This document shows, one piece after another, positions 1-64,000 of a stretch of DNA of 64,000 bases; positions within the stretch are counted from its first letter, which is position 1, and the number at the start of each line of letters is the position of its first letter. This DNA comes from Thermococcus aggregans. GTDB taxonomy: Archaea > Methanobacteriota_B > Thermococci > Thermococcales > Thermococcaceae. The stretch is from the NCBI RefSeq assembly GCF_024022995.1, contig NZ_CP099582.1, forward strand, positions 248,001 through 312,000, written 5' to 3'. The translations under genes and the position numbers were made by a program. The notes beneath the pieces are model-generated. The model did not search any database. It was given only the letters and a program-made list of their open reading frames with translations, and was not told where the DNA came from.

Positions 1-2
1 TT

Positions 3-872
3 ATTGGAACGGGCTATATAGCACTTGAGATGGCCGAAGCTTTTGTGGTTCAAGGGAGGAACATAACACTCATTGGAAGGAGCGAGCGCGTTTTGAGGAA
101 AACCTTTGACAAAGAAATCACCAACATAGTAGAAACAAAACTCAGAGAACACCTCAACCTCCGCCTAAATGAATCTACACTAAGGATAGAAGGAAAGGAC
201 AAAGTGGAGAAAGTAATCACCGATGGAGGAGAATACAAAGCCGATTTGGTAATAATAGCTACAGGAATCAAGCCAAACACCGAGCTTGCAGAACAGCTAG
301 GAGTCAAGATTGGAGAGACCGGAGCAATATGGACGAACGACAGAATGCAGACAAGTGTTGAGAACGTCTATGCGGCTGGGGACGTTGCGGAGACAAAACA
401 CCTCATAACGGGTAAAAGGGTATGGATACCGTTAGCTCCACCGGGCAACAAAATGGGATATGTGGCGGGAAGCAACATAGCCGGAGTTGAAATAAGCTTT
501 CCGGGTGTTCTTGGAACATCTATCACTAAATTCATGGATCTGGAGATTGGAAAAACGGGATTAACAGAAGGAGAAGCACTAAAAGAGAGCTACGACGTCA
601 AAACGGCCTTCATAGAAGCAAGGACAAAGCCCCACTACTATCCAGGAGCAAAGAAGATATGGCTTAAAGCTGTGGCAGATAAAGAAACAGGAAGACTTCT
701 GGGTCTGCAAGCGGCGGGAGCAGAGATACTTCCAAGAATAGACGCATTTGCAGTTGCTCTGCAGGCAGGTTTTACGACCAAGGACTTGTTCCTTGCAGAC
801 TTAGCTTATGCTCCGCCATTTGCACCAGTATGGGATCCACTAATTGTCCTAGCAAGGGTTTTGAAGTTTTAG
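3..872 (+). CDS. CoA-disulfide reductase / NAD(P)H oxidase-type flavoprotein, 5'-truncated by the window edge
   Basis: The reading frame is already open at base 3 and encodes [13 protein letters not shown], the NAD(P)H-binding Rossmann motif of class III pyridine nucleotide-disulfide oxidoreductases, so the N-terminal FAD-binding part lies before the window. An [11 protein letters not shown] segment and a YAAGDVAE segment (second FAD-binding motif) follow, then the C-terminal dimerisation domain. In Thermococcales this family covers CoA-disulfide reductase, NAD(P)H:elemental-sulfur oxidoreductase and NADH oxidase, usually about 440-450 residues; the visible part is 289. The redox cysteine that would separate these activities is outside the window. 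Family assignment is firm; the exact physiological substrate is inferred. Confidence 0.88.
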
Positions 873-904
873 ACATTACATTTTTCTCTAATTTTTAACT
901 TCTC

Positions 905-924
905 TTGAAAAAGCCTTATATAAG
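905..924 (+). promoter_or_regulatory. TATA/BRE promoter of the DUF998 gene
   Basis: A purine-rich GAAAAA is followed by GCCTTATATAAG, a near-ideal archaeal BRE/TATA pair. Transcription would start about 25 bases downstream of the box centre, at or just before the ATG at 946, which implies a leaderless mRNA and argues against the in-frame TTG at 925. Confidence 0.6.
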
Positions 925-945
925 TTGAGCGACAAACTAAAAACC

Positions 946-1500
946 ATGAAGGGGATAAATAAAACGCCCTGCCGGTCTTTGGCGTATCTCTCAATAGCTG
1001 TACCGTTAATCTCAATCGCCATAGCAATACTTCTCTCAGATTGGTTCAGCATCACAAACAACGCCCTAAGCGACCTTGGGCATGCCACAAAAAGCCCAGT
1101 TGCACCGATATTTAACTTTGGCTTGAGCCTTGGAGGAGCCCTTATTGTATATCTCTCAGCCTTGTGCATGTATAGGGCAAACAAAGCTTTTTCCGTGGTG
1201 GGATTCCTAGTTGGATTTACCCTAATTCTGGTAGCAGTCTTTGATGAAGTTTACGGGAGACTTCATTTTGCAGTTTCCGTGGCGTTCTTCCTGTCTCTTG
1301 CAGTGTTCCTAATTGCCTATGGAATATGTTTCAAAAGCTACCTCCCACTTCCCGCCTTGGGGATTGCAGTGGTTGTGTGGGTTCTTCATTTCACCTACGA
1401 TGTCCCGAAGGGGGCAGCAATTCCAGAACTCATTTCAATATTTGCAACGATCCCGTTTTACCTCGATGCAGTAAGGAGATTTCAAGGTAAAGAAGGATGA
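946..1500 (+). CDS. DUF998-type integral membrane protein
   Basis: The predicted protein has 184 residues and about six hydrophobic segments. An early SITNNALSDLGH motif is typical of the DUF998 family of small polytopic membrane proteins, whose function is unknown. The ATG at 946 is preferred to the TTG at 925 because the strong TATA box at 913-923 predicts transcription starting close to 946. The gene is single and is followed by a convergent ATPase gene. Confidence 0.7.
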   Translation: MKGINKTPCRSLAYLSIAVPLISIAIAILLSDWFSITNNALSDLGHATKSPVAPIFNFGLSLGGALIVYLSALCMYRANKAFSVVGFLVGFTLILVAVFDEVYGRLHFAVSVAFFLSLAVFLIAYGICFKSYLPLPALGIAVVVWVLHFTYDVPKGAAIPELISIFATIPFYLDAVRRFQGKEG

Positions 1501-1548
1501 GAAATGCTTTCTTCTCTTTTCCAATTTTAGTTGTTGGACAAGGTGTAA

Positions 1549-2787
1549 CTAAGGTTGAGCTTTGCAAAGCTTTGTAACATCCCTGCAGTCAAGAACTTCG
1601 GCATTTTCTGGAGCTCTCGGCAATACTTTCTTGTCCGGAACTATAAGGAGCTTTTTCTTGGCATTAAGATCTTCAAATTTCTCTTCAGCCTTTCTGATGT
1701 CCCTCTCTTTAATCCTCCCTTTCCATTTAACTTCCGCAACTAGGTACAGTTTTTTATTTCTTAGTAATGCCACATCTACTTCTAAATCAGGCATCTCAAT
1801 CCTGACGGGCTGGAGAGAGTAGTGTTTTGCCAGCAATCTTTCAAAGAATCTCTCAACGTAATGCGGCATTCTCTCCCTAAGGATTCTTTCCACAACTTCG
1901 TCTGGAACCTCGGTTTCAAAGAAACCATATTTGGCATTCAAATAATATGCGAAATCCACCACAGGGGACAAATGTCTGTACTTGAATATCTTCTTCCTCT
2001 TCCCGAAGAGTGGAATTCTCTCAAGGATCCCCATGTTGACAAGTGTCTCAAGGTAAGGGGCAACTGCACTGTGGGTTTCCTTTTCTACGAGCCCTCTTGA
2101 ATAAAGCTCATTAGCTATTTCTCCCGAGCTTGACTTTCCATCTGCAACAGCCTCAAGTATTGCGGAATACCTCATTGTTAATTCCCTCTCTTCTTCTGTG
2201 AAGATTTCACCAATTAAGCTGGGAACGTTCCCCTTCAAAGTCGCTCCAAAGGTTGAAAAAACTCTCTCGCCAAGACTTTCAATGGCTGGAGCTAACCAGG
2301 GTTCTTGAAGGAGAACGGCGAGCTCTATCAGGGTTTTTCCGCTATAACCCAACTCATGAACAAAATTAATAGCATCTCGGGGGTCAACCAAACCTAGCTC
2401 CCTTAGATAGAAAAGACATAGCAATGGGCTGTTGCTCCCGATAAACCTTTTGAAATAGTGTCTTGTTGAAGTTATAAGGATGAGCTCACCAATCCCTGAC
2501 AATCCCTGAAGGACTGAGAAAAAGGGCTCACCAAGCCTGTGAAACTCATCGATGACAATTTTTCCCTGCTTCAGAAGAAGTGGAAATACTTTCATGAACT
2601 CCGAGAATGAATATATTTCGCCTCTCCTTACTTCAAATATTTCCCTGCCGCTCGTTACGATAAAGTAGTGGGAATACTTTGCCCTCTCTCTAATGTAGAA
2701 TGTCTTTCCGGTTTTTCTTCTCCCATACACCAACAACCATTTTGCATCCAGAACATCCCTAAGTTCGCGACGTTCAATAATCTTCAT
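1549..2787 (-). CDS. Archaeal AAA-type ATPase with C-terminal DUF234 nuclease-like domain
   Basis: The protein has about 412 residues. Near the N-terminus it carries a variant Walker [10 protein letters not shown], and then a Walker [11 protein letters not shown] winged-helix-like middle part follows. The C-terminal DUF234 region contains LEVDVALL and VAEVKWK, which resembles a PD-(D/E)XK nuclease core. The family is common in hyperthermophilic archaea, is mobile, and its function is poorly understood. The ATG at 2787 is preferred over two upstream ATGs because GGTGAT precedes it by seven bases and a TATA box (ATTTATATG, about 2824-2833) lies suitably upstream. A paralogue lies at 36102-37346. 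Confidence 0.82.
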   Translation of the reverse strand: MKIIERRELRDVLDAKWLLVYGRRKTGKTFYIRERAKYSHYFIVTSGREIFEVRRGEIYSFSEFMKVFPLLLKQGKIVIDEFHRLGEPFFSVLQGLSGIGELILITSTRHYFKRFIGSNSPLLCLFYLRELGLVDPRDAINFVHELGYSGKTLIELAVLLQEPWLAPAIESLGERVFSTFGATLKGNVPSLIGEIFTEEERELTMRYSAILEAVADGKSSSGEIANELYSRGLVEKETHSAVAPYLETLVNMGILERIPLFGKRKKIFKYRHLSPVVDFAYYLNAKYGFFETEVPDEVVERILRERMPHYVERFFERLLAKHYSLQPVRIEMPDLEVDVALLRNKKLYLVAEVKWKGRIKERDIRKAEEKFEDLNAKKKLLIVPDKKVLPRAPENAEVLDCRDVTKLCKAQP

Positions 2788-2811
2788 TATGCTAATCACC
2801 ATTATGCTAAT
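2785..2811 (-). repeat. Tandem 12-bp direct repeat at the start of the DUF234 ATPase gene
   Basis: On the minus strand ATTAGCATAATG occurs twice, separated by GTG, a period of 15 bases. The repeat covers the expected transcription start and the start codon. It is a candidate operator, perhaps for autoregulation, or a replication-slippage product that adds in-frame ATGs. Confidence 0.6.
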
Positions 2812-2835
2812 TATGGTTAGTGACATATAAATGTT

Positions 2836-3093
2836 ACTATCTGAAATTCTTGCCCTTCATGCTTAAAAGAATAAAGTCTTTCTGTTCTTTGCCTACATTA
2901 GTTTCAACGTACTTTCGGTCGATTACGCTCCCACGCGACTCTTCTACTCAGGTTTCTTTTGGATGGTTCTAAGAGGAGAACTCACATTGGAATAAATTTA
3001 TACTCAAAAATAAAAATAAAGAGAGAATATTTACTAAGAGTAAAAGGAAAAACTTATAAATATTGATTGCATATTCAATACTGCAAAAACCTA
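2836..3093. other. Intergenic region with a possible decayed gene fragment and a promoter
   Basis: No gene was called. The minus strand at roughly 2868-2953 reads as a coding-like fragment containing VEESRGSVIDRKYVET, with a stop just upstream and no usable start. This could be a decayed gene end or chance. The right side, 3045-3062, holds an AT-rich TATA element (AACTTATAAATATTG) that serves the secreted-protein gene. Confidence 0.3.
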
Positions 3094-4359
3094 ATGGAGG
3101 TAACTCCCCTGAAGTGGAAACCCCTCTTCGCAGTCCTGCTGGGACTGCTGATGGTCGGAGTGACTGCTGGGAGTGCAAGTGCAATAAAATCCCCTATAAA
3201 CGATACAAGTCTCTCTTTTGGAACCCTTAAGGGATTTTACGACCCTGATCCCACTATCGTGACAAAGACTCCCAAGAAGATAACAAAAAACGTGGTAGGA
3301 ACGTTTAAATTAGATCTTCACAAGATGGACATTTTGATATTTAATGGAAAAAATAAAATTTTTGCCAGAAAGAATGTCTCAATACTAAAGTCAAAATATT
3401 TTGACGGCTATGTCATCCTTTTTAATAACTCTGAAAAAGATACTCTCTTTGCCTTGCAGGGGAACGTATACAAAAATGGTACAATAGAACTTTTCCTTAA
3501 AGATTCGAATGGTGGAGCATATGTATTAAAAACCACTAACATGAAACTTGTAAAAACACTTAACTCAATGAACTTGCCTACTGCAAATATCGACAAAAAC
3601 TACTGGTTGCCTCTTGTTGTCCCTCCCAAAATCAAAGTCTTGAAACCAAGAGATTCTGAAGTTACCGTGTTAGGTGGCACTAACAGTGTGATTCGCAGTG
3701 ATGACGAATTCATTCTCGTTACATATCAGTGGCTAGAACCCTATGAGGAGCAGTGGTATATTCAGGTGAGGTGTGTATTTGAAGGACCCACTAACATGGA
3801 ATATTATGGTGACTACAAAGTGGGAATCGAAATTGTAGATGAAGGGAAATACATTGACAGAGGAACTTCCTTTGCACTTGTTAGCATGGGGACTCCGCTT
3901 ACACTCGGGAGTTACAATGACCCAATAGAAATTGGTATTACCGCGCCATGGACTTCTGCAGTGCATGACAGGATATATCGGATCGATGATAAGATATATG
4001 TGCCTCAGTCAAGTTACTCTAGTTTGCTAAAGTGGGGATTCGACTTATTGACTTGGTACATGGGCATCCCCAATCCTTTGTCAATTATCCCAGATTCTGA
4101 AGCACCTCTTCCTTTGACGTTCGAAATATACCCTGGAGAAGAGTCTAACTCATTCAGGTTTATATTTGACAAAGTCGAATTGCATGATGCAGGGAACAGA
4201 ATGAGCGTTGAGGGCATAATAATAGAGTATCAAGAAGGTGACGGCGGTACGGAGCCAATTTATGCATTTTATAAGGTTCCAGTTTACTGGGAATATGTTT
4301 ACAGCACAAAGATAACTACTATAAACACCGATATACCAATATACGTAACACACTGGTGA
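3094..4359 (+). CDS. Secreted protein of unknown function with signal peptide
   Basis: The protein starts with a clear signal peptide: a short basic stretch (KWK), a hydrophobic core, and a signal-peptidase-like GSASA site. The mature part is about 390 residues, rich in beta-prone and aromatic segments, with no cysteine-rich or catalytic motif that I recognise. The start is uncertain. The ATG at 3094 has no upstream ribosome site, but GGAGGT at 3097-3102 lies inside the frame and is well placed for a CTG at 3109, which would give the usual Thermococcales-style signal peptide M-K-W-K. It is followed after four bases by a membrane-anchored gene, so the two are probably co-transcribed. Confidence 0.65.
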   Translation: MEVTPLKWKPLFAVLLGLLMVGVTAGSASAIKSPINDTSLSFGTLKGFYDPDPTIVTKTPKKITKNVVGTFKLDLHKMDILIFNGKNKIFARKNVSILKSKYFDGYVILFNNSEKDTLFALQGNVYKNGTIELFLKDSNGGAYVLKTTNMKLVKTLNSMNLPTANIDKNYWLPLVVPPKIKVLKPRDSEVTVLGGTNSVIRSDDEFILVTYQWLEPYEEQWYIQVRCVFEGPTNMEYYGDYKVGIEIVDEGKYIDRGTSFALVSMGTPLTLGSYNDPIEIGITAPWTSAVHDRIYRIDDKIYVPQSSYSSLLKWGFDLLTWYMGIPNPLSIIPDSEAPLPLTFEIYPGEESNSFRFIFDKVELHDAGNRMSVEGIIIEYQEGDGGTEPIYAFYKVPVYWEYVYSTKITTINTDIPIYVTHW

Positions 4360-4363
4360 TACT

Positions 4364-4912
4364 ATGAGGTTTGGAGCAAGAGATGCTGTGTATCTTTTCA
4401 TTATTTTTCTTTTGATTACCCAGCTTTGGTCAGTTTCACGTGAAAACGAGCGTTTGCAGGAAGAAAAAAGAGGTGTGACTGAGAGTCTCGTGGATTCCCT
4501 GCTTATACACGAAATTTTCGAGGTAAGGCATCACGCAAAACTCACAAAGACCCTTATGAGCAACCTTACTGACCCTGAATTCAAACTTGCCCTGCTCATT
4601 GAGCTTAACAACACGAAATATTCACTTTTCAGGCTGGAAAGAGATGCTGATCACTTGGGTGCTCGGTTGGGGTATGAAGACGACAGCCTTTATCCCTCCG
4701 GCGGAAAATGTGTAGAGCTTCTTGAAATAGTCTACTACAAAGTCCAAAGCGAGAACGCAACTCATAAGGACGTCCTTCTTGCAGCCAAAGGCCTCGATGC
4801 AATAATAAACTTCACTCATGTTTACCCCCCAACATATGAAAACGTCGTCCAGGGATTGAGCGATATGAACGAAGAATGCCAGAGGTTGCTTCAGACGAAA
4901 AACGGAACGTAA
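4364..4912 (+). CDS. Small membrane-anchored protein of unknown function, partner of the secreted protein upstream
   Basis: The protein has 182 residues. One N-terminal transmembrane segment (about residues 9-24) is followed by a charged, helix-rich region with coiled-coil character (SRENERLQEEKRG) and a hydrophilic C-terminal part. GGTGAT overlapping the previous stop codon serves as ribosome site. The four-base spacing to the upstream secreted protein suggests a two-gene operon acting at the cell surface. I recognise no family. Confidence 0.6.
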   Translation: MRFGARDAVYLFIIFLLITQLWSVSRENERLQEEKRGVTESLVDSLLIHEIFEVRHHAKLTKTLMSNLTDPEFKLALLIELNNTKYSLFRLERDADHLGARLGYEDDSLYPSGGKCVELLEIVYYKVQSENATHKDVLLAAKGLDAIINFTHVYPPTYENVVQGLSDMNEECQRLLQTKNGT

Positions 4913-5002
4913 AAATAGGGAGAGAAAAGACCTTTTAAAGAAAAGGTTTTATACGGAGAAGGGTTAAAACTAATTTAAGATTAAGCTTACATTGTGGTCA
5001 TC

Positions 5003-6550
5003 ATGGTTGACAAAAGTCTTGGAGAGATTATTCAAAAGAAGACTATACCTTGGCTTCAATCAGTTAGGACGCCCCATAAATATTTCGTTTTAAATTCTCT
5101 AACTCTACGTAATCCTCCCAGAGCCCTTGTCAGATTTGGGACTCGGAATGTCTACACAGATTTTCCTAGAGTTGCATGGATTATATACAATGAACTTCAC
5201 AGATATTGTAATTTTATTGCATCTCAATGGTTCTCTGAAGAAGATAAACTTCAACTTAATAATCTTGAGAGTGCAGATGATAAAGAAAACTCACGAAGAA
5301 AATTAAACTGGATAGTGCAACATATCAAAAATGAAAAAAAGACAGATCATCCACTAAATACTATATATCAATACACAACGTATTTAGAAAAATTGGGGAT
5401 AACTTGGTCAATACATTTTAGATCGTGGGATAAGAGGCCCTTTATTAAACTCAACGCAAATCGTTATTACAAGCAGATTTGGCCTAAGAAAATATTGAGT
5501 TTTATCTCGTGCTTGGAATCTGGTAATGATAATCCAATGGCTATTTACAAAATGGCAGGGGATATGAGTGTCGAATATCCTCTTGGAGACACTACGGCAG
5601 TACAGCCCAATATATTCAGGTTATTAAGTGAAAATGGTATTAGCATTATTATGGAAGTCGAGAAATTGAAAAAGCTTGTAACTAAGTTGGCTAATATATT
5701 TAGTATAGTCAACGAAACTACTGTCTATGACTTGTTCCTCCAACCAGAAATAAGTGCAATTTTGAATGACATGCACGAGACGTTGAATGAAATTAGAATT
5801 TTAGAATATGGGGGTCACTTTCTCAGTGGATATTTTGCACTGAGACATCTGCTGATAGACCTTGGGAATGTTTTACTTATAGATTTTTTAAGTTCACTTT
5901 CAAAAGAGGTGTTACCTCCCCTCTATCCGGATGACTTTGAGAAACGACGTGAAATTATAGAACACAACTTTGAACAGTCTATCTGGGAACTCGAAGAGTA
6001 TCTTGATAATTTTAATTCTCGTTGGATTCAGTCATTAGCAGTTGATAATGTTGGCATTCCACACTTAAAAATTTTCAATGGTTGCACTATGCCGGAGTTG
6101 GAATATAAAGAAATTAGTCGGTTAGAACATCTTGCAAATAGGTACAAAAATGGGGGAATTCGTGAAGATATACAAAATCTCAGAAGAATTAAATTGCGAG
6201 ATTCTGCGCTAGTGGATCTAATTGACTGGGTTATTAATAGCCAAAGAGTATTTTCAGATGTCATAACTGACGTCCAACTCTTAAGCAAACTATCGTCTAA
6301 TAATTCACCTAATCTGTCCTCAAATGAAAAGAAAAAATCTAAATTTATACTCAATGCATCCCTTGCCAAAAATGAGTATGGAAAACTAAACGAAGCTGTG
6401 CACAGACCAATCTTAGTTGATTTCCCTCCGTACGGTTCAACAATTGAGTATCTCGGATTTGTGCATCACTTAAGAATCGTGAGAAACATTTTCGAAAAAA
6501 TAGTAAGGATTTACGGCAGAAAAAGTAAAACAAAAGCTCACTCAATATAA
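5003..6550 (+). CDS. Orphan AT-rich protein of unknown function
   Basis: This 515-residue protein has no signal peptide and no family I recognise. Its codon use is clearly more AT-rich than the neighbours (many ATT, AAT, GAT codons), which suggests recent transfer. The N-terminal half contains many aromatic and basic residues; the central part has long helices, including [20 protein letters not shown], which is vaguely like the helical core of HEPN-type proteins, but I cannot confirm this. The ATG at 5003 is chosen because a TATA-like tract lies upstream and the in-frame GTG at 4994 has no ribosome site. The 3' end overlaps the convergent leuS by 13 bases. Confidence 0.6.
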
Positions 6551-9426
6551 ACCGCAGGCTTCATTGGCATTGCTTGTTTCTTCTTTCCGCCTTTGTCTTC
6601 TTCAGGGTTTATAATAATCTCAAGGCCGGTTTCGCGTTCTATGAAGTCCTTTGCCTGTCTTAGGGCTTTCTCCTCATCAATGCGCTTGAGGTCAAAAGCC
6701 CTCTCCTTGACGAGCTTCTGAATTAGCTTTGAAACTTCCTTGCCGCGCTTCCTCACCTCGGGATCCTTCATAACTTCGCTCATTGCAGCCTTGAAGTCCT
6801 TCTTCTCTGCAACCACTTGGGCAACTTTCCACTTCCAGTCCTCTGCAGTGTAAATGTAAGCCCTCTTTGCGTTCTCAAGCTTTGCAACGCTGACGATCTC
6901 TTTTATGTCCTCGATGAGTGTCTTGATGTACTCCTCCTCAAGCTCTATCGTTTCGTTCCACCACTCTTCAACGGGCTCTGGCCACTTAGCTAAGCTTACG
7001 AAGCCCTCTCCTCCAAGCTTCTCCCATAGCTCTTCACATATGTGCGGTGTGAACGGTGCCATCAGCTTAACCCATATATTGGCCAGCTTCCTTAGTGTTG
7101 AGCGCTTTGCTTCATCGTCCCTTCCCTCTGTCCTCCTCATGTACCATCTCAGGTCGTTTAATATGCTGTAGAAGGCCCATTGGACTGCTGTTCTAGTTCT
7201 AAATTCTTCCAAAGCCTCGGTAGCACCTTTTATGGCTTTGTTGACTCTGTGGAGCAGCCACTTATCGATGTCCATTAGCTCAACGTCTTTTTCTTCGTAC
7301 TGGGCGAACTCTGTTATCAGCTCGTAAAATCTCTCGATTTGTTTTCTCAGCTTTCCAACCTCACTTCTCTTCCAATCAAAGTCGCTGTCGTGCTCGGCAA
7401 GGCTCATGATGTAAAGCCTGACTACATCGGCTCCGTTCTCTTCTATTGCGTCTATGAAGTTGAGGACGTTTCCTTTGCTCTTGCTCATTTTCTGTCCTTC
7501 GAGAGTTCCAAAGCCGTTAACCGCTATGCCCTTTGGCCAGTGCTCCCTTCTGAATATCGCCACGTGGTTGAATATGAAGAACGTTAAGTGGTTTGGTATG
7601 AGGTCTTTGGCAGAGCATCTCCAGTCGAGTGGATACCAATACTCGAACTCCTCTTTCATTTCATGGACAACTTCAGCGGGGATTCCTGTCTTTTCGCTTA
7701 GTTCTTTCTCTTTTTCTTCGTTGAAGTCCTCAAGGAAGATGTAGTCGAAGAACTCAGGCGTCAGCTTCTCCGGATCAAGTTTGCCCTCTTCTCTTAGCTT
7801 ATTGATGTGCCTGCTTATGGTGTAGTAGGCCATGTAGATGGTCGAGTCGCTCAGGCTCTCAATAACCCACTCAGGATCCCACGGCAGTGGAGTCCCAAGA
7901 CCTACTTTTCTCGCACATGCCTTCTTGTCAAGCCACTCAATTACGGCCTCAAACTGTGCTCTCCTTGATTCTGGCAAGATTTTCATGTTTGCCAAAGCCT
8001 CTCTCGCCTTTGCTTTCCATTCTGGATTTCCATAATCGATGAACCACTGATCGTGGATTATTTTTATCACGGCCCTGTTTCCAAACCTTGAAATTACGTT
8101 TTTGTCTGAGAATTCATACATCTTATCTGCTATTCCTTTTTCTAGCATTTCCTTGGCTACCAGTTCTTTTACCTCGCTGACCGGCTTTCCTTTGTATGGC
8201 TCAATTTTGAAAACACCTTTGTGGTACTCAGCTTTGTAGATGTTTTTTGTAGCCTGTTCAAGCTTTTCTACATCTTTTTGACTCTTTACACCAAGCTTCT
8301 CGCTTTCTTCAACTGCTGGGAACTCTCCATAGCCTTCCAGCTCAATAAGGGAGATGTAGCTTATTTCCTCAACGATTCTTGGATCAATGTCGTACTTCAG
8401 CAAGATTTCGGTGTCCTTCTTTATGTCTTCCAAGGCAATGTGATCGAAGGGCGCATGGGCGGGAACGCTCATTACAACTCCAGTAGCGTTGTCTGGATCA
8501 ACGAACTCGGCAGGCAGAATGATTATATCGTCTCCCGTTACAGGATTCCTAACCCACTTTCCAATTAGCTTTTCTCCCTTGAACTCTTCCAGAATTTCAA
8601 TCTCCTTGTCTTGGAAGCTCAGCTTATAGGCTGCTTCCTTGCTTATTATCCACTTCTCCTCCTTGTCTCCACTTTTAACCTTGGCTTTCACATAAGTAGC
8701 TTCTGGGTTCAACCACATGTTCGTTACGCCATAGACGGTTTCAGGTCTTAGAGTTGCCGCTGGCAGGTAGTAGATATCACCATTCTCTTCGAGAATGAAC
8801 TTTATCAAAATGTACTCCAGTATCTGGACGTCTTCTCCCTCAATTAAGTCGTGGTCTCCCAAAGGAGTTCCAACGACGGGATCCCACCTAACATAGTGAG
8901 TTCCCTTGACAATCAATCCCTTTTCCTTTAACTTCCAGAACTGCCACTCAACAAACTTGCTGAATGGCGGGAAGAGACTAGTAGTATGGAATTCTCTGCT
9001 CCAATCAACACTAAAACCGGCTCTGATAAAGGTTTCCTTTGCGGCTTTCATAAAGTACTTTACTATGTTTACTGGATCTTCAAATGTCCATAGAATATCC
9101 TCCGGAACTTTATAGACGTCTCTGTAAACGTAAATTGTCTGAGGATCTCTCTGCTTTATCCTTTCTGCTATTCCCACAATTGGAGACCCCGTTATGTGCC
9201 AAGCCATTGGGAACAAAACGTTGTAACCCTGCATTCTCTTGAACCTTGCAATAACATCTGGTATCGTGTAGGTTCTGGCGTGCCCAACGTGCAAATGCCC
9301 CGATAAGTATGGAAACGCAACTGTTATGTAGAATTTGGGCTTCTGTTCATCTATTTGGGGCTCAAATATTTTCTCTTCCCTCCATTTACTCTGCCATTTT
9401 TCTTCAATCGCTTTGAAATCTACCAT
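6538..9426 (-). CDS. leuS: Leucyl-tRNA synthetase
   Basis: Class I aminoacyl-tRNA synthetase of 962 residues, the usual length for archaeal LeuRS. The HIGH signature appears as HLHVGH at residues 44-49. The KMSKS signature appears as KMSKSKGN about two thirds along. Between them lies the CP1 editing domain; the anticodon-binding domain follows. The enzyme charges tRNA-Leu and edits misactivated amino acids in the cytoplasm. AAGGAGGTTAGCCC directly precedes the ATG. No nearby gene suggests a wider operon. Confidence 0.98.
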
Positions 9427-9772
9427 GGGCTAACCTCCTTGAAGTTGTTAAAGACACTTCTTAAAAGAGTTCGCACCCAGGAAAACAGTTTGGATTCAGA
9501 GCTAGGGAGAAAACTAAATTGATCACAATACAAGGAATGCCAAGCTGTGGAGAACTCGATCCCCCCTCATAAGCATCGCCCTTTATCTTGACATTGGGAT
9601 ATTTAAATCTTTTGGATATGGATAATAAAGATATCCAGCCCAAGGTCAGAATTCAAAATCATGTAATTACCATCATTGTGAACTGAAAGCCTCACCATTG
9701 TAAACGGTGAGGAAGTCAGAGTCAGGAAAAACTTTAAATGTTTCTCAACCGTAAAACGCTATGGTGATTGTT
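9427..9772. other. Intergenic region between leuS and gcvH with promoter-like elements
   Basis: I see no convincing gene. A TATA-like box on the minus strand (AAAAGATTTAAATATCCC, about 9594-9611) points toward leuS and could drive leuS or a small RNA. A 7-bp hairpin, CCTCACC and GGTGAGG with a nine-base loop, lies at 9692-9714. On the plus strand GAAAAACTTTAAATG (9727-9740) is the gcvH promoter. A 60-codon frame on the minus strand here has no ribosome site and was not called. Confidence 0.35.
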
Positions 9773-10177
9773 ATGATTGAGGTCGGAGAATACAAAATTA
9801 AAGAAGGGCTGTACTACACAAAGGACCACGAATGGGCCCAAGTGTTGGAGGATGGTACAGTTTTAGTGGGAATAACCGACTATGCCCAAAAAGAGCTTGG
9901 CGATCTTGCCTATGTGGAGCTTCCAGAGGTCGGAAAAAAAGTAACAAAGGGCGACGTTCTCTGTGAATTAGAAAGCGTAAAAGCCGTAAGCGAAGTCTAT
10001 GCGCCTGTTAGCGGAGAGGTAATTGAGGTTAACGAGGAGCTTGAAGATGCTCCAGAAAAGATAAACGAAGATCCATATGGAGCATGGATTGCCAAAATAA
10101 AGCCAAGCAATCTCGAAGAGGAGTTAAAGGAGCTTATGGACGTAAACGCTTATGCTGAATACTTGAAATCACTCTGA
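9773..10177 (+). CDS. gcvH: Glycine cleavage system H protein (lipoyl carrier)
   Basis: The protein has 134 residues and a single lipoyl domain. It carries the methylamine group between the P and T proteins of glycine cleavage. The TKDHEW motif near the N-terminus and the lipoylation site ELESVKAVSEV (modified Lys) are both present. The ATG at 9773 is preferred to the one at 9761 because GGTGAT lies four bases upstream of it. The other glycine cleavage genes are not in this window. Confidence 0.95.
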   Translation: MIEVGEYKIKEGLYYTKDHEWAQVLEDGTVLVGITDYAQKELGDLAYVELPEVGKKVTKGDVLCELESVKAVSEVYAPVSGEVIEVNEELEDAPEKINEDPYGAWIAKIKPSNLEEELKELMDVNAYAEYLKSL

Positions 10178-10192
10178 TCTGGTTTCCTCTTT

Positions 10193-11059
10193 TTAAATTA
10201 ATTTTCCTGAAATCAAGACATCTTCTATGGGTCTTGCACCATATCCCAAGCCTCTTAAAATCCTCGCGAATTCTCTAGCATGGCCATAGCGCGTATAGAT
10301 TTTCTCGGGCTTAACTTTCTCGATTATCCTTACAAGCTCCCAGAAGTCTGCATGGTTACTGAGCTTTAGATTTCCAAATCCAGAAACGAATAGCTCAGAG
10401 GGATGAGCACCGTTAAGGGGCTTTTGAGTCTTAAAACCTCTGATAACTACTTCACCGTCCTTTGATATGTTGTTAAATTTAACCCCGAACTTTTCATAAA
10501 TTTTGGCAACTTTTCTTACATCGCTTGAAACCCTCGCAGAGTATCCATGGACATCAAGGATCTTGAGCAGTTCTTGAGCCTTCCCCATTTGATTTGCGTA
10601 GAGTACTGGGATTTTTCTCCTGTCTAAGGCATCTTCCACAAAGGCTATGAGCTTCTTTTCTGCCTCTTTTGGAGTCGGAAAATTATACATTGGAAGACCA
10701 TAAGTGGCCTCAATAATCAGAACATCCGCTTTTCTGAATTTGCTCTTTTCGGCCGTTCTGAGCTTGAAAAGCTTTACATCTCCTGTGTAAAGGAGTGAAA
10801 ACTCATCAAATTTAATGTAGATTTGAGCAGAACCCAGCATGTGACCGGCTGGATAGAGCTTTGCCTTGTAGTCACCTATATAAAAGCTCTCTCCAAAGCG
10901 GTAGGTCTTATAAAATCCGCCCTTTTTAAGATGACTGAGGAACTTCGTGGGCTTTGTGGATACTATGAAGTCTCCAGTAACAAAATGATCAGTGTGAGCA
11001 TGGCTTTGAAAAGCAACTTTTGATGACGAATCTAATCCAATTCCTTTGATTATCATCAT
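10193..11059 (-). CDS. Metallo-beta-lactamase-fold hydrolase, RNA-processing exonuclease-like
   Basis: The protein carries the zinc-binding SHAHTDHF motif near the N-terminus, then AGHMLGSAQIYI and YTGDVKL, the arrangement of the MBL/beta-CASP-related family annotated as mRNA 3'-end processing factor-like exonucleases. It lacks a recognisable KH domain. The promoter (TTAATAAACG near 11110) predicts transcription starting around 11085, so the start is placed at the ATG pair at 11059/11056 rather than at 11122. It is divergent from glkA. The actual substrate is unknown. Confidence 0.75.
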   Translation of the reverse strand: MMIIKGIGLDSSSKVAFQSHAHTDHFVTGDFIVSTKPTKFLSHLKKGGFYKTYRFGESFYIGDYKAKLYPAGHMLGSAQIYIKFDEFSLLYTGDVKLFKLRTAEKSKFRKADVLIIEATYGLPMYNFPTPKEAEKKLIAFVEDALDRRKIPVLYANQMGKAQELLKILDVHGYSARVSSDVRKVAKIYEKFGVKFNNISKDGEVVIRGFKTQKPLNGAHPSELFVSGFGNLKLSNHADFWELVRIIEKVKPEKIYTRYGHAREFARILRGLGYGARPIEDVLISGKLI

Positions 11060-11143
11060 CAATAATTTACGAGAGGATTTTTGAAGTTTATCGTGGCTAA
11101 CGTTTATTAATTTTGAATGCATAACTAACAGTGGAGGTGATAA

Positions 11144-12550
<1,407 letters not shown>

Positions 12551-12760
12551 CCTTCTTTTTACTTTTTTAACCACCAGAATAAGCAGTAAGGCGTCGGAAT
12601 TAAGTCACTAACAACATTTCCGAAAAGAAAACTTGTAAGGTCCCAGCTACAGGCAAGGTAGGAATCCCAGAAATCAACCAAACAGTTTAGGCTAGTTATT
12701 TGCATGTGAAAGTTTGGAATAATGAAAATAAGAGAATTGAAGAGAGAAGAGAATTGATAA
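12551..12760. other. Intergenic region without a recognised gene
   Basis: The stretch lies between the convergent glkA and DUF169 genes. It starts with a T-rich tract (12554-12567) that could end glkA transcription. I see no RNA gene or repeat and no frame with a ribosome site. Confidence 0.3.
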
Positions 12761-13525
12761 TCACTTCTTTACTGTCCTTGCAATTAGATATGTTAGTGGA
12801 TGATCTTGGACTAGATCTGCGAGGGCACTTTGGTAAATTGCGGGTGGGTATTCTAATCCAACAGATTCTAAGCGATCAACGGCAGTTTTAAGTTCTTCTG
12901 GAGTCATTCCCATCCAGAGTTCATCGTCTTGAGAGCCCGCAAGACCTCTAGCTCCTCCACAAGGTATTGTAAGCCATGGAGATTTTCCTTGAATAACTGT
13001 GGCAACAATTTCACATGCAGCATGGCCATTGAAGTCAGAATGGATCTTCTTCCCAGTCGCGTCAAAGTATCCTACAGAGAGAAGATATGCTTGTGTTGAG
13101 TTTACGAGCAGTATTACAGCATCAGGGGTTAAGTTATACTTGTCAAAAGCTTCTAATGGAGCAAAGAGTGCCGCTTTGTACTCTCCCTGGGGAAGAGCGT
13201 GAACCTGAGCAACAAGGGCATTGAAGAGCTCTTCGTTGTACTTCCATCCCTTAATCCATCTCTCTTTTAAGTCCTCTGGGGGCATGCCAAAACCGAGAAC
13301 GTAGCTCCCTACAACGCAAGCGTCAATATTCTCAAGTGAAACTATTCTCGCTTTTTTATAGAGTGCAACATACTTGAGGAGCTGGCATAATGCTAGGTTC
13401 TTTTCAAGTTTTCTTATGCGCAGTTCTTCAAGATCCTGGTCTTTTAGCATTTTTATCCCTACGGGAGCTCCTTTTGGCTTTATAATCTCACAAACTTTTT
13501 CGTGTAAGGTTTTCATACTGGCCAT
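12761..13525 (-). CDS. DUF169 family protein
   Basis: The protein has about 254 residues. It contains LPQGEYKAALFAPLEAF and, near the middle, NGHAACEIVATVIQGKSPWLTIPCGGAR, which are typical of DUF169 proteins, a family of unknown biochemical role in archaea and anaerobes. Several cysteines (in ACVVGS, AACEI and IPCGG) may bind metal. The start is placed at 13525, where GGTGGT precedes the ATG; a TATA box (GTTATATAC, about 13540-13549) lies just upstream. The gene is monocistronic. Confidence 0.8.
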   Translation of the reverse strand: MASMKTLHEKVCEIIKPKGAPVGIKMLKDQDLEELRIRKLEKNLALCQLLKYVALYKKARIVSLENIDACVVGSYVLGFGMPPEDLKERWIKGWKYNEELFNALVAQVHALPQGEYKAALFAPLEAFDKYNLTPDAVILLVNSTQAYLLSVGYFDATGKKIHSDFNGHAACEIVATVIQGKSPWLTIPCGGARGLAGSQDDELWMGMTPEELKTAVDRLESVGLEYPPAIYQSALADLVQDHPLTYLIARTVKK

Positions 13526-13730
13526 TGGCACCACCAATAGGTATATAACAGGTTAAGTGTATAAAAAATTTGCTTAATACAGAAACTGTCAAGGTACAAA
13601 TAAGGCACATTTTATGCAGTTATTTAGAACAACAGTGGTAGGAGTTAAAGCTGAGAATTTAAACCCTTTTTACAAACTTATTATTTTGGAAAGACATCAA
13701 ATGTATTTTAACAATCAGCATTTACGATAA

Positions 13731-13813
13731 AACTTATATATGGAAAAAACGAAAAGTATTCGGGGGATATTTCTATTATTCTGCTTGTTTCAATTCACTT
13801 AGGAGGTGAAAAC
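13731..13813 (+). promoter_or_regulatory. Promoter and 5' leader of the mannosylglycerate operon
   Basis: AAAACTTATATATGG at about 13731-13744 is a strong TATA element. Transcription should begin near 13763, leaving a leader of about 50 bases that ends in GGAGGTGA five bases before the mpgS ATG. A leader of this length is unusual here, where many genes look leaderless; mannosylglycerate accumulation is known to respond to salt and heat in related species. Confidence 0.6.
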
Positions 13814-14998
13814 ATGCTTTTGGAGGCCCCAGTTTATAAGGAAATCTTTGGAGCCGTGAAAATTTATGAACTGCAAAAGGTCATTAAACTGGACACTGAA
13901 ACTGAAGATGTTCCCATGTTTACCGTTCAAAACATTCCAAGGGAAGACATTTACAAAACAATTGGAGAAATGGCAGTAATTGTACCAATGAAAAACGAAA
14001 AGCTGCATTTGGTTGATGGAGTTCTTAAAGCAATTCCGCACAAGTCGCCAATTATAATCGTCTCCAACAGTAAAAGAAAGGGACCCAATAGGTTTAGGCA
14101 AGAGGTAGATTTGGTAAAACACTTCTGCAATCTGACGCACTCAAAGGTTATTATGGTTCACCAGAAGGACCCTGGGCTGGCAGAGGCGTTTAAAGAAGTT
14201 GGCTATACTGATATTTTAGACGAAAACGGGCTTGTGAGAAGCGGAAAAGGAGAGGGCATGCTTGTAGGAATAATGCTTGCAAAAGCGATAGGCGCAAAAT
14301 ACGTTGGATTCGTGGATGCGGACAACTACATACCCGGAGCCGTTAACGAGTACGTCAAGGATTATGCCGCCGGCTTTTTGATGAGCGAAAGCGAATACAC
14401 AATGGTGAGGCTTCACTGGAGACACAAACCTAAAATCAGCAGAGGAACACTTTATTTCAGAAAATGGGGAAGAGTAAGTGAGATAACAAACCACTATCTA
14501 AACCAGCTGATAAGCGAAAAGACTGCATTTGAAACCACGATAATGGTAACTGGCAATGCAGGAGAGCACGCGATGACAATGAAACTTGCAGAAATTCTGC
14601 CGTTTTCAACGGGTTATTCAATAGAGCCTTATGAGATAGTGTACCTCCTCGAACGGTTTGGCACCTGGGAAAACGTAGAAGAGTTCCAAGAAGTTTTTGA
14701 CCAAGGAATAGAAATCTTCCAGATAGAAACGCTAAATCCACATTTCCACGAGGACAAAGGGCAGGAACACGTAAAGGAGATGGTACTGCTGTCTCTAACC
14801 ACAATATATCACTCGAAGCTTGCATCAGAAAGGCTAAAGAGAAGGATTTTGGAAGACCTAAAAATGCACGGGATTATGAAAGAAAACGAAGAGCCGCCAA
14901 AACCAATGGTAATGAGACCAATAAAGAACATAGACATTAACAAGTGGATGAATACACTTGAGTCGAACCAAGAGACTCTCTTGAGGTTCGATCTATGA
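13814..14998 (+). CDS. mpgS: Mannosyl-3-phosphoglycerate synthase
   Basis: The protein has 394 residues and matches the GT55 family. It transfers mannose from GDP-mannose to 3-phosphoglycerate, the first step of the two-step route to the compatible solute mannosylglycerate. Motifs include [18 protein letters not shown] near residue 55 and the nucleotide-sugar/metal site [16 protein letters not shown] in the middle. It is the first gene of a four-gene operon; its end overlaps mpgP by four bases. Confidence 0.97.
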
Positions 14999-15723
14999 AG
15001 GTAATCTTCCTAGATTTAGACAAAACTCTAATCGGGGATGATTACTCCCCAGAGCCCGCAAAGGATATCGTAAGCTTCCTGAAAGAGAAAGGCTTCAAGA
15101 TAATCTTTAACTCCTCAAAGACAAGGGTGGAGCAGGAGTATTACCGAAGAGCTCTTAACGTTGCAGATCCCTTTATAGTCGAAAATGGGAGTGCAATTTA
15201 CATTCCAAAGGGCTATTTCAACTTTGATTTTCCATACAGCAGAGAAGAGAGAGATTACTATGTTATCGAGCTGGGCACAAAGTACGAAATCATAAGAAAA
15301 GTTCTGGATGAAATAGGGACACAGTTTGGGCTGAAATACTACGGAAATTCTACCACTGAAGAAATTATCGAATTTACGGGCCTCCCAAAAGAGCTTGCAG
15401 AACTTGCTATGAAGAGAGAGTACTCAGAAACAATCTTCAAATGGGAAAGAAATGGATTCCAAAAGTACATAGAGCAGAGAAATCTCAAGATCACGAAGGG
15501 CAGTAGATTTTACACTGTTACCGGAAACACTGACAAAGGAAAAGCCGCAAAAATGTTAATAGACCTGTATTCAAAGATCGAAAAAGTGGAGAGTTACGCC
15601 GTAGGAGACGGAGAGAATGATATCCCGATGCTTGAAGTTGTCGATCATCCCTTTGCCATAAATCTTCCATGCAAAAGGGCTAAGAATATAAAGACAATAA
15701 AAGAACTTATGGGGGTGATATAA
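14995..15723 (+). CDS. mpgP: Mannosyl-3-phosphoglycerate phosphatase
   Basis: HAD-superfamily phosphatase of 242 residues. It removes the phosphate from mannosyl-3-phosphoglycerate to give mannosylglycerate. The nucleophile motif [10 protein letters not shown] is at the N-terminus, FNSSKTR provides motif II, and [11 protein letters not shown] near the C-terminus provides motif IV. ATGA overlap with mpgS implies translational coupling. Confidence 0.96.
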
Positions 15724-17105
15724 TGAAGACGATTATTCTCGCTGGGGGGAAGGGCACGAGATTGTGGCCATTAAGTAGAGAGTTAATGCCAAAGCAGTTT
15801 ATAAGGATCTTTGACAGCACATCTCTTTTCCAAAAGACCGTTGAAAGAGCATTAAAATTTTCAAAGCCCAAAGAGATATTCATCGTTACAAACAAGGAGT
15901 ACAAGTTTAGAGTTTTAGACGATCTAAATGAACTTGGTATAGAAGTTCCAGAGGAGAACATACTGCCTGAGCCCGTTGGAAAAAACACTTTGCCTGCTAT
16001 TTTCTGGGGAGTGAAAGTCATAGAAGAGAGTTATGGGAGGTCAAAAGTAGCTGTTCTCCCCTCAGACCACTTGATAAGGGTTAATGATGACTACATAAGA
16101 GCCTTTAAAAACGCCGAGAAACTTGCGGATAAGTATTTCGTGACCTTTGGTATCAAACCCACAAGACCCCACACTGGATATGGCTACATAAAACCTGGAG
16201 AAAAACTCGAAGGCGGATACAAAGTTGAGGAATTCAAAGAAAAACCGGATTACGAGACCGCAAAGCGTTATGTGGAAGAAGGTTACTACTGGAACAGCGG
16301 GATGTTTCTCTTTGATAGTTCACTGTTTATTGAGGAAGTGAAAAATGTCGCTCCCGAAGTGTATAACGCCTTTAAAGAGGCAAAGAGCATAGAAGAAGCT
16401 TACGAAAAAGTGCCAGAAATTTCTGTTGATTATGGAGTAATGGAGAAAACTGACAAAGCAGCCGTAGTGCCTTTAAACACCTACTGGAACGACTTAGGAA
16501 GTTTTGATGCAATATATGAAGCCTTTGAAAAAGATGAAAATGGAAACGCCACCAGAATAAGCGGATTCAAAGGAGATTACATAAACGTTGATTCAAGGAA
16601 TAACTTGGTAATAACAGAGAGATTAACAGCAACAGTAGGGGTAGAAGACCTCGTGATAATAGACACTGGGGATGCCCTACTGGTGGCTAAAAAAGGCGAA
16701 ACTCAAAAAGTCAAAGAGGCCTACAAAAAGTTAGTAGAAAAAGGAGACGAAAGAGCTATAGTGCATAGAACTGCATACAGACCTTGGGGATCTTATACGG
16801 TTCTTGAAGAGGGAGAAAGATACAAAATAAAGCGCTTAACAGTCTTGCCCGGTAAAAGGCTATCCCTCCAGAGGCATTACCATCGTTCGGAGCACTGGGT
16901 TGTTGTCAAGGGGACTGCAAAAGTCAAAATCGGAGACAAAGAACTCTTGCTAAGGCCGGGAGAGAGCACTTTTATTCCCGCAGGGGTCATCCACAGGCTT
17001 GAGAACCCCGGAAAAGTTGTTCTTGAAGTTATAGAGACTCAAATCGGTGAGTACCTCGGTGAAGACGACATCGAAAGATTTCAAGATGACTTTGGAAGAG
17101 ATTAA
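15723..17105 (+). CDS. manC: Mannose-1-phosphate guanylyltransferase / mannose-6-phosphate isomerase
   Basis: The protein has 460 residues and two domains. The N-terminal nucleotidyltransferase starts with LAGGKGTRLWPLSRELMPKQ. A C-terminal cupin (about residues 345-455) contains RPWGSYTVLEEG, RLSLQRHYHRSEHWVVVKG and FIPAGVIHRLENPG, typical of type II phosphomannose isomerase. It supplies GDP-mannose to MpgS. Its ATG overlaps the mpgP stop codon (TAATG), with GGGGGTGAT upstream. Confidence 0.95.
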   Translation: MKTIILAGGKGTRLWPLSRELMPKQFIRIFDSTSLFQKTVERALKFSKPKEIFIVTNKEYKFRVLDDLNELGIEVPEENILPEPVGKNTLPAIFWGVKVIEESYGRSKVAVLPSDHLIRVNDDYIRAFKNAEKLADKYFVTFGIKPTRPHTGYGYIKPGEKLEGGYKVEEFKEKPDYETAKRYVEEGYYWNSGMFLFDSSLFIEEVKNVAPEVYNAFKEAKSIEEAYEKVPEISVDYGVMEKTDKAAVVPLNTYWNDLGSFDAIYEAFEKDENGNATRISGFKGDYINVDSRNNLVITERLTATVGVEDLVIIDTGDALLVAKKGETQKVKEAYKKLVEKGDERAIVHRTAYRPWGSYTVLEEGERYKIKRLTVLPGKRLSLQRHYHRSEHWVVVKGTAKVKIGDKELLLRPGESTFIPAGVIHRLENPGKVVLEVIETQIGEYLGEDDIERFQDDFGRD

Positions 17106-17119
17106 TGGGAGGGGGTAAA

Positions 17120-18493
17120 ATGGGCAAGATATTCGGAACATTCGGCGTTAGAGGAATCGCAAATGAACAGATAACCCCCGAATTTGCACTCAAAATGGGA
17201 ATGGCATTTGGAACACTCTTAAAAAGAGAGCAACCAGACAAAGAGCTCTGGGTTGTCGTTGGAAGAGACACAAGAGTCAGCGGTGAGATGCTCAAAAACG
17301 CACTGATAAGCGGCCTCTTAAGCGTTGGAATTAACGTTATAGATGTCGGGATATCTCCAACTCCAGCGATCCAGTTTGCGTGTAAATATTTCAAGGTCGA
17401 TGGAGGGGCCGTAATAACTGCAAGTCACAATCCACCAGAATACAACGGAATAAAGCTTCTTGAGCCAAATGGTCTAGGTCTTAAGAAAGAAAGAGAAGCC
17501 ATTGTAGAAGAGCTGTTCCTTAAAGAAGACTTTCAAAGAGCCAGATGGGATGAAATAGGCCAGTTAGTGGAGAGAGACATAATAAGGCCCTACATAGACA
17601 CAATAAAGGCCAGGGTGGATGTTGAAGCAATAAGAAAGAGAAAGCCCTTCGTTGTCGTGGATACTTCAAACGGTGCGGGTTCTCTGGTGCTTCCGTATCT
17701 CTTGAGGGAGCTTGGCTGCAAAGTTGTCAGTGTAAACGCCCATCCAGATGGCCACTTCCCCGCAAGAAACCCCGAGCCGAACGAGGAGAACCTTCAAGGA
17801 TTTATGAAGATCGTGAAAGCCCTTGGAGCAGACTTTGGAATTGCCCAAGATGGCGACGCCGATCGCGCTGTTTTTATAGATGAGAATGGAAACTTCATAC
17901 AGGGAGACAAGACCTTCGCCCTAGTTGTAAAAGCTATGTTAGAGGAGAACAAAGGCGGCCTAGTTGTAACGACAGTAGCTACTTCCCACGTAATAGACGA
18001 GCTTGCCAAGATGTACGGAGGAAAAGTTCTGAAGACGAAAGTTGGAGACCTTATAGTCTCAAGGGCATTGCTTGAACACAACGGACTTATAGGAGGAGAA
18101 GAAAACGGAGGAGTTATCTTCCCAGACCACGTTTTGGGCAGAGATGGCGCTATGACAGCCGCAAAGATAGTCGAGATTTTTGCAAAAAGAGGCAAGAAGT
18201 TCAGTGAGCTAATAGACGAGCTTCCAAAGTTTTACCAAGTAAAAACCAAGAGACACATAGGAGGAGACAGAAAAGCGATAGTTGCAAAAGTTGCCGAGAT
18301 TGCGGAGAAAGAAGGCTTGAAAATTGACACAACCGATGGTACAAAGATTCTTCTCGAAGATGGATGGGTGCTAGTAAGGGCAAGCGGAACCGAGCCGATA
18401 ATAAGAATCTTTGCAGAGGCAAGAAGTGAAGAAAAGGCAAAGGAGTATCTCAACTTAGGTTTGGAGCTGCTGGAGAAAGCTCTGAAGCTCTAG
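17120..18493 (+). CDS. manB: Phosphomannomutase / phosphoglucomutase
   Basis: Alpha-D-phosphohexomutase of about 457 residues. The phosphoserine loop is TASHNPPEYNGIK, the metal-binding loop is DGDADRAVF, and GGEENGG and RASGTEPIIRI form the sugar and phosphate-binding loops. It interconverts mannose 6- and 1-phosphate and completes the GDP-mannose supply for the operon; related enzymes also accept glucose. The ATG at 17120 has GGGAGGGGG directly upstream, so it is preferred to the ATG at 17105. As in Pyrococcus horikoshii, this is the last gene of the mpgS operon. Confidence 0.94.
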   Translation: MGKIFGTFGVRGIANEQITPEFALKMGMAFGTLLKREQPDKELWVVVGRDTRVSGEMLKNALISGLLSVGINVIDVGISPTPAIQFACKYFKVDGGAVITASHNPPEYNGIKLLEPNGLGLKKEREAIVEELFLKEDFQRARWDEIGQLVERDIIRPYIDTIKARVDVEAIRKRKPFVVVDTSNGAGSLVLPYLLRELGCKVVSVNAHPDGHFPARNPEPNEENLQGFMKIVKALGADFGIAQDGDADRAVFIDENGNFIQGDKTFALVVKAMLEENKGGLVVTTVATSHVIDELAKMYGGKVLKTKVGDLIVSRALLEHNGLIGGEENGGVIFPDHVLGRDGAMTAAKIVEIFAKRGKKFSELIDELPKFYQVKTKRHIGGDRKAIVAKVAEIAEKEGLKIDTTDGTKILLEDGWVLVRASGTEPIIRIFAEARSEEKAKEYLNLGLELLEKALKL

Positions 18494-18563
18494 CTTTTTA
18501 ACTTTAATATTACCACTTTTGGTTTCTTTAATCTTTAAATACTTTTCAAATTACCCTAAACCG

Positions 18564-20282
18564 ATGAGAAGAGAAGAATATACAAAGAAGTGGGCAACTA
18601 TTCTGGTTCTCTCCATAATTACGGGAATAGTTGGTGGATTGGGAGCCGTTATCTTTAGAAAACTAATATGTTTCACAAGACTGCTGTTTTTTGATGTTTT
18701 ACTCCCTCATATCTCCTTCTACTACCACGGATACAACCTCGGGTACATCTTACTTCCAGCAATAGGTAGTCTCGCAATCGCACCGATAATCAAAAAATAT
18801 CCGGAATTAAAAGGAAACGGCATACCCGAGGTTATAGAGGGAGTTGTATTCAAAAGAGGAGAAATAAAAGGAGTATTAGCAGTTTTTAAGGCACTAGCAA
18901 CTTCAATTACCATTGGAAGCGGTGGAAGCGTTGGTAGAGAAGGCCCTATAGGCTTCATTGGAGCTTCACTAGCCTCAGCCTTAACCCAAGCTTTCAAACT
19001 CCCCTCCGAAATGAAAAAACTCTTAACCACCTGCGGTCTGGCCGCGGGAATTGCGGGAACTTTTAATACCCCCTTCGCTGGAGCAATGTTTGCCCTTGAA
19101 GTTGTCTATATGGGGATATTTTCCATAAACCTTGTTCCGATATTTCTCTCTGCTGTGATAGGTAATACTGTAACGTTGCTACTTTTGGGAGAGGCGTTTG
19201 AGGTCAATGTTCCTCTCCAAATTGCCCACGAACACATCGAGCTTTTCTTCCTGTTCGTTATGGGGGTATTGTTTGGGGTTCTAAGTGCTTACTGGGCAAA
19301 GTTTCTATTCTGGCTCACAGATAGATTCGAAAACATTAAAGCACCGTTATGGACAAAGCTTTTTATTGGAGGATTGAGCGTTGGTTTTATCGGAATGTTC
19401 TTTCCCCAATATGGAATCCTCGGAGTCGGTTATGAGGGGATGGAACTTGCTATTGCAGGGTTGCTTCCGCTTGCAGTTCTTATTCTTTTGGGGATTGGAA
19501 AAATGATTGCGACGTCCCTAATGATATCCTCTGGCCACAGCGGTGGCATCTTTGCTCCAAGTCTTTATATCGGAGCCCTACTTGGGGCTGCATACGGGAA
19601 GACTTTAGAAATTCTCTTTCCTGCCCTCGGAATTAATCCAGCGGTTTATGCTCTAGCCGGAATGGCTGCATTCTTCAGCGGATTAACCCAGGCCCCAATA
19701 AATCAGATACTTATGGTGGCAGAGCTCACTAGAGGGTACGCTCTCCTTCCAGGAGTTATAACTTCCGCAACCACGAGCTTTTTGACAGCTCGGTTTATTC
19801 TCAAGGGTTCTTCGATCTATACTCTAAAGCTCGAGCGGAGAAGAATTCGTATAAAAACCGGGCGTCCCATAGTTTTGGAGACAATCCCGGTTAGAGAGAT
19901 TATGACTGCAAAACCCGTCTTTGTCTATAAATGGAATACTTTAAGAGATGTCGAAGAGCTCGTTGCAAAGACCGGACACGATTGCTTTCCAGTTGTTGAT
20001 GAAAATATGGAAGTTCTTGGTGTCGTTGGTGTAAAAGATATCCTAAATCTTTCCCAAAGAATAAAGACCCTACCAATAGAGAGATTTCTGCATGGAGAAT
20101 ACGGTGTTGGATATCTAAACGAAACCGCCCACGATGCCTTTGAAAAGCTTATGAAATACAACCAGAATCTTCTTCCAATTGTTGAAAGTCCCGAAAACAA
20201 AAAGCTTATTGGCGTTATAACAAAGAGAGACATCTATAAAGCCTACTATCGGGCAATAAGAGAAATGTACATAGAAGAATAA
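18564..20282 (+). CDS. CLC family chloride channel or H+/Cl- exchanger with two CBS domains
   Basis: The protein has about 572 residues. It has the CLC selectivity signatures GSGGSVGREGP and GGIFAPSLYIGA within about ten helices, and a C-terminal pair of CBS domains from about residue 440 (VREIMTAKPVFVY and later GVITKRDIYKAYYRA). CBS pairs of this type often bind adenine nucleotides. The start is placed at 18564, because CTTTAAATAC near 18533-18542 predicts a leaderless transcript starting there; a longer start at 18519 lies within the promoter. Confidence 0.93.
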   Translation: MRREEYTKKWATILVLSIITGIVGGLGAVIFRKLICFTRLLFFDVLLPHISFYYHGYNLGYILLPAIGSLAIAPIIKKYPELKGNGIPEVIEGVVFKRGEIKGVLAVFKALATSITIGSGGSVGREGPIGFIGASLASALTQAFKLPSEMKKLLTTCGLAAGIAGTFNTPFAGAMFALEVVYMGIFSINLVPIFLSAVIGNTVTLLLLGEAFEVNVPLQIAHEHIELFFLFVMGVLFGVLSAYWAKFLFWLTDRFENIKAPLWTKLFIGGLSVGFIGMFFPQYGILGVGYEGMELAIAGLLPLAVLILLGIGKMIATSLMISSGHSGGIFAPSLYIGALLGAAYGKTLEILFPALGINPAVYALAGMAAFFSGLTQAPINQILMVAELTRGYALLPGVITSATTSFLTARFILKGSSIYTLKLERRRIRIKTGRPIVLETIPVREIMTAKPVFVYKWNTLRDVEELVAKTGHDCFPVVDENMEVLGVVGVKDILNLSQRIKTLPIERFLHGEYGVGYLNETAHDAFEKLMKYNQNLLPIVESPENKKLIGVITKRDIYKAYYRAIREMYIEE

Positions 20283-21140
20283 TCATTTTGAGAGCATCCC
20301 AATCAGGTAAAAGAGAAGTTTCGCAGCGGTTAGGGCTGTAATATCTCCAAGTTCTGTACCTGCAACTTCCATTATATCGAAACCAACGATTTTCTTGTTC
20401 TCAACCAACCATTCCAGTGCCTCTATAACTTCCCAAAACCTCAGCCCACCGGCCTCAGGAGTTCCCGTTGATGGAACCATCGAGAGATCAAAGACATCTA
20501 TGTCAATTGAGACATACACGGGCTCTGGAAGCTCTTTCACGATTTTTTTGAGCTTCTCAACGGTGTAATCCCTTGCATGAACCCATGGAATACCAGCATT
20601 TTTCGCATATTCTACTTCTTCTTTCGTGCCGCTTCTTATTCCAAACTCGGCCACCTTTATACCAAGTTCTGATATCCTTCTGGCAACGCACGCATGGTTC
20701 CAAGGATTGTCTTCGTAGCTCTCTCTTAAATCAAGGTGGGCATCAAAGACAACATAGCTTTTCGGCGTTAGTGCCTTCACCGGGGCAAAAGTCATCGAAT
20801 GCTCACCGCCTAATACCACAGGGATTGCAGAGGGGTTAATTTTCTTGATTTCTTCTACAGTTTCTATGCCCCTCTTTATGGTTTCAAGTGGATTGCCTGC
20901 AACTATCGCTAAATCTCCAACATCAGCTATTTTAACATCCGCAATGTCAACATCATAGTCTAAGATGTAGCTTTCCAAGTTGAGCGTGGCCTGTCTTATT
21001 AGGGTAGGCCCAAACCTCGTTCCGGGCTTGTAAGATGTCGTTCCATCAAAAGGTATGCCAAGGATCACGAAATCAGCTTTATCAATATCGCTCATCGGGA
21101 ACTCAAGTTTTAGCGTCTCATAGGTGTAGAGGAGTTCCAT
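20283..21140 (-). CDS. speB: Agmatinase (ureohydrolase family)
   Basis: The protein has 285 residues and the three manganese-binding signatures of the arginase/agmatinase family: GGEHS, FDAHLD and SIDIDVFD. It cleaves agmatine to putrescine and urea, or in Thermococcales N1-aminopropylagmatine to spermidine. GGTGAAGGGCG precedes the ATG. The next gene on the same strand is aIF5A, whose lysine is modified with a spermidine-derived group, which fits the polyamine role. Confidence 0.93.
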   Translation of the reverse strand: MELLYTYETLKLEFPMSDIDKADFVILGIPFDGTTSYKPGTRFGPTLIRQATLNLESYILDYDVDIADVKIADVGDLAIVAGNPLETIKRGIETVEEIKKINPSAIPVVLGGEHSMTFAPVKALTPKSYVVFDAHLDLRESYEDNPWNHACVARRISELGIKVAEFGIRSGTKEEVEYAKNAGIPWVHARDYTVEKLKKIVKELPEPVYVSIDIDVFDLSMVPSTGTPEAGGLRFWEVIEALEWLVENKKIVGFDIMEVAGTELGDITALTAAKLLFYLIGMLSK

Positions 21141-21294
21141 CGCCCTTCACCCGGAGAAGGTTTAGGACAGGGGTTAAAAAGCTTTGCAAAATTGAAGGCT
21201 AAAGAGAAACGGCAATCCGCTCATTAGATCGTAGAAAGATTACAAGCAATAGTTACAAACACCAAGGTTAAAGTAAAAATTTTAAAGAAGGGAG

Positions 21295-21711
21295 TCACTC
21301 GCCTTCTCCCTTGATTTTCATTATCTTTATTCTTCCGAGGGTTTCCCAGTATTCAACGTTAATGCCCTCTTTGAGCTTGTCCTTGATTTCACCCTCAACG
21401 CCCGTTTCTATTGGAACATCATAGAGTTCATAGGTCTCCATGTCCATGAGCTGGACCGTGTCTGGTGTAAGGGCGATAATCTGGCCTGTCCTTTTATCGA
21501 TAATGGGAACCTCAACTTCAGCGCTTGTTGGCTTCACGATGCTCCTGACCTTACCGTCAAATATCCCAACAGCCTCAATTCTTGCCTTTGCTGAACCGTG
21601 CTTTCCGGGGGATGAAACTGTAATGTTGACTATTCTGCATGGTTCGTCATCAATAATGATGTATCTTCCGGGCTTGAGCTTACTAACCTGAACTCTGGTC
21701 TTATCTCCCAT
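21295..21711 (-). CDS. eif5a: Translation initiation factor 5A (aIF5A)
   Basis: The protein has about 138 residues, the archaeal IF5A length. The loop [12 protein letters not shown] carries the lysine that is converted to deoxyhypusine or hypusine. An N-terminal SH3-like domain and a C-terminal OB domain are expected. The start is placed at 21711, seven bases after GGAGGTA; an ATG at 21717 lies too close to that site. It is separated by about 150 bases from agmatinase downstream. Confidence 0.97.
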
Positions 21712-21781
21712 TTTCATTACCTCCTATAAACGTTCTTGATGTGGTTTATTTTAAGCATTTAAAAAATTTTTGAAGAGCATT

Positions 21782-23510
<1,729 letters not shown>

Positions 23511-23577
23511 ATCTTTTCACCTTGCTACATAAGAGTAAAGCCAAACATATATAAAAGATTGCTCCGGAATTATTGTG

Positions 23578-24168
23578 ATGAGACTAGACTTACCGAGCTT
23601 TTTAAGAAAAAGAAGCCTCCCAAAGGAATTGCTGGAAAGCGGGGAAGCCAAGATAATGCACATAAGTGACACTCCAGACAATATATACCCGTTTATCCTG
23701 AACCTGATAGAGAAAAGCAGGCCAGATTATATCATCCATACCGGAGACCTCGTGGACAACATAAAACTTGAGAGAAGACCCGAATTAAAAGAACGATACG
23801 CAAAGAAGGTAAGAGAGCTTTTGGATATTCTTGAGAACTCCGGAGCCGAGGTTTATATTGTCCCGGGAAATGAAGATAGCGAAGAGGTACTCAAAAAACT
23901 TGTCAGAAAATCCCGAATAGTAGAACCTGGGAAAATCATTAGGATAAACAACCTAAAGCTTGCCTTAGCACATGATCCAATTCAACTAAATCCCCCTAAA
24001 GACGTTGATTTTATTCTCCATGGGCATAGCTTCAGAACCCTGCCGCGAGGACTAAACGGGCTTTTGAATGTGAACTTCATTCTTTTAGGAAGTAAAAAGG
24101 TTATCAAGGTCAGATATCCCGATGGGACAAATTTCGAAAGGGGATACAAACTTATGAGGGGATTGTGA
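23578..24168 (+). CDS. Calcineurin-like metallophosphoesterase (MJ0936/YfcE type)
   Basis: The protein has 196 residues. Motifs of the dimetal phosphoesterases are present: HISDTPDN (slightly unusual), HTGDLVDN, PGNEDSEE, and FILHGHSF near the C-terminus. The TATA box (CATATATAAAAG at 23546-23557) predicts transcription starting at about 23575, so the message is leaderless with ATG 23578. The next gene overlaps its stop codon (TGATG). Confidence 0.85.
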   Translation: MRLDLPSFLRKRSLPKELLESGEAKIMHISDTPDNIYPFILNLIEKSRPDYIIHTGDLVDNIKLERRPELKERYAKKVRELLDILENSGAEVYIVPGNEDSEEVLKKLVRKSRIVEPGKIIRINNLKLALAHDPIQLNPPKDVDFILHGHSFRTLPRGLNGLLNVNFILLGSKKVIKVRYPDGTNFERGYKLMRGL

Positions 24169-25160
24169 TGAGGCTAATGCGTTTTGGCCCTTCAATGTTG
24201 TTTTTAAGGACATCAGACGTTGAAAATGGTGAAAACTTTTTGAAAAATCTTTTTGGCATAAAAGAGCTCTCAGTTGATGAAGCCTGGAACCAAAGCGGAG
24301 AGCTGGACACTATAATCTTTGTAACTCCATCAGAAGACTGGAAAACCGTGTTGAACTTAAAAAGAGGCGCTTTTTTGGTCAGAATGCGGAGCGACAGTGT
24401 TTTAAAGGAGCTTTTAAATGCAAAATGTCCTTTTGATAGGGCTAATCTCGGACCCCAAATAATCCTCCTAAGGGTTCCAAAAGAGGCACAAAAAACATCT
24501 GAAATAATACCTGAACGCTATGGAGGAGTTGAGACAAGTTTTGCCAGAGGGATTAACGAAGGAGAAGAGCGGGACACCCTTCTTTTGGTGACAGACAAGA
24601 AGTTAAGTGAACCCCTAAGTATAAAGGATATAAAAGAAGTGTTTTTGATTAGAAAGAATTTCATAGACGTTTACAGAGCTCTTAGGATTGACTTGCCTAT
24701 TCTGCTCTTCAAACTGCTTCCCGAAGGATGGAAAGAGATTACCATAAGGATCTACGACACAGAAAAGAGATATGATGAAAATATAGAAAGAGTACTTCTC
24801 GTGCTTGAAGATCTCGACCTCGGGTACGTTGTAAGCGAAGGATGGGATTGGGATTACCCAAGACCGTTTATGAGAATCAGGGTCTACAAAATAAAACTGA
24901 TAACGTGGGAAGATCCCCTTAGAATAAAATTCCTTCTCAAAGGATTAGAGTACAAAGGCTACCAAAGGTTTGCGGATATAGATGTGTTTGTTGAAAACAA
25001 AAAAATTCCGTGGGTAGAAGTGGCCAAAGAGTATTCTTCTAAATTTGAACTCGCAAAAGCGGCGAGAGAAGAGCTGGAAAGTCTGCTGAGTGAGGAAACG
25101 AAAAAACGGCTGCAGAAGATTGAAGCAAAGCTCTTAGGCGGAGCAGAGCCCTCAGAGTAA
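24168..25160 (+). CDS. Conserved-looking archaeal protein of unknown function
   Basis: The protein has about 330 residues. It has no signal peptide or membrane segment. The N-terminal part (LFLRTSDVENGENFLKNLFG) resembles the start of a glyoxalase-type alpha/beta unit, but no metal motif is visible. The C-terminal 60 residues are highly charged and helical. It starts within the stop codon of the phosphoesterase gene, so the two are translationally coupled and probably work together. I do not recognise the family. Confidence 0.7.
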   Translation: MRLMRFGPSMLFLRTSDVENGENFLKNLFGIKELSVDEAWNQSGELDTIIFVTPSEDWKTVLNLKRGAFLVRMRSDSVLKELLNAKCPFDRANLGPQIILLRVPKEAQKTSEIIPERYGGVETSFARGINEGEERDTLLLVTDKKLSEPLSIKDIKEVFLIRKNFIDVYRALRIDLPILLFKLLPEGWKEITIRIYDTEKRYDENIERVLLVLEDLDLGYVVSEGWDWDYPRPFMRIRVYKIKLITWEDPLRIKFLLKGLEYKGYQRFADIDVFVENKKIPWVEVAKEYSSKFELAKAAREELESLLSEETKKRLQKIEAKLLGGAEPSE

Positions 25161-25163
25161 CGT

Positions 25164-26096
25164 CTAAGATTTCCGTCGTATCTTCGCAACAAAAAATCCG
25201 CTTGTTTTGTGTTTATCTGGATAAAACCTCCTCGCCTTGCTGATCTCCTCACTAAGCTCGATTCCGAAAGGCTTCGTTAAAGCGGGTTCACCATACTTAA
25301 GAGGAAGCAGCTCCACATCAAAGTTATCCAAAACCCACTGAATAACAAACTCGTTCTCCTCAGGCTCTAAAGAGCATGTCGAATAGACCAAAATTCCTCC
25401 TTCCTTGAGATTTTCTAGAGCAACTTTTATCATCTCCTTCTGGAGGTTTTGACAGAACTTTATGTCTTCCAATGTTCTGTTTGCCTTTCTTTCTGGATTT
25501 TTGTGAATAGTTCCAGAACCCGTGCAGGGAGCATCAAGGAGGATTTTGTCAAACTTAATTCCCAGTTCCCCCATGTAAAGGGAGCTTTTATGGAAGAGGA
25601 TTGTGTTCGTGACTCCAAGTCGAGATAAGTTCAATCTTGTTTCCTTAAGCCTTTCCTCCCCAACGTCGAATGCATATATAATCCCCTTATTTTCCATAAG
25701 CTGGGCAAGGTGAGAAGTTTTTCCCCCGGGAGCTGCCGCCATATCCGCTACAATTTCTCCCGGCTTTGGATCCAATGCTATAGGAGGATACATTGATGAC
25801 GCTTCTTGAATATACAGCAAACCACCGAGGTACTCCGGAGTAGAGGTTATAGAAAATGGTTCTCTCGTCAGACAAAAGCCCTCTCTTGCCCAAGGAACGC
25901 GTTTAAACTGAAAACCCTTTTTGTTCAGAAGTTTAGTAAGCTTTGGAATCTCAATGCGGAGGGTATTAACCCTAAAACACCTAGGTAAAGGCCTCTCCAT
26001 AGCCTCAGCTATCTTTAAAGCCCTCTCCCCCCACAGCTCAAAATATCTCTCCGCGAACTGTTTTGAATATCCAAGGCTAAAAAGTCTCTCCATCAT
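25164..26096 (-). CDS. tRNA/rRNA cytosine-C5 methyltransferase (NOL1/NOP2/Sun family)
   Basis: The protein has about 310 residues and the RsmB/NSUN architecture. It shows the SAM-binding ADMAAAPGGKTSHLAQ, LLDAPCTGSGT with one catalytic cysteine and YSTCSLEPEENE with the second. It probably makes 5-methylcytosine in tRNA or rRNA. The ATG at 26096 (or 26093) is preferred to 26144, because an AT-rich TATA-like element around 26120-26130 lies between them and would give a leaderless message, and because the longer version would overlap the neighbouring gene. Confidence 0.88.
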   Translation of the reverse strand: MMERLFSLGYSKQFAERYFELWGERALKIAEAMERPLPRCFRVNTLRIEIPKLTKLLNKKGFQFKRVPWAREGFCLTREPFSITSTPEYLGGLLYIQEASSMYPPIALDPKPGEIVADMAAAPGGKTSHLAQLMENKGIIYAFDVGEERLKETRLNLSRLGVTNTILFHKSSLYMGELGIKFDKILLDAPCTGSGTIHKNPERKANRTLEDIKFCQNLQKEMIKVALENLKEGGILVYSTCSLEPEENEFVIQWVLDNFDVELLPLKYGEPALTKPFGIELSEEISKARRFYPDKHKTSGFFVAKIRRKS

Positions 26097-26133
26097 GAGG
26101 AGAAATTTAAAGGAGGGATTTATTATGTTTTCC

Positions 26134-26790
26134 CTACCTTTCAAAGGGGTTCTCTTTTATCTTCTCATTAACAAAACGTACTATGTGCTTTACATCCTGC
26201 TCTATTGTCTCTACCTCCGGCTTCATAAAAACATAGAGCACGTTCGTCTTTGGAGTTAGTGATATGTGCTTGACGTTTTCGATTTTTGAGAATCCCTGTA
26301 GGAATTCCTTCAGCATTTCAACGTCGCGCTTCTTCTCGAAAAAGGCTTCGTACTGTTTGCCGTTTACCTCTATTATTTCCCTTTGCAAGAGCTCCTCATC
26401 TTCGATTTTTGGCTTAAGGCGATAATAGCCTTTTTGTATTAGATGCACCTCACGTTTGATCCTTGCATAAGGCTTCACAACAAAGTATATTTTGTCATGC
26501 CTGTTTATCAACTTTGAGATAGGGAAATAAAGAACACTCTGCCTTGGTAAAAGGGTTAACGTGTATTCGAACTTGTCAATGTTGCTTTCGTTCACCTTAT
26601 AGAATGCCCTAAAGCCAACGTACCCTCCTATCCATACGTAGTCCTTGTCCTTGGGTTTTACAACCTTCTCTATAGTTCTAAGGTAGTAGTCCATTATGGT
26701 TAGATTAAGCTTCCTTCCTTTGTAAAATTGCAAAGTAGCGATGGCGCCCAAAACCATTATCAAGAGCAACAATTCTGGTGTGACCTTCAT
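26134..26790 (-). CDS. Single-pass membrane protein of unknown function in the CstA/Get3 operon
   Basis: The protein has 218 residues. An N-terminal hydrophobic segment (about residues 5-22) anchors a charged, mostly alpha/beta cytoplasmic or external part. GGAGGTTTAATC precedes the ATG, two bases after the previous gene ends. It is the last gene of a tight minus-strand series that includes an ArsA-type ATPase. I recognise no family. Confidence 0.7.
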   Translation of the reverse strand: MKVTPELLLLIMVLGAIATLQFYKGRKLNLTIMDYYLRTIEKVVKPKDKDYVWIGGYVGFRAFYKVNESNIDKFEYTLTLLPRQSVLYFPISKLINRHDKIYFVVKPYARIKREVHLIQKGYYRLKPKIEDEELLQREIIEVNGKQYEAFFEKKRDVEMLKEFLQGFSKIENVKHISLTPKTNVLYVFMKPEVETIEQDVKHIVRFVNEKIKENPFER

Positions 26791-26792
26791 GA

Positions 26793-27083
26793 TTAAACCT
26801 CCTCTCTTGGATAATATCTTTGGAATGTCATGTCATCAATTATCTCGAAGTTAACTTTTCCTTCTAAAACCTTTACTATATCTTTAACTATTCTGACATG
26901 AATTATCCAATTAACTGCCATTTCAAATGGACGTCTCGGCGTCCTTCTCGCCAATCCAAGGAAAATTATTACTTTGTTGTCTTCTTTTCTAACCAGACTT
27001 ACAATTCCCAGACTGACGATATCTTCTCCGCTTATAGGCTCTTTAACCTTTTTTAGCTCCTCGTAAATTTCCTCAATCTCCAA
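26793..27083 (-). CDS. DUF59 / MIP18-type protein, possible iron-sulfur assembly factor
   Basis: The protein has 96 residues. EIYEELKKVKEPISGEDIVSLGIV is the typical start of the DUF59 (FeS assembly, SufT-like) family, including the PISG segment and the V-S-L-G-IV strand. The usual nucleotide-binding Mrp partner is here replaced by an ArsA-type ATPase upstream. It starts with TTG inside the end of that gene (11-base overlap). The link to iron-sulfur clusters is from the family only. Confidence 0.75.
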   Translation of the reverse strand: MEIEEIYEELKKVKEPISGEDIVSLGIVSLVRKEDNKVIIFLGLARRTPRRPFEMAVNWIIHVRIVKDIVKVLEGKVNFEIIDDMTFQRYYPREEV

Positions 27084-28074
27084 CTATTAAGCCCCCAACT
27101 TTCTCAAGCCATTTTAATCCTCTTGGCTCTTCTTCAAACATGGGTACTTTGACAATCTCTATCCCCTTGAATTTTTTCCCTATCTCTTCAAGCACTTTCC
27201 TTTGAGCTTCCATTTTTACTCTTATGCTTGGAACTTCCTCCTCAAGTTCGATAACTTTGTTGACAACCACCAGATTAAAGGGAATTTTGAACTTTCTTAG
27301 AGTCTCGTATGCTCTCTCAGTCTCATACAGTGGCAACATTTCCGGGTTCATAACCGCTATAACGCTGGTCTTGTTTGGATTTGTAATTACTTCTCGGACA
27401 AAAGCAATTTCAGTTTTATACTGCTTGAGTTCCCTCATTACGGGATCCTCTTCTTCCTTACTGGGGAGCTTGTACTCTTCACCCTCGATTACAAATTTCC
27501 TCTCTCCCTGTATATTTTCAATTGCCTGTCTCTTTTCTAAAATCTTTTTTCTTATTTCTATAAGCTTCTCCGTCCAAATAAGGGCAATTTCAGGAAGGGC
27601 TAGTACCCTTAATGTCAGACCGGTGGGAGGAGTATCAAAGACTATGACGTCCCATTCATCTCCCCTTTGCAGTATATCCCTGATTGCCTCAAGGGTGGCG
27701 TATTCCTCTATACCTGGAGAAAAGCTGAGCACTTCAAAGTACTTCTCGAGGTTTATCACCGTCAAGTATCGGTACATATGTTTTAGATTTTCCTCAAGAT
27801 GCTTCAAATAAGCTTTAATGAGCTTTTCCATATCAAGTTCCATTGCATAGAGGTTCTTGGCTATCTGTTTCGGCTTATCACTTAGCTTAACTTCAAACAC
27901 ATCCCCTAAATTATGGGCTGGATCTATTGAAACTACTAACGTTTTATAGCCTCTCTTAGAAAGGGCGACTGATACCGCTGCAGAACTGGTAGTCTTTCCC
28001 ACTCCGCCCTTTCCTATAAAAAATAAAACCCTAAATCCCTCTTTTGGAATAAGGTACTCTCTCACACCTATCAC
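27073..28074 (-). CDS. ArsA/Get3-type ATPase
   Basis: The protein has about 333 residues. The deviant Walker A, FIGKGGVGKTTSSAAVSVAL, has the signature lysine of the SIMIBI class; VSIDPAHNLGDVF is the switch I region with the DPAH motif; FDTPPTGLTLRVL is switch II. This is the archaeal homologue of Get3/TRC40, which targets tail-anchored membrane proteins; arsenite function is less likely as the ArsA cysteines are not evident. It lies in one series with two small hydrophobic proteins and CstA. The GTG start at 28074 could instead be the GTG at 28065. Confidence 0.88.
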   Translation of the reverse strand: MIGVREYLIPKEGFRVLFFIGKGGVGKTTSSAAVSVALSKRGYKTLVVSIDPAHNLGDVFEVKLSDKPKQIAKNLYAMELDMEKLIKAYLKHLEENLKHMYRYLTVINLEKYFEVLSFSPGIEEYATLEAIRDILQRGDEWDVIVFDTPPTGLTLRVLALPEIALIWTEKLIEIRKKILEKRQAIENIQGERKFVIEGEEYKLPSKEEEDPVMRELKQYKTEIAFVREVITNPNKTSVIAVMNPEMLPLYETERAYETLRKFKIPFNLVVVNKVIELEEEVPSIRVKMEAQRKVLEEIGKKFKGIEIVKVPMFEEEPRGLKWLEKVGGLIVGD

Positions 28075-28075
28075 C

Positions 28076-28345
28076 TCATGTTATATCGAACATTCCTGCC
28101 ATCTCTCCAAATATATCATCCATATCTGCTACCCTCCTCTGCATAACATAAATTTCCCTCACCATGTAGGGCATAAGTCGAAGAACTAGTGTGCTCGGTG
28201 GTGAGGGTATTCCAACGAAAGAACCCATCAGAAGGAGGGCAAAGACATTTTCAAGTTCCCTCTCCTCAAATTCTATATATTCTGTAGACTGCTCTTTAAA
28301 AGAGCTAAAAAATCCCTTAAGGAATGCTTTTAATCCTTCAAGCAT
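28076..28345 (-). CDS. Small protein of unknown function downstream of cstA
   Basis: The protein has 89 residues: an amphipathic N-terminus (LEGLKAFLKGFFSSF), an acidic stretch, and a hydrophobic middle (VFALLLMGSFVGIP). GGGGGTGGTTGA precedes the ATG. It overlaps the preceding 60-residue gene by 16 bases and ends two bases before the ArsA-type gene, so coupled translation is likely. Function unknown. Confidence 0.7.
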   Translation of the reverse strand: MLEGLKAFLKGFFSSFKEQSTEYIEFEERELENVFALLLMGSFVGIPSPPSTLVLRLMPYMVREIYVMQRRVADMDDIFGEMAGMFDIT

Positions 28346-28512
28346 TCAACCACCCCCATTTTCATTGTTATTGGGTTTAAGTTTTTTCCGATATAATATA
28401 AAGCTCTCTTAGTATATAAGGCAAGAAGTGGTATTTCAACTCCGGTAAAATCCCATAGGACACGAATTGGCAGGGAGATCCAGTACAGAACTCTTTTAAA
28501 TATTCTTTCCAT
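28330..28512 (-). CDS. Small hydrophobic protein of unknown function downstream of cstA
   Basis: The protein has 60 residues with a basic, amphipathic N-terminus (ERIFKRVLYWISLPIRVLW). GAGGTGAGTTT precedes the ATG, a good ribosome site. The gene lies 36 bases after cstA on the same strand and overlaps the next small gene. The position recalls the small proteins encoded next to bacterial cstA genes, but I see no sequence resemblance. Confidence 0.65.
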   Translation of the reverse strand: MERIFKRVLYWISLPIRVLWDFTGVEIPLLALYTKRALYYIGKNLNPITMKMGVVECLKD

Positions 28513-28548
28513 AAACTCACCTCAAAAAAGTTAAGAAAAATGAAAGGT

Positions 28549-30279
28549 TCAAGCTGCAACGGCCTCGTATTCTTCCTCCGGTCTCTTCCACGCAAGGTAG
28601 AAGTCATAAATTAAGAGGAAGTTGAGCAACAAACCTACCAAGAGAGAGCCTTTTACCGCTATTAGAGTGCCTCCAGATAGTGGAACTACTGCTATGTACC
28701 ATATAAGACCTGCCGTAACTGTTATCCACAAGAACAGTGCTGGAATTAAAACGGCATAACCCCATCTTCCTGCTTTCTGTATCTTGTAAGCCCATACTGC
28801 AGCTGTCATCATTGCTATTGACGCTAAAAGCTGGTTCATACCAGCAAATGCTGGCCATAGTATTTTATAACTGGCACCCCATGCTAAATATGTTCCAAGG
28901 GAAGCTATGATGAACGAGGCCACCCATTTGTTCGTTATGGTCTTCCAGATTCCTTGGCTTGTGTCGGTTACCATTCCAAAGACTTCCTGCCATGCAAATC
29001 TTCCAAGCCTTGTAGCGGTATCGAGAGATGTTAATGCGAAAGCTGAAACCCAAAGGGTCGCAAAGGTTTTGCCTAAGGTCATGTCCAATCCATAGAAGTC
29101 GTGGAGACCGCTTGCATAGCCAGAGATAAATGTTCCAAGACCGCCTTTGGTGATATATTGAGTTCCCCAGTCTGCAACATTGAGTCCCGTGAGCTTAACA
29201 CCATAAACAGCTATGGCGGTGACAACAATTGTTGAAAGGAATCCCTCTGTGAACATTCCTCCATAACCAACCATAAGTCCGTGTATCTCATTGTCAAGCT
29301 GTTTCGATGATGTTCCCGAACCTACAAGAGAGTGAAATCCACTCAATGCACCACATGCAATAACCAATGGCACTGTTGGCCAGAAGGGCGATGGCTGTCC
29401 TCCAACTACGTTGGCCGAAAACATTGTGTATCCTGGAACTTCAAAGGGCTTTGCCAGTGCTATAAATGCTATACCCCCAACTAAGAGACCAAACCACAGT
29501 ATGTAGGCATTAAGATAATCTCTTGGCTGTAGGAGTATCCAGACCGGAAGTGAAGATGCTGCTATGATATAGAGCCACAGGATGATGTTCCAGTAGTGGT
29601 ATGCCTGAAGATATGCCGCCCCACTTCCTGCCTCCTGTCCTTGAACGAAGACCAATGGATATTTGAGACCTAACCATACTGCAATTACTAAGAGCACTAA
29701 ACCGATTATAGTGCTCACATAGAAGTTGAGCTTCACCTTATACATGAGCCATCCGAGAATTACTGCCACGACTAAGAAGAGCAATGTGGCTGTGGCTGCT
29801 TGGGGTGTTGTTGTGACTAGCTTTGCAACTACAGCAACGAATGCCGCCACTACAAGAAGCAATGTGAACCATATGTATACCTCAAAAGCAACTCCTGTCC
29901 TTTTGCTCATTATCTTTCCGGCAATCCATTGAATTGACTTACCATCATACCTTACTGATGCCATCAAAGCCAGGTAGTCATGCACTGCCCCAATAAATAC
30001 GTTTCCAAACCATATCCAAAGTATTGATGGCAACCATCCCCATGCCATTGCTAGTGCCGGCCCCGTAATAGGTCCGGCTCCAGCTATTGAAGCAAAATGA
30101 TGTCCATATAGAACTAACGGATGTGCTGGGACATAGTCAACGCCATCGTAAAGCTTGTGTGCAGGTGTTGGTCTGTTGGGATCGGCTTTGACGACTTTGT
30201 TCTGGAGAGCTTTTCCATAAGTAAAATACATGGCCACATATATAATCGCGGCCGCCAATACAATAACTGCCGAGTTCAT
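28549..30279 (-). CDS. cstA: CstA family transporter (pyruvate or peptide uptake)
   Basis: The protein has 576 residues and some 15 hydrophobic segments. Family signatures are present: HHFASIAGAGPITGPALAMAWGWLP near the N-terminus and SLVGSGTSSKQL in the middle, then the LTSLDTATRLGR region. CstA-family proteins carry pyruvate or peptides into the cell. It is the first gene of a minus-strand operon continuing to the 218-residue membrane protein. A TATA box (ACATATATACCC on the minus strand, near 30328-30340) precedes it. Confidence 0.93.
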   Translation of the reverse strand: MNSAVIVLAAAIIYVAMYFTYGKALQNKVVKADPNRPTPAHKLYDGVDYVPAHPLVLYGHHFASIAGAGPITGPALAMAWGWLPSILWIWFGNVFIGAVHDYLALMASVRYDGKSIQWIAGKIMSKRTGVAFEVYIWFTLLLVVAAFVAVVAKLVTTTPQAATATLLFLVVAVILGWLMYKVKLNFYVSTIIGLVLLVIAVWLGLKYPLVFVQGQEAGSGAAYLQAYHYWNIILWLYIIAASSLPVWILLQPRDYLNAYILWFGLLVGGIAFIALAKPFEVPGYTMFSANVVGGQPSPFWPTVPLVIACGALSGFHSLVGSGTSSKQLDNEIHGLMVGYGGMFTEGFLSTIVVTAIAVYGVKLTGLNVADWGTQYITKGGLGTFISGYASGLHDFYGLDMTLGKTFATLWVSAFALTSLDTATRLGRFAWQEVFGMVTDTSQGIWKTITNKWVASFIIASLGTYLAWGASYKILWPAFAGMNQLLASIAMMTAAVWAYKIQKAGRWGYAVLIPALFLWITVTAGLIWYIAVVPLSGGTLIAVKGSLLVGLLLNFLLIYDFYLAWKRPEEEYEAVAA

Positions 30280-30431
30280 TTAGACACCCCCACTAAAGAC
30301 AGTCATTATAAAATGGATATCTAAGGGTATATATGTCTTTCGAAATCAGTGGTATTTTTAGGAGTGAATTTTGATAAATGTACAGTAAATACAATAAAAA
30401 GAGCAAAAGTCATTTTATCTAAAGTAAAAAA

Positions 30432-32213
30432 CTAACCAAGTTCTATTAGTGGTTGGCCTGTATCAACGGTGTCGCCTTCTTTCACGAGGATCTTCTTCAC
30501 AACACCATCCTTCGGCGAAGGAACCTCATTCTCCATCTTCATAGCCTCTAAAACAAGCAACCCCTGACCAACCTTAACCTGCTCACCCTCCCTCACAAGA
30601 ATCCTCAACACCTTCCCAGGCATGGGCGCAGTGACCACATTCTCACCAGCCGCCGGTGCCGGAGCCGCTGCTTCAACAGGCGCCGAAGGAGTTGAAGCCG
30701 AAACAGAAGGAGCTGAAACAGAAGACACACTCACAGGTTGAGCTGAAACTTCTGAAGGAGCATAACTCGGCATTGCCAAAGCCTCAAGCTTTACTCCCTC
30801 AACGCCAACCTCGTACTCTCTTCCGCCCACATAAATCTTGATTACTTTGCCCTTTGGCTTCTCCTCAACTGGCTTTAATTTTCCTTGCTTTCTAAGTTCA
30901 AAGAACTCCAAAGCCACCTGTGGGAAGAGGCAGTAAGTTACAACGTCCTCCTCTTTCTCAAGGTAGCCTTTTTCTTCAAGCTCTTTTCTTGCCTTCTCAA
31001 GCATTGGTTCAAGCAAGTCAGCTGGTCTAACAGTTATCGGTTCTTCATCGCCGAGAATAAGCTTCTTGATTTCCTCCTTTATCGGGGCTGGAGGCCTTCC
31101 ATAAAGACCCTTAACATAATTCTTAGTCTCTTGGGTCACTCGCTTGTACCTTCCAAAGAGGACGTTAAGAACTGCTTGTACCCCAACTATTTGGGACGTT
31201 GGCGTTACTAGCGGTGGGTAGCCGAGTTCCTCCCTAACCCTAGGAACTTCTTCAAGAACCTCATCGAGCTTGTCCAAGGCTTTAAGCTCGCTCAACTGCT
31301 TTATTAAGTTAGAATACATTCCACCTGGGATCTGGTGGATCAGGACGTTCGGGTCTCCATGAAGAGCTCTCTTGTTCAGTAAGTGTTCGTATTTTTCGTC
31401 TAAGAGCTTCCTTAGGTATCTGGAAATTTCAAAGATTAACTTCATATCGATCTTGGGCTTATCCTCTTCTCTCAAGGAATAATAAATGCTCTGGATTGCA
31501 GGCTGAGCTGTTCCATTAGCAAGTGGGTAAATAGACGTGTCTATATAATCTGCCCCGGCCTCAATCGCTTTCAAGTAGGTTGCCGAAGCTAACCCACTCG
31601 TTGCATGAGTATGAACGTTGACTTTTACTCCATAGCGGTCTTTAATCTCTTTCACAAGTTCATAAGCCGTCTGAGGATCTAAAAGGGCAGCCATGTCCTT
31701 AATTGTTATATAATCAACATCAAGCTCAATAAGCTCATCAACTTTCTGGAGGTAATACTCCACTGTGAAAATCTTCCCCGTGGTGTAGCATATTGCTCCT
31801 TGAACCTCTGCTCCCACTTCTTTGGCTTTTTTAATTGCGGTTTCCATATTCCTAACGTCATTCAGAGCATCAAAGACTCTAAAAATGTCAATACCGTTTT
31901 TGTAAGCCAGCTCAACAAATTTTTCCACAACATCATCTGGGTAATGCCTGTAACCAACGACATTTTGACCTCTAAGAAGCATTTGGAGTTTCGTTCTCTT
32001 TATGTGCTCCCTTAAAAGCTTTAGTCTCTCCCAGGGGTCTTCTCTCAGGAACCTCAAAGCCGCGTCAAAAGTAGCTCCTCCCCATACTTCCATCGAATAA
32101 AAGCCAATTTTGTCCATTTTCTCTGCAATTGGAAGCATGTCTTTTGTGCTCATTCTCGTAGCAATGAGTGATTGATGAGCATCCCTAAATGTAGTATCAA
32201 TTATCTCGACCAT
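30432..32213 (-). CDS. oadA: Oxaloacetate decarboxylase alpha / pyruvate carboxylase B-type subunit with biotin domain
   Basis: The protein has about 593 residues. The carboxyltransferase domain starts with DTTFRDAHQSL and contains the metal-binding VHTHATSGLA and the biotin-lysine-partner DYITIKDMAALL. An alanine/proline/serine-rich linker (about residues 490-520) leads to the biotinyl domain with EAMKMEN. It moves a carboxyl group between biotin and pyruvate. No biotin carboxylase, beta subunit or biotin ligase gene is in the window. GGAGGTGAGTGAG precedes the ATG at 32213. The neighbouring cstA could supply pyruvate. Confidence 0.92.
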   Translation of the reverse strand: MVEIIDTTFRDAHQSLIATRMSTKDMLPIAEKMDKIGFYSMEVWGGATFDAALRFLREDPWERLKLLREHIKRTKLQMLLRGQNVVGYRHYPDDVVEKFVELAYKNGIDIFRVFDALNDVRNMETAIKKAKEVGAEVQGAICYTTGKIFTVEYYLQKVDELIELDVDYITIKDMAALLDPQTAYELVKEIKDRYGVKVNVHTHATSGLASATYLKAIEAGADYIDTSIYPLANGTAQPAIQSIYYSLREEDKPKIDMKLIFEISRYLRKLLDEKYEHLLNKRALHGDPNVLIHQIPGGMYSNLIKQLSELKALDKLDEVLEEVPRVREELGYPPLVTPTSQIVGVQAVLNVLFGRYKRVTQETKNYVKGLYGRPPAPIKEEIKKLILGDEEPITVRPADLLEPMLEKARKELEEKGYLEKEEDVVTYCLFPQVALEFFELRKQGKLKPVEEKPKGKVIKIYVGGREYEVGVEGVKLEALAMPSYAPSEVSAQPVSVSSVSAPSVSASTPSAPVEAAAPAPAAGENVVTAPMPGKVLRILVREGEQVKVGQGLLVLEAMKMENEVPSPKDGVVKKILVKEGDTVDTGQPLIELG

Positions 32214-32250
32214 CTCACTCACCTCCGTAAGGAAACATGTAATCTTCTTA

Positions 32251-34056
32251 TTAAATTTTGTCTAGACCTAATTCCTCAAGTTTTTCTTTAGTAGGGATAC
32301 CGTTTTCATCCCATCCTCTTAGCGTGTAATATTCCTCAAGCATTTTTTCAAATTCTTCTTTTGGAAGCCTAATTTTCTCTTCTCCATCCGGGGGCATTGG
32401 TAGTGGTTCTTCGAACACTCTTGGAGGCAAGGTGTCGTCTTTTCTTGAGATTCCGGCTTCTCTAATGTTGAACACTCTAGTTAAATTCCAAATCCGTTCT
32501 CCAACTTTCAAGTACTCTACCAGAGAAAACTCAACTCCTATTGCATACTTCAAGCCACTTATGAAATCCTCGATACTTAATGGCATAAAGTCGCATACAA
32601 CCAAGGAAAATGCTGCAGCTCTCTCATCTTGTACCTCTTTCACGAATCTTGCAACACCTTTAGTAGAGAAACGCTTCAAAATTCCATCTGCTTCAGCCCT
32701 TGCTGTGAAAGCTCTTTGGTGGCAAGCCCCTCTATCTGAAGTTGCATATGCTAATGCCATTCCCCAAGAGCTTCTTGGCTCATAACCTGGAATTTCTAAA
32801 CCTTTAACATGCATTGCAAATTTTTCTGTCCCTTGGCCTATCTTTTCTGCTACTTTTTTGACACCTTCTGCGAGCACATCTCCTATTCCTCTTCTGTAGA
32901 CTATATCCTCTATCAGCCTTCTTTGTCCTTCAGCATCCCCAAACTTTGGCACATCAGGTAAAATACCTTTTTCAGCACACTCCATTGCAAACCCGACAAT
33001 GTTACCTGTAGAAATTGCGTCTAATCCAAACTCATTACATAGTAATACTGCTTTTGCAACGTCTCTAATGTCTTTTATTCCATTATTGCTTCCTAGTAGA
33101 GCTATGCACTCGTATTCAATTTTCACTTCTTTTCCATTAACTTCAACAACTCTACCACAGACAACAGGACAATTGTAACAGCTGACATCCCTTTTCGTGT
33201 AGTACCTCAAATTTGGGCCAATTATCCCATAATGGTCTTCTATAAATCCCTGTTGGAAGTTTCTAGTTGGTAGTATCCCCAATCTATTCATTGGGTCTAC
33301 TAGATATGCAGTTCCTATTACTCGCCTTATATGAATGTAATTGTGCTCCATTATTTTTTTGTTAAGTCTAACTGCTAGCTCTCTAAGTTTTCCTTTATCA
33401 AAGGTGCTAATTTCTTTTGAACCTTTTACTGCTATTGCTTTGAGGTTTTTGCTCCCCATAACTGCTCCTGGACCACCTCTAGCCGCCACCCCAGCCCTCC
33501 ATGGGTCATCGTCTTTATCGATCATTATTGCTGCAAATTTAACCAAGTTTTCTCCCGCGGGGCCTATTGAAGCTATATGGGCCTTTTTATCAGTCTCGGC
33601 TCTGATTTTCTCAACGGTTTCGCTTATGGATGACCCCCATATTTTACTAGCATCCCTAAATTCTACTTCATCGTCTATTATCCAAAGATATATTGGATCC
33701 TTGCTTTTTCCTTTTACGATTATCCCATCCCAACCAGCTTTTCTGAGTTCTGGACCAAAATATCCTCCCGCATGACAATCTAGATAAAGTCCAGTTAACG
33801 GGGATTTAGTAACTACTGTTGTTCTTCCAGAACTCGGAAATGGAGTTCCAGTCAATGGTCCATTTAAAAACATTAGCAAATTGTCGGGAGATAAAGGATT
33901 CGTTTTTGGTTTGAGAAAAGTATATAGGAAATACGCTCCTATTCCTTTGCCCCCGATGAACTTTCTGATGATTTCAGGTTCTACCTCCATTTCGCTTGTT
34001 TTTTCTTTAGACAAGTCAATTTCTAAGAATCTGCCAAATAATGGCTTCTTTCTCAC
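32251..34056 (-). CDS. Tungsten-containing aldehyde ferredoxin oxidoreductase family protein
   Basis: The protein has 601 residues, the family size. The pterin-binding N-terminal domain has GRFLEIDLS, GPLTGTPFPSSGR and ARGGPGAVMGSKNLKAIAV. The 4Fe-4S ligands are seen as SCYNCPVVCGR, with the fourth cysteine in LLCNEFGLDAIS. Thermococcales have several such enzymes (AOR, FOR, GAPOR, WOR4, WOR5); the sequence is clearly divergent from classical AOR, and I cannot say which aldehyde it oxidises. GTG start with GGAGGGACA upstream. It is followed after 37 bases by oadA. Confidence 0.92.
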   Translation of the reverse strand: MRKKPLFGRFLEIDLSKEKTSEMEVEPEIIRKFIGGKGIGAYFLYTFLKPKTNPLSPDNLLMFLNGPLTGTPFPSSGRTTVVTKSPLTGLYLDCHAGGYFGPELRKAGWDGIIVKGKSKDPIYLWIIDDEVEFRDASKIWGSSISETVEKIRAETDKKAHIASIGPAGENLVKFAAIMIDKDDDPWRAGVAARGGPGAVMGSKNLKAIAVKGSKEISTFDKGKLRELAVRLNKKIMEHNYIHIRRVIGTAYLVDPMNRLGILPTRNFQQGFIEDHYGIIGPNLRYYTKRDVSCYNCPVVCGRVVEVNGKEVKIEYECIALLGSNNGIKDIRDVAKAVLLCNEFGLDAISTGNIVGFAMECAEKGILPDVPKFGDAEGQRRLIEDIVYRRGIGDVLAEGVKKVAEKIGQGTEKFAMHVKGLEIPGYEPRSSWGMALAYATSDRGACHQRAFTARAEADGILKRFSTKGVARFVKEVQDERAAAFSLVVCDFMPLSIEDFISGLKYAIGVEFSLVEYLKVGERIWNLTRVFNIREAGISRKDDTLPPRVFEEPLPMPPDGEEKIRLPKEEFEKMLEEYYTLRGWDENGIPTKEKLEELGLDKI

Positions 34057-34086
34057 TTTTGTCCCTCCTTAAACTGCTTTATAGGT

Positions 34087-34266
34087 TTAATCATCAGAAA
34101 GCCCCTTATCACTTTCATCGCAAATTCCTAAAGCAAGTTTCACGGCTTTTTCGGCTATGACATCCAAGGGGTCTACCAGGGGGACCCTTAAATCTTCTTG
34201 CCTTAGAGCTACGCTTATTTCCGTACAGCCTGCTATTAATCCATCGCACCTTTTTTCAAGCTTTTT
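34087..34266 (-). pseudogene. C-terminal stub of an aspartate/glutamate racemase
   Basis: The minus-strand frame ending with TAA at 34087-34089 reads [20 protein letters not shown] and continues to the stop. GCTEI is the second catalytic cysteine motif of Asp/Glu racemases. Only the last 59 or so codons remain; there is no start codon and the frame is lost at about 34266, where a different gene fragment begins on the other strand. It is a remnant of a gene of about 230 residues. Confidence 0.8.
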
Positions 34267-34595
34267 GGCAGGACTTAGACTGGTTCTTCAAGGAATGGTT
34301 TTACACCCCAAAAGTGCCTGATTATGAAGTAAGAAACTTAAGTGTAACTCAGAGGGATGATAAATACTTCCTAACTTTTGAAATTGTTGACAAAAACAAC
34401 TTCACAATGCCTCTTGAAGTTGAGATAACGACTTCGAAAGAAAAGCTCGTTAAGAGAGTCTGGGTCAATGGAACTGCAAAGATAAGTTTTGAATTAGATG
34501 ATGCACCAACAAAAATAATCCTCGATCCAAATGAATGGATAGTAAACGAGAACAAAAAATATAATATTGAAGGAATAGAGACAGAAATAAACTGA
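34263..34595 (+). pseudogene. C-terminal stub of an M1-family aminopeptidase-like protein
   Basis: The plus-strand frame reads [23 protein letters not shown] from about 34263. In M1 metallopeptidases a D-L-x-W-F-F-x-x-W segment is followed by the beta-domain, as here. Only about 110 codons remain; a GTG at 34314 is an in-frame codon without ribosome site. It abuts the racemase stub at about 34262-34268, so one deletion probably truncated both genes. Confidence 0.65.
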
Positions 34596-34625
34596 TCTTG
34601 TTTTATCATTTTTATGTTCAAAAAC

Positions 34626-34665
34626 TCTTAAATATTTCTATAGTTTTAACATACAAACGTCAATA
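34626..34665 (+). promoter_or_regulatory. purT promoter with a candidate purine operator
   Basis: CTCTTAAATATTTC is the TATA region (about 34626-34638). TTTTAACAT, four bases, then ACGTCAATA (34644-34665) forms an imperfect inverted repeat near the expected transcription start. Its 9-4-9 geometry and ACAT/ATGT-like core match better copies before purE/purD and the downstream purP. Confidence 0.45.
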
Positions 34666-34681
34666 AATTTAGGTGATACCC

Positions 34682-35971
34682 ATGATAAGTATTAGAGACG
34701 AAATTGGAACTCCCTTAACTGATTCTGCCGTCAAGATAATGCTCCTTGGAAGCGGGGAGCTTGGAAAAGAGATAGCCATAGAGGCTCAAAGATTGGGAGT
34801 GGAAGTTATTGCAGTTGATCGCTATGCCAATGCTCCTGCAATGCAGGTAGCTCACAAAAGCTACGTCGGCAATATGAAGGACAAGGACTTCCTCTGGAGC
34901 ATCGTGGAGAGAGAAAAACCCGACGCAATAGTGCCGGAGATAGAGGCCATAAACCTCGATGCACTCTTTGAGTTTGAGGAGGAGGGCTACTTCGTTGTCC
35001 CAAATGCCAAAGCGACCTGGATCGCAATGCACCGCGAGAGAACGAGAGAGACGCTCGCGAAGAAAGCAAAAGTCCCCACATCAAGATACGCCTACGCGAC
35101 AACATTAGATGAGCTTTATGAGGCATGCGAAAAGATAGGATACCCATGCCACACCAAAGCCATAATGAGCTCCAGTGGAAAAGGTTCTTATTTCGTCAAA
35201 AGCCCCGAAGATATTCCAAAGGCATGGGAAGTTGCAAAGAAAAAAGCCCGTGGCAGTGCCGATAAAATAATAGTTGAAGAGCATATAGACTTCGACATCG
35301 AAATAACCGAGCTTGCAGTGAGGCATTTCGATGAGAACGGGAAGATAGTTACCACTTTCCCAAAGCCCGTTGGTCATTACCAAATTGAAGGGGATTACCA
35401 CTCAAGCTGGCAGCCAGCAGAGATAAGCGAGAAAGCGGAGCGTGAGGTTTATAGAATAACCAAAAAGATTACCGACGTCCTCGGGGGAGTTGGAATCTTT
35501 GGAGTTGAGATGTTCGTCAAAGGGGACAAGGTATGGGCTAATGAAGTCTCCCCGAGACCCCACGACACGGGAATGGTGACCATGGCGTCACATCCTACAG
35601 GCTTTTCCGAGTTTGGCCTCCACGTTAGGGCTATTTTGGGGCTTCCAATTCCAGCGGTAGAAGAAAATGGCATTAGAAAGTTCCCAATCTTAACGCCAGC
35701 TGCAACCCACGTGATCTTGTCAAACCAAGAAGGCTACGCTCCAAGGTTCAGGAACGTCTTTAAGGCATTGAACATTCCAAACACGACCGTTAGGTTCTTC
35801 GGAAAGCCCGAAGCGTATAAAGGAAGGCGCCTTGGCGTTGCCCTTGCATGGGATAGTGACGTTCAAGTGGCAAAGAGGAAAGCAGAGCAAGTTGCCCACA
35901 TAATAGAGCTCAAAACAAGAAGCGGGGAATGGCAGGGTCAGGGCTTCATAAAAAAGAAGCATCTGCTTTGA
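34682..35971 (+). CDS. purT: Formate-dependent phosphoribosylglycinamide formyltransferase
   Basis: ATP-grasp enzyme of about 429 residues. It uses ATP and formate to make formylglycinamide ribotide, the folate-free version of step 3 of purine synthesis. LLGSGELGKEIAIEAQRLG is the N-terminal fold, SSGKGSYFVKS is the ATP-grasp loop, and GVEMFVKGDKVWANEVSPRPHD is the C-terminal catalytic region. AGGTGATACCC precedes the ATG at 34682. The folate-free route fits the Thermococcales, which lack standard folate cofactors. Confidence 0.97.
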   Translation: MISIRDEIGTPLTDSAVKIMLLGSGELGKEIAIEAQRLGVEVIAVDRYANAPAMQVAHKSYVGNMKDKDFLWSIVEREKPDAIVPEIEAINLDALFEFEEEGYFVVPNAKATWIAMHRERTRETLAKKAKVPTSRYAYATTLDELYEACEKIGYPCHTKAIMSSSGKGSYFVKSPEDIPKAWEVAKKKARGSADKIIVEEHIDFDIEITELAVRHFDENGKIVTTFPKPVGHYQIEGDYHSSWQPAEISEKAEREVYRITKKITDVLGGVGIFGVEMFVKGDKVWANEVSPRPHDTGMVTMASHPTGFSEFGLHVRAILGLPIPAVEENGIRKFPILTPAATHVILSNQEGYAPRFRNVFKALNIPNTTVRFFGKPEAYKGRRLGVALAWDSDVQVAKRKAEQVAHIIELKTRSGEWQGQGFIKKKHLL

Positions 35972-36090
35972 GTTTGTTTTTTCTATTTGAGTTTCCTTCT
36001 TATTTCCCAGCAAATCAGCTTTAACATCTTTCCAACCCGCTTTATACGTAGCACCTTTTTCAACCGAAATCCTTAAAAAGATTCTAATCG

Positions 36091-36114
36091 GAATCATTCT
36101 CATGAGAATCATTC
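36091..36114 (+). repeat. 15-bp-period direct repeat at the start of the second DUF234 ATPase gene
   Basis: GAATCATTC occurs at 36091-36099 and 36106-36114, with TCATGA between. The internal ATTCTCATGAGAAT (36096-36109) is a perfect 14-bp palindrome containing the start codon. The paralogue at 1549-2787 has a different repeat in the same place and with the same 15-base period. Confidence 0.55.
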
Positions 36115-37346
36115 CAAGAAGAATTGAACTTGCACAGCTTGAGAGTGAAGGCTGGAAAATGCTCTATGGAAGAAGAAAGACGGGAAAGACCTTTCTCGTT
36201 CAGCACTTCGTTGAACATGATAGATTCTACTTCGTAAATCGGGATGGAACCATACTCGATTTAACATCAGGAAAATACATGAACTACGATGAGTTTCGGA
36301 GAGAATTCCTTGATAATCTCGGAAAAGAGAAAATTGTAATAGATGAGTTTCACCGCCTTCCAGATGGCTTTCTTGATCTTCTCCACGCTCACTCAACTCT
36401 GGATAGCGAGCTTATCCTTATAACTTCGACCCTATGGCTGACAGTGAGAATTCTCTCAATGCGTGAGAGTCCCCTCCTCGGGATAGTGCTTCCTGTTAAG
36501 ATTGGTCTAATCGACGAAAGGGAAATTCTCGTAGAACTGTCGAGGGAAGTCAATGGGAAAGAGCTTATTGAGGCTTCAACGTACCTTCGTGAACCGATGC
36601 TTGTGCCTTCTTATAAGCCACCGCTCAGGGAGTTCCTAACCGATTACCTACACTCATCTGGCCCAATTATCAAGGATATCATAGGAGAAACCTTCACTCA
36701 AGAGGAAATTTTCTTCTCTGAGGTCTACCAAGGTGTCCTCCATTCGATAGCAGACGGAAAATCAAAGAGTGGCGAAATTGGAAGCTATCTACTTTCCAAA
36801 GGATTAATTGAATCACCTTCCAGCATTCAGAAGTATCTTAAAGTACTGTCCTCAATGGGGCTCATAAAGAAAAAGCCAATCCATGGAAAGAAAAGGCGCT
36901 TCCGCTACTCAATAGTCTCACCTCTCCTCGACCTCCACTTCTATCTCGAGGCAAAGTACGCCTATACTGAGCTCGAGACACCCAAAGAGTTCATCAGGAA
37001 AGCCGTTGATGAAAAGGTTCCAAGGCATGTTGAGGGTTTCATTGAGAGCCTTCTGGCTAAGACTTATGGTTTAAGACCGGTGAAAGTTGAGCTCCCAGCT
37101 CTTGAGCTTGATATCGCATTAATGAGCTTCAGCAAACTTGAGCTGGTAGGGGAGGTTAAGTGGAAAAGCAGGGTTAAGCGTGAAGAAGTGAAAAAAATTG
37201 AAGAGAAGCTTTCTAAATTCAAGTGCAGGAAAGTTCTTGTTGTTCCATCTAAGGAAGTCCTTGAAAAAGAACCTAAAGGGATTGAAGTGTTAACTCCCGA
37301 GGATCTCCTAGAAATTGCAAAAAGAAGCTTAGAAGCACTTGTTTAA
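36102..37346 (+). CDS. Archaeal AAA-type ATPase with C-terminal DUF234 nuclease-like domain
   Basis: The protein has 414 residues and is a paralogue of the gene at 1549-2787: Walker [10 protein letters not shown], Walker [10 protein letters not shown], a winged-helix-like middle region with DGKSKSGEI, and the C-terminal LELDIALM...GEVKWKSR block resembling a PD-(D/E)XK core. CCTTAAAAAG near 36071-36080 predicts a leaderless start at the ATG 36102. It sits alone between purT and the convergent purE, interrupting a run of purine genes, as expected of a mobile gene. Confidence 0.85.
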
Positions 37347-37774
37347 CTCTGCATCCTTTTCCTGTATTCTTCAAGCTTTTTCTTTAAGCTCTCATCTTTT
37401 AATGCCAAAATCTCAATGGCTAGCAGTGCGGCGTTCTTTCCGTTGTCTATTCCCACAGTAGCTACTGGAACCCCCGGTGGCATTTGGGCAATGCTCAAGA
37501 GAGAATCCAAACCACCGAGCTTTGCTGAAACTGGAACTCCTATCACAGGTTTAGTCGTATGAGCCGCTATCACTCCAGGTAAGGCGGCGCTTAAACCAGC
37601 TATGGCAATAAAGACATCATAGTCTTTCTTTGCTAATTCCTCAACTTTTTTCGGGTTTCTATGGGCAGATGCCACTTCTACATCGTAGCTAACTCCAAAT
37701 TCATCAAGCACTTTCGTAACTTTTTCCGCAATGTGAGAATCACTCTTGCTCCCCATTACCACGAGCACTTTCAT
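37343..37774 (-). CDS. purE: N5-carboxyaminoimidazole ribonucleotide mutase (AIR carboxylase)
   Basis: The protein has 143 residues. [14 protein letters not shown] and [12 protein letters not shown] are the phosphate and CO2-binding motifs of Pur[27 protein letters not shown] completes the core. The ATG at 37774 has GGTGATATC upstream and gives the usual PurE length; a longer frame begins in the promoter. It is divergent from purD and shares a palindromic operator region with it. Confidence 0.96.
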
Positions 37775-37813
37775 GATATCACCAGATCCCTCTGGGAAGT
37801 TTACCCTTATAAA

Positions 37814-37835
37814 TTTTGTCATTTAAATGTCAAAA
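37814..37835. promoter_or_regulatory. Candidate purine-regulator operator between divergent purE and purD
   Basis: TTTTGTCAT, TTAA, ATGTCAAAA: an inverted repeat of two 9-base arms with a four-base spacer and one mismatched pair. It lies directly next to the purE TATA box (AATTTATAAG on the minus strand) and upstream of the purD TATA box (AGCTTAAAAAC, about 37838-37848). The same 9-4-9 layout precedes purP at 62223. Confidence 0.6.
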
Positions 37836-37880
37836 TAAAGCTTAAAAACAAGTAATTTTAACAAATTTATGGTGAAGATC

Positions 37881-39185
37881 ATGCGAGTTTTACTTGTAGG
37901 TGCAGGTGGAAGAGAAAATGCAATTGCTGAGGCCCTGTCAGAGGATGCAGAACTTTACGTTGTTGCAAAACACAAAAACCCAAGCATCAAGAGAATTGCA
38001 GCGGAGTACGGGATTGCTAAAGAGACCGACGTTCAAAAAGTCCTCGATTTTGCTCTGAAGTGGAATGTTGATATGGCTTTTATTGGACCGGAGACTCCGT
38101 TAGAGAAGGGAATCGTGGATGTCCTTGAAGAAAATGGAATCCCAACAGTCGGCCCTTCAAAAGAAGCTGCCATGCTTGAGACAAATAAGGCGTTTGCAAG
38201 ACAAATAATGGAGAAATACAAAATTCCGGGAAGGAAATTGTTCAAAGTTTTCGATGACGTTGCTGAAATGAAAACATGGATAGATGAGTTTGGAAAACCC
38301 GTTGTTGTTAAACCCCTTGGGCTTACCGGAGGCAAAGGAGTTAAAGTCGTCGGATACCAGCTCAAAGACAATGAAGAGGCAAAGGAATATGCAAAGGCCT
38401 TGATAGAGAAGGATGGGAAAGTACTCGTTGAGGAAAGAACTGATGGAGTAGAGTTCACGTTCCAAGTTTTTACCGATGGAAAGAAAGTTATTCCAATGCC
38501 TCTGGCTCAGGATTATCCCCATGCGTATGAAGGCGACATCGGACCAATAACCGGTGGAATGGGCTCTTATTCCTGTGAAAACCACCTACTACCATTTGTC
38601 GAGAAGAAAGACTACGAAAAAGCCTTTGAGACTCTCAAAAAGACCATCGATGCTATGCGTAAAGAAGGGATTCCGTATAAGGGCATTCTCTACGGCCAGT
38701 TCATGCTTGCAAGGGACGAACCTAAGATAATCGAGTACAACGCCCGCTTTGGGGATCCGGAGGCAATGAATGTTCTTCCAATTCTAAAGACTTCCCTTCT
38801 TGAAATTGCAGAGGAAATTGTCGATGGCAACTTAAAGAGAGCTGAATTTGAGCAGAAAGCCACAGTTGTGAAGTATCTGGTGCCAAAAGGGTATCCCACT
38901 AATCCAATCAAGGGAGCCAAAGTTCAAATCAGCGAGGATAAAATCAGAGAAGAGGGAGCTAAGGTCTACTATGCCTCGGTAGATGAAAACCTCACAATGC
39001 TTGGTTCAAGGGCATTGGCCATTGTGGGAATAGCCGATTCTTTAGAAGAGGCTGAAAAAATAGCTTCCGCCGGGATAAAGCACGTCAAGGGTGAGATTTT
39101 CTACCGCAGAGATGTTGGAACCAAAGAAAGCATTGCAAAAAGGATTGAACTCATGAAAACAATTAGAGGTGGGCGAAATGATTGA
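37881..39185 (+). CDS. purD: Phosphoribosylamine-glycine ligase (GAR synthetase)
   Basis: ATP-grasp enzyme of about 434 residues. VLLVGAGGRENAIAEAL is the N-terminal motif; KPLGLTGGKGVKVV is the ATP-grasp loop; YNARFGDPEAMNVLP is the family signature. The ATG at 37881 follows GGTGAAGATC and begins the standard MRVLLVG sequence. Its end overlaps the purP start by eight bases, so purD-purP-purS-purQ-purL form one operon. Confidence 0.97.
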   Translation: MRVLLVGAGGRENAIAEALSEDAELYVVAKHKNPSIKRIAAEYGIAKETDVQKVLDFALKWNVDMAFIGPETPLEKGIVDVLEENGIPTVGPSKEAAMLETNKAFARQIMEKYKIPGRKLFKVFDDVAEMKTWIDEFGKPVVVKPLGLTGGKGVKVVGYQLKDNEEAKEYAKALIEKDGKVLVEERTDGVEFTFQVFTDGKKVIPMPLAQDYPHAYEGDIGPITGGMGSYSCENHLLPFVEKKDYEKAFETLKKTIDAMRKEGIPYKGILYGQFMLARDEPKIIEYNARFGDPEAMNVLPILKTSLLEIAEEIVDGNLKRAEFEQKATVVKYLVPKGYPTNPIKGAKVQISEDKIREEGAKVYYASVDENLTMLGSRALAIVGIADSLEEAEKIASAGIKHVKGEIFYRRDVGTKESIAKRIELMKTIRGGRND

Positions 39186-40320
39186 AAGGGAGCAGATTCT
39201 GGAAGTTTTGGAGAATTACGACAAAGAAAACATAATTATCGGGGCAATCGGGAGCCATTCTGCCCTTGACATAGCGGATGGTGCTAAAGAAGAGGGTTTT
39301 AAGACTCTCATCGTGTCTCAAAAGGGGAGACATAGAACCTATGCGGAGTACTTCAAGGAAAAGAAGACAAAAGACGACCTAACAAAGGGGTTTATTGATG
39401 AAGTAATAGTTTTGGAAAAGTTCGCCCAAATCATTGATATTCAAGAGGAACTGAGGAAAAAGAACGTTATCTTTATACCCAACCGCTCCTTCGTGGTCTA
39501 TACGGGTATTGATAGAGTAGAAAATGAATTTCTGGTGCCTCTCTTTGGGAGCCGCAATTTACTCAGGAGCGAGGAAAGGAGCGAGGAGAAAAGCTACTAC
39601 TGGCTCCTTGAGAAAGCTGGGTTGCCTTATCCCGAGCCCGTAGAACCTGAGGAGATAAACGATGTTGGCCTTGTAATTGTTAAGCTTCCTCACGCAAAGA
39701 AGAGACTCGAAAGAGGATTTTTCACTGCTGCAAGCTATAAGGAGTTTAGAGAAAAAGCTGAGAAGCTTATGAAACTCGGCGTAATCACTGAGGAAGACTT
39801 AGCCAAAGCGAGAATTGAGCGCTACATCATCGGACCGGTATTTAACTTTGACTTCTTCTATTCACCCATTGACGGGGAAATAGAACTCCTCGGCATAGAC
39901 TGGCGTTTTGAGACAAGTTTGGATGGGCATGTTAGATTGCCAGCTTCTCAGCAGCTTACTCTGCCAAAGCGCCAGTTCGAGCCAGAATACACAGTTTGCG
40001 GGCATGCAAGCTCAACGCTCCGTGAGAGCCTCTTGGAGAAAGTCTTCGATATGGCCGAGCGCTACGTTGAAGCCACGAAGAAGTACTACTCACCCGGCAT
40101 AATTGGACCTTTCACACTGCAGACTGCAGTTGACAAAGACCTTAACTTCTACATCTACGACGTCGCTCCGAGGACTGGTGGAGGAACAAACATCCACATG
40201 GCAATGGGGCACCCATATGGAAACGCCCTCTGGAGAAAGCCAATGAGCACCGGAAGGAGGATCGCTCTTGAAATTAAGAGGGCTATTGAGCTGGATGAGC
40301 TTGAGAAGGTTGTTACGTGA
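39178..40320 (+). CDS. purP: FAICAR synthetase (formate-dependent AICAR formyltransferase)
   Basis: ATP-grasp enzyme of about 380 residues. Archaeal PurP makes FAICAR from AICAR, formate and ATP. The N-terminus GAIGSHSALDIADGAKEEGF and the C-terminal DVAPRTGGGTNIHMAMGHPY and [13 protein letters not shown] segments are characteristic. The ATG at 39178 follows AGGTGGGCGA. This is one of three PurP-like genes in the window (also 49777-50706 and 62289-63290) and the longest of them; which one is the main enzyme cannot be told from the sequence. Confidence 0.9.
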   Translation: MIEREQILEVLENYDKENIIIGAIGSHSALDIADGAKEEGFKTLIVSQKGRHRTYAEYFKEKKTKDDLTKGFIDEVIVLEKFAQIIDIQEELRKKNVIFIPNRSFVVYTGIDRVENEFLVPLFGSRNLLRSEERSEEKSYYWLLEKAGLPYPEPVEPEEINDVGLVIVKLPHAKKRLERGFFTAASYKEFREKAEKLMKLGVITEEDLAKARIERYIIGPVFNFDFFYSPIDGEIELLGIDWRFETSLDGHVRLPASQQLTLPKRQFEPEYTVCGHASSTLRESLLEKVFDMAERYVEATKKYYSPGIIGPFTLQTAVDKDLNFYIYDVAPRTGGGTNIHMAMGHPYGNALWRKPMSTGRRIALEIKRAIELDELEKVVT

Positions 40321-40330
40321 GGTGATGCTC

Positions 40331-40576
40331 ATGAAATATAAGGCAAAGATTATTGTACGCCTAAAGGAAGGGCTTAACGACCCAGAAGGAAGAGTAATCG
40401 GGAAGGCGCTCAAAAACTTAGGCTATAAAATTGAAGATCTAAAGGTTCCAAAATACTTTGAGGTTGTTTTTGAGAGCGATAAGCCAGAGAAAGAAGTGGA
40501 AGAGATGTGCAAGCGTTTGTTAGCAAACCCAGTTATCCACACCTACGAGTACCAACTTGAACCCTTGGGTGAGTGA
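40331..40576 (+). CDS. purS: Phosphoribosylformylglycinamidine synthase subunit PurS
   Basis: The protein has 81 residues and the usual PurS sequence [20 protein letters not shown]. PurS links PurQ and PurL in the small-subunit type of FGAM synthase. GAGGTGATGCTC precedes the ATG at 40331; a longer frame extends back into purP and is not used. It is separated by one base from purQ. Confidence 0.96.
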
Positions 40577-40577
40577 G

Positions 40578-41246
40578 ATGCCCAAGTTTGCCGTTATAGT
40601 ATTCCCAGGGACAAACTGCGACTTTGAGACAGTTGAAGCAATCAAAAAAGCCGGTGGAGAAGCAGAGCGAGTGTGGTATAAGTCATCCCTCAAAGACTTT
40701 GACGGCGTGGTTTTGCCAGGAGGCTTTAGCTATGCCGATTATTTGAGGGCCGGAGCAATAAGCGCAAGGGCAGAGATAATGGAGGAAGTTAAAGCTCTCG
40801 TCAGTGAGGGTAAACCTGTGTTAGGAATCTGCAACGGCTTTCAAATCTTAACCGAAAGCGGCCTTTTGCCCGGAGCATTGAGGCCAAACAAGGTTCCAAG
40901 GTTTCTATGCAAGTGGGTTTACCTTAGAGTTAACGATGCCCAAACAGCGTTTACCCAATTTTACAAAGAAGGAGAAGTCATTAGAATGCCAATAGCCCAC
41001 GCTGAAGGGAATTACTATACCGATTCTCCGAAAGTTAGAATCGTCTTCCAGTACAGCAACGAAAAAGGAAATGTAACGGAAGACGCAAATCCAAATGGTT
41101 CTCTCTTGAATATCGCCGGAGTAAGCAATGAAAAGGGAAACGTTCTCGGCATGATGCCCCATCCGGAAAGAGCCAGCGACAAATGGCTCGGGAGCGAGGA
41201 CGGGCTAAAAGTGTTCAAGTCAATGGTGGAGTATGCCAAGAGGTGA
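40578..41246 (+). CDS. purQ: Phosphoribosylformylglycinamidine synthase subunit PurQ (glutaminase)
   Basis: Class I glutamine amidotransferase of 222 residues. The nucleophile cysteine is in [10 protein letters not shown], and the His/Glu pair is near the C-terminus in MMPHPERAS. It releases ammonia for PurL. The ATG at 40578 follows directly on the purS stop (TGAG ATG). Confidence 0.97.
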
Positions 41247-41251
41247 GTCTC

Positions 41252-43393
41252 ATGTTTCCTCACGAGGAAGAGCTAATAAAAGAGAGGCTTGGCAGGGAGC
41301 CGAACGAAGTTGAAAAGGCCATGCTTGAGGTCATGTGGAGTGAGCATGCCTCATACAAGTCGAGCAGAAAATGGCTCAAGCTTTTGCCAACCAAAAATGA
41401 GCACGTGATTTTGGGCCCCGGAGAAGATGCCGGTGTTGTGAAGTTTGATGATAATACCGCAATAGTCGTTGGAATAGAAAGCCACAATCATCCCTCGGCT
41501 GTTGAACCCTACGGCGGAGCTGCCACTGGAGTTGGCGGAATCGTAAGAGATATCCTCTGTATGGGGGCAAGACCAATAGCTTTGCTCGACCCCATACGCT
41601 TTGGTCCTCTTGAAAAGGAGCGCAATAGGTATCTCTTCGAGTACGTCGTTAAGGGAATAGCCGATTACGGCAACAGGATAGGCGTCCCAACAGTTGGAGG
41701 GGAAACGGAGTTCGATGAGAGTTTAGATAACTACACACTTGTAAACGTAGCATGCATTGGTCTGATGAGGCCCGAAGAGCTTGTGCATAGCTATGTTGAG
41801 GAGAGCGGGCTTCTCTTAGTTTTAGTAGGGAACAAAACGGGAAGGGATGGAATTCATGGAGTTACATTTGCGAGTGAAGAGCTAAGCGAAAATGCCGAAG
41901 AGGAAGACCGTTCTGCGGTGCAAATTCCCGACCCCTTCACGGAGAAACTGTTGATTGAGGCAACTCTTGAAGCAGTGCACACAGGTAAGGTAAAAGCTCT
42001 TAAAGACCTCGGCGGTGGCGGTTTAACGTGTGCTTCATCGGAAATGGCTGGAAAGAAGGGCTTTGGTGCAGTGATCTATGCAGACAGAGTGCCGCAAAGG
42101 GAGCCAAACATGAATCCCATGGAAATCATGATTTCAGAAAGCCAAGAGAGAATGCTTTTTGCCGTTAGAAAGGAGGACTTAAATGAAATCACAAAAATCT
42201 TTGAGAAATATGATCTTGAATGGACTGTTGTAGGTGAAATCATAGAAGAGCCCCGATACATCGTTTATTGGAAAGGAAAGAAAGTTGCAGACCTGCCAAT
42301 AGACCTTCTTACTGACGTGCCAACGATAGAATGGAAAGCAAAGCCATACAACATTGAAAAAGACTTCGAGACTCCGAAAATTAGCTCACAAGAAGCCCTA
42401 ATTAAGGTTCTCTCAAGCCCCAATATAATTAGTAAAGCATGGATATGGCAACAGTATGATCATGAAGTCCAAGGGAGGACGGTCTTAAAGCCTGGCCTTG
42501 ATGCAGCAGTTCTCAAGATAAACGACGAATATGGTTTAGCCTTCGTGAGCGATGGAAATCCTTCCCACAGCTATCTGAACCCATACCATGGGGCAGTGGG
42601 TGCTGTTGCTGAGGTTGTGAGGAACCTAGCAAGTGTAGGAGCGAAGCCTTTAGCATTAGTGGACAATCTAAACTTCGCATCACCTGAAAGACCTGAAGTT
42701 TACTGGAGCTTCATAGAGACAATTAAAGGACTGACTGATGGGGCAAAGGCCTTTGGCTTAGCATATGTAAGCGGAAACGTCAGCTTTTACAACGAGGTAG
42801 GCAACAAACCCATAAAACCAACACCCGTGGTTGCTGGTTTGGGGAAAGTAAAGCTTGAAAATCTTATGACAATGGATTTCAAAGACGAAGGAGACCTCAT
42901 AGCCATTGTTGGTGTTACAAAGAAAGAACTTGGAGGAAGCGAGCTCTACAGGGTTTTAAACATCAATGGAGGGATAGCACCGAGAGTTGATCTAGAGAGA
43001 GAAAAGAGGAATGCTGAGGGAATTTTAAAAGCCATAGAACTTAGAGTTGTTAAAGCGGTTCACGATGTCAGCAAGGGTGGAATAGCGGTGGCACTTGCGG
43101 AGATGGCCTTAAGCGGGAACGTTGGATTTGAAGTGGACATAGGTAAAGTTCCAGTGGAAGGAAAGCTCAAACCCCTCGAAACACTGTTTTCGGAAAGCCA
43201 TGGAAGATTCGTGATAAGCTTTGAAGAAGAAAAGCTTGAAAAGGTTGCAGAGCTCTTCGAGGAATTCGCAGTCATTGGAAGGGTTGGAGGAAATGAACTT
43301 GTGTTTAAGAGCGGAGATGGAGAACTTGCTTCCATAAACTTAGAAAAAGCCAAAGAACTGTACAATTCACTTCCTGCACTTTTGGGAGAGTGA
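41252..43393 (+). CDS. purL: Phosphoribosylformylglycinamidine synthase subunit PurL
   Basis: The protein has 713 residues, the small PurL type that needs PurQ and PurS. Early [18 protein letters not shown] and [24 protein letters not shown] are the ATP-binding signatures; the second half is a repeated AIR synthetase-like fold ([15 protein letters not shown]). AGGTGAGTCTC precedes the ATG at 41252. Transcription probably ends in the T-rich tract after the gene. Confidence 0.97.
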
Positions 43394-43453
43394 AACTTCT
43401 TTAATTTTAATTTTGCAATACAATTTTTGTGTTTTTATGATCCCATTAGAAAA

Positions 43454-43486
43454 GCTTTAAAACAAATTCCCGAACATTTGTTCGGG
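43454..43486 (+). promoter_or_regulatory. nadB promoter with an 18-bp perfect palindrome
   Basis: GCTTTAAAAC (about 43454-43463) is the TATA box. CCCGAACA, TT, TGTTCGGG (43469-43486) is a perfect inverted repeat that ends at the expected transcription start, about 9 bases before the nadB ATG. A dimeric repressor bound there would block the start site, so it is a good candidate for an NAD-biosynthesis operator. Confidence 0.65.
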
Positions 43487-43494
43487 GAAAATGT

Positions 43495-44889
43495 ATGAAA
43501 ATAGGAATAATCGGAAATGGGATAGCAGGTTTGACTGCGGCAATAGGGCTAGCTAAAAAGGGCTTTGAAGTTACTATCATCGGAGAGAGAATAGATAAAA
43601 CGAATTCTTACCTAGCCCAGGCAGGTATAGCTCTTCCCCTTCTTGAAGGAGACTCGATAAGGGCACACGTCTTAGACACCATCAAAGCGGGAAGATACCT
43701 AAATGATGAAGAGGTTGTTTGGGCAGTTATCTCAAAATCCAGTGAAGTTTATGATTTTTTACTCTCCTTGGGCTTGAACTTTGAGGAAAATGAAATTGAA
43801 GGGGGACACAGTTTTCCCAGGGTTTTCACAATCAAAAATGAAACTGGAAAGCACGTGATAAGACTCCTCCACATAAGAGCCAAAGAATTGGGCGTTCACT
43901 TCGTAAAAGGCCTTGCGGAATCATTAGCCATCGAAAGTAAAAAGTGCTATGGTGTGTTTCTTGATGGTGAGCTCCTAAAGTTCGACGCCACAATCCTAGC
44001 AACAGGAGGATACACGGCATTGTTTAAATACACCGCCGGCTCTCCCCTTAACCTAGGCATTCTAATTGGAGATGCCATAATGAAAGGGGCTTTAGCAAGT
44101 GACTTAGAATTCGTTCAGTTTCATCCAACGGGTTTTATTGGGAAGGATGGAGTAAAGCTTGTAAGTGAGGCTGTAAGAGGAGCCGGGGCAAAGCTTGTCA
44201 ACGAAGATGGTGAGCGCTTTGTCAACGAACTTGAACCAAGAGACGTGGTTGCAAGAGCAATTTATAGGAAGATGCAAAGTGGCAGTGGAGTTTATTTGGA
44301 CGCCACAGGGATTGAAAACTTTAAAGAAAAGTTCCCCCAGATTTACAGTTTTCTGGTTAAAAAGGGCATAAATCCAGAAAGAGACCTAATCCCGGTAACT
44401 CCAATTGCCCACTATTCCATAGGCGGCTTGAAGGTAGACCTCTATTATAGAACCAATATCAAAAACCTCTACGCAATAGGGGAAGCTGCAAACAACGGCT
44501 TTCATGGGGCGAATAGATTGGCGAGCAACTCTCTCCTGGAGTGCATAGTTAGCGGGCTTGAAGTAGCGAGGACTGTGAGGAGAGACAAACCAAAAGGTGG
44601 AAGTGGAGAAATCAGAGATACAGCCCAAGAGCTAGGAGATATTGAAAGCGTCAAAGAAATTCTATGGAAATATGCTGGAATCGTAAGAAATGAGAACGGC
44701 CTTTTAGAAGGATTGAAAGAACTGGAAAAATTGGAAGTTGATGAGAGGATTAAGCTTTTGGCGAAAGGTATTTTAGAGTGTGCCCTGGCAAGAAAAGAGA
44801 GTCGAGGCGTTCATTACAGAGAGGATTATCCCATTATAAGAAAGGAATTTGAAAGGCACAGCATCTTTAACGGGAGGTGCATTTTATGA
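43495..44889 (+). CDS. nadB: L-aspartate oxidase
   Basis: Flavoprotein of 464 residues. The FAD-binding motif [21 protein letters not shown] is at the N-terminus; FVQFHPTGF and [15 protein letters not shown] are active-site regions; [18 protein letters not shown] is the C-terminal FAD motif. It oxidises aspartate to iminoaspartate for quinolinate synthesis. It is the first gene of a nadB-nadA operon and overlaps nadA by four bases. Confidence 0.96.
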
Positions 44890-45788
44890 ATTTGGTGGAC
44901 GAAATTATCAGGCTCAAAGAAGAGAAGAATGCCATAATTTTGGCTCACAACTATCAACTCCCAGAAATTCAGGACATAGCAGATTTTCTTGGAGACAGCC
45001 TCGAATTAGCAAGGAAGGCTGTAAATGTTGACGCGGACATCATAGTTTTTGCTGGCGTCGATTTTATGGCAGAGACCTCAAAAATCCTAAACCCCGAAAA
45101 GAAAGTTCTCCTTCCAACTAAGAGAGCCACATGTGCAATGGCAAACATGCTTAAAGTTGACCACATCCTTGAAGCCAAAAAGAAGTATCCCGATGCTCCC
45201 GTCGTTCTCTATGTAAACACGACCGCCGAAAGCAAAGCCTACGCTGATGTTACTGTCACATCAGCAAACGCCGATAAAATCGTTGCCAAGCTTGATGCAG
45301 ATACGATAATTTTTGGCCCAGATAACAATCTCGCTTATTATGTTGCAAAGCGCACTGGAAAAAGAATTATACCAATTCCAGAGGGAGGGTACTGCTATGT
45401 CCATAAAAGATTCACGCCTGAAGATGTTGAGAGAACCAAAAAGCTCTATCCAAATGCAAAGTTAATGGTTCACCCCGAGTGCATTCCTGAGGTGCAGGAA
45501 AAAGCGGATCTAATAGTCTCAACAGGCGGAATGGTTAGAAATGCTTGTCAGCACGGCGAGTGGGTTGTCTTTACTGAGAAAGAGATGTGCTACCGCTTGA
45601 AGAAGATCTATCCTGACAAAAAGTTCTATCCTGCAAATGAGGATGCCTTCTGCATTGGAATGAAATCAATTACGCTCAAGCACATCTACGAAGCTCTCAG
45701 AGACGAAAAGTACGAAATTGAAGTGCCCAAAGAAATTGCTGAAAAAGCCAAAAAGGCCATCGAGAGGATGCTGGAGATGAGCAAGTAG
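44886..45788 (+). CDS. nadA: Quinolinate synthase
   Basis: The protein has 300 residues. It condenses iminoaspartate with dihydroxyacetone phosphate using an oxygen-sensitive 4Fe-4S cluster. Conserved cysteines appear in [17 protein letters not shown] and [10 protein letters not shown], and [20 protein letters not shown] is the N-terminal signature. The ATG at 44886 has GGGAGGTGCATTTT upstream. nadC, the next enzyme, is separated from it by an unrelated ATPase gene. Confidence 0.96.
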
Positions 45789-45835
45789 TTAAGTATGGAG
45801 GTAAACTTTTTAAACTTTTTTACCTCTATACTTAA
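45789..45835. promoter_or_regulatory. Promoter of the inserted ATPase, enclosed by a 17-bp inverted repeat
   Basis: TTAAGTATGGAGGTAAA (45789-45805) and TTTACCTCTATACTTAA (45819-45835) are inverted with one mismatch. The 13-base centre, CTTTTTAAACTTT, holds the TATA element. Transcription should start at about 45837, the ATG itself. The symmetric layout suggests an autoregulated promoter or the outer end of a mobile unit. Confidence 0.55.
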
Positions 45836-45836
45836 C

Positions 45837-47129
45837 ATGACACGCGAAGAGATAATAGGTCAGATTGTTAAGGATTTCTTTGATCTCGAAGTTGATGGTG
45901 TTGAGAGAGACTTAGATGTGCCTTTGGATTCGGACCTTAGAAAGGCAATCACAATAATTGGGCCAAGAAGAGCTGGAAAAACATTTTATCTGCTGTCTCA
46001 TTTTGCCCGTCTCAGAAAAGAGGGGAAGGCCGCGTTATTTTTACCGCTTGACGATGACAGGCTTTATCCCCCATCCATAGAGGACTTGTCGGCACTTATA
46101 AAAGTCTTTTATGAGCTTTTTTCTACTGCAGACGAGAAGTACTTATTCCTCGATGAGATTCAAAACGTTCCCAACTGGGAGCTTTTTGTTAAAAGGGCGG
46201 TTGAAAGAGAGGGTTTTAAGGTTTTTCTCACGGGTTCTTCCTCAAAGCTCCTCAGCAAGGAGATAGCCTCCGCTTTAAGGGGCAGAACGCTCACATTTGA
46301 GCTCTTTCCATTCAGCTTCCGGGAGTTTCTGAGAGCTAAGGGCGTAAAACCCAGCAAATATCTGTCCACGAGAGAAGAGGCAATGATTAAGGCTCTCCTA
46401 AAGGAGTACCTTGAGTTTGGAGGCTTTCCGGAGATTGTTATGATAGAGAATGAGTACCTGAAACGTAAGGTGCTGGAGGAGTACATAGATGTCATGCTGT
46501 ACCGTGATGTGGTCGAACGCTATAACCTGAAGAACTTAAAGGCTGTGCGCATGTTTTTAAAACTCCTAGTGACCTCTTTTGCCAAGGAGTTTTCCATAAA
46601 CAGAACTGCAAACTACATGAAGAGCATTGGGATAGAGGTTAGCAAAAACACTCTGTACAACTACCTTGAATACTTTACCGATGCATACATAGTCTTTCCC
46701 CTCAAGAGGTTCTCATACAGCTTGAAGGAGATTGAACGGAGCCTTCCGAAGATATACGTCATAGATAACGGTCTGATAAATGCATACTCTCTCCGCTTCA
46801 CAAGCAATATAGGGCGACTCATGGAGAACACGGTATTTTTGGAGCTCAGACGGAGGAACAAGGAGGTCTTTTACTTTAAAACTCAGGATGGCAGAGAGGT
46901 TGACTTTGTGGTCAGGGAGGACGGTAAAATTGTGGCGCTTATACAGGTGTCGTATTCAGTCGATGATGCCAGCACATGGGAGAGGGAGCTAAAGGGACTT
47001 GTGAAGGCCTCGAAGGAGCTGAGATGTGAGAATTTGATGATTGTAACATGGGATAGAGAAGGGAGGGAAGAGTTTAAAGGCATGAGTGTGGAGCTTATTC
47101 CGCTGTGGAAATTCCTGACCAAAAGGTGA
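45837..47129 (+). CDS. AAA_14/DUF4143 ATPase inserted within the nad operon
   Basis: The protein has about 430 residues. Walker A is GPRRAGKTF, Walker B YLFLDEIQNV, and an arginine-rich sensor region (FLTGSSSKLLSKEIASALRGR) follows. The DUF4143 part has EYLEFGGFPEI and a winged-helix segment; near the C-terminus GREVDFVV...ALIQVSY resembles a nuclease-like core. The ATG at 45837 is preferred, as the TATA element predicts a leaderless message; a longer frame from 45795 lies in the promoter. It is unrelated to NAD synthesis and probably a mobile addition. Confidence 0.85.
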   Translation: MTREEIIGQIVKDFFDLEVDGVERDLDVPLDSDLRKAITIIGPRRAGKTFYLLSHFARLRKEGKAALFLPLDDDRLYPPSIEDLSALIKVFYELFSTADEKYLFLDEIQNVPNWELFVKRAVEREGFKVFLTGSSSKLLSKEIASALRGRTLTFELFPFSFREFLRAKGVKPSKYLSTREEAMIKALLKEYLEFGGFPEIVMIENEYLKRKVLEEYIDVMLYRDVVERYNLKNLKAVRMFLKLLVTSFAKEFSINRTANYMKSIGIEVSKNTLYNYLEYFTDAYIVFPLKRFSYSLKEIERSLPKIYVIDNGLINAYSLRFTSNIGRLMENTVFLELRRRNKEVFYFKTQDGREVDFVVREDGKIVALIQVSYSVDDASTWERELKGLVKASKELRCENLMIVTWDREGREEFKGMSVELIPLWKFLTKR

Positions 47130-47135
47130 TGAAAA

Positions 47136-47963
47136 ATGATTCCCCTTACATACCTTCTCCGCTTTCTGGAGGAAGACGCCCCATTCGGCGATGTCACGAG
47201 CGAAGCTGTTATTCCCGAGGATTTGGAGGCAGAGGCTGTAATTATAGCAAAGCAAGATGGGATTATCGCCGGTTTGGAGGAAGCGAAAGCCCTTTTTGAG
47301 CACTTCGGCGTTAAAGTTGAGCTTAAAGCTAAGGACGGCGATGAAGTGAAGAAGGGAACCGTAGTTATAAAACTCAGGGGCAACGCACGAAAAATTTTGC
47401 TGGTGGAGAGGACAGCTCTCAACATCATAGGGAGGATGAGCGGCATAGCTACTCAAGTGAGAAGGCTTATGAAGAAAGTTAGAGCTGTTAACCCAAATGT
47501 AAGAGTTGCCGGAACGAGGAAGACGCTGTTAAAGCCCCTCGATAAGAGGGCTATACTTCTCGGAGGAGGTGAGTCTCACCGCTTTTCCCTAAGTGATGCT
47601 ATACTCATAAAAGATAACCATTTAGCATTGGTGCCACTTGAAGAGGCAATTAAGCGTGCAAAGGCCTTCAGCGTCTATAAGGTTGTTGAGGTCGAGGTGG
47701 AGAGCCTGGAGGATGCTCTAAAAGCCGCTAAAGCCGGGGCTGATGTAATAATGCTCGATAACATGACGCCAGAGCAAATCGAAGAAGTCCTTGAGGCTTT
47801 AAAGCGCGAAGGGCTTAGGGAGAGAGTTAAAATTGAAGTGAGCGGCGGCATAACTGAGGAGAACATTCAAAGCTACGCGAAGCTCGACATTGATGTCATA
47901 AGCCTCGGAGCTTTAACGCACAGCGTGAAGAACTTCGATGTCAGCTTGGAGATTCTTCATTAG
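47136..47963 (+). CDS. nadC: Nicotinate-nucleotide pyrophosphorylase (quinolinate phosphoribosyltransferase)
   Basis: The protein has 275 residues. LRFLEEDAPFGDVTSEAVIP is the N-terminal signature; RTALNIIGRMSGIAT, GTRKTLLKPLDKRAI and IMLDNMTPEQI are the conserved PRPP and quinolinate-binding regions. It makes nicotinate mononucleotide from quinolinate and PRPP. GGTGATGAAAA precedes the ATG. Its end overlaps the convergent MFS gene by four bases. Confidence 0.97.
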   Translation: MIPLTYLLRFLEEDAPFGDVTSEAVIPEDLEAEAVIIAKQDGIIAGLEEAKALFEHFGVKVELKAKDGDEVKKGTVVIKLRGNARKILLVERTALNIIGRMSGIATQVRRLMKKVRAVNPNVRVAGTRKTLLKPLDKRAILLGGGESHRFSLSDAILIKDNHLALVPLEEAIKRAKAFSVYKVVEVEVESLEDALKAAKAGADVIMLDNMTPEQIEEVLEALKREGLRERVKIEVSGGITEENIQSYAKLDIDVISLGALTHSVKNFDVSLEILH

Positions 47964-49111
47964 TCCTTTTTCTTTTCCAGCAAAATCAAAAGCACCGAAA
48001 ATGGGGCAAAGATTAGGAGGGACAGTCTAACTGAGATTTCTCCAATCTTCACATCTCCAAGGATTCCATAAGCAAAGCCAAAGAGGAGCTGGCCGAGGGT
48101 AGTCCCTAAGTTTGAAACAGCGTTCAGCCCACCAATGGATGCAGAGACTCTTGAGGCCTTTATGGCTAAGAGCTTTCTTACGAGAGGCCTAAACGTGTGT
48201 ATAGCAAATAGGGCCATGACCAGAGCTGGAAACACTGTGTAGGGAGTTTTAATTGCGGCTAAAATTGGGGAAAGCGCTGCCAAAATCACTGCAAATCTAA
48301 GCACTCTCTCCTCTTTTCCAATATCGGCGAGCCATGAAGGAGCATATGCTAAGAGAGCACCAATTAACGAGGATAATCCAATGAGTGTGGCGGCACTTCC
48401 CTTTTCTATGCCCAAAGCCTCAGCAACGTAGACGTATGTTATGTCGCCGGAGGAGAAGGCTATCGTGAAGAAGAAAAGTCCGCTCAAAGCTAAGATTTTC
48501 TTTGCATCAAATGAGCCAGAAGTCTTTTGAGTTCTTTTAGGCACAATCCACTCATAAAGGGCATAATATGCTGTGAGCATCAGCAGGGAGGTTACAACGA
48601 AGGACAGCGATGCAAGAAGCATTTGAGCTTTTATGCCTAAGCCTATGGTGAGGGCGTAGGTGTAGTTTCCGAGGAAAGCGGCAAAGTTCCCAAAGAGGAA
48701 GTATAAAGCGGTTACTCTTCCTTTGAGCTCTTTGGGTGAAGATACGACTATTACAAACTGAGCTATGGGCCAAGAGAGGCCGTTAAAAACACCGTTCAAA
48801 AGCTTAATTCCAACGACCTGCACCCAAGAATTCGTCAGGGCGTAGAGGGGCATTACGAACGCGTTCCCAAACATCGCTAAAGCCCCTAAGAAGACCAACT
48901 CCTTCTTTTTCTCGAGGAGTGAGCCACCAATTACGGAGGAAAAGGCTCGAGAGAGCACAAAAGCTATGGAAATTAATGAGATTGAAATCATTGAAGCGTT
49001 CAATACATCGCGTGTATAAAACGCTACAGCCGGAGTGGCCAGTCTGAAACCGATTGTACCTGTGAATGCCGATGCTATGAGTAGAGCTATGCCTAAAGTT
49101 TGCTTCCTCAT
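47960..49111 (-). CDS. Major facilitator superfamily transporter
   Basis: The protein has 383 residues with about twelve hydrophobic segments and the MFS loop motifs (GGSLLEKKKE between helices 2 and 3, and a repeat of the fold in the second half). The substrate cannot be read from the sequence. A TATA-like ACCTTTTTAACCC lies on the minus strand near 49136-49148. It is followed by convergent nadC. Confidence 0.82.
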   Translation of the reverse strand: MRKQTLGIALLIASAFTGTIGFRLATPAVAFYTRDVLNASMISISLISIAFVLSRAFSSVIGGSLLEKKKELVFLGALAMFGNAFVMPLYALTNSWVQVVGIKLLNGVFNGLSWPIAQFVIVVSSPKELKGRVTALYFLFGNFAAFLGNYTYALTIGLGIKAQMLLASLSFVVTSLLMLTAYYALYEWIVPKRTQKTSGSFDAKKILALSGLFFFTIAFSSGDITYVYVAEALGIEKGSAATLIGLSSLIGALLAYAPSWLADIGKEERVLRFAVILAALSPILAAIKTPYTVFPALVMALFAIHTFRPLVRKLLAIKASRVSASIGGLNAVSNLGTTLGQLLFGFAYGILGDVKIGEISVRLSLLIFAPFSVLLILLEKKKD

Positions 49112-49177
49112 TTTTACCGGACGTGTTTGGGACTGCAGGGTTAAAAAGGTATTTGTCGTGAGTAAGCTTAAAGGGAT

Positions 49178-49780
49178 TTACTTTATGGTTTTCACCCCCA
49201 CCCTAAATTCTTCCCCATAATCGAGTACTCCAATAGCCAGCACTGGATGTGCAAAGCTAAGATTCAAAGCTCTCTCTGCCAGGTCATTTTCGTCTTTAAA
49301 GTCCAAGCTTAGCGTTTCAACACCATCAACGTTGTACGTCGCGGTGAAGAATGCTTTCCCCTCCTCAAGCTTCATCTCTTTTACCCAGAGCTCATTCTTC
49401 CCCACGAAGCCGAGCCAAGCTTTATCGCCTTCCTTTTGAACTACCGCAGCAATTCTTGGCGTGTTATACTCATCGCGCTCGTACCCCATGGCGTCTAAAA
49501 CGTGAATCAGCGCTTTTTTAGGACTCTCCTCCCCGAGGGCTTGGGCTATAAATGGTGTATGAGACCCATTGCTCACAACCGCGTACTCACGGAGGAGCTT
49601 AACCACAGGATAGCTCACGTAGGGGTTGTCCGTTTCAGTTAGGTTGACTATATACACTTCATCTCCCTTTATTAGGGCCTTTCTGTTTGGGAATGAACGA
49701 GAGCTTAAGCGGTAGAAGGCAAAGGGCTTTCCATCGTTCAGGCCTACCCCAACCATTCTCCCGACGTAAACTCCTTTCAT
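49178..49780 (-). CDS. purO: IMP cyclohydrolase, archaeal type
   Basis: The protein has 200 residues and the archaeal PurO sequence: GVYVGRMVGVGLNDGKPFAFYRLSSRSFPNR at the N-terminus and VVSNGSHTPFIAQAL in the middle. It closes FAICAR to IMP, the last step of purine synthesis, right after PurP. It starts within the stop codon of the upstream purP-like gene (ATGA), with GGAGGTGGTAAC as ribosome site. Confidence 0.94.
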   Translation of the reverse strand: MKGVYVGRMVGVGLNDGKPFAFYRLSSRSFPNRKALIKGDEVYIVNLTETDNPYVSYPVVKLLREYAVVSNGSHTPFIAQALGEESPKKALIHVLDAMGYERDEYNTPRIAAVVQKEGDKAWLGFVGKNELWVKEMKLEEGKAFFTATYNVDGVETLSLDFKDENDLAERALNLSFAHPVLAIGVLDYGEEFRVGVKTIK

Positions 49781-50706
49781 GTTACCACCTCCTCTAAGCG
49801 CTCCTCCTGAAGGGCAAGTTTAATCTCACGCGCAATTCTCTCACCCATGAGCATCTCCTCGCCCCAGTATAGGGCGGAATACCAGTGCTTCGCGTTGCTC
49901 CCACCGTCTATGCGCGAAGCAAAGCCTATGCAGTGGAAGTCGCCATCGTAAGCGAAGTGGAGCGCGAAAGGTCCTATGAAAGGCGGCTCGAGCTTTCCCA
50001 TTGCCTCGACAAAGGCCAAACCGTAGTCGTAAAGCCTCGGGAGGAGGGATTCCCTAAGGGCAACGGCCTTGTTTCCAACTATGGTATACGGTAGGGCTTT
50101 GAACGGCCTTCTCTTGTTTGAGTCGGCTATTACTAAGCGCTCATCGACTCCGAAGAGCTCCAAGCGGTTTAAAATTGGTGAGTAGAAGAAGTGGACGTAG
50201 ATGTAGGCGCCATCAATGAAGCGCTCAATTCTGTATTTTTCTTCTATAGGTTTCAGTTTTTCTTCAAGTTCCCCTCCATAGGCAATAAAGTGGCTGCTTC
50301 CCCCTTTTGGACCTTCAATTCTAACGAAGTATAGCTTATCATCCCTAACCTCGCTCAAATCAACGCTCTCCACCTGCGGAATTCCCGCCTTTTCGAGTGC
50401 TTTATCCACAAGCTCGAACTTTGTTTCCCACTTAAGAAAGCGCTTATTGCCAAAGAACCTTGCTTCGCTTTTCTCTATTGCATCAAGGCCTAAGTATGCG
50501 ACGAAGGAGCCGTGCGGGATGATGATTCCCTCGTCGCTTAGGATCTTCTTCATGTCATCCACTACTATGAGCTCATCGACAGCTGGAAGCGAAGCGTAGA
50601 ATTTTCCCCGCTTTGGAGAGGCATAAAGGCGAGTTTTGAATCCTTCTCTCTTAGCCCCTAAAATGATTTGAAGTGAAGAATGAGATGCTATGGTTGAGAT
50701 TATCAT
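49777..50706 (-). CDS. PurP-like ATP-grasp protein, shorter paralogue
   Basis: The protein has 309 residues. The N-terminal ASHSSLQIILGAKREGFKT and the C-terminal GFASRIDGGSNAKHWY match the PurP family. The region around the ATP-grasp loop (RIEGPKGGSSHFIA) is more divergent than in the other two copies. It lies between purC and purO with ATGA overlaps on both sides, so it is surely translated with them and probably acts in the same pathway, perhaps as a regulatory or partner subunit. Confidence 0.82.
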   Translation of the reverse strand: MIISTIASHSSLQIILGAKREGFKTRLYASPKRGKFYASLPAVDELIVVDDMKKILSDEGIIIPHGSFVAYLGLDAIEKSEARFFGNKRFLKWETKFELVDKALEKAGIPQVESVDLSEVRDDKLYFVRIEGPKGGSSHFIAYGGELEEKLKPIEEKYRIERFIDGAYIYVHFFYSPILNRLELFGVDERLVIADSNKRRPFKALPYTIVGNKAVALRESLLPRLYDYGLAFVEAMGKLEPPFIGPFALHFAYDGDFHCIGFASRIDGGSNAKHWYSALYWGEEMLMGERIAREIKLALQEERLEEVVT

Positions 50707-51362
50707 TCAATCACCTCCAAAATCTCTTCCTGCTTCAAAACCTGCCCCTCTTTCATTACTCTCATCGTGTCGCCGCTTATCTCATCAATTACCAAAAGTT
50801 CTCCGTTCCTTCTCCCAAACTCAAGTTTAAAGTCGATTATTTCAAGCCCCCTGCTCTCAAAGAATTCCTTCAAAATCTGGGCAACTTTTCTTGTTATCCT
50901 CTTCATTTCTTCGATTTCTTCCTTTGAGGCTATGCCAAGCTTTTCCACGGCTTCCTCGCAGATTAAAGGATCCCCAAGAGCATCATCTTTAAGCGTAAAT
51001 TCAATAATATCAAGCTTCTGAAGAGGCTTGACAATTTTCCCATAGCGTCTCAAAAAACTCCCGTAGGCTTTGAAGCGGTAGATAACCTCGAGTGGTATTT
51101 TTTCAGCCTTTAAGAATTTTGCCCTCCTTTCGTTAATTCGCTCAACAAAATGAGTTCTTATTCCATTCTCCTCAAGAAGCTTGAAGAAGAATTCTGTCTC
51201 CTTTAAAATTGCACTTCCTTTGCCTTCTCTCCTCCCTATAACCTCATTACCCCCTGTATCTTCTTTGCTTTCAAAACCCAAGATATTGTCTTTAAAGTGG
51301 AAGATCAGGCAATCATCATCTTCATACACATCCTTGGTCTTTCCCTGATAAACGAGCCTCAT
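50703..51362 (-). CDS. purC: SAICAR synthetase
   Basis: The protein has 219 residues. LVYQGKTKDVYEDDD is the N-terminal motif, IPLEVIYRFKAYGSFLRRYG and IDFKLEFGR...LLVIDEISGDTMRV the central and catalytic regions. It joins aspartate to CAIR. AAAGGTGATAGC precedes the ATG; only four bases separate it from thiC. thiC and purC both act on the fate of aminoimidazole ribotide, which thiC consumes for thiamin. Confidence 0.96.
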   Translation of the reverse strand: MRLVYQGKTKDVYEDDDCLIFHFKDNILGFESKEDTGGNEVIGRREGKGSAILKETEFFFKLLEENGIRTHFVERINERRAKFLKAEKIPLEVIYRFKAYGSFLRRYGKIVKPLQKLDIIEFTLKDDALGDPLICEEAVEKLGIASKEEIEEMKRITRKVAQILKEFFESRGLEIIDFKLEFGRRNGELLVIDEISGDTMRVMKEGQVLKQEEILEVIE

Positions 51363-51366
51363 GCTA

Positions 51367-52644
51367 TCACCTTTTGAGCATGTTGTTGATGAGCTTTATC
51401 GCACATAAGTCGCCGCACATAGAGCAGGCCTCTGTCGAAGTTGGCCTAGTCTCTCTAATCTCTAGGAAACGCTCTTTGTCCATGGCAAGCTCAAACTGCC
51501 TTTCCCAATCCAGTCTTCCTCTCGCCAAAGCCATGAGATAGTCCTTCTGGTACTCCTCTTCAAAGCGCGTTAGGTTTACGGCATGGGCTGCCAGCTTTGT
51601 AGCTATCACGCCGAGGCGAACATGCTCCTTAGTCGGCAAACCTAAGTGCTCGGCTGGTGTAACATAACAAAGGAAGTCCGCTCCATTCAAAGCGGCTATT
51701 GCCCCTCCAATGGCCCCAGCTATGTGATCGTAGCCCGGGAAAATGTCCGTCACTAAGGGACCAAGGACGTAGAAGGGAGCATTATCGGTTGCAACCTTCG
51801 CTATTTTTATCTGCATTGGGATTTGGTCTATTGGGACATGCCCGGGCCCTTCAACCATCGTTTGAACTCCAAATTCTCTCGCCCTCCTGACCAGGCGCCC
51901 CAATGTATAGAGCTCACTCATCTGAAGCTCGTCCCCAGCGTCTGGCAGGCCGCCGGGTCTAAGACCATCGCCTAAGCTCAAAACCACATCATATTCTTTG
52001 GCAAGCTCCAAAAGGTAGTCGTAGTCTTTGTAGAACGGGTTCTCTTTTTCCCAGTGGAGTATCCACGCTGCCAAAAACGTTCCGCCGCGAGAGACCATTC
52101 CGACTATTCTCTTTGTGCGCTTCATTTTTTCCACAACTTCTTTAGTAACGCCAACGTGAATAGTTGCATAATCAATACCATCCTTAAAGTGCTTCTCAAC
52201 GGCGTTCCACATGTCATCCTCGCTCATCTCGATAATGGCCTTCCCCTTGATGAGCATTTCCTCAGCAGCTTGATATATTGGCACCGTTCCAATAGGCACA
52301 TCAACGGATTTCATAATTCTCTTTCTTATGGCATCTATATCTCCGCCAGTGGAGAGATCCATTATTGTATCTGCCCCATATTTCACGGCTATCTTGGCCT
52401 TCTCAATCTCTTCTTCAACATCCACTATGTCCCTTGAGGTTCCGATGTTTGCATTAATCTTTACCCTCACTCCTCTACCTACGGCAACTGGCTTTACCCA
52501 ATCATGAACGAGGTTTCTAAAAATGACAGTATAACCTTTAGCAACGTTTTTTCTAAGCTCTTCTGCTTTTATCCCTTCTCTTTCAGCGATGAACTTCATC
52601 TCTTCCGTTATTACTCCTTTTTTGGCGTCTTCCATCTGGGTCAT
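51367..52644 (-). CDS. thiC: Phosphomethylpyrimidine synthase ThiC
   Basis: Radical SAM enzyme of about 425 residues. It converts aminoimidazole ribotide to HMP-phosphate, the pyrimidine of thiamin. GADTIMDLSTGGDIDAIR and VEGPGHVPIDQIP are conserved; the 4Fe-4S cluster cysteines are at the C-terminus in ACSMCGDLCAIK. GGTGATTACC precedes the ATG at 52644. It is first in a thiC-purC-purP-like-purO operon. Confidence 0.96.
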   Translation of the reverse strand: MTQMEDAKKGVITEEMKFIAEREGIKAEELRKNVAKGYTVIFRNLVHDWVKPVAVGRGVRVKINANIGTSRDIVDVEEEIEKAKIAVKYGADTIMDLSTGGDIDAIRKRIMKSVDVPIGTVPIYQAAEEMLIKGKAIIEMSEDDMWNAVEKHFKDGIDYATIHVGVTKEVVEKMKRTKRIVGMVSRGGTFLAAWILHWEKENPFYKDYDYLLELAKEYDVVLSLGDGLRPGGLPDAGDELQMSELYTLGRLVRRAREFGVQTMVEGPGHVPIDQIPMQIKIAKVATDNAPFYVLGPLVTDIFPGYDHIAGAIGGAIAALNGADFLCYVTPAEHLGLPTKEHVRLGVIATKLAAHAVNLTRFEEEYQKDYLMALARGRLDWERQFELAMDKERFLEIRETRPTSTEACSMCGDLCAIKLINNMLKR

Positions 52645-52656
52645 GGTAATCACCAT

Positions 52657-52689
52657 AACTTTGTTATAATAAAGTTTTTAAATTTCAAA
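52657..52689 (-). promoter_or_regulatory. thiC promoter with a near-perfect 20-bp palindrome
   Basis: On the minus strand GAAATTTAAAAAC (about 52676-52688) is the TATA/BRE region. AACTTTATTATAACAAAGTT (52657-52676) is palindromic except for one pair, and lies between the TATA box and the likely transcription start. It may be the operator of a thiamin-responsive regulator; the archaeal ThiR type is one possibility. Confidence 0.5.
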
Positions 52690-52866
52690 ACTAGGTTTTT
52701 AGCGGAATTTTAAAAAGTTTGCGGGATAAAAAACCCTGAAGAATTATGTTATATCTATGAAAACTATAAAAATTCCATTATAAACTTTGTATGTGCTTGA
52801 AAGCCTGTCAGATTATCCTATATGTTTGGAAACCTGCAGACAATCGAGTAAACTTTAACAGCTCCA
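52690..52866. other. Intergenic region at the distal end of the toxin-immunity array
   Basis: No gene seen. The sequence is AT-rich (52690-52790) with a weak imperfect direct repeat around 52789-52837 (TATGTGCTTGAAAGCCTG against TATGTTTGGAAACCTG). It separates the last immunity-like gene from the divergently regulated thiC promoter. Confidence 0.3.
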
Positions 52867-53526
52867 TCATAATGTCCCCATTTTCTCCCTTAATTTTCCC
52901 ACTAGTAGCCTTATGTCCATTAACAGTCTTTTGTACTCTTTAATTCCATGTTTTTCAGATATACCAACACCTGTTTCCAGCTCATTAATGGCATCCTCAA
53001 CCGTTTTCAAGATAACTACTGTGAACTCTCTGGCAGGCAGGACGGCCACTTTTCTGTAATCAATGTTTACAATGTAAAATTCATCTCTATGTCTGAAGAC
53101 ATATGTTCTCAGGATGGGGTCATAGCTTCCAAGGGAGGATCGCAGGAAGGGCATTGAGGTTAATTCATCAAATTTGTCTTTTAGTAGTCCTTTGAGAACC
53201 TTCACCTCTTTATTAAGCCATTCCGGAAGCTCGTCTATGTTGTTAAAGCTCCCTCCGTATGATTTAGTATTCTTCGGAATCTCGCTGCTCAAGGCATAAA
53301 GGGCGAAGCGAAGGATCTCATAAAGGAATTCGTCAAAATTGACAGTTGCATTAAAGAATTCTTCTCCCTGATAATAAATGAAAACATCGTACTCATTGAG
53401 GGTTATCTCGATTATCGATGCCTCTGAATACTCATATTCCCTCTCCAGCCCTATTATCTCCTTTATTCTCTTCTTCAGCGGTCCAAAGGGTTCGTCAAGT
53501 GTGAATGTGATTTCGAAGTCCTCCAT
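52867..53526 (-). CDS. Putative immunity protein, family D copy 2
   Basis: The protein has about 219 residues and no signal peptide, so it should be cytoplasmic. It is clearly paralogous to the protein at 54245-54904: both share FEITFTL, EYDVFIYYQGEEFFNATVNF, the segment SLGSYDP and a C-terminal helix with GIKEYKRLL. The motif L-G-S-Y-D-P recurs in the other candidate immunity proteins of the locus. The ATG at 53526 has GGGAGGGGCATC upstream. It is the last gene of the array. An immunity role is inferred from size, position and paralogy. Confidence 0.65.
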   Translation of the reverse strand: MEDFEITFTLDEPFGPLKKRIKEIIGLEREYEYSEASIIEITLNEYDVFIYYQGEEFFNATVNFDEFLYEILRFALYALSSEIPKNTKSYGGSFNNIDELPEWLNKEVKVLKGLLKDKFDELTSMPFLRSSLGSYDPILRTYVFRHRDEFYIVNIDYRKVAVLPAREFTVVILKTVEDAINELETGVGISEKHGIKEYKRLLMDIRLLVGKLREKMGTL

Positions 53527-53546
53527 GATGCCCCTCCCTACTCTTC

Positions 53547-54188
53547 TCACCCCATGTGGCTATATTTTATTATGGCTTTTATCCATTGGATACGAGGTCT
53601 AAGCAATTTTAGGGGGCTAAACATCTCTAATATTCTTTCCACGTCTCTAACGGCCCTTAAGATATCCTTCTCAAGGACATCTGCGTACTCTCCAGCATCT
53701 ATATTAATCTTCAGCCTCCTGTCGAGTGATGTTATCTCAAGGATATCTCCCCCTTTATGAAAGAAAAGCGTTCTTATAGGGTCAAAAGTTCCAAAAAGCA
53801 GTTTGAGAGACTCAGTATAGAAGAGTGATCTCTCCAAATTCATGCCTCTAAGTGGGTTTACCTCCAAGGGAAGATTTGAGAGATCAAGGATTCCCTCTCT
53901 GCCCTTCCTAGCATAAAGTATGGACAGGGCAACATCTTCCAAGAAGTCAATTAAATTCCCTATAGCGGGGGCTATGAGTTCTATATCCCCTATCTTTAAA
54001 CCATATCTAATCATGTTGTATTCAAATGCTCTTGAGATAATGCCTTTGAGGAGCTCGTTGAAGTCCTCCTCATCACCCTCCTCCACGGATTCAGTGTAGG
54101 TTTCCATGGTGTCCGAGAGTGACGATAAAACGGCGTCCTTCAGGTAATCTTTAGTTGGGAGTGTGTACCAGAGGTGAACTCTTGTCAT
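53547..54188 (-). CDS. Putative immunity protein, family E
   Basis: The protein has about 213 residues. It differs from its two neighbours, but keeps the same layout: helical N-terminal half, then LLFGTFDPIRTLFFHKG, which aligns with SLGSYDP in the D family, then a C-terminal helix. AAGGTGGTACGC precedes the ATG at 54188. Its end lies 20 bases before the next gene. No known family recognised. Confidence 0.6.
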   Translation of the reverse strand: MTRVHLWYTLPTKDYLKDAVLSSLSDTMETYTESVEEGDEEDFNELLKGIISRAFEYNMIRYGLKIGDIELIAPAIGNLIDFLEDVALSILYARKGREGILDLSNLPLEVNPLRGMNLERSLFYTESLKLLFGTFDPIRTLFFHKGGDILEITSLDRRLKINIDAGEYADVLEKDILRAVRDVERILEMFSPLKLLRPRIQWIKAIIKYSHMG

Positions 54189-54244
54189 GCGTACCACCTT
54201 GATGACCCCAGAGTCTTTTTTGCCACAGTTCACCTCTCTACTTG

Positions 54245-54904
54245 TTATTGCTTTCTTAATGACGCCCTCAGCTTTTCAAGAAGTCTCTTGTAGTCGTTAA
54301 TCATTTCTTGGTACCCTTTAATCCCGTTCTTCTCGAATATGGGGGTGTAGGATTCCAGCTCCTGGATTGCATCTTCTGTGACGTTCATTATAATCTTCAC
54401 GAACTCCTTGATTGACACCTTACAGACCTTCCGGTAGTCCACACTTATGAAATAGACATACTCACTTCCCCTGAATCCATAGACAATAAATCTCGGATCG
54501 TAACTTCCGAGAAAAGACCTTAAAAATAGGTTGGAGGTTAGCTCATTAAATTCCCCTCCTAATAGCTCTCTTAAGGTTCTAACTTCCTCATCAAGCCAGT
54601 CCGGGAGCTCTTTAGAGCTTTTGAAACTCCATCCGTAGGATCTCATGTTCTTGGGAACTTCTCCAGTCATAGCATAAAATGCAAATCTGAGAAGCTCATA
54701 GAGGAATTCATTGAAGTGAACAGTCGCATTAAAGACCTCTTTCCCCTGACAGTGAATAAAAACATCGTACTCGCTGAGAGCAATCTCTATTATTGATTCT
54801 TTTGAATATCCATATTCTTTCCCAGCCGTTATGGCCTCTTCCACAATCTTTTCTAATGATCCAGAGGATTCACCAAGTGTGAACATGATTTCGAATCCTC
54901 CCAT
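54245..54904 (-). CDS. Putative immunity protein, family D copy 1
   Basis: The protein has about 219 residues and is paralogous to 52867-53526 (MFTLGE, EYDVFIHCQGKEVFNATVHFNEFLYELLRFAFYAM, FLGSYDP). It starts 34 bases after the stop of the orphan toxin fragment at 54938-55384 and is the natural immunity partner for it. AGGGTGATACAG precedes the ATG at 54904. No membrane segment. Confidence 0.65.
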   Translation of the reverse strand: MGGFEIMFTLGESSGSLEKIVEEAITAGKEYGYSKESIIEIALSEYDVFIHCQGKEVFNATVHFNEFLYELLRFAFYAMTGEVPKNMRSYGWSFKSSKELPDWLDEEVRTLRELLGGEFNELTSNLFLRSFLGSYDPRFIVYGFRGSEYVYFISVDYRKVCKVSIKEFVKIIMNVTEDAIQELESYTPIFEKNGIKGYQEMINDYKRLLEKLRASLRKQ

Positions 54905-54937
54905 CTGTATCACCCTATATGATCAGTTAGACACTAT

Positions 54938-55384
54938 TCAGTCCCAATCTACTGGATGTGCTGTTACTATCCTGTAGAGGCCATCAGAAACTTTTCTGAT
55001 AACTACCCTTAGCCTGTTCTTGGCGCCGAGCCCGTAGTAATACTTTTCAAGGACTACCTCATTTGGTGGATTACTTCTGTCACAGTTTATTTCACCAGTT
55101 TCAATTGTCTCTTTGAGTATTTGAAGGAGCATATCTGCGGTTAAGTACTTGAATTTTGACTTATATTTCCATTTTTCTTCTAAGATATGCCTGTCGATTA
55201 TGTGCTTTGCTCCCCTCTTATCAATGATAACGTCTCCTTCTGGAAAGTAGCCTCCACAGCTGTATCTCCCCTTGAACTTCACCCTAAAGTTCTTGTACTC
55301 CTTGTCAAAATCCTCCGCAAGCTTCTTAGCTTTGTTAGCGTCCCATCCGTTCAGGTATGCTCTTGCGAGGTGCTCTTCAAAGTA
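54938..55384 (-). pseudogene. Orphan toxin C-terminal fragment (cassette 3)
   Basis: The frame is open for 148 codons after a TAA at 55385-55387. Before the GTG at 55282 it has no usable start codon. It begins with the linker ARAYLNGWDANKAKKLAEDF shared with the other copies, then YSCGGYFPEGDVIIDKRGAKHIIDRHI, and ends with RVVIRKVSDGLYRIVTAHPVDWD. The two histidines, the R-V-V-I strand and the terminal T-A-x-P strand recur in all copies and recall BECR-fold ribonuclease toxins; this is inference. It lacks the secretion module of the full gene at 59310-60260. If translated from GTG 55282 it would be a bare toxin domain. Confidence 0.65.
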
Positions 55385-55406
55385 TTAGTTCCCAGCTTGT
55401 GCAAGC

Positions 55407-56132
55407 TTATAGGCTATGGAGAAAGTTTCTAAATCTCCTTAAGACTTCAATATATGTTAATAATGGCTCTCTCCATGGGCCCTCGGGAAGCAGCTGGGCC
55501 AGTTTTTCCAAGGAATTCAACGTTTCCACACCCATCTCGAAGAAAGCCTCTGACAGGGAGTCGGCATCGCATTCTATCAGGATCCTCTTCGGGTTAAGCG
55601 TTCCATTCCTCTCGGCGAAGTAAATCTCCGAGCATACAATCGCCCTTTCCCCGACGCGTTTAAATATCACCGGGTTCAGATACTTTCCAAATAACACGTC
55701 AAAAACAGATCCCTCGATGTCAGGACACTCCAATATATATTCGTGCCTTAGTTCTTCAATGGACACCTCTTTTAGTTTAGGATCAGGTATTCGCTTTAGT
55801 TCTGGGGGATAAATCCATCTTCGCAGGAATTCGGTGAAGTAATCGCTTATGACGACTTCTTTGTTAAATTTCTCGAGAGATCCTTTGAGATAAATGCTCA
55901 CAAGAAACGAATCCTGCGGAACAAGAAAGAACCTTAATGGCTCCATAGAGTCGTCTGAGAGGACTTCATGCCCCATGATTTTTAGTGAATATCTGCCCGG
56001 AGGTAAAAGAAAGAGCCTCGAAAGAGTATGGAGGCGCATAGGCTTTTTGTTCCGGACCAAAAAATCCTTAACGTATTCCCCGCTTTTCACCTTTCCTCTT
56101 AGGTATTCAACATCGAAGTACCAGCTTATCAA
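55407..56132 (-). CDS. Putative immunity protein, family A copy 2
   Basis: The protein has about 241 residues and is a clear paralogue of 58478-59209: WYFDVEYL against WHFDLERI, YPPELKRIPDPKLKE against YPPELRRLPDPRLKE, and similar ends. The TTG at 56132 follows GGAGGGGG and gives the family start; TTG 56147 is possible. An N-terminal fragment of the same family lies at 59222-59278. It ends 23 bases before the orphan fragment of cassette 3. Confidence 0.6.
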   Translation of the reverse strand: MISWYFDVEYLRGKVKSGEYVKDFLVRNKKPMRLHTLSRLFLLPPGRYSLKIMGHEVLSDDSMEPLRFFLVPQDSFLVSIYLKGSLEKFNKEVVISDYFTEFLRRWIYPPELKRIPDPKLKEVSIEELRHEYILECPDIEGSVFDVLFGKYLNPVIFKRVGERAIVCSEIYFAERNGTLNPKRILIECDADSLSEAFFEMGVETLNSLEKLAQLLPEGPWREPLLTYIEVLRRFRNFLHSL

Positions 56133-56158
56133 GGCTACCCCCTCCAAAGGCGTCTTTC

Positions 56159-56854
56159 CTATCTGATAAGTCCAAGCATTTCAATTGACCTGTCAATGTG
56201 CCTTATTGTGGCCTTGGCCAGGGATGAACGAGTATCAATACGATCGATTAGGACATTTATTGAGTCCTTCCCTGCAATGAGAATGTCCAAAGCAAACCTC
56301 GTGAACTCTCTTTCCTCCATCTTGTAGACCCTGCCATTGTCGAAAATCCAAATCAGAGAGTTTCCACTCCTCAAAAGTACCGCATGAAGGGTGGGATCAA
56401 AGGCTCCAAAGTCCATGTCCACGTAGAGTTTGACCTTTGCTCGCGTTCTCCTTGCCCAGTCGGGGAGCTCTCCAATGGGCTTTAGAATATCCTCGGGAAC
56501 CATTCTACCGTCCCCGGCAGGCGTTTTAACCCCCGGCCCTCCAATGAACTTTCTAAACTCGTTCTCCCTTTCGAGCGCGTATAAAATTCCAGCTATGAAG
56601 TTTCCAAGAAAGCGGGGGAAGCTTACGGTGGTGGAGAGAACGTTGATGTTCCTAGGAACCCCAGTTAGGAGTGAGGGGTTCTCAATCCAGTGACCTCTGA
56701 GCTCCGGCAGGTGGTGCTTGAGAACATTATCGAAGTCAAAAAGTACCTCTGTCCACTCCAAAAGCTCGTCCACGCTTTTAGCGGTTGGATCCAGCGTTTT
56801 TGTGGTATACCAGTACCAGTAAATTCCTGGATTGGCATTATGCCGAACTATCAT
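56159..56854 (-). CDS. Putative immunity protein, family C
   Basis: The protein has about 231 residues. LYVDMDFGAFDPTLHAVLL carries the locus-wide [FL]-G-x-[YF]-[DE]-P motif, here FGAFDP. A long C-terminal helix follows. The ATG at 56854 has CTGGTGGA upstream; a longer frame from 56962 would overlap the toxin fragment and is not used. It lies 50 bases after the stop of the cassette 2 toxin fragment and is its likely immunity partner. Confidence 0.6.
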   Translation of the reverse strand: MIVRHNANPGIYWYWYTTKTLDPTAKSVDELLEWTEVLFDFDNVLKHHLPELRGHWIENPSLLTGVPRNINVLSTTVSFPRFLGNFIAGILYALERENEFRKFIGGPGVKTPAGDGRMVPEDILKPIGELPDWARRTRAKVKLYVDMDFGAFDPTLHAVLLRSGNSLIWIFDNGRVYKMEEREFTRFALDILIAGKDSINVLIDRIDTRSSLAKATIRHIDRSIEMLGLIR

Positions 56855-56904
56855 ACTTTCCACCAGCCTTACTTTTAGGACAAAGATAAACAAAAACGAT
56901 GAAG

Positions 56905-57372
56905 TCATCCCTTTGTAACTGGAAACGCCGTAATGACCTTCCACCGGCTCTTGCCTATACACTGAATCACGACCCTCAGTTTAACACCTAATTTTGGTTG
57001 GTATTTTTCTATTGCTATCCTTTTTAAATCGGTTCTGCTCTCGGCACAATTAACCTCTCCATTTTCGATACTGTCTTTTATTAGTTTTAATAGTTGCTTT
57101 GCAGTTAATTGTTCAAACTTTGATTTTAGTGGGTGGCTATCAACCAAGATGTGGGCTTTGATTATATGCTTCGCACCTTTCTCCGTAATTATGACTTCTC
57201 CGGGTTTGCAATTGACGCTTCCACACAAGCTTCTGGCATTATAGTATGCTCTGAATGTCTTGTATTCTTTGGCAAATCCTCTTGCAAGCTTCTTCGCCTT
57301 ACTAGCATCCCATCTGTTCAGGTATGCTCTTGCCAGGAGCTTGCTAATTAAGTAATTAAGTTTATTCCCAGT
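56905..57372 (-). pseudogene. Orphan toxin C-terminal fragment (cassette 2)
   Basis: The frame is open for 155 codons after a TAG at 57373-57375, with only TTG 57228 as a possible start. It reads ARAYLNRWDASKAKKLARGF, then CGSVNCKPGEVIITEKGAKHIIKAHI, and ends with LRVVIQCIGKSRWKVITAFPVTKG. The linker is about as close to cassette 3 as to cassette 1, while the region around the C-terminus is more divergent, as expected when the toxic part is exchanged. No N-terminal secretion module. Confidence 0.65.
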
Positions 57373-57397
57373 CTACTAAGTATGGCGTTGTTACTTT
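57362..57397 (-). other. Scar of another toxin C-terminus
   Basis: In a frame overlapping the immunity gene stop codon, the minus strand reads KVTTPYLVDWE followed by TAA. Cassette 3 ends RIVTAHPVDWD followed by TGA. The matched V-T, V-D-W and acidic last residue before the stop suggest the last 11-12 codons of a lost toxin copy. Confidence 0.4.
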
Positions 57398-57900
57398 GGG
57401 AAGATTTCTACTTGTTTCAATCTTGCAAGCTCTTCAGCCCGCTTAAAAGCAGTAAGATAGGCTTCATTATCAGTCTCTTCAAGGTACTCTCTTAAAAATT
57501 CCAATATTGCCTTCACATATTCTTCAATCTCAACCTTTTCTCTCCCTACTAGCTTTTTGTTTTCCCAAGATTCAATAAGGAGATGCCCCCCAATCTTCCT
57601 GAATACTACAGTGACAAGGGGCTCGTATGTTCCAAAGCTCTCTATGAACTCTTTATCCCTGCAATTCCTCAATATTACATTAACATCCTCTTCATTGAAA
57701 CTTCCAAGTACATGTGGAATTGCACTGCAGGAGTCTAACGCGTAGGCTATTGAGGCAAGGAGGCCGCTTAAAGCCTGTTTAATGTAGCAACTTGCCCACA
57801 CAAGTCGCTTTCCATTGACTTCCATGATTATCCATGCCCCAAACCCTCCAGATTCTTTCAGTTCCTTCAGGGATGCATCTATCCAAAGCTTAACAGCCAT
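57391..57900 (-). CDS. Putative immunity protein, family B
   Basis: The protein has 169 residues. ESFGTYEPLVTVVFRKIGGHLLI carries the F-G-T-Y-E-P version of the locus motif, and is followed by a strand and a C-terminal helix, as in the longer D and E proteins. GGAGGGAAATAAGG precedes the ATG. A CCTTTAATTTTTC element about 35 bases upstream may be its own promoter. It follows the orphan toxin of cassette 1 by 55 bases. Confidence 0.6.
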   Translation of the reverse strand: MAVKLWIDASLKELKESGGFGAWIIMEVNGKRLVWASCYIKQALSGLLASIAYALDSCSAIPHVLGSFNEEDVNVILRNCRDKEFIESFGTYEPLVTVVFRKIGGHLLIESWENKKLVGREKVEIEEYVKAILEFLREYLEETDNEAYLTAFKRAEELARLKQVEIFPK

Positions 57901-57955
57901 CCTTATTTCCCTCCTAGTGATTAGATAGAAAAATTAAAGGGGAGCATAAAGCACA

Positions 57956-58453
57956 TCACTCCAAATATGCTGTTATCACCTTGTAGAGTTTTCTTGCCCT
58001 GTCATACGTAAGAACTACTCTCACTTTCCTGCCAACCCATTTTCCTTTAAAGTATTTAAATCCCTTCTCGATGACAAATTTGTCTGGTGTGTGTTCCCTA
58101 TCATTGCAGTCAATTTCGCCTTGTTCAATAGTTTCTTTAATAATGTCCAAAATGAATCCAGCAGACCAGTCTGCTGGAAAGAGCGTTGGATCTCGTTCTC
58201 CAGGTCGTTTCTTTCCTAAAATGTGACGCCTAATAATGTGTTTGGCTCCATATCTGTCGTTACCTTTCTCTATGATAACGTCTCCCTCTGGGAAATAGCC
58301 ACCACAGCTGTATCTCCCCCTAAAGTGCGCTCTGAAATTTTTGTACTTTCTGTCAAAATCCTCTGCAAGTTTCTTCGCTTTGTTTGCGTCCCATCCGTTG
58401 AGCCATGCTTTTGCAAAGGTACAACGGTGTTTATCATCTTTTACTGTTCTCCA
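57956..58453 (-). pseudogene. Orphan toxin C-terminal fragment (cassette 1)
   Basis: The frame is open for 165 codons after a TAG at 58454-58456 but has no start codon until TTG 58150, which is inside the domain. It reads AKAWLNGWDANKAKKLAEDF, then YSCGGYFPEGDVII, GAKHIIRRHI, and ends with VRVVLTYDRARKLYKVITAYLE. An insertion between the HII-x-x-HI motif and the next helix makes it longer than the other copies. The part from the linker to GDVII is very similar in DNA to cassette 3 and could allow recombination between copies. A TATA-like ATTATAAAAAACC lies about 20 bases upstream. Confidence 0.65.
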
Positions 58454-58477
58454 CTACATTTTTGGTTTTTTATAATT

Positions 58478-59209
58478 CTACTTACACTCACCTGCAACTT
58501 TGGAAGAGAACTCTCCGATTCTTTTTAGGAAGTCGAGGTAGGCTCTCATCACATCCTGCAGGGGTTCTCTGATCAGCGATGCAAGCCCTTCCAGCTCCCC
58601 GAGGGTAATCATCCCCATTTTATGAAATTCAGCGGCGAGACCTCTTGCATTGCACCTCAGTGAAACTTCCACCATTTCGTAAGCATGGTCGCCAGTGGGG
58701 ACTGCTATGTTGGCACATACTTGAGAGCCCTCACCTTCCAGTTTAAAAAGAATGGGATGGTCAATCTTCCCAAACCAGGCTTCAAACGCTGTACCTTTTA
58801 TTTCAGAGCATTTGAGGCCGTACTCGTACTCAAGCTCCGGGATGGGTGTTTCCTTTAGCCGCGGGTCTGGTAACCTCCTGAGTTCCGGGGGATACATGAA
58901 CTTTCGCAGGAAGTCCTCGAACCACTTTCTGGCGACAACTCTTCTGTTGAATTCGTCAATCCATCCATGCAGGTATATGCTAACCAAAAATGCACTGAGG
59001 GGAACGTTGAGGAAATCAAGTGATTCTAGGGGCTCGGCGAGGACTTCTTTCCCATCAATTTTCAGTGAGTATTCGCTTGGTCTTAATATAAACAGCGGTG
59101 AGAGGCGCTGGATAGGGATGGATTTTTCGGGAGGAATAACCCCTTTAGTGAGCTCCCACCTAATTCTCTCCAAGTCGAAATGCCAGCTGAGCATCTTTTT
59201 GTGAATCAT
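58478..59209 (-). CDS. Putative immunity protein, family A copy 1
   Basis: The protein has 243 residues. It is paralogous to 55407-56132 (see the P-E-L-x-R-[IL]-P-D-P-[KR]-L-K-E segment) and has no signal peptide or membrane segment. It starts after the toxin domain encoded at 59310-59801 and is the expected partner of that toxin. GAGGGGGCCCTTCA precedes the ATG at 59209. It does not carry the F-G-x-Y-D-P motif of the other candidates, so it may be a separate immunity family. Confidence 0.65.
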   Translation of the reverse strand: MIHKKMLSWHFDLERIRWELTKGVIPPEKSIPIQRLSPLFILRPSEYSLKIDGKEVLAEPLESLDFLNVPLSAFLVSIYLHGWIDEFNRRVVARKWFEDFLRKFMYPPELRRLPDPRLKETPIPELEYEYGLKCSEIKGTAFEAWFGKIDHPILFKLEGEGSQVCANIAVPTGDHAYEMVEVSLRCNARGLAAEFHKMGMITLGELEGLASLIREPLQDVMRAYLDFLKRIGEFSSKVAGECK

Positions 59210-59221
59210 TGAAGGGCCCCC

Positions 59222-59278
59222 TCAAGTTTTATTCTGAGCCAAGTATTCAACATCGAAGTACCAGGTTATCAAGTTCAT
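59222..59278 (-). other. Truncated N-terminal copy of a family A immunity gene
   Basis: A micro-frame of 18 codons, starting with ATG 59278 after GGGGTGA, reads LITWYFDVEYLAQNKT and stops. Thirty-one bases (59243-59273) match the start of the family A gene at 56103-56133 with one mismatch. It is probably the stump of an immunity gene lost by deletion. Confidence 0.65.
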
Positions 59279-59309
59279 CACCCCATGATAAAAATGCGGA
59301 GGGCAAAAG

Positions 59310-59801
59310 TTAACCCTCCGGAAGGGCAGTCTTCACCTTCCACTCACCTTTTATCTTCTCTATCACGACCCTGTACCACACTCCACCCTTGTTCTTCCTG
59401 AGAACTGCTTCTTTACCGTTTTTATTACATTCTGATGCACTCCTGTCAAAGGACTCTATGACCTCCTTAATCACGTTTGCTATATCCTCCCCTGAATCAA
59501 CATTCCATTTGCTGTTTCGTTTCTTCCATGTCGCGGCTTCCATAGTAATGTGGCGTTCGATTATATGTTCCCTCCACCCAGGATCCATTGTGACATCTCC
59601 AGCTTCGCATCTCTCAAGTCCTTTAAACTCTGCATGGAAATTCTGCGTAGCTTCTCTAAATTCACGTGCTATCTCATAGGCATCTTTGGCATTCCAGCCC
59701 TTTTTGTAAGCCTGTGCCAATATTTTCCCAAGCTCCTTCGGGCTGAATAAGTCTTCGACAGCCTTGACCTCGTCCCTGGTTATTGTGATGATGGGCTTCA
59801 C
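59310..59801 (-). CDS. Toxin C-terminal domain of the full-length polymorphic toxin
   Basis: From the GTG at 59801 the frame has 163 codons; upstream it stays open to a TGA at 59874-59876 and, beyond that, continues in the same frame into the secreted N-terminal module. It contains AQAYKKGWNAKDAYEIAREF (linker), HAEFKGLERCEAGDVTMDPGWREHIIERHI, and ends with WYRVVIEKIKGEWKVKTALPEG. The two histidines in HIIERHI, the R-V-V-I strand and the terminal T-A-x-P strand are the conserved positions of all four copies. BECR-fold ribonuclease activity is inferred from this pattern only. The GTG has no good ribosome site. Confidence 0.7.
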   Translation of the reverse strand: MKPIITITRDEVKAVEDLFSPKELGKILAQAYKKGWNAKDAYEIAREFREATQNFHAEFKGLERCEAGDVTMDPGWREHIIERHITMEAATWKKRNSKWNVDSGEDIANVIKEVIESFDRSASECNKNGKEAVLRKNKGGVWYRVVIEKIKGEWKVKTALPEG

Positions 59802-59873
59802 TATGATGGCTTCCTTTTTGAGGCCCCACCATTTCTTCTTAACGTACCCGTAACCGATTTCTGCCTTATTCCC

Positions 59874-60260
59874 TCAGAAGTTCATCTTAACTCCTTTTGC
59901 CAGTTTCTGACCATTGTACGAAATCTTGTCAGGAATTTCGCTTACGAAAGCCTCGGTGAACTCGCTAACCGGTTTCGAATACACGTACTTAGCGATTGCC
60001 GCAACGATGCTCCCTATTGCCACTATCCATCCTATACCCGAGACAAAGACCTCAAGGAAAGGCTCCACCATAATAGTGGCGCCTCCGAACTGTGGCTGTA
60101 CTTCATCCCCCGGCCTCTTCTCCGGACTGAACTCCTGTGGAACCTTTACGGTACTGTTCACCGTCACGTTAACGAAGCTCGCTGTAGCGCTTGCCCCGCT
60201 GATAGTCAGCCCGAGAATCAAAAAGCTCACAAACAGTGCCACCAATGACTTCCGCTTCAT
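59874..60260 (-). CDS. Secreted/membrane N-terminal module of a polymorphic toxin
   Basis: The protein has 128 residues up to an in-frame TGA. It starts with a signal peptide (KRKSLVALFVSFLILGLTISGASA), then a variable threonine/valine-rich segment, then one hydrophobic segment (about residues 68-92, GIGWIVAIGSIVAAIA). GGAGGTGACCCT gives a strong ribosome site for the ATG at 60260. TTTTTTAAAGTA (about 60307-60318) is the promoter. The frame continues without shift past the TGA into the toxin domain, so the functional product is likely one secreted protein of about 315 residues, now interrupted or read through. Confidence 0.7.
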   Translation of the reverse strand: MKRKSLVALFVSFLILGLTISGASATASFVNVTVNSTVKVPQEFSPEKRPGDEVQPQFGGATIMVEPFLEVFVSGIGWIVAIGSIVAAIAKYVYSKPVSEFTEAFVSEIPDKISYNGQKLAKGVKMNF

Positions 60261-60551
60261 AGGGTCACCTCCGGACAAATTATCCAACAAGAATTTCCAT
60301 CTTATACTTTAAAAAATTTTCTATTTCAAATAGTAAACAAGTTCATAAGAATAGTAAAAATATTACCACTCGATCTTTATCTATTCGTTGGTTGTGCGTT
60401 GGATACTGTTGGGATAATTGTTGATATGCATGGTAATACTGTGTTTTAATTCCTTTACATATATTACAGAAATATCTGGTTACTCCAACCGCATGGTGTA
60501 TTGGACACACATGAGCAATACATTTCCTGCTATTTCTAATCGCAAATTTTA
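60261..60551. other. Intergenic region between the divergent toxin and pdxS genes
   Basis: The left end holds the toxin promoter. A minus-strand frame (60343-60558, 71 codons, TTG start, no ribosome site) encodes two cysteine pairs, CIAHVCP and CNICK, and could be a stray zinc-ribbon remnant, but it lies in the pdxS promoter and was not called. The rest shows no recognisable feature. Confidence 0.3.
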
Positions 60552-60590
60552 TATTCAAGTTTTAACTTGAATAATATTGAAGACAATATC
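60540..60590 (+). promoter_or_regulatory. pdxS promoter with a 22-bp palindrome and a leader hairpin
   Basis: AAATTTTATATTC (about 60544-60556) is the TATA element. TATTCAAGTT, TT, AACTTGAATA (60552-60573) is a perfect inverted repeat that overlaps the TATA box and reaches the expected start. ATATTG, AAGA, CAATAT (60574-60589) follows as a short hairpin in the leader. It is a likely operator for vitamin B6 synthesis. Confidence 0.6.
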
Positions 60591-60604
60591 TTGAGGTGGT
60601 GCAA

Positions 60605-61612
60605 ATGGGGAAGTTCGATATTATTGAGCAAAAGGGGACTGAAAGGTTGAAGAGAGGATTCGCCAAAATGGTCAAAGGTGGTGTTATAATGGACGTTACA
60701 AATGCCGAGCAAGCAAGAATAGCCGAAGAAGCCGGAGCAGTTGCGGTTATGGCCCTTCACAAAGTTCCGGCCGATATAAGAAAAGCCGGCGGAGTTGCAA
60801 GAATGGCACCGGTTGAGAAAATTCAAGAGATTATGGACGCAGTCACGATTCCAGTTATGGCCAAAATTAGAATAGGCCACTACACTGAAGCTCTCGCTTT
60901 GGAGGCTTTGGGCGTTGATATGATCGATGAAAGTGAAGTTCTAACCCCAGCAGACCCCTACTTCCACGTAGATAAACGGAAGTTCAAGGTTCCGTTTGTA
61001 TGTGGAGCAAGAAATCTTGGAGAAGCCGTTAGAAGGATATGGGAAGGAGCCGCAATGATTAGGACTAAAGGTGAGGCAGGAACCGGAAACATTATCGAGG
61101 CTGTAAGGCACGTTAGATTGGTAAATGAAAACATCAGATTGCTCCAAAGAATGACGGATGAACAGATATATGGGGTTGCAGAGAAGTTTGCCGAGCCGTA
61201 TTTGAGGCTTGCTTTAGAGATAAGGGAGATAAGCGGTCTTGAGCCAAAGATTCTTGAGAATGAACCTGTCTACGAGGAATACACTTACCGGGAGATAGTG
61301 GATGGGCTCTACAAGATTCTTCTTGAGATTAAGAAGTTTGGAAGACTTCCGGTTGTTAACTTTGCCGCAGGTGGTGTCGCAACTCCAGCGGATGCAGCTT
61401 TAATGATGCAGATGGGCATGGACGGAGTATTCGTTGGAAGCGGCATATTCAAGAGTTCAAATCCAGAGAAGATGGCAAGGGCAATAGTTGAAGCTGTAAA
61501 TCACTACGATGAGCCTGACGTAATTGCAGAGATAAGTAAAGACTTAGGTGAGCCAATGCATGGACTTGAGCTCGAGAAGCTCGAAGTTCGCCTAGAAGAG
61601 AGAGGAGTTTAA
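60605..61612 (+). CDS. pdxS: Pyridoxal 5'-phosphate synthase subunit PdxS
   Basis: The protein has 335 residues and a (beta/alpha)8 barrel. [27 protein letters not shown] is the N-terminal signature with the first catalytic lysine region nearby (MAKIRIGH); [11 protein letters not shown] and [18 protein letters not shown] are the phosphate-binding regions. It makes PLP from ribose 5-phosphate, glyceraldehyde 3-phosphate and ammonia from PdxT. The ATG at 60605 follows GAGGTGGTGCA. Confidence 0.98.
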
Positions 61613-61628
61613 TTTCGGAGGAGAGATG

Positions 61629-62222
61629 ATGGTTAAAGTGGGCGTAATTGGCGTTCAGGGGGCTGTAAGTGAGCACATCGAAGCCACTAAAAAAGCAATG
61701 GAGAATCTTGGTGTTAATGGCAAGGTCTTTTGGCTTAAAAAGCCGGAGCACTTGAAAGAAATAGATGCAATAATTATCCCGGGCGGAGAGAGCACGACTA
61801 TATCAAGGCTCATGGTGAAAAACGGCCTCTTTGATGTAGTCAAGAAGCTCGGAGAAGAGGGAATTCCAATAATGGGAACTTGTGCCGGCCTGATAATGCT
61901 CTCCAAAGAGGTAATAGGCGCTACGCAAGAGCAGAAATTCTTGGAGCTCCTTGAGATTAAGGTCAACAGAAACGCTTATGGGAGGCAGGTTGACAGCTTT
62001 GAGGCACCGTTAAAGCTGGCATTCAGCCCCGAACCATTTATAGGAGTTTTCATACGTGCTCCGAAGATTGTTGAACTGCTGAGCAACAAGGTAAAGCCCA
62101 TAGCGTGGCTTGGAGACAGAGTAGTGGGCGTAGAACAGGAAAACTTAATCGGACTCGAGTTCCATCCAGAGCTTACTGACGATACAAGACTCCACGAATA
62201 CTTCCTTAAAAAGGCCCTCTGA
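61629..62222 (+). CDS. pdxT: Pyridoxal 5'-phosphate synthase glutaminase subunit PdxT
   Basis: The protein has 197 residues. GVQGAVSEHIEA is the N-terminal motif, IPGGESTTISRLM the oxyanion strand, MGTCAGLIML the nucleophile cysteine region and LEFHPELTDD the His/Glu pair. It supplies ammonia to PdxS. GGAGGAGAG precedes two ATGs; the second (61629) has the better spacing. Confidence 0.97.
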   Translation: MVKVGVIGVQGAVSEHIEATKKAMENLGVNGKVFWLKKPEHLKEIDAIIIPGGESTTISRLMVKNGLFDVVKKLGEEGIPIMGTCAGLIMLSKEVIGATQEQKFLELLEIKVNRNAYGRQVDSFEAPLKLAFSPEPFIGVFIRAPKIVELLSNKVKPIAWLGDRVVGVEQENLIGLEFHPELTDDTRLHEYFLKKAL

Positions 62223-62244
62223 TTTTTACATTTTTATGTAAAAA
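62223..62244 (+). promoter_or_regulatory. Perfect purine-type inverted repeat before the downstream purP
   Basis: TTTTTACAT, TTTT, ATGTAAAAA: two perfectly inverted 9-base arms with a four-base spacer, directly upstream of the TATA box CCTTAAAAGC (about 62249-62258). A half-site TTTTTACAT recurs at 62265-62273, downstream of the TATA box. The geometry matches the sites before purE/purD and purT. Confidence 0.65.
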
Positions 62245-62264
62245 TAAACCTTAAAAGCATTTGA

Positions 62265-63290
<1,026 letters not shown>

Positions 63291-63384
63291 AGTTTGGGTA
63301 ACAGTTAGGGACTGCAGATTCTCTCCTCTCATTTTAATTTTAACAAAAATTTGATTATTCCATAACTCTCAACCAAAGGTTTTG

Positions 63385-64000
<616 letters not shown>

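Follow-up and report, generated by a model that had tools for sequence, protein, structure and literature searches.

The inverted repeat CCCGAACA-TT-TGTTCGGG in front of nadB is likely to be the operator of a homodimeric repressor. This repressor would respond to niacin or NAD, would be encoded elsewhere in the genome, and would control the supply of NAD in one branch of the Thermococcales. The analysis largely supports the interpretation given in the first-pass annotation, which read the repeat as the target site of a repressor encoded elsewhere. We refer below to the whole stretch of DNA analysed, 64,000 nucleotides long, as the window. The features of the locus are the following, in window coordinates.

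43454..43463, plus strand: TATA-like box GCTTTAAAAC, from the sequence; an A/T-rich box is equivalently spaced at the other sites.
43469..43486, no strand assigned: operator inverted repeat, in full CCCGAACATTTGTTCGGG, from sequence and conservation.
43470-43485: conserved 16-bp core CCGAACANNTGTTCGG, part of the nadB operator.
43481..43487, plus strand: expected transcription start in the right arm, inferred at about 25 bp from the centre of the TATA box.
43495..44889, plus strand: nadB, L-aspartate oxidase (NCBIfam NF006254, 858 bits, cut-off 726; TIGR00551, 508 bits, cut-off 452.75).
44877..45788, plus strand: nadA, quinolinate synthase (NCBIfam NF006878, 422 bits, cut-off 294).
45795..47129, plus strand: gene for an AAA_14 and DUF4143 ATPase between nadA and nadC (Pfam PF13173 and PF13635, over cut-off).
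47136..47963, plus strand: nadC, nicotinate-nucleotide (quinolinate) phosphoribosyltransferase (TIGR00078, 325 bits, cut-off 198).

The two arms of the repeat are complementary at 8 of 8 positions. The central TT does not pair with itself, and the reverse strand is a match with 2 mismatches. The site had been described as a perfect 18-bp palindrome. Its extent and its arms agree with this description, but the unpaired centre makes the word "perfect" an overstatement. As the same description held, the repeat lies between the TATA box and the nadB start codon (ATG at 43495), and 8 bp separate it from the ATG. The box contains TTTAAA at 43456-43461, which starts 14 bp before the 16-bp core. Archaeal promoters have a spacing of about 25 bp from the TATA box to the transcription start. 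Applied to the position of this box, the spacing places the expected start in the right arm. The operator should then cover the transcription start.

The genes downstream are well assigned. nadB, nadA, and nadC each exceed their NCBIfam equivalog cut-offs, and the locus thus holds the full quinolinate route that had been attributed to it. No evident regulator was seen by eye among the open reading frames (ORFs) of 38000-50000, where purine genes and transporters are found. The absence of a regulator from the neighbourhood was likewise part of the earlier reading. Two proteins encoded on opposite strands (39169-40320 and 49777-50706) stand on either side of the nad cluster. By eye, they look like paralogues of a single ATP-grasp purine enzyme, PurP-like.

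We compared the repeat and its core with chance expectation. The window contains 4 inverted repeats of the 8+2+8 form, where a Markov model gives a mean of 1.5, and 6 of 60 simulations gave 4 or more. About 34 are expected per genome. The repeat as such is ordinary and not beyond chance, so common that we rejected any significance drawn from its bare presence. The specific core is beyond chance. The genome that contains the window (G000, 1.889 Mb) has 2 exact copies of CCGAACANNTGTTCGG, against about 0.005 expected with the base composition taken from the window. In both cases the copy follows a TATA-like box directly, and a start codon comes shortly after it.

Allowing mismatches removes this signal. 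The window's genome then gives 7 forward matches and 9 matches of a reversed control pattern, and the 94 genomes of the family give 44 and 40, respectively. For mismatched matches of the 12-base core, the reversed control was higher in 14 of 16 genomes. We therefore did not count mismatched sites as evidence, since the control scores alike, and the case rests on the exact copies and their places. The reversed pattern, which is also a palindrome, showed 16 one-mismatch matches in 13 g1 genomes and none in g5 and g6. Its maximum was 5 one-mismatch matches in a single g1 genome (G076).

The 94 genomes represent six genera (g1 to g6), and genomes within one genus are not independent samples. We found 27 exact copies of the 14-base core in them, 12 at nadB and 15 at a gene for a transporter of the major facilitator superfamily (MFS), with none elsewhere. 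Of the 21 genomes of g1, g5, and g6, the motif genera, 17 have exact cores; none of the 73 genomes of g2, g3, and g4 does. Conservation before nadB in close relatives, on which the earlier reading depended, was found throughout the motif genera. With at most one mismatch, the site is present at 13/13 nadB promoters and 16/16 transporter promoters. The one-mismatch sites are those at nadB of G080 and at the transporter of G088. Four motif-genus genomes have no exact site: G088, and the incomplete assemblies G083, G085, and G091 (61-80% complete), in which neither nadB nor the transporter was found. With the 12-base core, all 25 exact sites of 15 motif genomes lie at nadB, at the transporter, or, in one case, at pncA.

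The site is confined to three of the six genera, and the regulon to one branch of the Thermococcales. Matches to nadB were obtained in 82 of the 94 genomes (E up to 1e-3), one of them spurious (G074, 35% over 79 aa). The genera g2-g4 have 68 genuine nadB matches, and two partial genes were left out of the promoter reading. None of the 66 upstream regions read (3 from g2, 9 from g3, and 54 from g4) carries the site. Likewise, it is absent from the 20 transporter upstream regions read in g2-g4, where 30 genomes have the transporter. The nadB promoter of G019 has a degenerate version, ACCGAGCATCGTTCGGT, one base shorter, which may be a relic or chance. The 14-base core gave 13 one-mismatch matches in g2-g4, none at nadB or the transporter by coordinates (G002 was read in context).

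For the 12-base core, 22 one-mismatch matches were obtained in 16 genomes, and 17 were read in context; the five left out are two in G076, two in G077, and one in G019. Twelve of the 17 are inside ORFs, one is the G080 nadB site, one is a relic in G078, and three lie between ORFs. These three (before a membrane-protein ORF in G074 and beside ORF starts in G092 and G075) are taken as chance. In a wider contig collection, ACCGAACANNTGTTCGGT occurs in at least 119 stretches. Among the 80 listed, two Thermococcus records and one from a methanogen stand among bacterial ones.

Other genera show different repeats at these promoters. In G002 (g2), the nadB promoter (L016) has the inverted repeat CTCACCAAA-C-TTTGGTGAG at the equivalent position, between a TATA-like box and nadB. 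Three transporter promoters of g4 (L114, L115, and L118) have inverted repeats near TTCAT-N4-ATGAA after the TATA box, for example CTTCATGCAAATGAAG. No counterpart of this last repeat was seen at nadB, and it possibly belongs to another control system. Two genes in the sample consist of two overlapping matches each: nadB of G025 (G025:C1:1141573-1142965) and the transporter of G029 (G029:C1:1860286-1861562). Both are probably frameshifted.

The second exact copy in the window's genome, ACCGAACATTTGTTCGGT at G000:C1:784200-784217, occupies the same position before the gene of the MFS transporter, a protein of about 430 aa. This gene is not linked to nadB, and the same site precedes it in 16/16 genomes of the motif genera where the gene was found (G088 with one mismatch). 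The claim that the nadB site serves a regulator encoded elsewhere gains its support here. The transporter matches two NCBIfam models below their cut-offs, aromatic acid/H+ symport (230 bits, cut-off 418.55) and SV2 (131 bits, cut-off 637). By sequence, the solved structures closest to it are those of SV2B and SV2A. The NiaP niacin transporters belong to the same part of the MFS. A pyridine, niacin or a related compound, is thus a plausible substrate. In the g1 relatives read, the gene divergent from the transporter encodes 281-316 aa; in G000 (L068, 7623-8264) it is fragmented into short frames.

The distribution of the transporter fits a carrier of an NAD precursor, being present in all good genomes that lack nadB. 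More precisely, among 74 good genomes it occurs in 6/6 without nadB and in 36/68 with nadB (Fisher p = 0.028, a test that ignores relatedness, which weakens it, and that counts split or fragmentary transporter genes as present). Three near-complete g5 genomes (G086, G087, and G092) are without nadB and have kept both the transporter and the site. In G078 the transporter was not found, and a decayed site, CAAACATTTGTTCG, lies between the neighbouring genes at the syntenic place (L332:3024). These genomes and this relic fit a site that serves the supply of NAD precursor.

A third site, CCGAACATATGTTCGA, with one mismatch, precedes the gene of a nicotinamidase PncA-like protein in G093 (NF008623, 157 bits, cut-off 174). 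In the 16 g1 and g5 genomes read, a gene that by eye appears to be pncB immediately precedes pncA. We scanned the pncB-pncA loci of G000, G077, and G075 (g1) and of G086 (g5), and no good site was found, the best having 10-11 of 16 letters. Most salvage genes therefore seem to be outside the regulon. A search for the motif before genes of NAD synthesis and salvage had been suggested. It stands before nadB in g1, g5, and g6 and before pncA in G093, but not at the nadB promoters read in g2-g4 or at the pncB-pncA loci scanned.

We aligned 31 rows, one of which is a non-target (a match before a membrane-protein ORF, L069) and is set aside here, although the column counts of the alignment include it; 30 sites remain. 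The aligned rows were picked by a pattern, and the constancy of the arms is partly a product of this choice. Independently of it, each nadB and transporter promoter of g1, g5, and g6 fits with at most one change. The consensus is CCGAACA-N2-TGTTCGG. Across the nadB and transporter promoters of these genera, 29 in all, the arms are constant except in two promoters, each with a single changed base. The centre is variable (TT, AA, AT, GA, and TA) and, like the flanks, differs between genera. Held arms and a variable centre are as expected for the site of a dimer. From the start of the TATA-like box to the core, the distance is 14-17 bp. In rows L014, L015, and L079 the box was missed by the word list, and CTTTAAG or CTTTTAAG stands at the same distance.

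The place of the site after the TATA-like box, with the expected start in the right arm, favours a repressor that would block recruitment or initiation. A putative repressor dimer would bind immediately behind the TATA box and across the expected start, so that RNA polymerase would be either not recruited or unable to start. With NAD or a pyridine precursor in ample supply, the repressor would shut off synthesis through nadBA..C and uptake through the MFS transporter. In one species, it would also shut off the nicotinamidase. The site, its conservation, the restriction of exact copies to these promoters, and the position behind the TATA-like box are observations; we infer the protein binding, the repression, niacin or a related pyridine as the cargo of the transporter, and NAD or a precursor of it as the effector.

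Other explanations of the site were weighed against this repressor. It could be the site of an activator, or of a regulator that answers another signal (redox state, aspartate, or sulfur) which the NAD genes serve. The identities of effector and regulator leave room for another signal, and NadB consumes aspartate. A position like this one, behind the TATA-like box and on top of the expected start, is unusual for an archaeal activator. Against another signal, the exact 12-base-core sites of the 15 motif genomes are found only at nadB, the transporter, and pncA, a confinement to be expected from a signal of NAD or niacin, provided that the transporter carries a pyridine. We consider the activator or another signal unlikely. 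The repeat might also act as RNA, by folding into a hairpin at the mRNA's 5' end and so affecting how the message is translated or how stable it is. Its arms could pair as a short stem, and the start codon adjoins the site. In all three sites that depart by one base (nadB of G080, transporter of G088, and pncA of G093), the change replaces C with T in the left arm, so that RNA could still form a G-U pair there. However, three such changes are few, no pair is changed on both sides within the core, and the left arm would be untranscribed if the start lies inside the right arm. We give a role as RNA a distinctly small probability.

The least credible explanation is that of a chance repeat without function, kept by recent common descent. 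Repeats of this form are indeed common (4 in the window, with an expectation of about 34 for a genome), and only related genera carry the site. However, the same core precedes an unlinked gene in 16/16 cases, and this second conserved locus is strongly contrary to chance. Moreover, the exact copies are exclusive to these promoters, and the flanks and the two central bases have diverged between genera around them. The operator of a repressor remains the reading that we prefer.

We searched the 94 genomes for the protein that would bind this operator. The 3H domain of NiaR (PF02829) was detected in 0/94 genomes (E up to 0.001); the same search was positive in 2 of 14 control genomes, Bacillus subtilis and Thermotoga maritima. 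The winged-helix DNA-binding domain of NrtR (PF21906) was detected in 0/94 genomes, and its control was positive in 4 of 14. TetR_N (PF00440) was not found in 11 of 13 g1 genomes, that of the window included. By these absences, in 94 genomes for NiaR and NrtR and in 11 of 13 g1 genomes for TetR, all three were rejected as the regulator. XRE-type HTH_3 domains gave at least 8-12 hits per genome in the 20 genomes, of 94, that this search covered. By length and score, the groups among the matches listed seem present with and without the motif, and no motif-specific XRE group is visible among these matches in the 20 genomes. HTH_11-like domains (winged helices of the Lrp/AsnC, MarR, and ArsR kinds) gave at least 15-28 hits per genome in 25 of the 94 genomes, a number too large to be sorted into groups.

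Individual candidates were rejected as well. An Lrp/TRASH protein, which we take to be CopR-like, is present in 15 of the genomes compared, both motif-bearing and motif-free. The Lrp/TRASH proteins of G086 (g5, L312 3890-4510) and G012 (g3, L314 2839-3459) are identical over 206 residues, by recent transfer or as an assembly artefact. The Lrp-like protein L311, which has a LexA-type HTH hit just over the cut-off, was considered in view of the likeness between the core and an SOS box; it occurs in 92/94 genomes and is thus uninformative. The transporter gene of G000 is followed, after about 2.5 kb, by the gene of a protein that joins an HTH to a phosphoribosyltransferase (NCBIfam PRK08558). Its adjacency was not counted as evidence, since the listed matches of about this length include some from motif-free genomes. 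A DNA-binding protein that co-occurs with the motif, which the first-pass annotation had suggested finding, was not identified among the matches listed (3H and PF21906 in 94 genomes, TetR_N in g1, HTH_3 in 20 genomes, and HTH_11-like in 25). The regulator may be a widespread protein, its operator having been lost or changed in the other genera.

The exact operator, two unlinked target promoters, and an expected class of ligand would allow the regulator to be fished directly. Likewise, the transporter offers a candidate archaeal niacin carrier that can be tested. The site points to an on/off switch for the NAD supply of archaea. To our knowledge, the known regulators of NAD genes (NadR, NiaR, and NrtR) are all bacterial. 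The SOS box of LexA, in its Gram-positive or mycobacterial type, is CGAAC-N4-GTTCG, nearly the same core letters as here. Unlike that box, the exact sites found here are at nadB, the transporter, and pncA, not at genes of DNA repair, and the likeness is taken as convergent.

Among the open-access papers listed, neither titles nor the beginnings of abstracts pointed to an operator or repressor of NAD genes in archaea. The main text of a survey of transcription factors in Pyrococcus furiosus has no words beginning with "NAD" or "nicotin" (PMC6316755). Certain Nudix deletion strains of Sulfolobus acidocaldarius show raised nadA and nadB, and no archaeal NAD regulator is named in the parts of that report consulted (PMC10311068). 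NrtR, a Nudix-related bacterial regulator, resembles the present case in that it controls genes of NAD metabolism (PMC10311068). In contrast, its domain PF21906 is in none of the 94 genomes.

The closest parallel is NiaR (YrxA), the niacin-responsive repressor of Firmicutes, Fusobacteria, and Thermotogales. Its regulon covers nad synthesis genes, the NiaP transporter, and pnc salvage genes (PMC5343564, PMC7713382). The targets here resemble these: the nadB operon, an MFS transporter with a putative pyridine substrate, and pncA in G093 only. Both systems have a palindrome-like operator in the promoter. NiaR operators are TGT-N4-ACA (type I) or ACA-N5-TGT (type II), the latter being the Thermotogales motif (PMC7713382). 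The present site contains ACA-N2-TGT instead, and its arms and spacing correspond to neither type. It also differs in its archaeal TATA-type promoter and in the lack of the 3H domain in all 94 genomes. The system probably works like the NiaR regulon without being a member of it. We find it reasonably likely that an archaeal regulon dedicated to NAD and niacin exists in these three genera, with an operator of 16-18 bp at nadB, at a NiaP-like transporter, and once at pncA. Its repressor would come from a family new to NAD control, and it would have reached the gene set of NiaR independently, with as few as two sites per genome.

Follow-up and report, generated by a model that had tools for sequence, protein, structure and literature searches.

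The in-frame TGA that separates a signal-peptide-like leader from a nuclease-like toxin domain in Thermococcus aggregans is very probably an ordinary loss-of-function nonsense mutation in a formerly single leader-linker-toxin gene of a polymorphic-toxin-like system, as judged from comparison with related loci. The gene lies on the minus strand of the window, by which we mean the whole stretch of 64,000 nucleotides analysed (contig NZ_CP099582.1, positions 248,001 to 312,000), and its parts and neighbours are listed in Table 1. Read in this way, a puzzling split gene resolves into a clear loss-of-function event, and its family offers a picture of archaeal toxin decay in which breaks in the weapon are frequent and scattered and the shield is usually kept. 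To our knowledge, this asymmetry of lost weapon and kept shield is known from bacteria and little documented in archaea; it is open to testing in genetically tractable Thermococcus species.

Table 1. Features of the broken leader-toxin gene and of the genes behind it, in order of transcription (positions are those of the window).
Feature	Position	Strand	Remarks
Ribosome-binding site of leader gene, GGAGGTGA	60265..60272	-	Intact
Leader module, 128 codons	59877..60260	-	Signal-peptide-like N-terminus and one hydrophobic segment (both judged by eye), start of linker
In-frame TGA	59874..59876	-	Aligned with a conserved tryptophan codon in 9/9 relatives covering the site
Rest of linker and nuclease toxin domain of BECR-like (PBECR3-like) type, 187 codons plus stop	59310..59873	-
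Remnant of the G008-type immunity gene immA, first ~13 codons (MNLITWYFDVEYL)	59243..59283	-	Directly behind toxin
immB, putative immunity gene, 243 aa	58478..59209	-	Full length; 40% identity with the immunity gene that adjoins the same toxin in G008
Orphan toxin cassette	57956..58453	-	Open frame in which no start codon covers the whole domain
Putative immunity gene of cassette 57956..58453, 169 aa	57391..57900	-	Assigned by position and by-eye resemblance to the immunity gene (173 aa) that goes with the matching toxin of G057
Orphan PBECR-like toxin cassette, 107 aa	56905..57228	-
Putative immunity gene of cassette 56905..57228, 267 aa	56159..56962	-	Assigned by position only
immA, intact orphan immunity gene	55407..56147	-	60% identity with the immunity gene that G008 has for the same toxin
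Orphan PBECR-like toxin cassette, 114 aa	54938..55282	-
Putative immunity gene of cassette 54938..55282, 222 aa	54245..54913	-	Assigned by position

A stop codon at a conserved tryptophan site

The leader frame runs from its ATG at 60260 to the TGA, which interrupts a frame of 316 positions comprising leader, linker and nuclease-like toxin. Beyond it the frame remains open for 187 codons (59873-59313) up to a stop at 59310-59312. This post-TGA stretch is genuine coding sequence, because homology with relatives decides the matter beyond the chance (about 1e-4) of finding 187 open codons at random. The 25 codons from the TGA to GTG 59801, described as protein-like in an earlier sequence-only reading of the window, are indeed coding and align with a linker that is conserved in relatives (e.g. 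GSKAEIGYGYVKKKWWGLKKEAVIVKP in G057). Frameshift-aware alignment against the best intact relative identified the TGA as the one lesion in the whole gene, and the coordinates, the shared frame and the 316-position count of the earlier reading proved correct. Expression signals are in place ahead of the leader, with a perfect 8 nt Shine-Dalgarno match before the ATG and, by eye, an A/T-rich, TATA-like stretch upstream.

The leader was searched for in 101 related genomes and is present in about 32 Thermococcales loci. Leader, linker and toxin are encoded without interruption, in a single frame of about 320-335 codons, in G025 (L062), G057 (L066), G036 (L067), G019 (L069) and G038 (L064), and in G002 (L068) the frame is also continuous but shortened at the toxin end. 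Each of the nine relatives with sequence at this site carries a tryptophan codon in place of the TGA, and the stop, found in none of them, is unique to the window genome. Intact single-frame relatives, a conserved tryptophan site and a unique stop strongly support the nonsense mutation that the sequence-only reading had listed among its options. The nearest DNA relatives are only 71-80% identical, and no copies were found on plasmids or viral contigs. Given a right base call, one nonsense mutation at this tryptophan codon has truncated the secreted leader-linker-toxin protein, and the strain would make at most a 128-residue leader lacking the toxin domain.

The mutation had also been proposed to be recent, which is plausible rather than proven: the TGA is the sole lesion, and the promoter-like sequence and ribosome-binding site remain. 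The post-stop region differs from that of G008 with a dN of 0.14 and saturated dS, the linker shows 8 synonymous and 4 nonsynonymous changes, and the window-specific changes in the leader are 11 nonsynonymous and 5 synonymous, figures that do not date the break, dS often being saturated and mosaicism confounding the comparison. By its dN and the linker counts the post-stop region looks constrained, which would be explained by a recent break but also by a product that is still translated.

The closest relative of the window toxin, 78% identical, is that of G008, where leader and toxin are also split, at another position (frameshift at about 109). G008 (L061) also has an additional A, relative to G002, in a short run of As immediately behind the start codon of the leader.

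Sequencing error, readthrough and functional separation

The best surviving alternative is that the TGA is a sequencing or assembly error and the true gene is intact. An error would sit well with a sole lesion in 316 codons, at a point where all relatives have a sense codon, behind expression signals that are intact. However, the change is a substitution and not a homopolymer indel, and the host genome is a single contig of 1,889,107 bases with 99.67% completeness. Gene breakage is moreover common in independent genomes of the family (see below), so a real break in the window is unsurprising, and we regard an error at the TGA as unlikely.

Readthrough, in which the TGA would be decoded at some rate (as tryptophan by near-cognate misreading) to give a little full-length toxin, is highly improbable. 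The aligned residue is tryptophan, the amino acid that near-cognate misreading of UGA inserts, and the frame beyond the stop is intact, but nothing past background leakiness is indicated. A recoded TGA would be expected to be conserved among orthologues, whereas here the relatives carry the tryptophan codon. No tRNA-Sec above the family cut-off was found in the genome, and the anticodons TCA, TTA and CTA are absent from the 45 tRNA genes found by a search that missed the intron-bearing tRNA-Trp even at a loose threshold; selenocysteine insertion and a suppressor tRNA were rejected on these grounds. A downstream recoding structure was likewise rejected, the RNA behind the TGA folding no better than shuffled sequences (z = +0.49). 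The readthrough option of the sequence-only reading is thus left unsupported.

The same very low probability attaches to a functional separation, whereby the toxin would be off save in rare variants (phase variation) or translation from GTG 59801 would yield it as a cytosolic protein of its own. Both frames are open, G008 likewise has its leader and toxin split apart, and about half of the family is broken, but the G008 split lies elsewhere, and neither the kind nor the position of the lesions is constant across loci. A phase-variable gene would be expected to carry a reversible repeat tract where it switches, and there is none at the window's stop, where the context (AACTTC-TGA-GGGAAT) points to a single substitution; deliberate separation, as earlier suggested, finds no support in a stop that no relative shares. 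Nor is GTG 59801 a credible start. It is a conserved valine codon inside the linker with a Shine-Dalgarno match of only 3 nt, against 8 nt at the leader ATG, and a separate toxin gene beginning there was rejected; the next in-frame start, TTG 59720, is within the toxin domain.

The toxin domain

The window toxin domain matches PBECR3 with E=4e-5 and 23.9 bits, below the Pfam cut-off of 30, and subsets of the 16 toxins match PBECR1, PBECR2 or PBECR3. A BECR-fold nuclease (PBECR, EndoU or barnase-like) would be expected to have helices at its N-terminus, a meander of four strands and conserved catalytic residues. An AlphaFold2 model of fair confidence (pLDDT 80) has helices followed by a meander of strands (124-126, 131-138, 141-150 and 153-162), and residues H79 and H84 are invariant. 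A fold search against the PDB gave no significant match, the best being a contact-dependent-inhibition (CDI) chain, 7m5f_C (E=0.025). Taken together, profile match and model suggest that the window toxin is probably a BECR-type RNase.

In L081, L083, L084, L086 and L090 the leader is joined to another C-terminus, with a motif (E[IV]DII...IECKR) that by eye resembles PD-(D/E)xK nucleases. L092, L093, L094 and L095 represent a separate family of cysteine-rich secreted proteins of ~265 aa which share with the leader only the signal-peptide-like start.

Relationship to known systems

Bacterial polymorphic toxin systems combine an N-terminal trafficking module held in common with exchangeable toxin domains at the C-terminus, and have immunity genes next to the toxins and orphan toxin-immunity cassettes downstream (Zhang et al. 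2012, PMC3482391). From its sequence organisation the leader family looks like such a system. In the ~32 loci the same leader precedes C-termini of several types; directly behind the toxin, 16 of 16 intact loci have an ORF of 173-349 aa, the putative immunity gene, with homologous immunity genes behind homologous toxins; and the window has three orphan cassettes downstream, homologous to the C-terminal region. The family differs in its short leader, in which one signal-peptide-like stretch but neither repeats nor any known secretion machinery was seen, and in that the sole delivery gene of the window genome is broken. Archaeal counterparts of polymorphic toxins have reportedly been surveyed by Makarova et al., in mBio in 2019.

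In T6SS arrays of Vibrio cholerae, immunity genes persist when the effector has been lost or displaced (PMC5361080). In the window family, too, immunity genes outlast the toxin and accumulate downstream, but the setting is archaeal and many of the losses come from a stop or frameshift within the leader-toxin gene, not only from effector displacement. The VARTIG loci of Thermococcales are centred on a module of Ig domains in which no toxin domain was recognised, and pseudogene fragments were noted in them (PMC8416519). They resemble the window family in being hypervariable islands that recombine, in belonging to the same archaeal order, and in opening with a long gene that is followed by a varied set of others; the C-termini of the window family, unlike the Ig domains of VARTIG, are nuclease-like.

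Immunity genes and orphan cassettes of the window

The immA remnant behind the toxin includes one copy of a 31-nt direct repeat (97%), positions 59243-59273 recurring at 56133-56103, the 5' end of the intact immA. Between the two copies lie immB and two toxin cassettes with their putative immunity genes, a block of ~3.1 kb that was apparently inserted at the 5' end of immA.

The genome has a single copy of the leader, and this copy is broken, so the downstream orphan cassettes are without a working leader of the window type. All three would also be undeliverable by the broken leader, since it is the only one in the genome. Some caution is needed with annotation, as several annotated 'toxin' ORFs in the window have no delivery module. 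The cassette next to immB has ~165 open codons and no start before the domain, and could be produced only once fused to a leader.

Both immB and immA, the candidate immunity genes for the broken toxin, are still open; the strain is therefore probably an immune non-producer, which may resist toxin-deploying neighbours while no longer deploying toxin itself.

Toxin breakage and retention of immunity in the Thermococcales

The leader-toxin frame is intact in 16 of the 32 leader loci and broken in about 16, and the breaks vary in kind and position from locus to locus. Broken loci with a single lesion include L079, L080, L085 and L091. Among the single lesions are the window's stop at position 129, a stop at 72 in G003 and, in G057 loci, a stop at 42, a frameshift at 195 and a frameshift at 35 (L091). 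First lesions fall mostly in the first half of the gene, in a set of loci found via the leader and with the first of several lesions counted.

The adjacent immunity gene is full length relative to its homologue in 11 of the 16 broken loci (the window, L061, L065, L074, L077, L079, L080, L085, L088a, L088b and L089). It is shortened in L070 and L076, absent from L068, and of ambiguous state in L063 and L091. No locus combines an intact toxin gene with a broken immunity gene. Discordant pairs, broken toxin with intact immunity against the reverse, accordingly number 11:0 (sign test p ~0.001), for loci that are not fully independent where they share a genome or where immunity genes have spread by transfer.

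Five genomes carry immA (the window genome, G003, G006, G008 and G030), and in each of them the gene is intact. Of the cognate toxin, the window has a copy interrupted by the stop, G008 a frameshifted one and G030 a deletion; G003 has none upstream of immA, and the G006 contig ends near immA with no toxin seen before the end. No intact copy of the cognate toxin was thus found among the five genomes, the G006 contig ending nearby.

That a silenced toxin with retained immunity is a recurrent and selected state in Thermococcales, with the window's TGA as one such event, is a possibility that we put forward tentatively. Immune non-producers would then arise repeatedly, each through one stop or frameshift within its leader-toxin gene. 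Both the toxicity of the protein and selection for the toxin-off state are what we infer from the sequences compared. Genes of the immA type with native upstream sequence and no toxin in front of them are found in L079 (G003, 5624-6352) and, near the contig end, in L071 (G006, 7929-8657).
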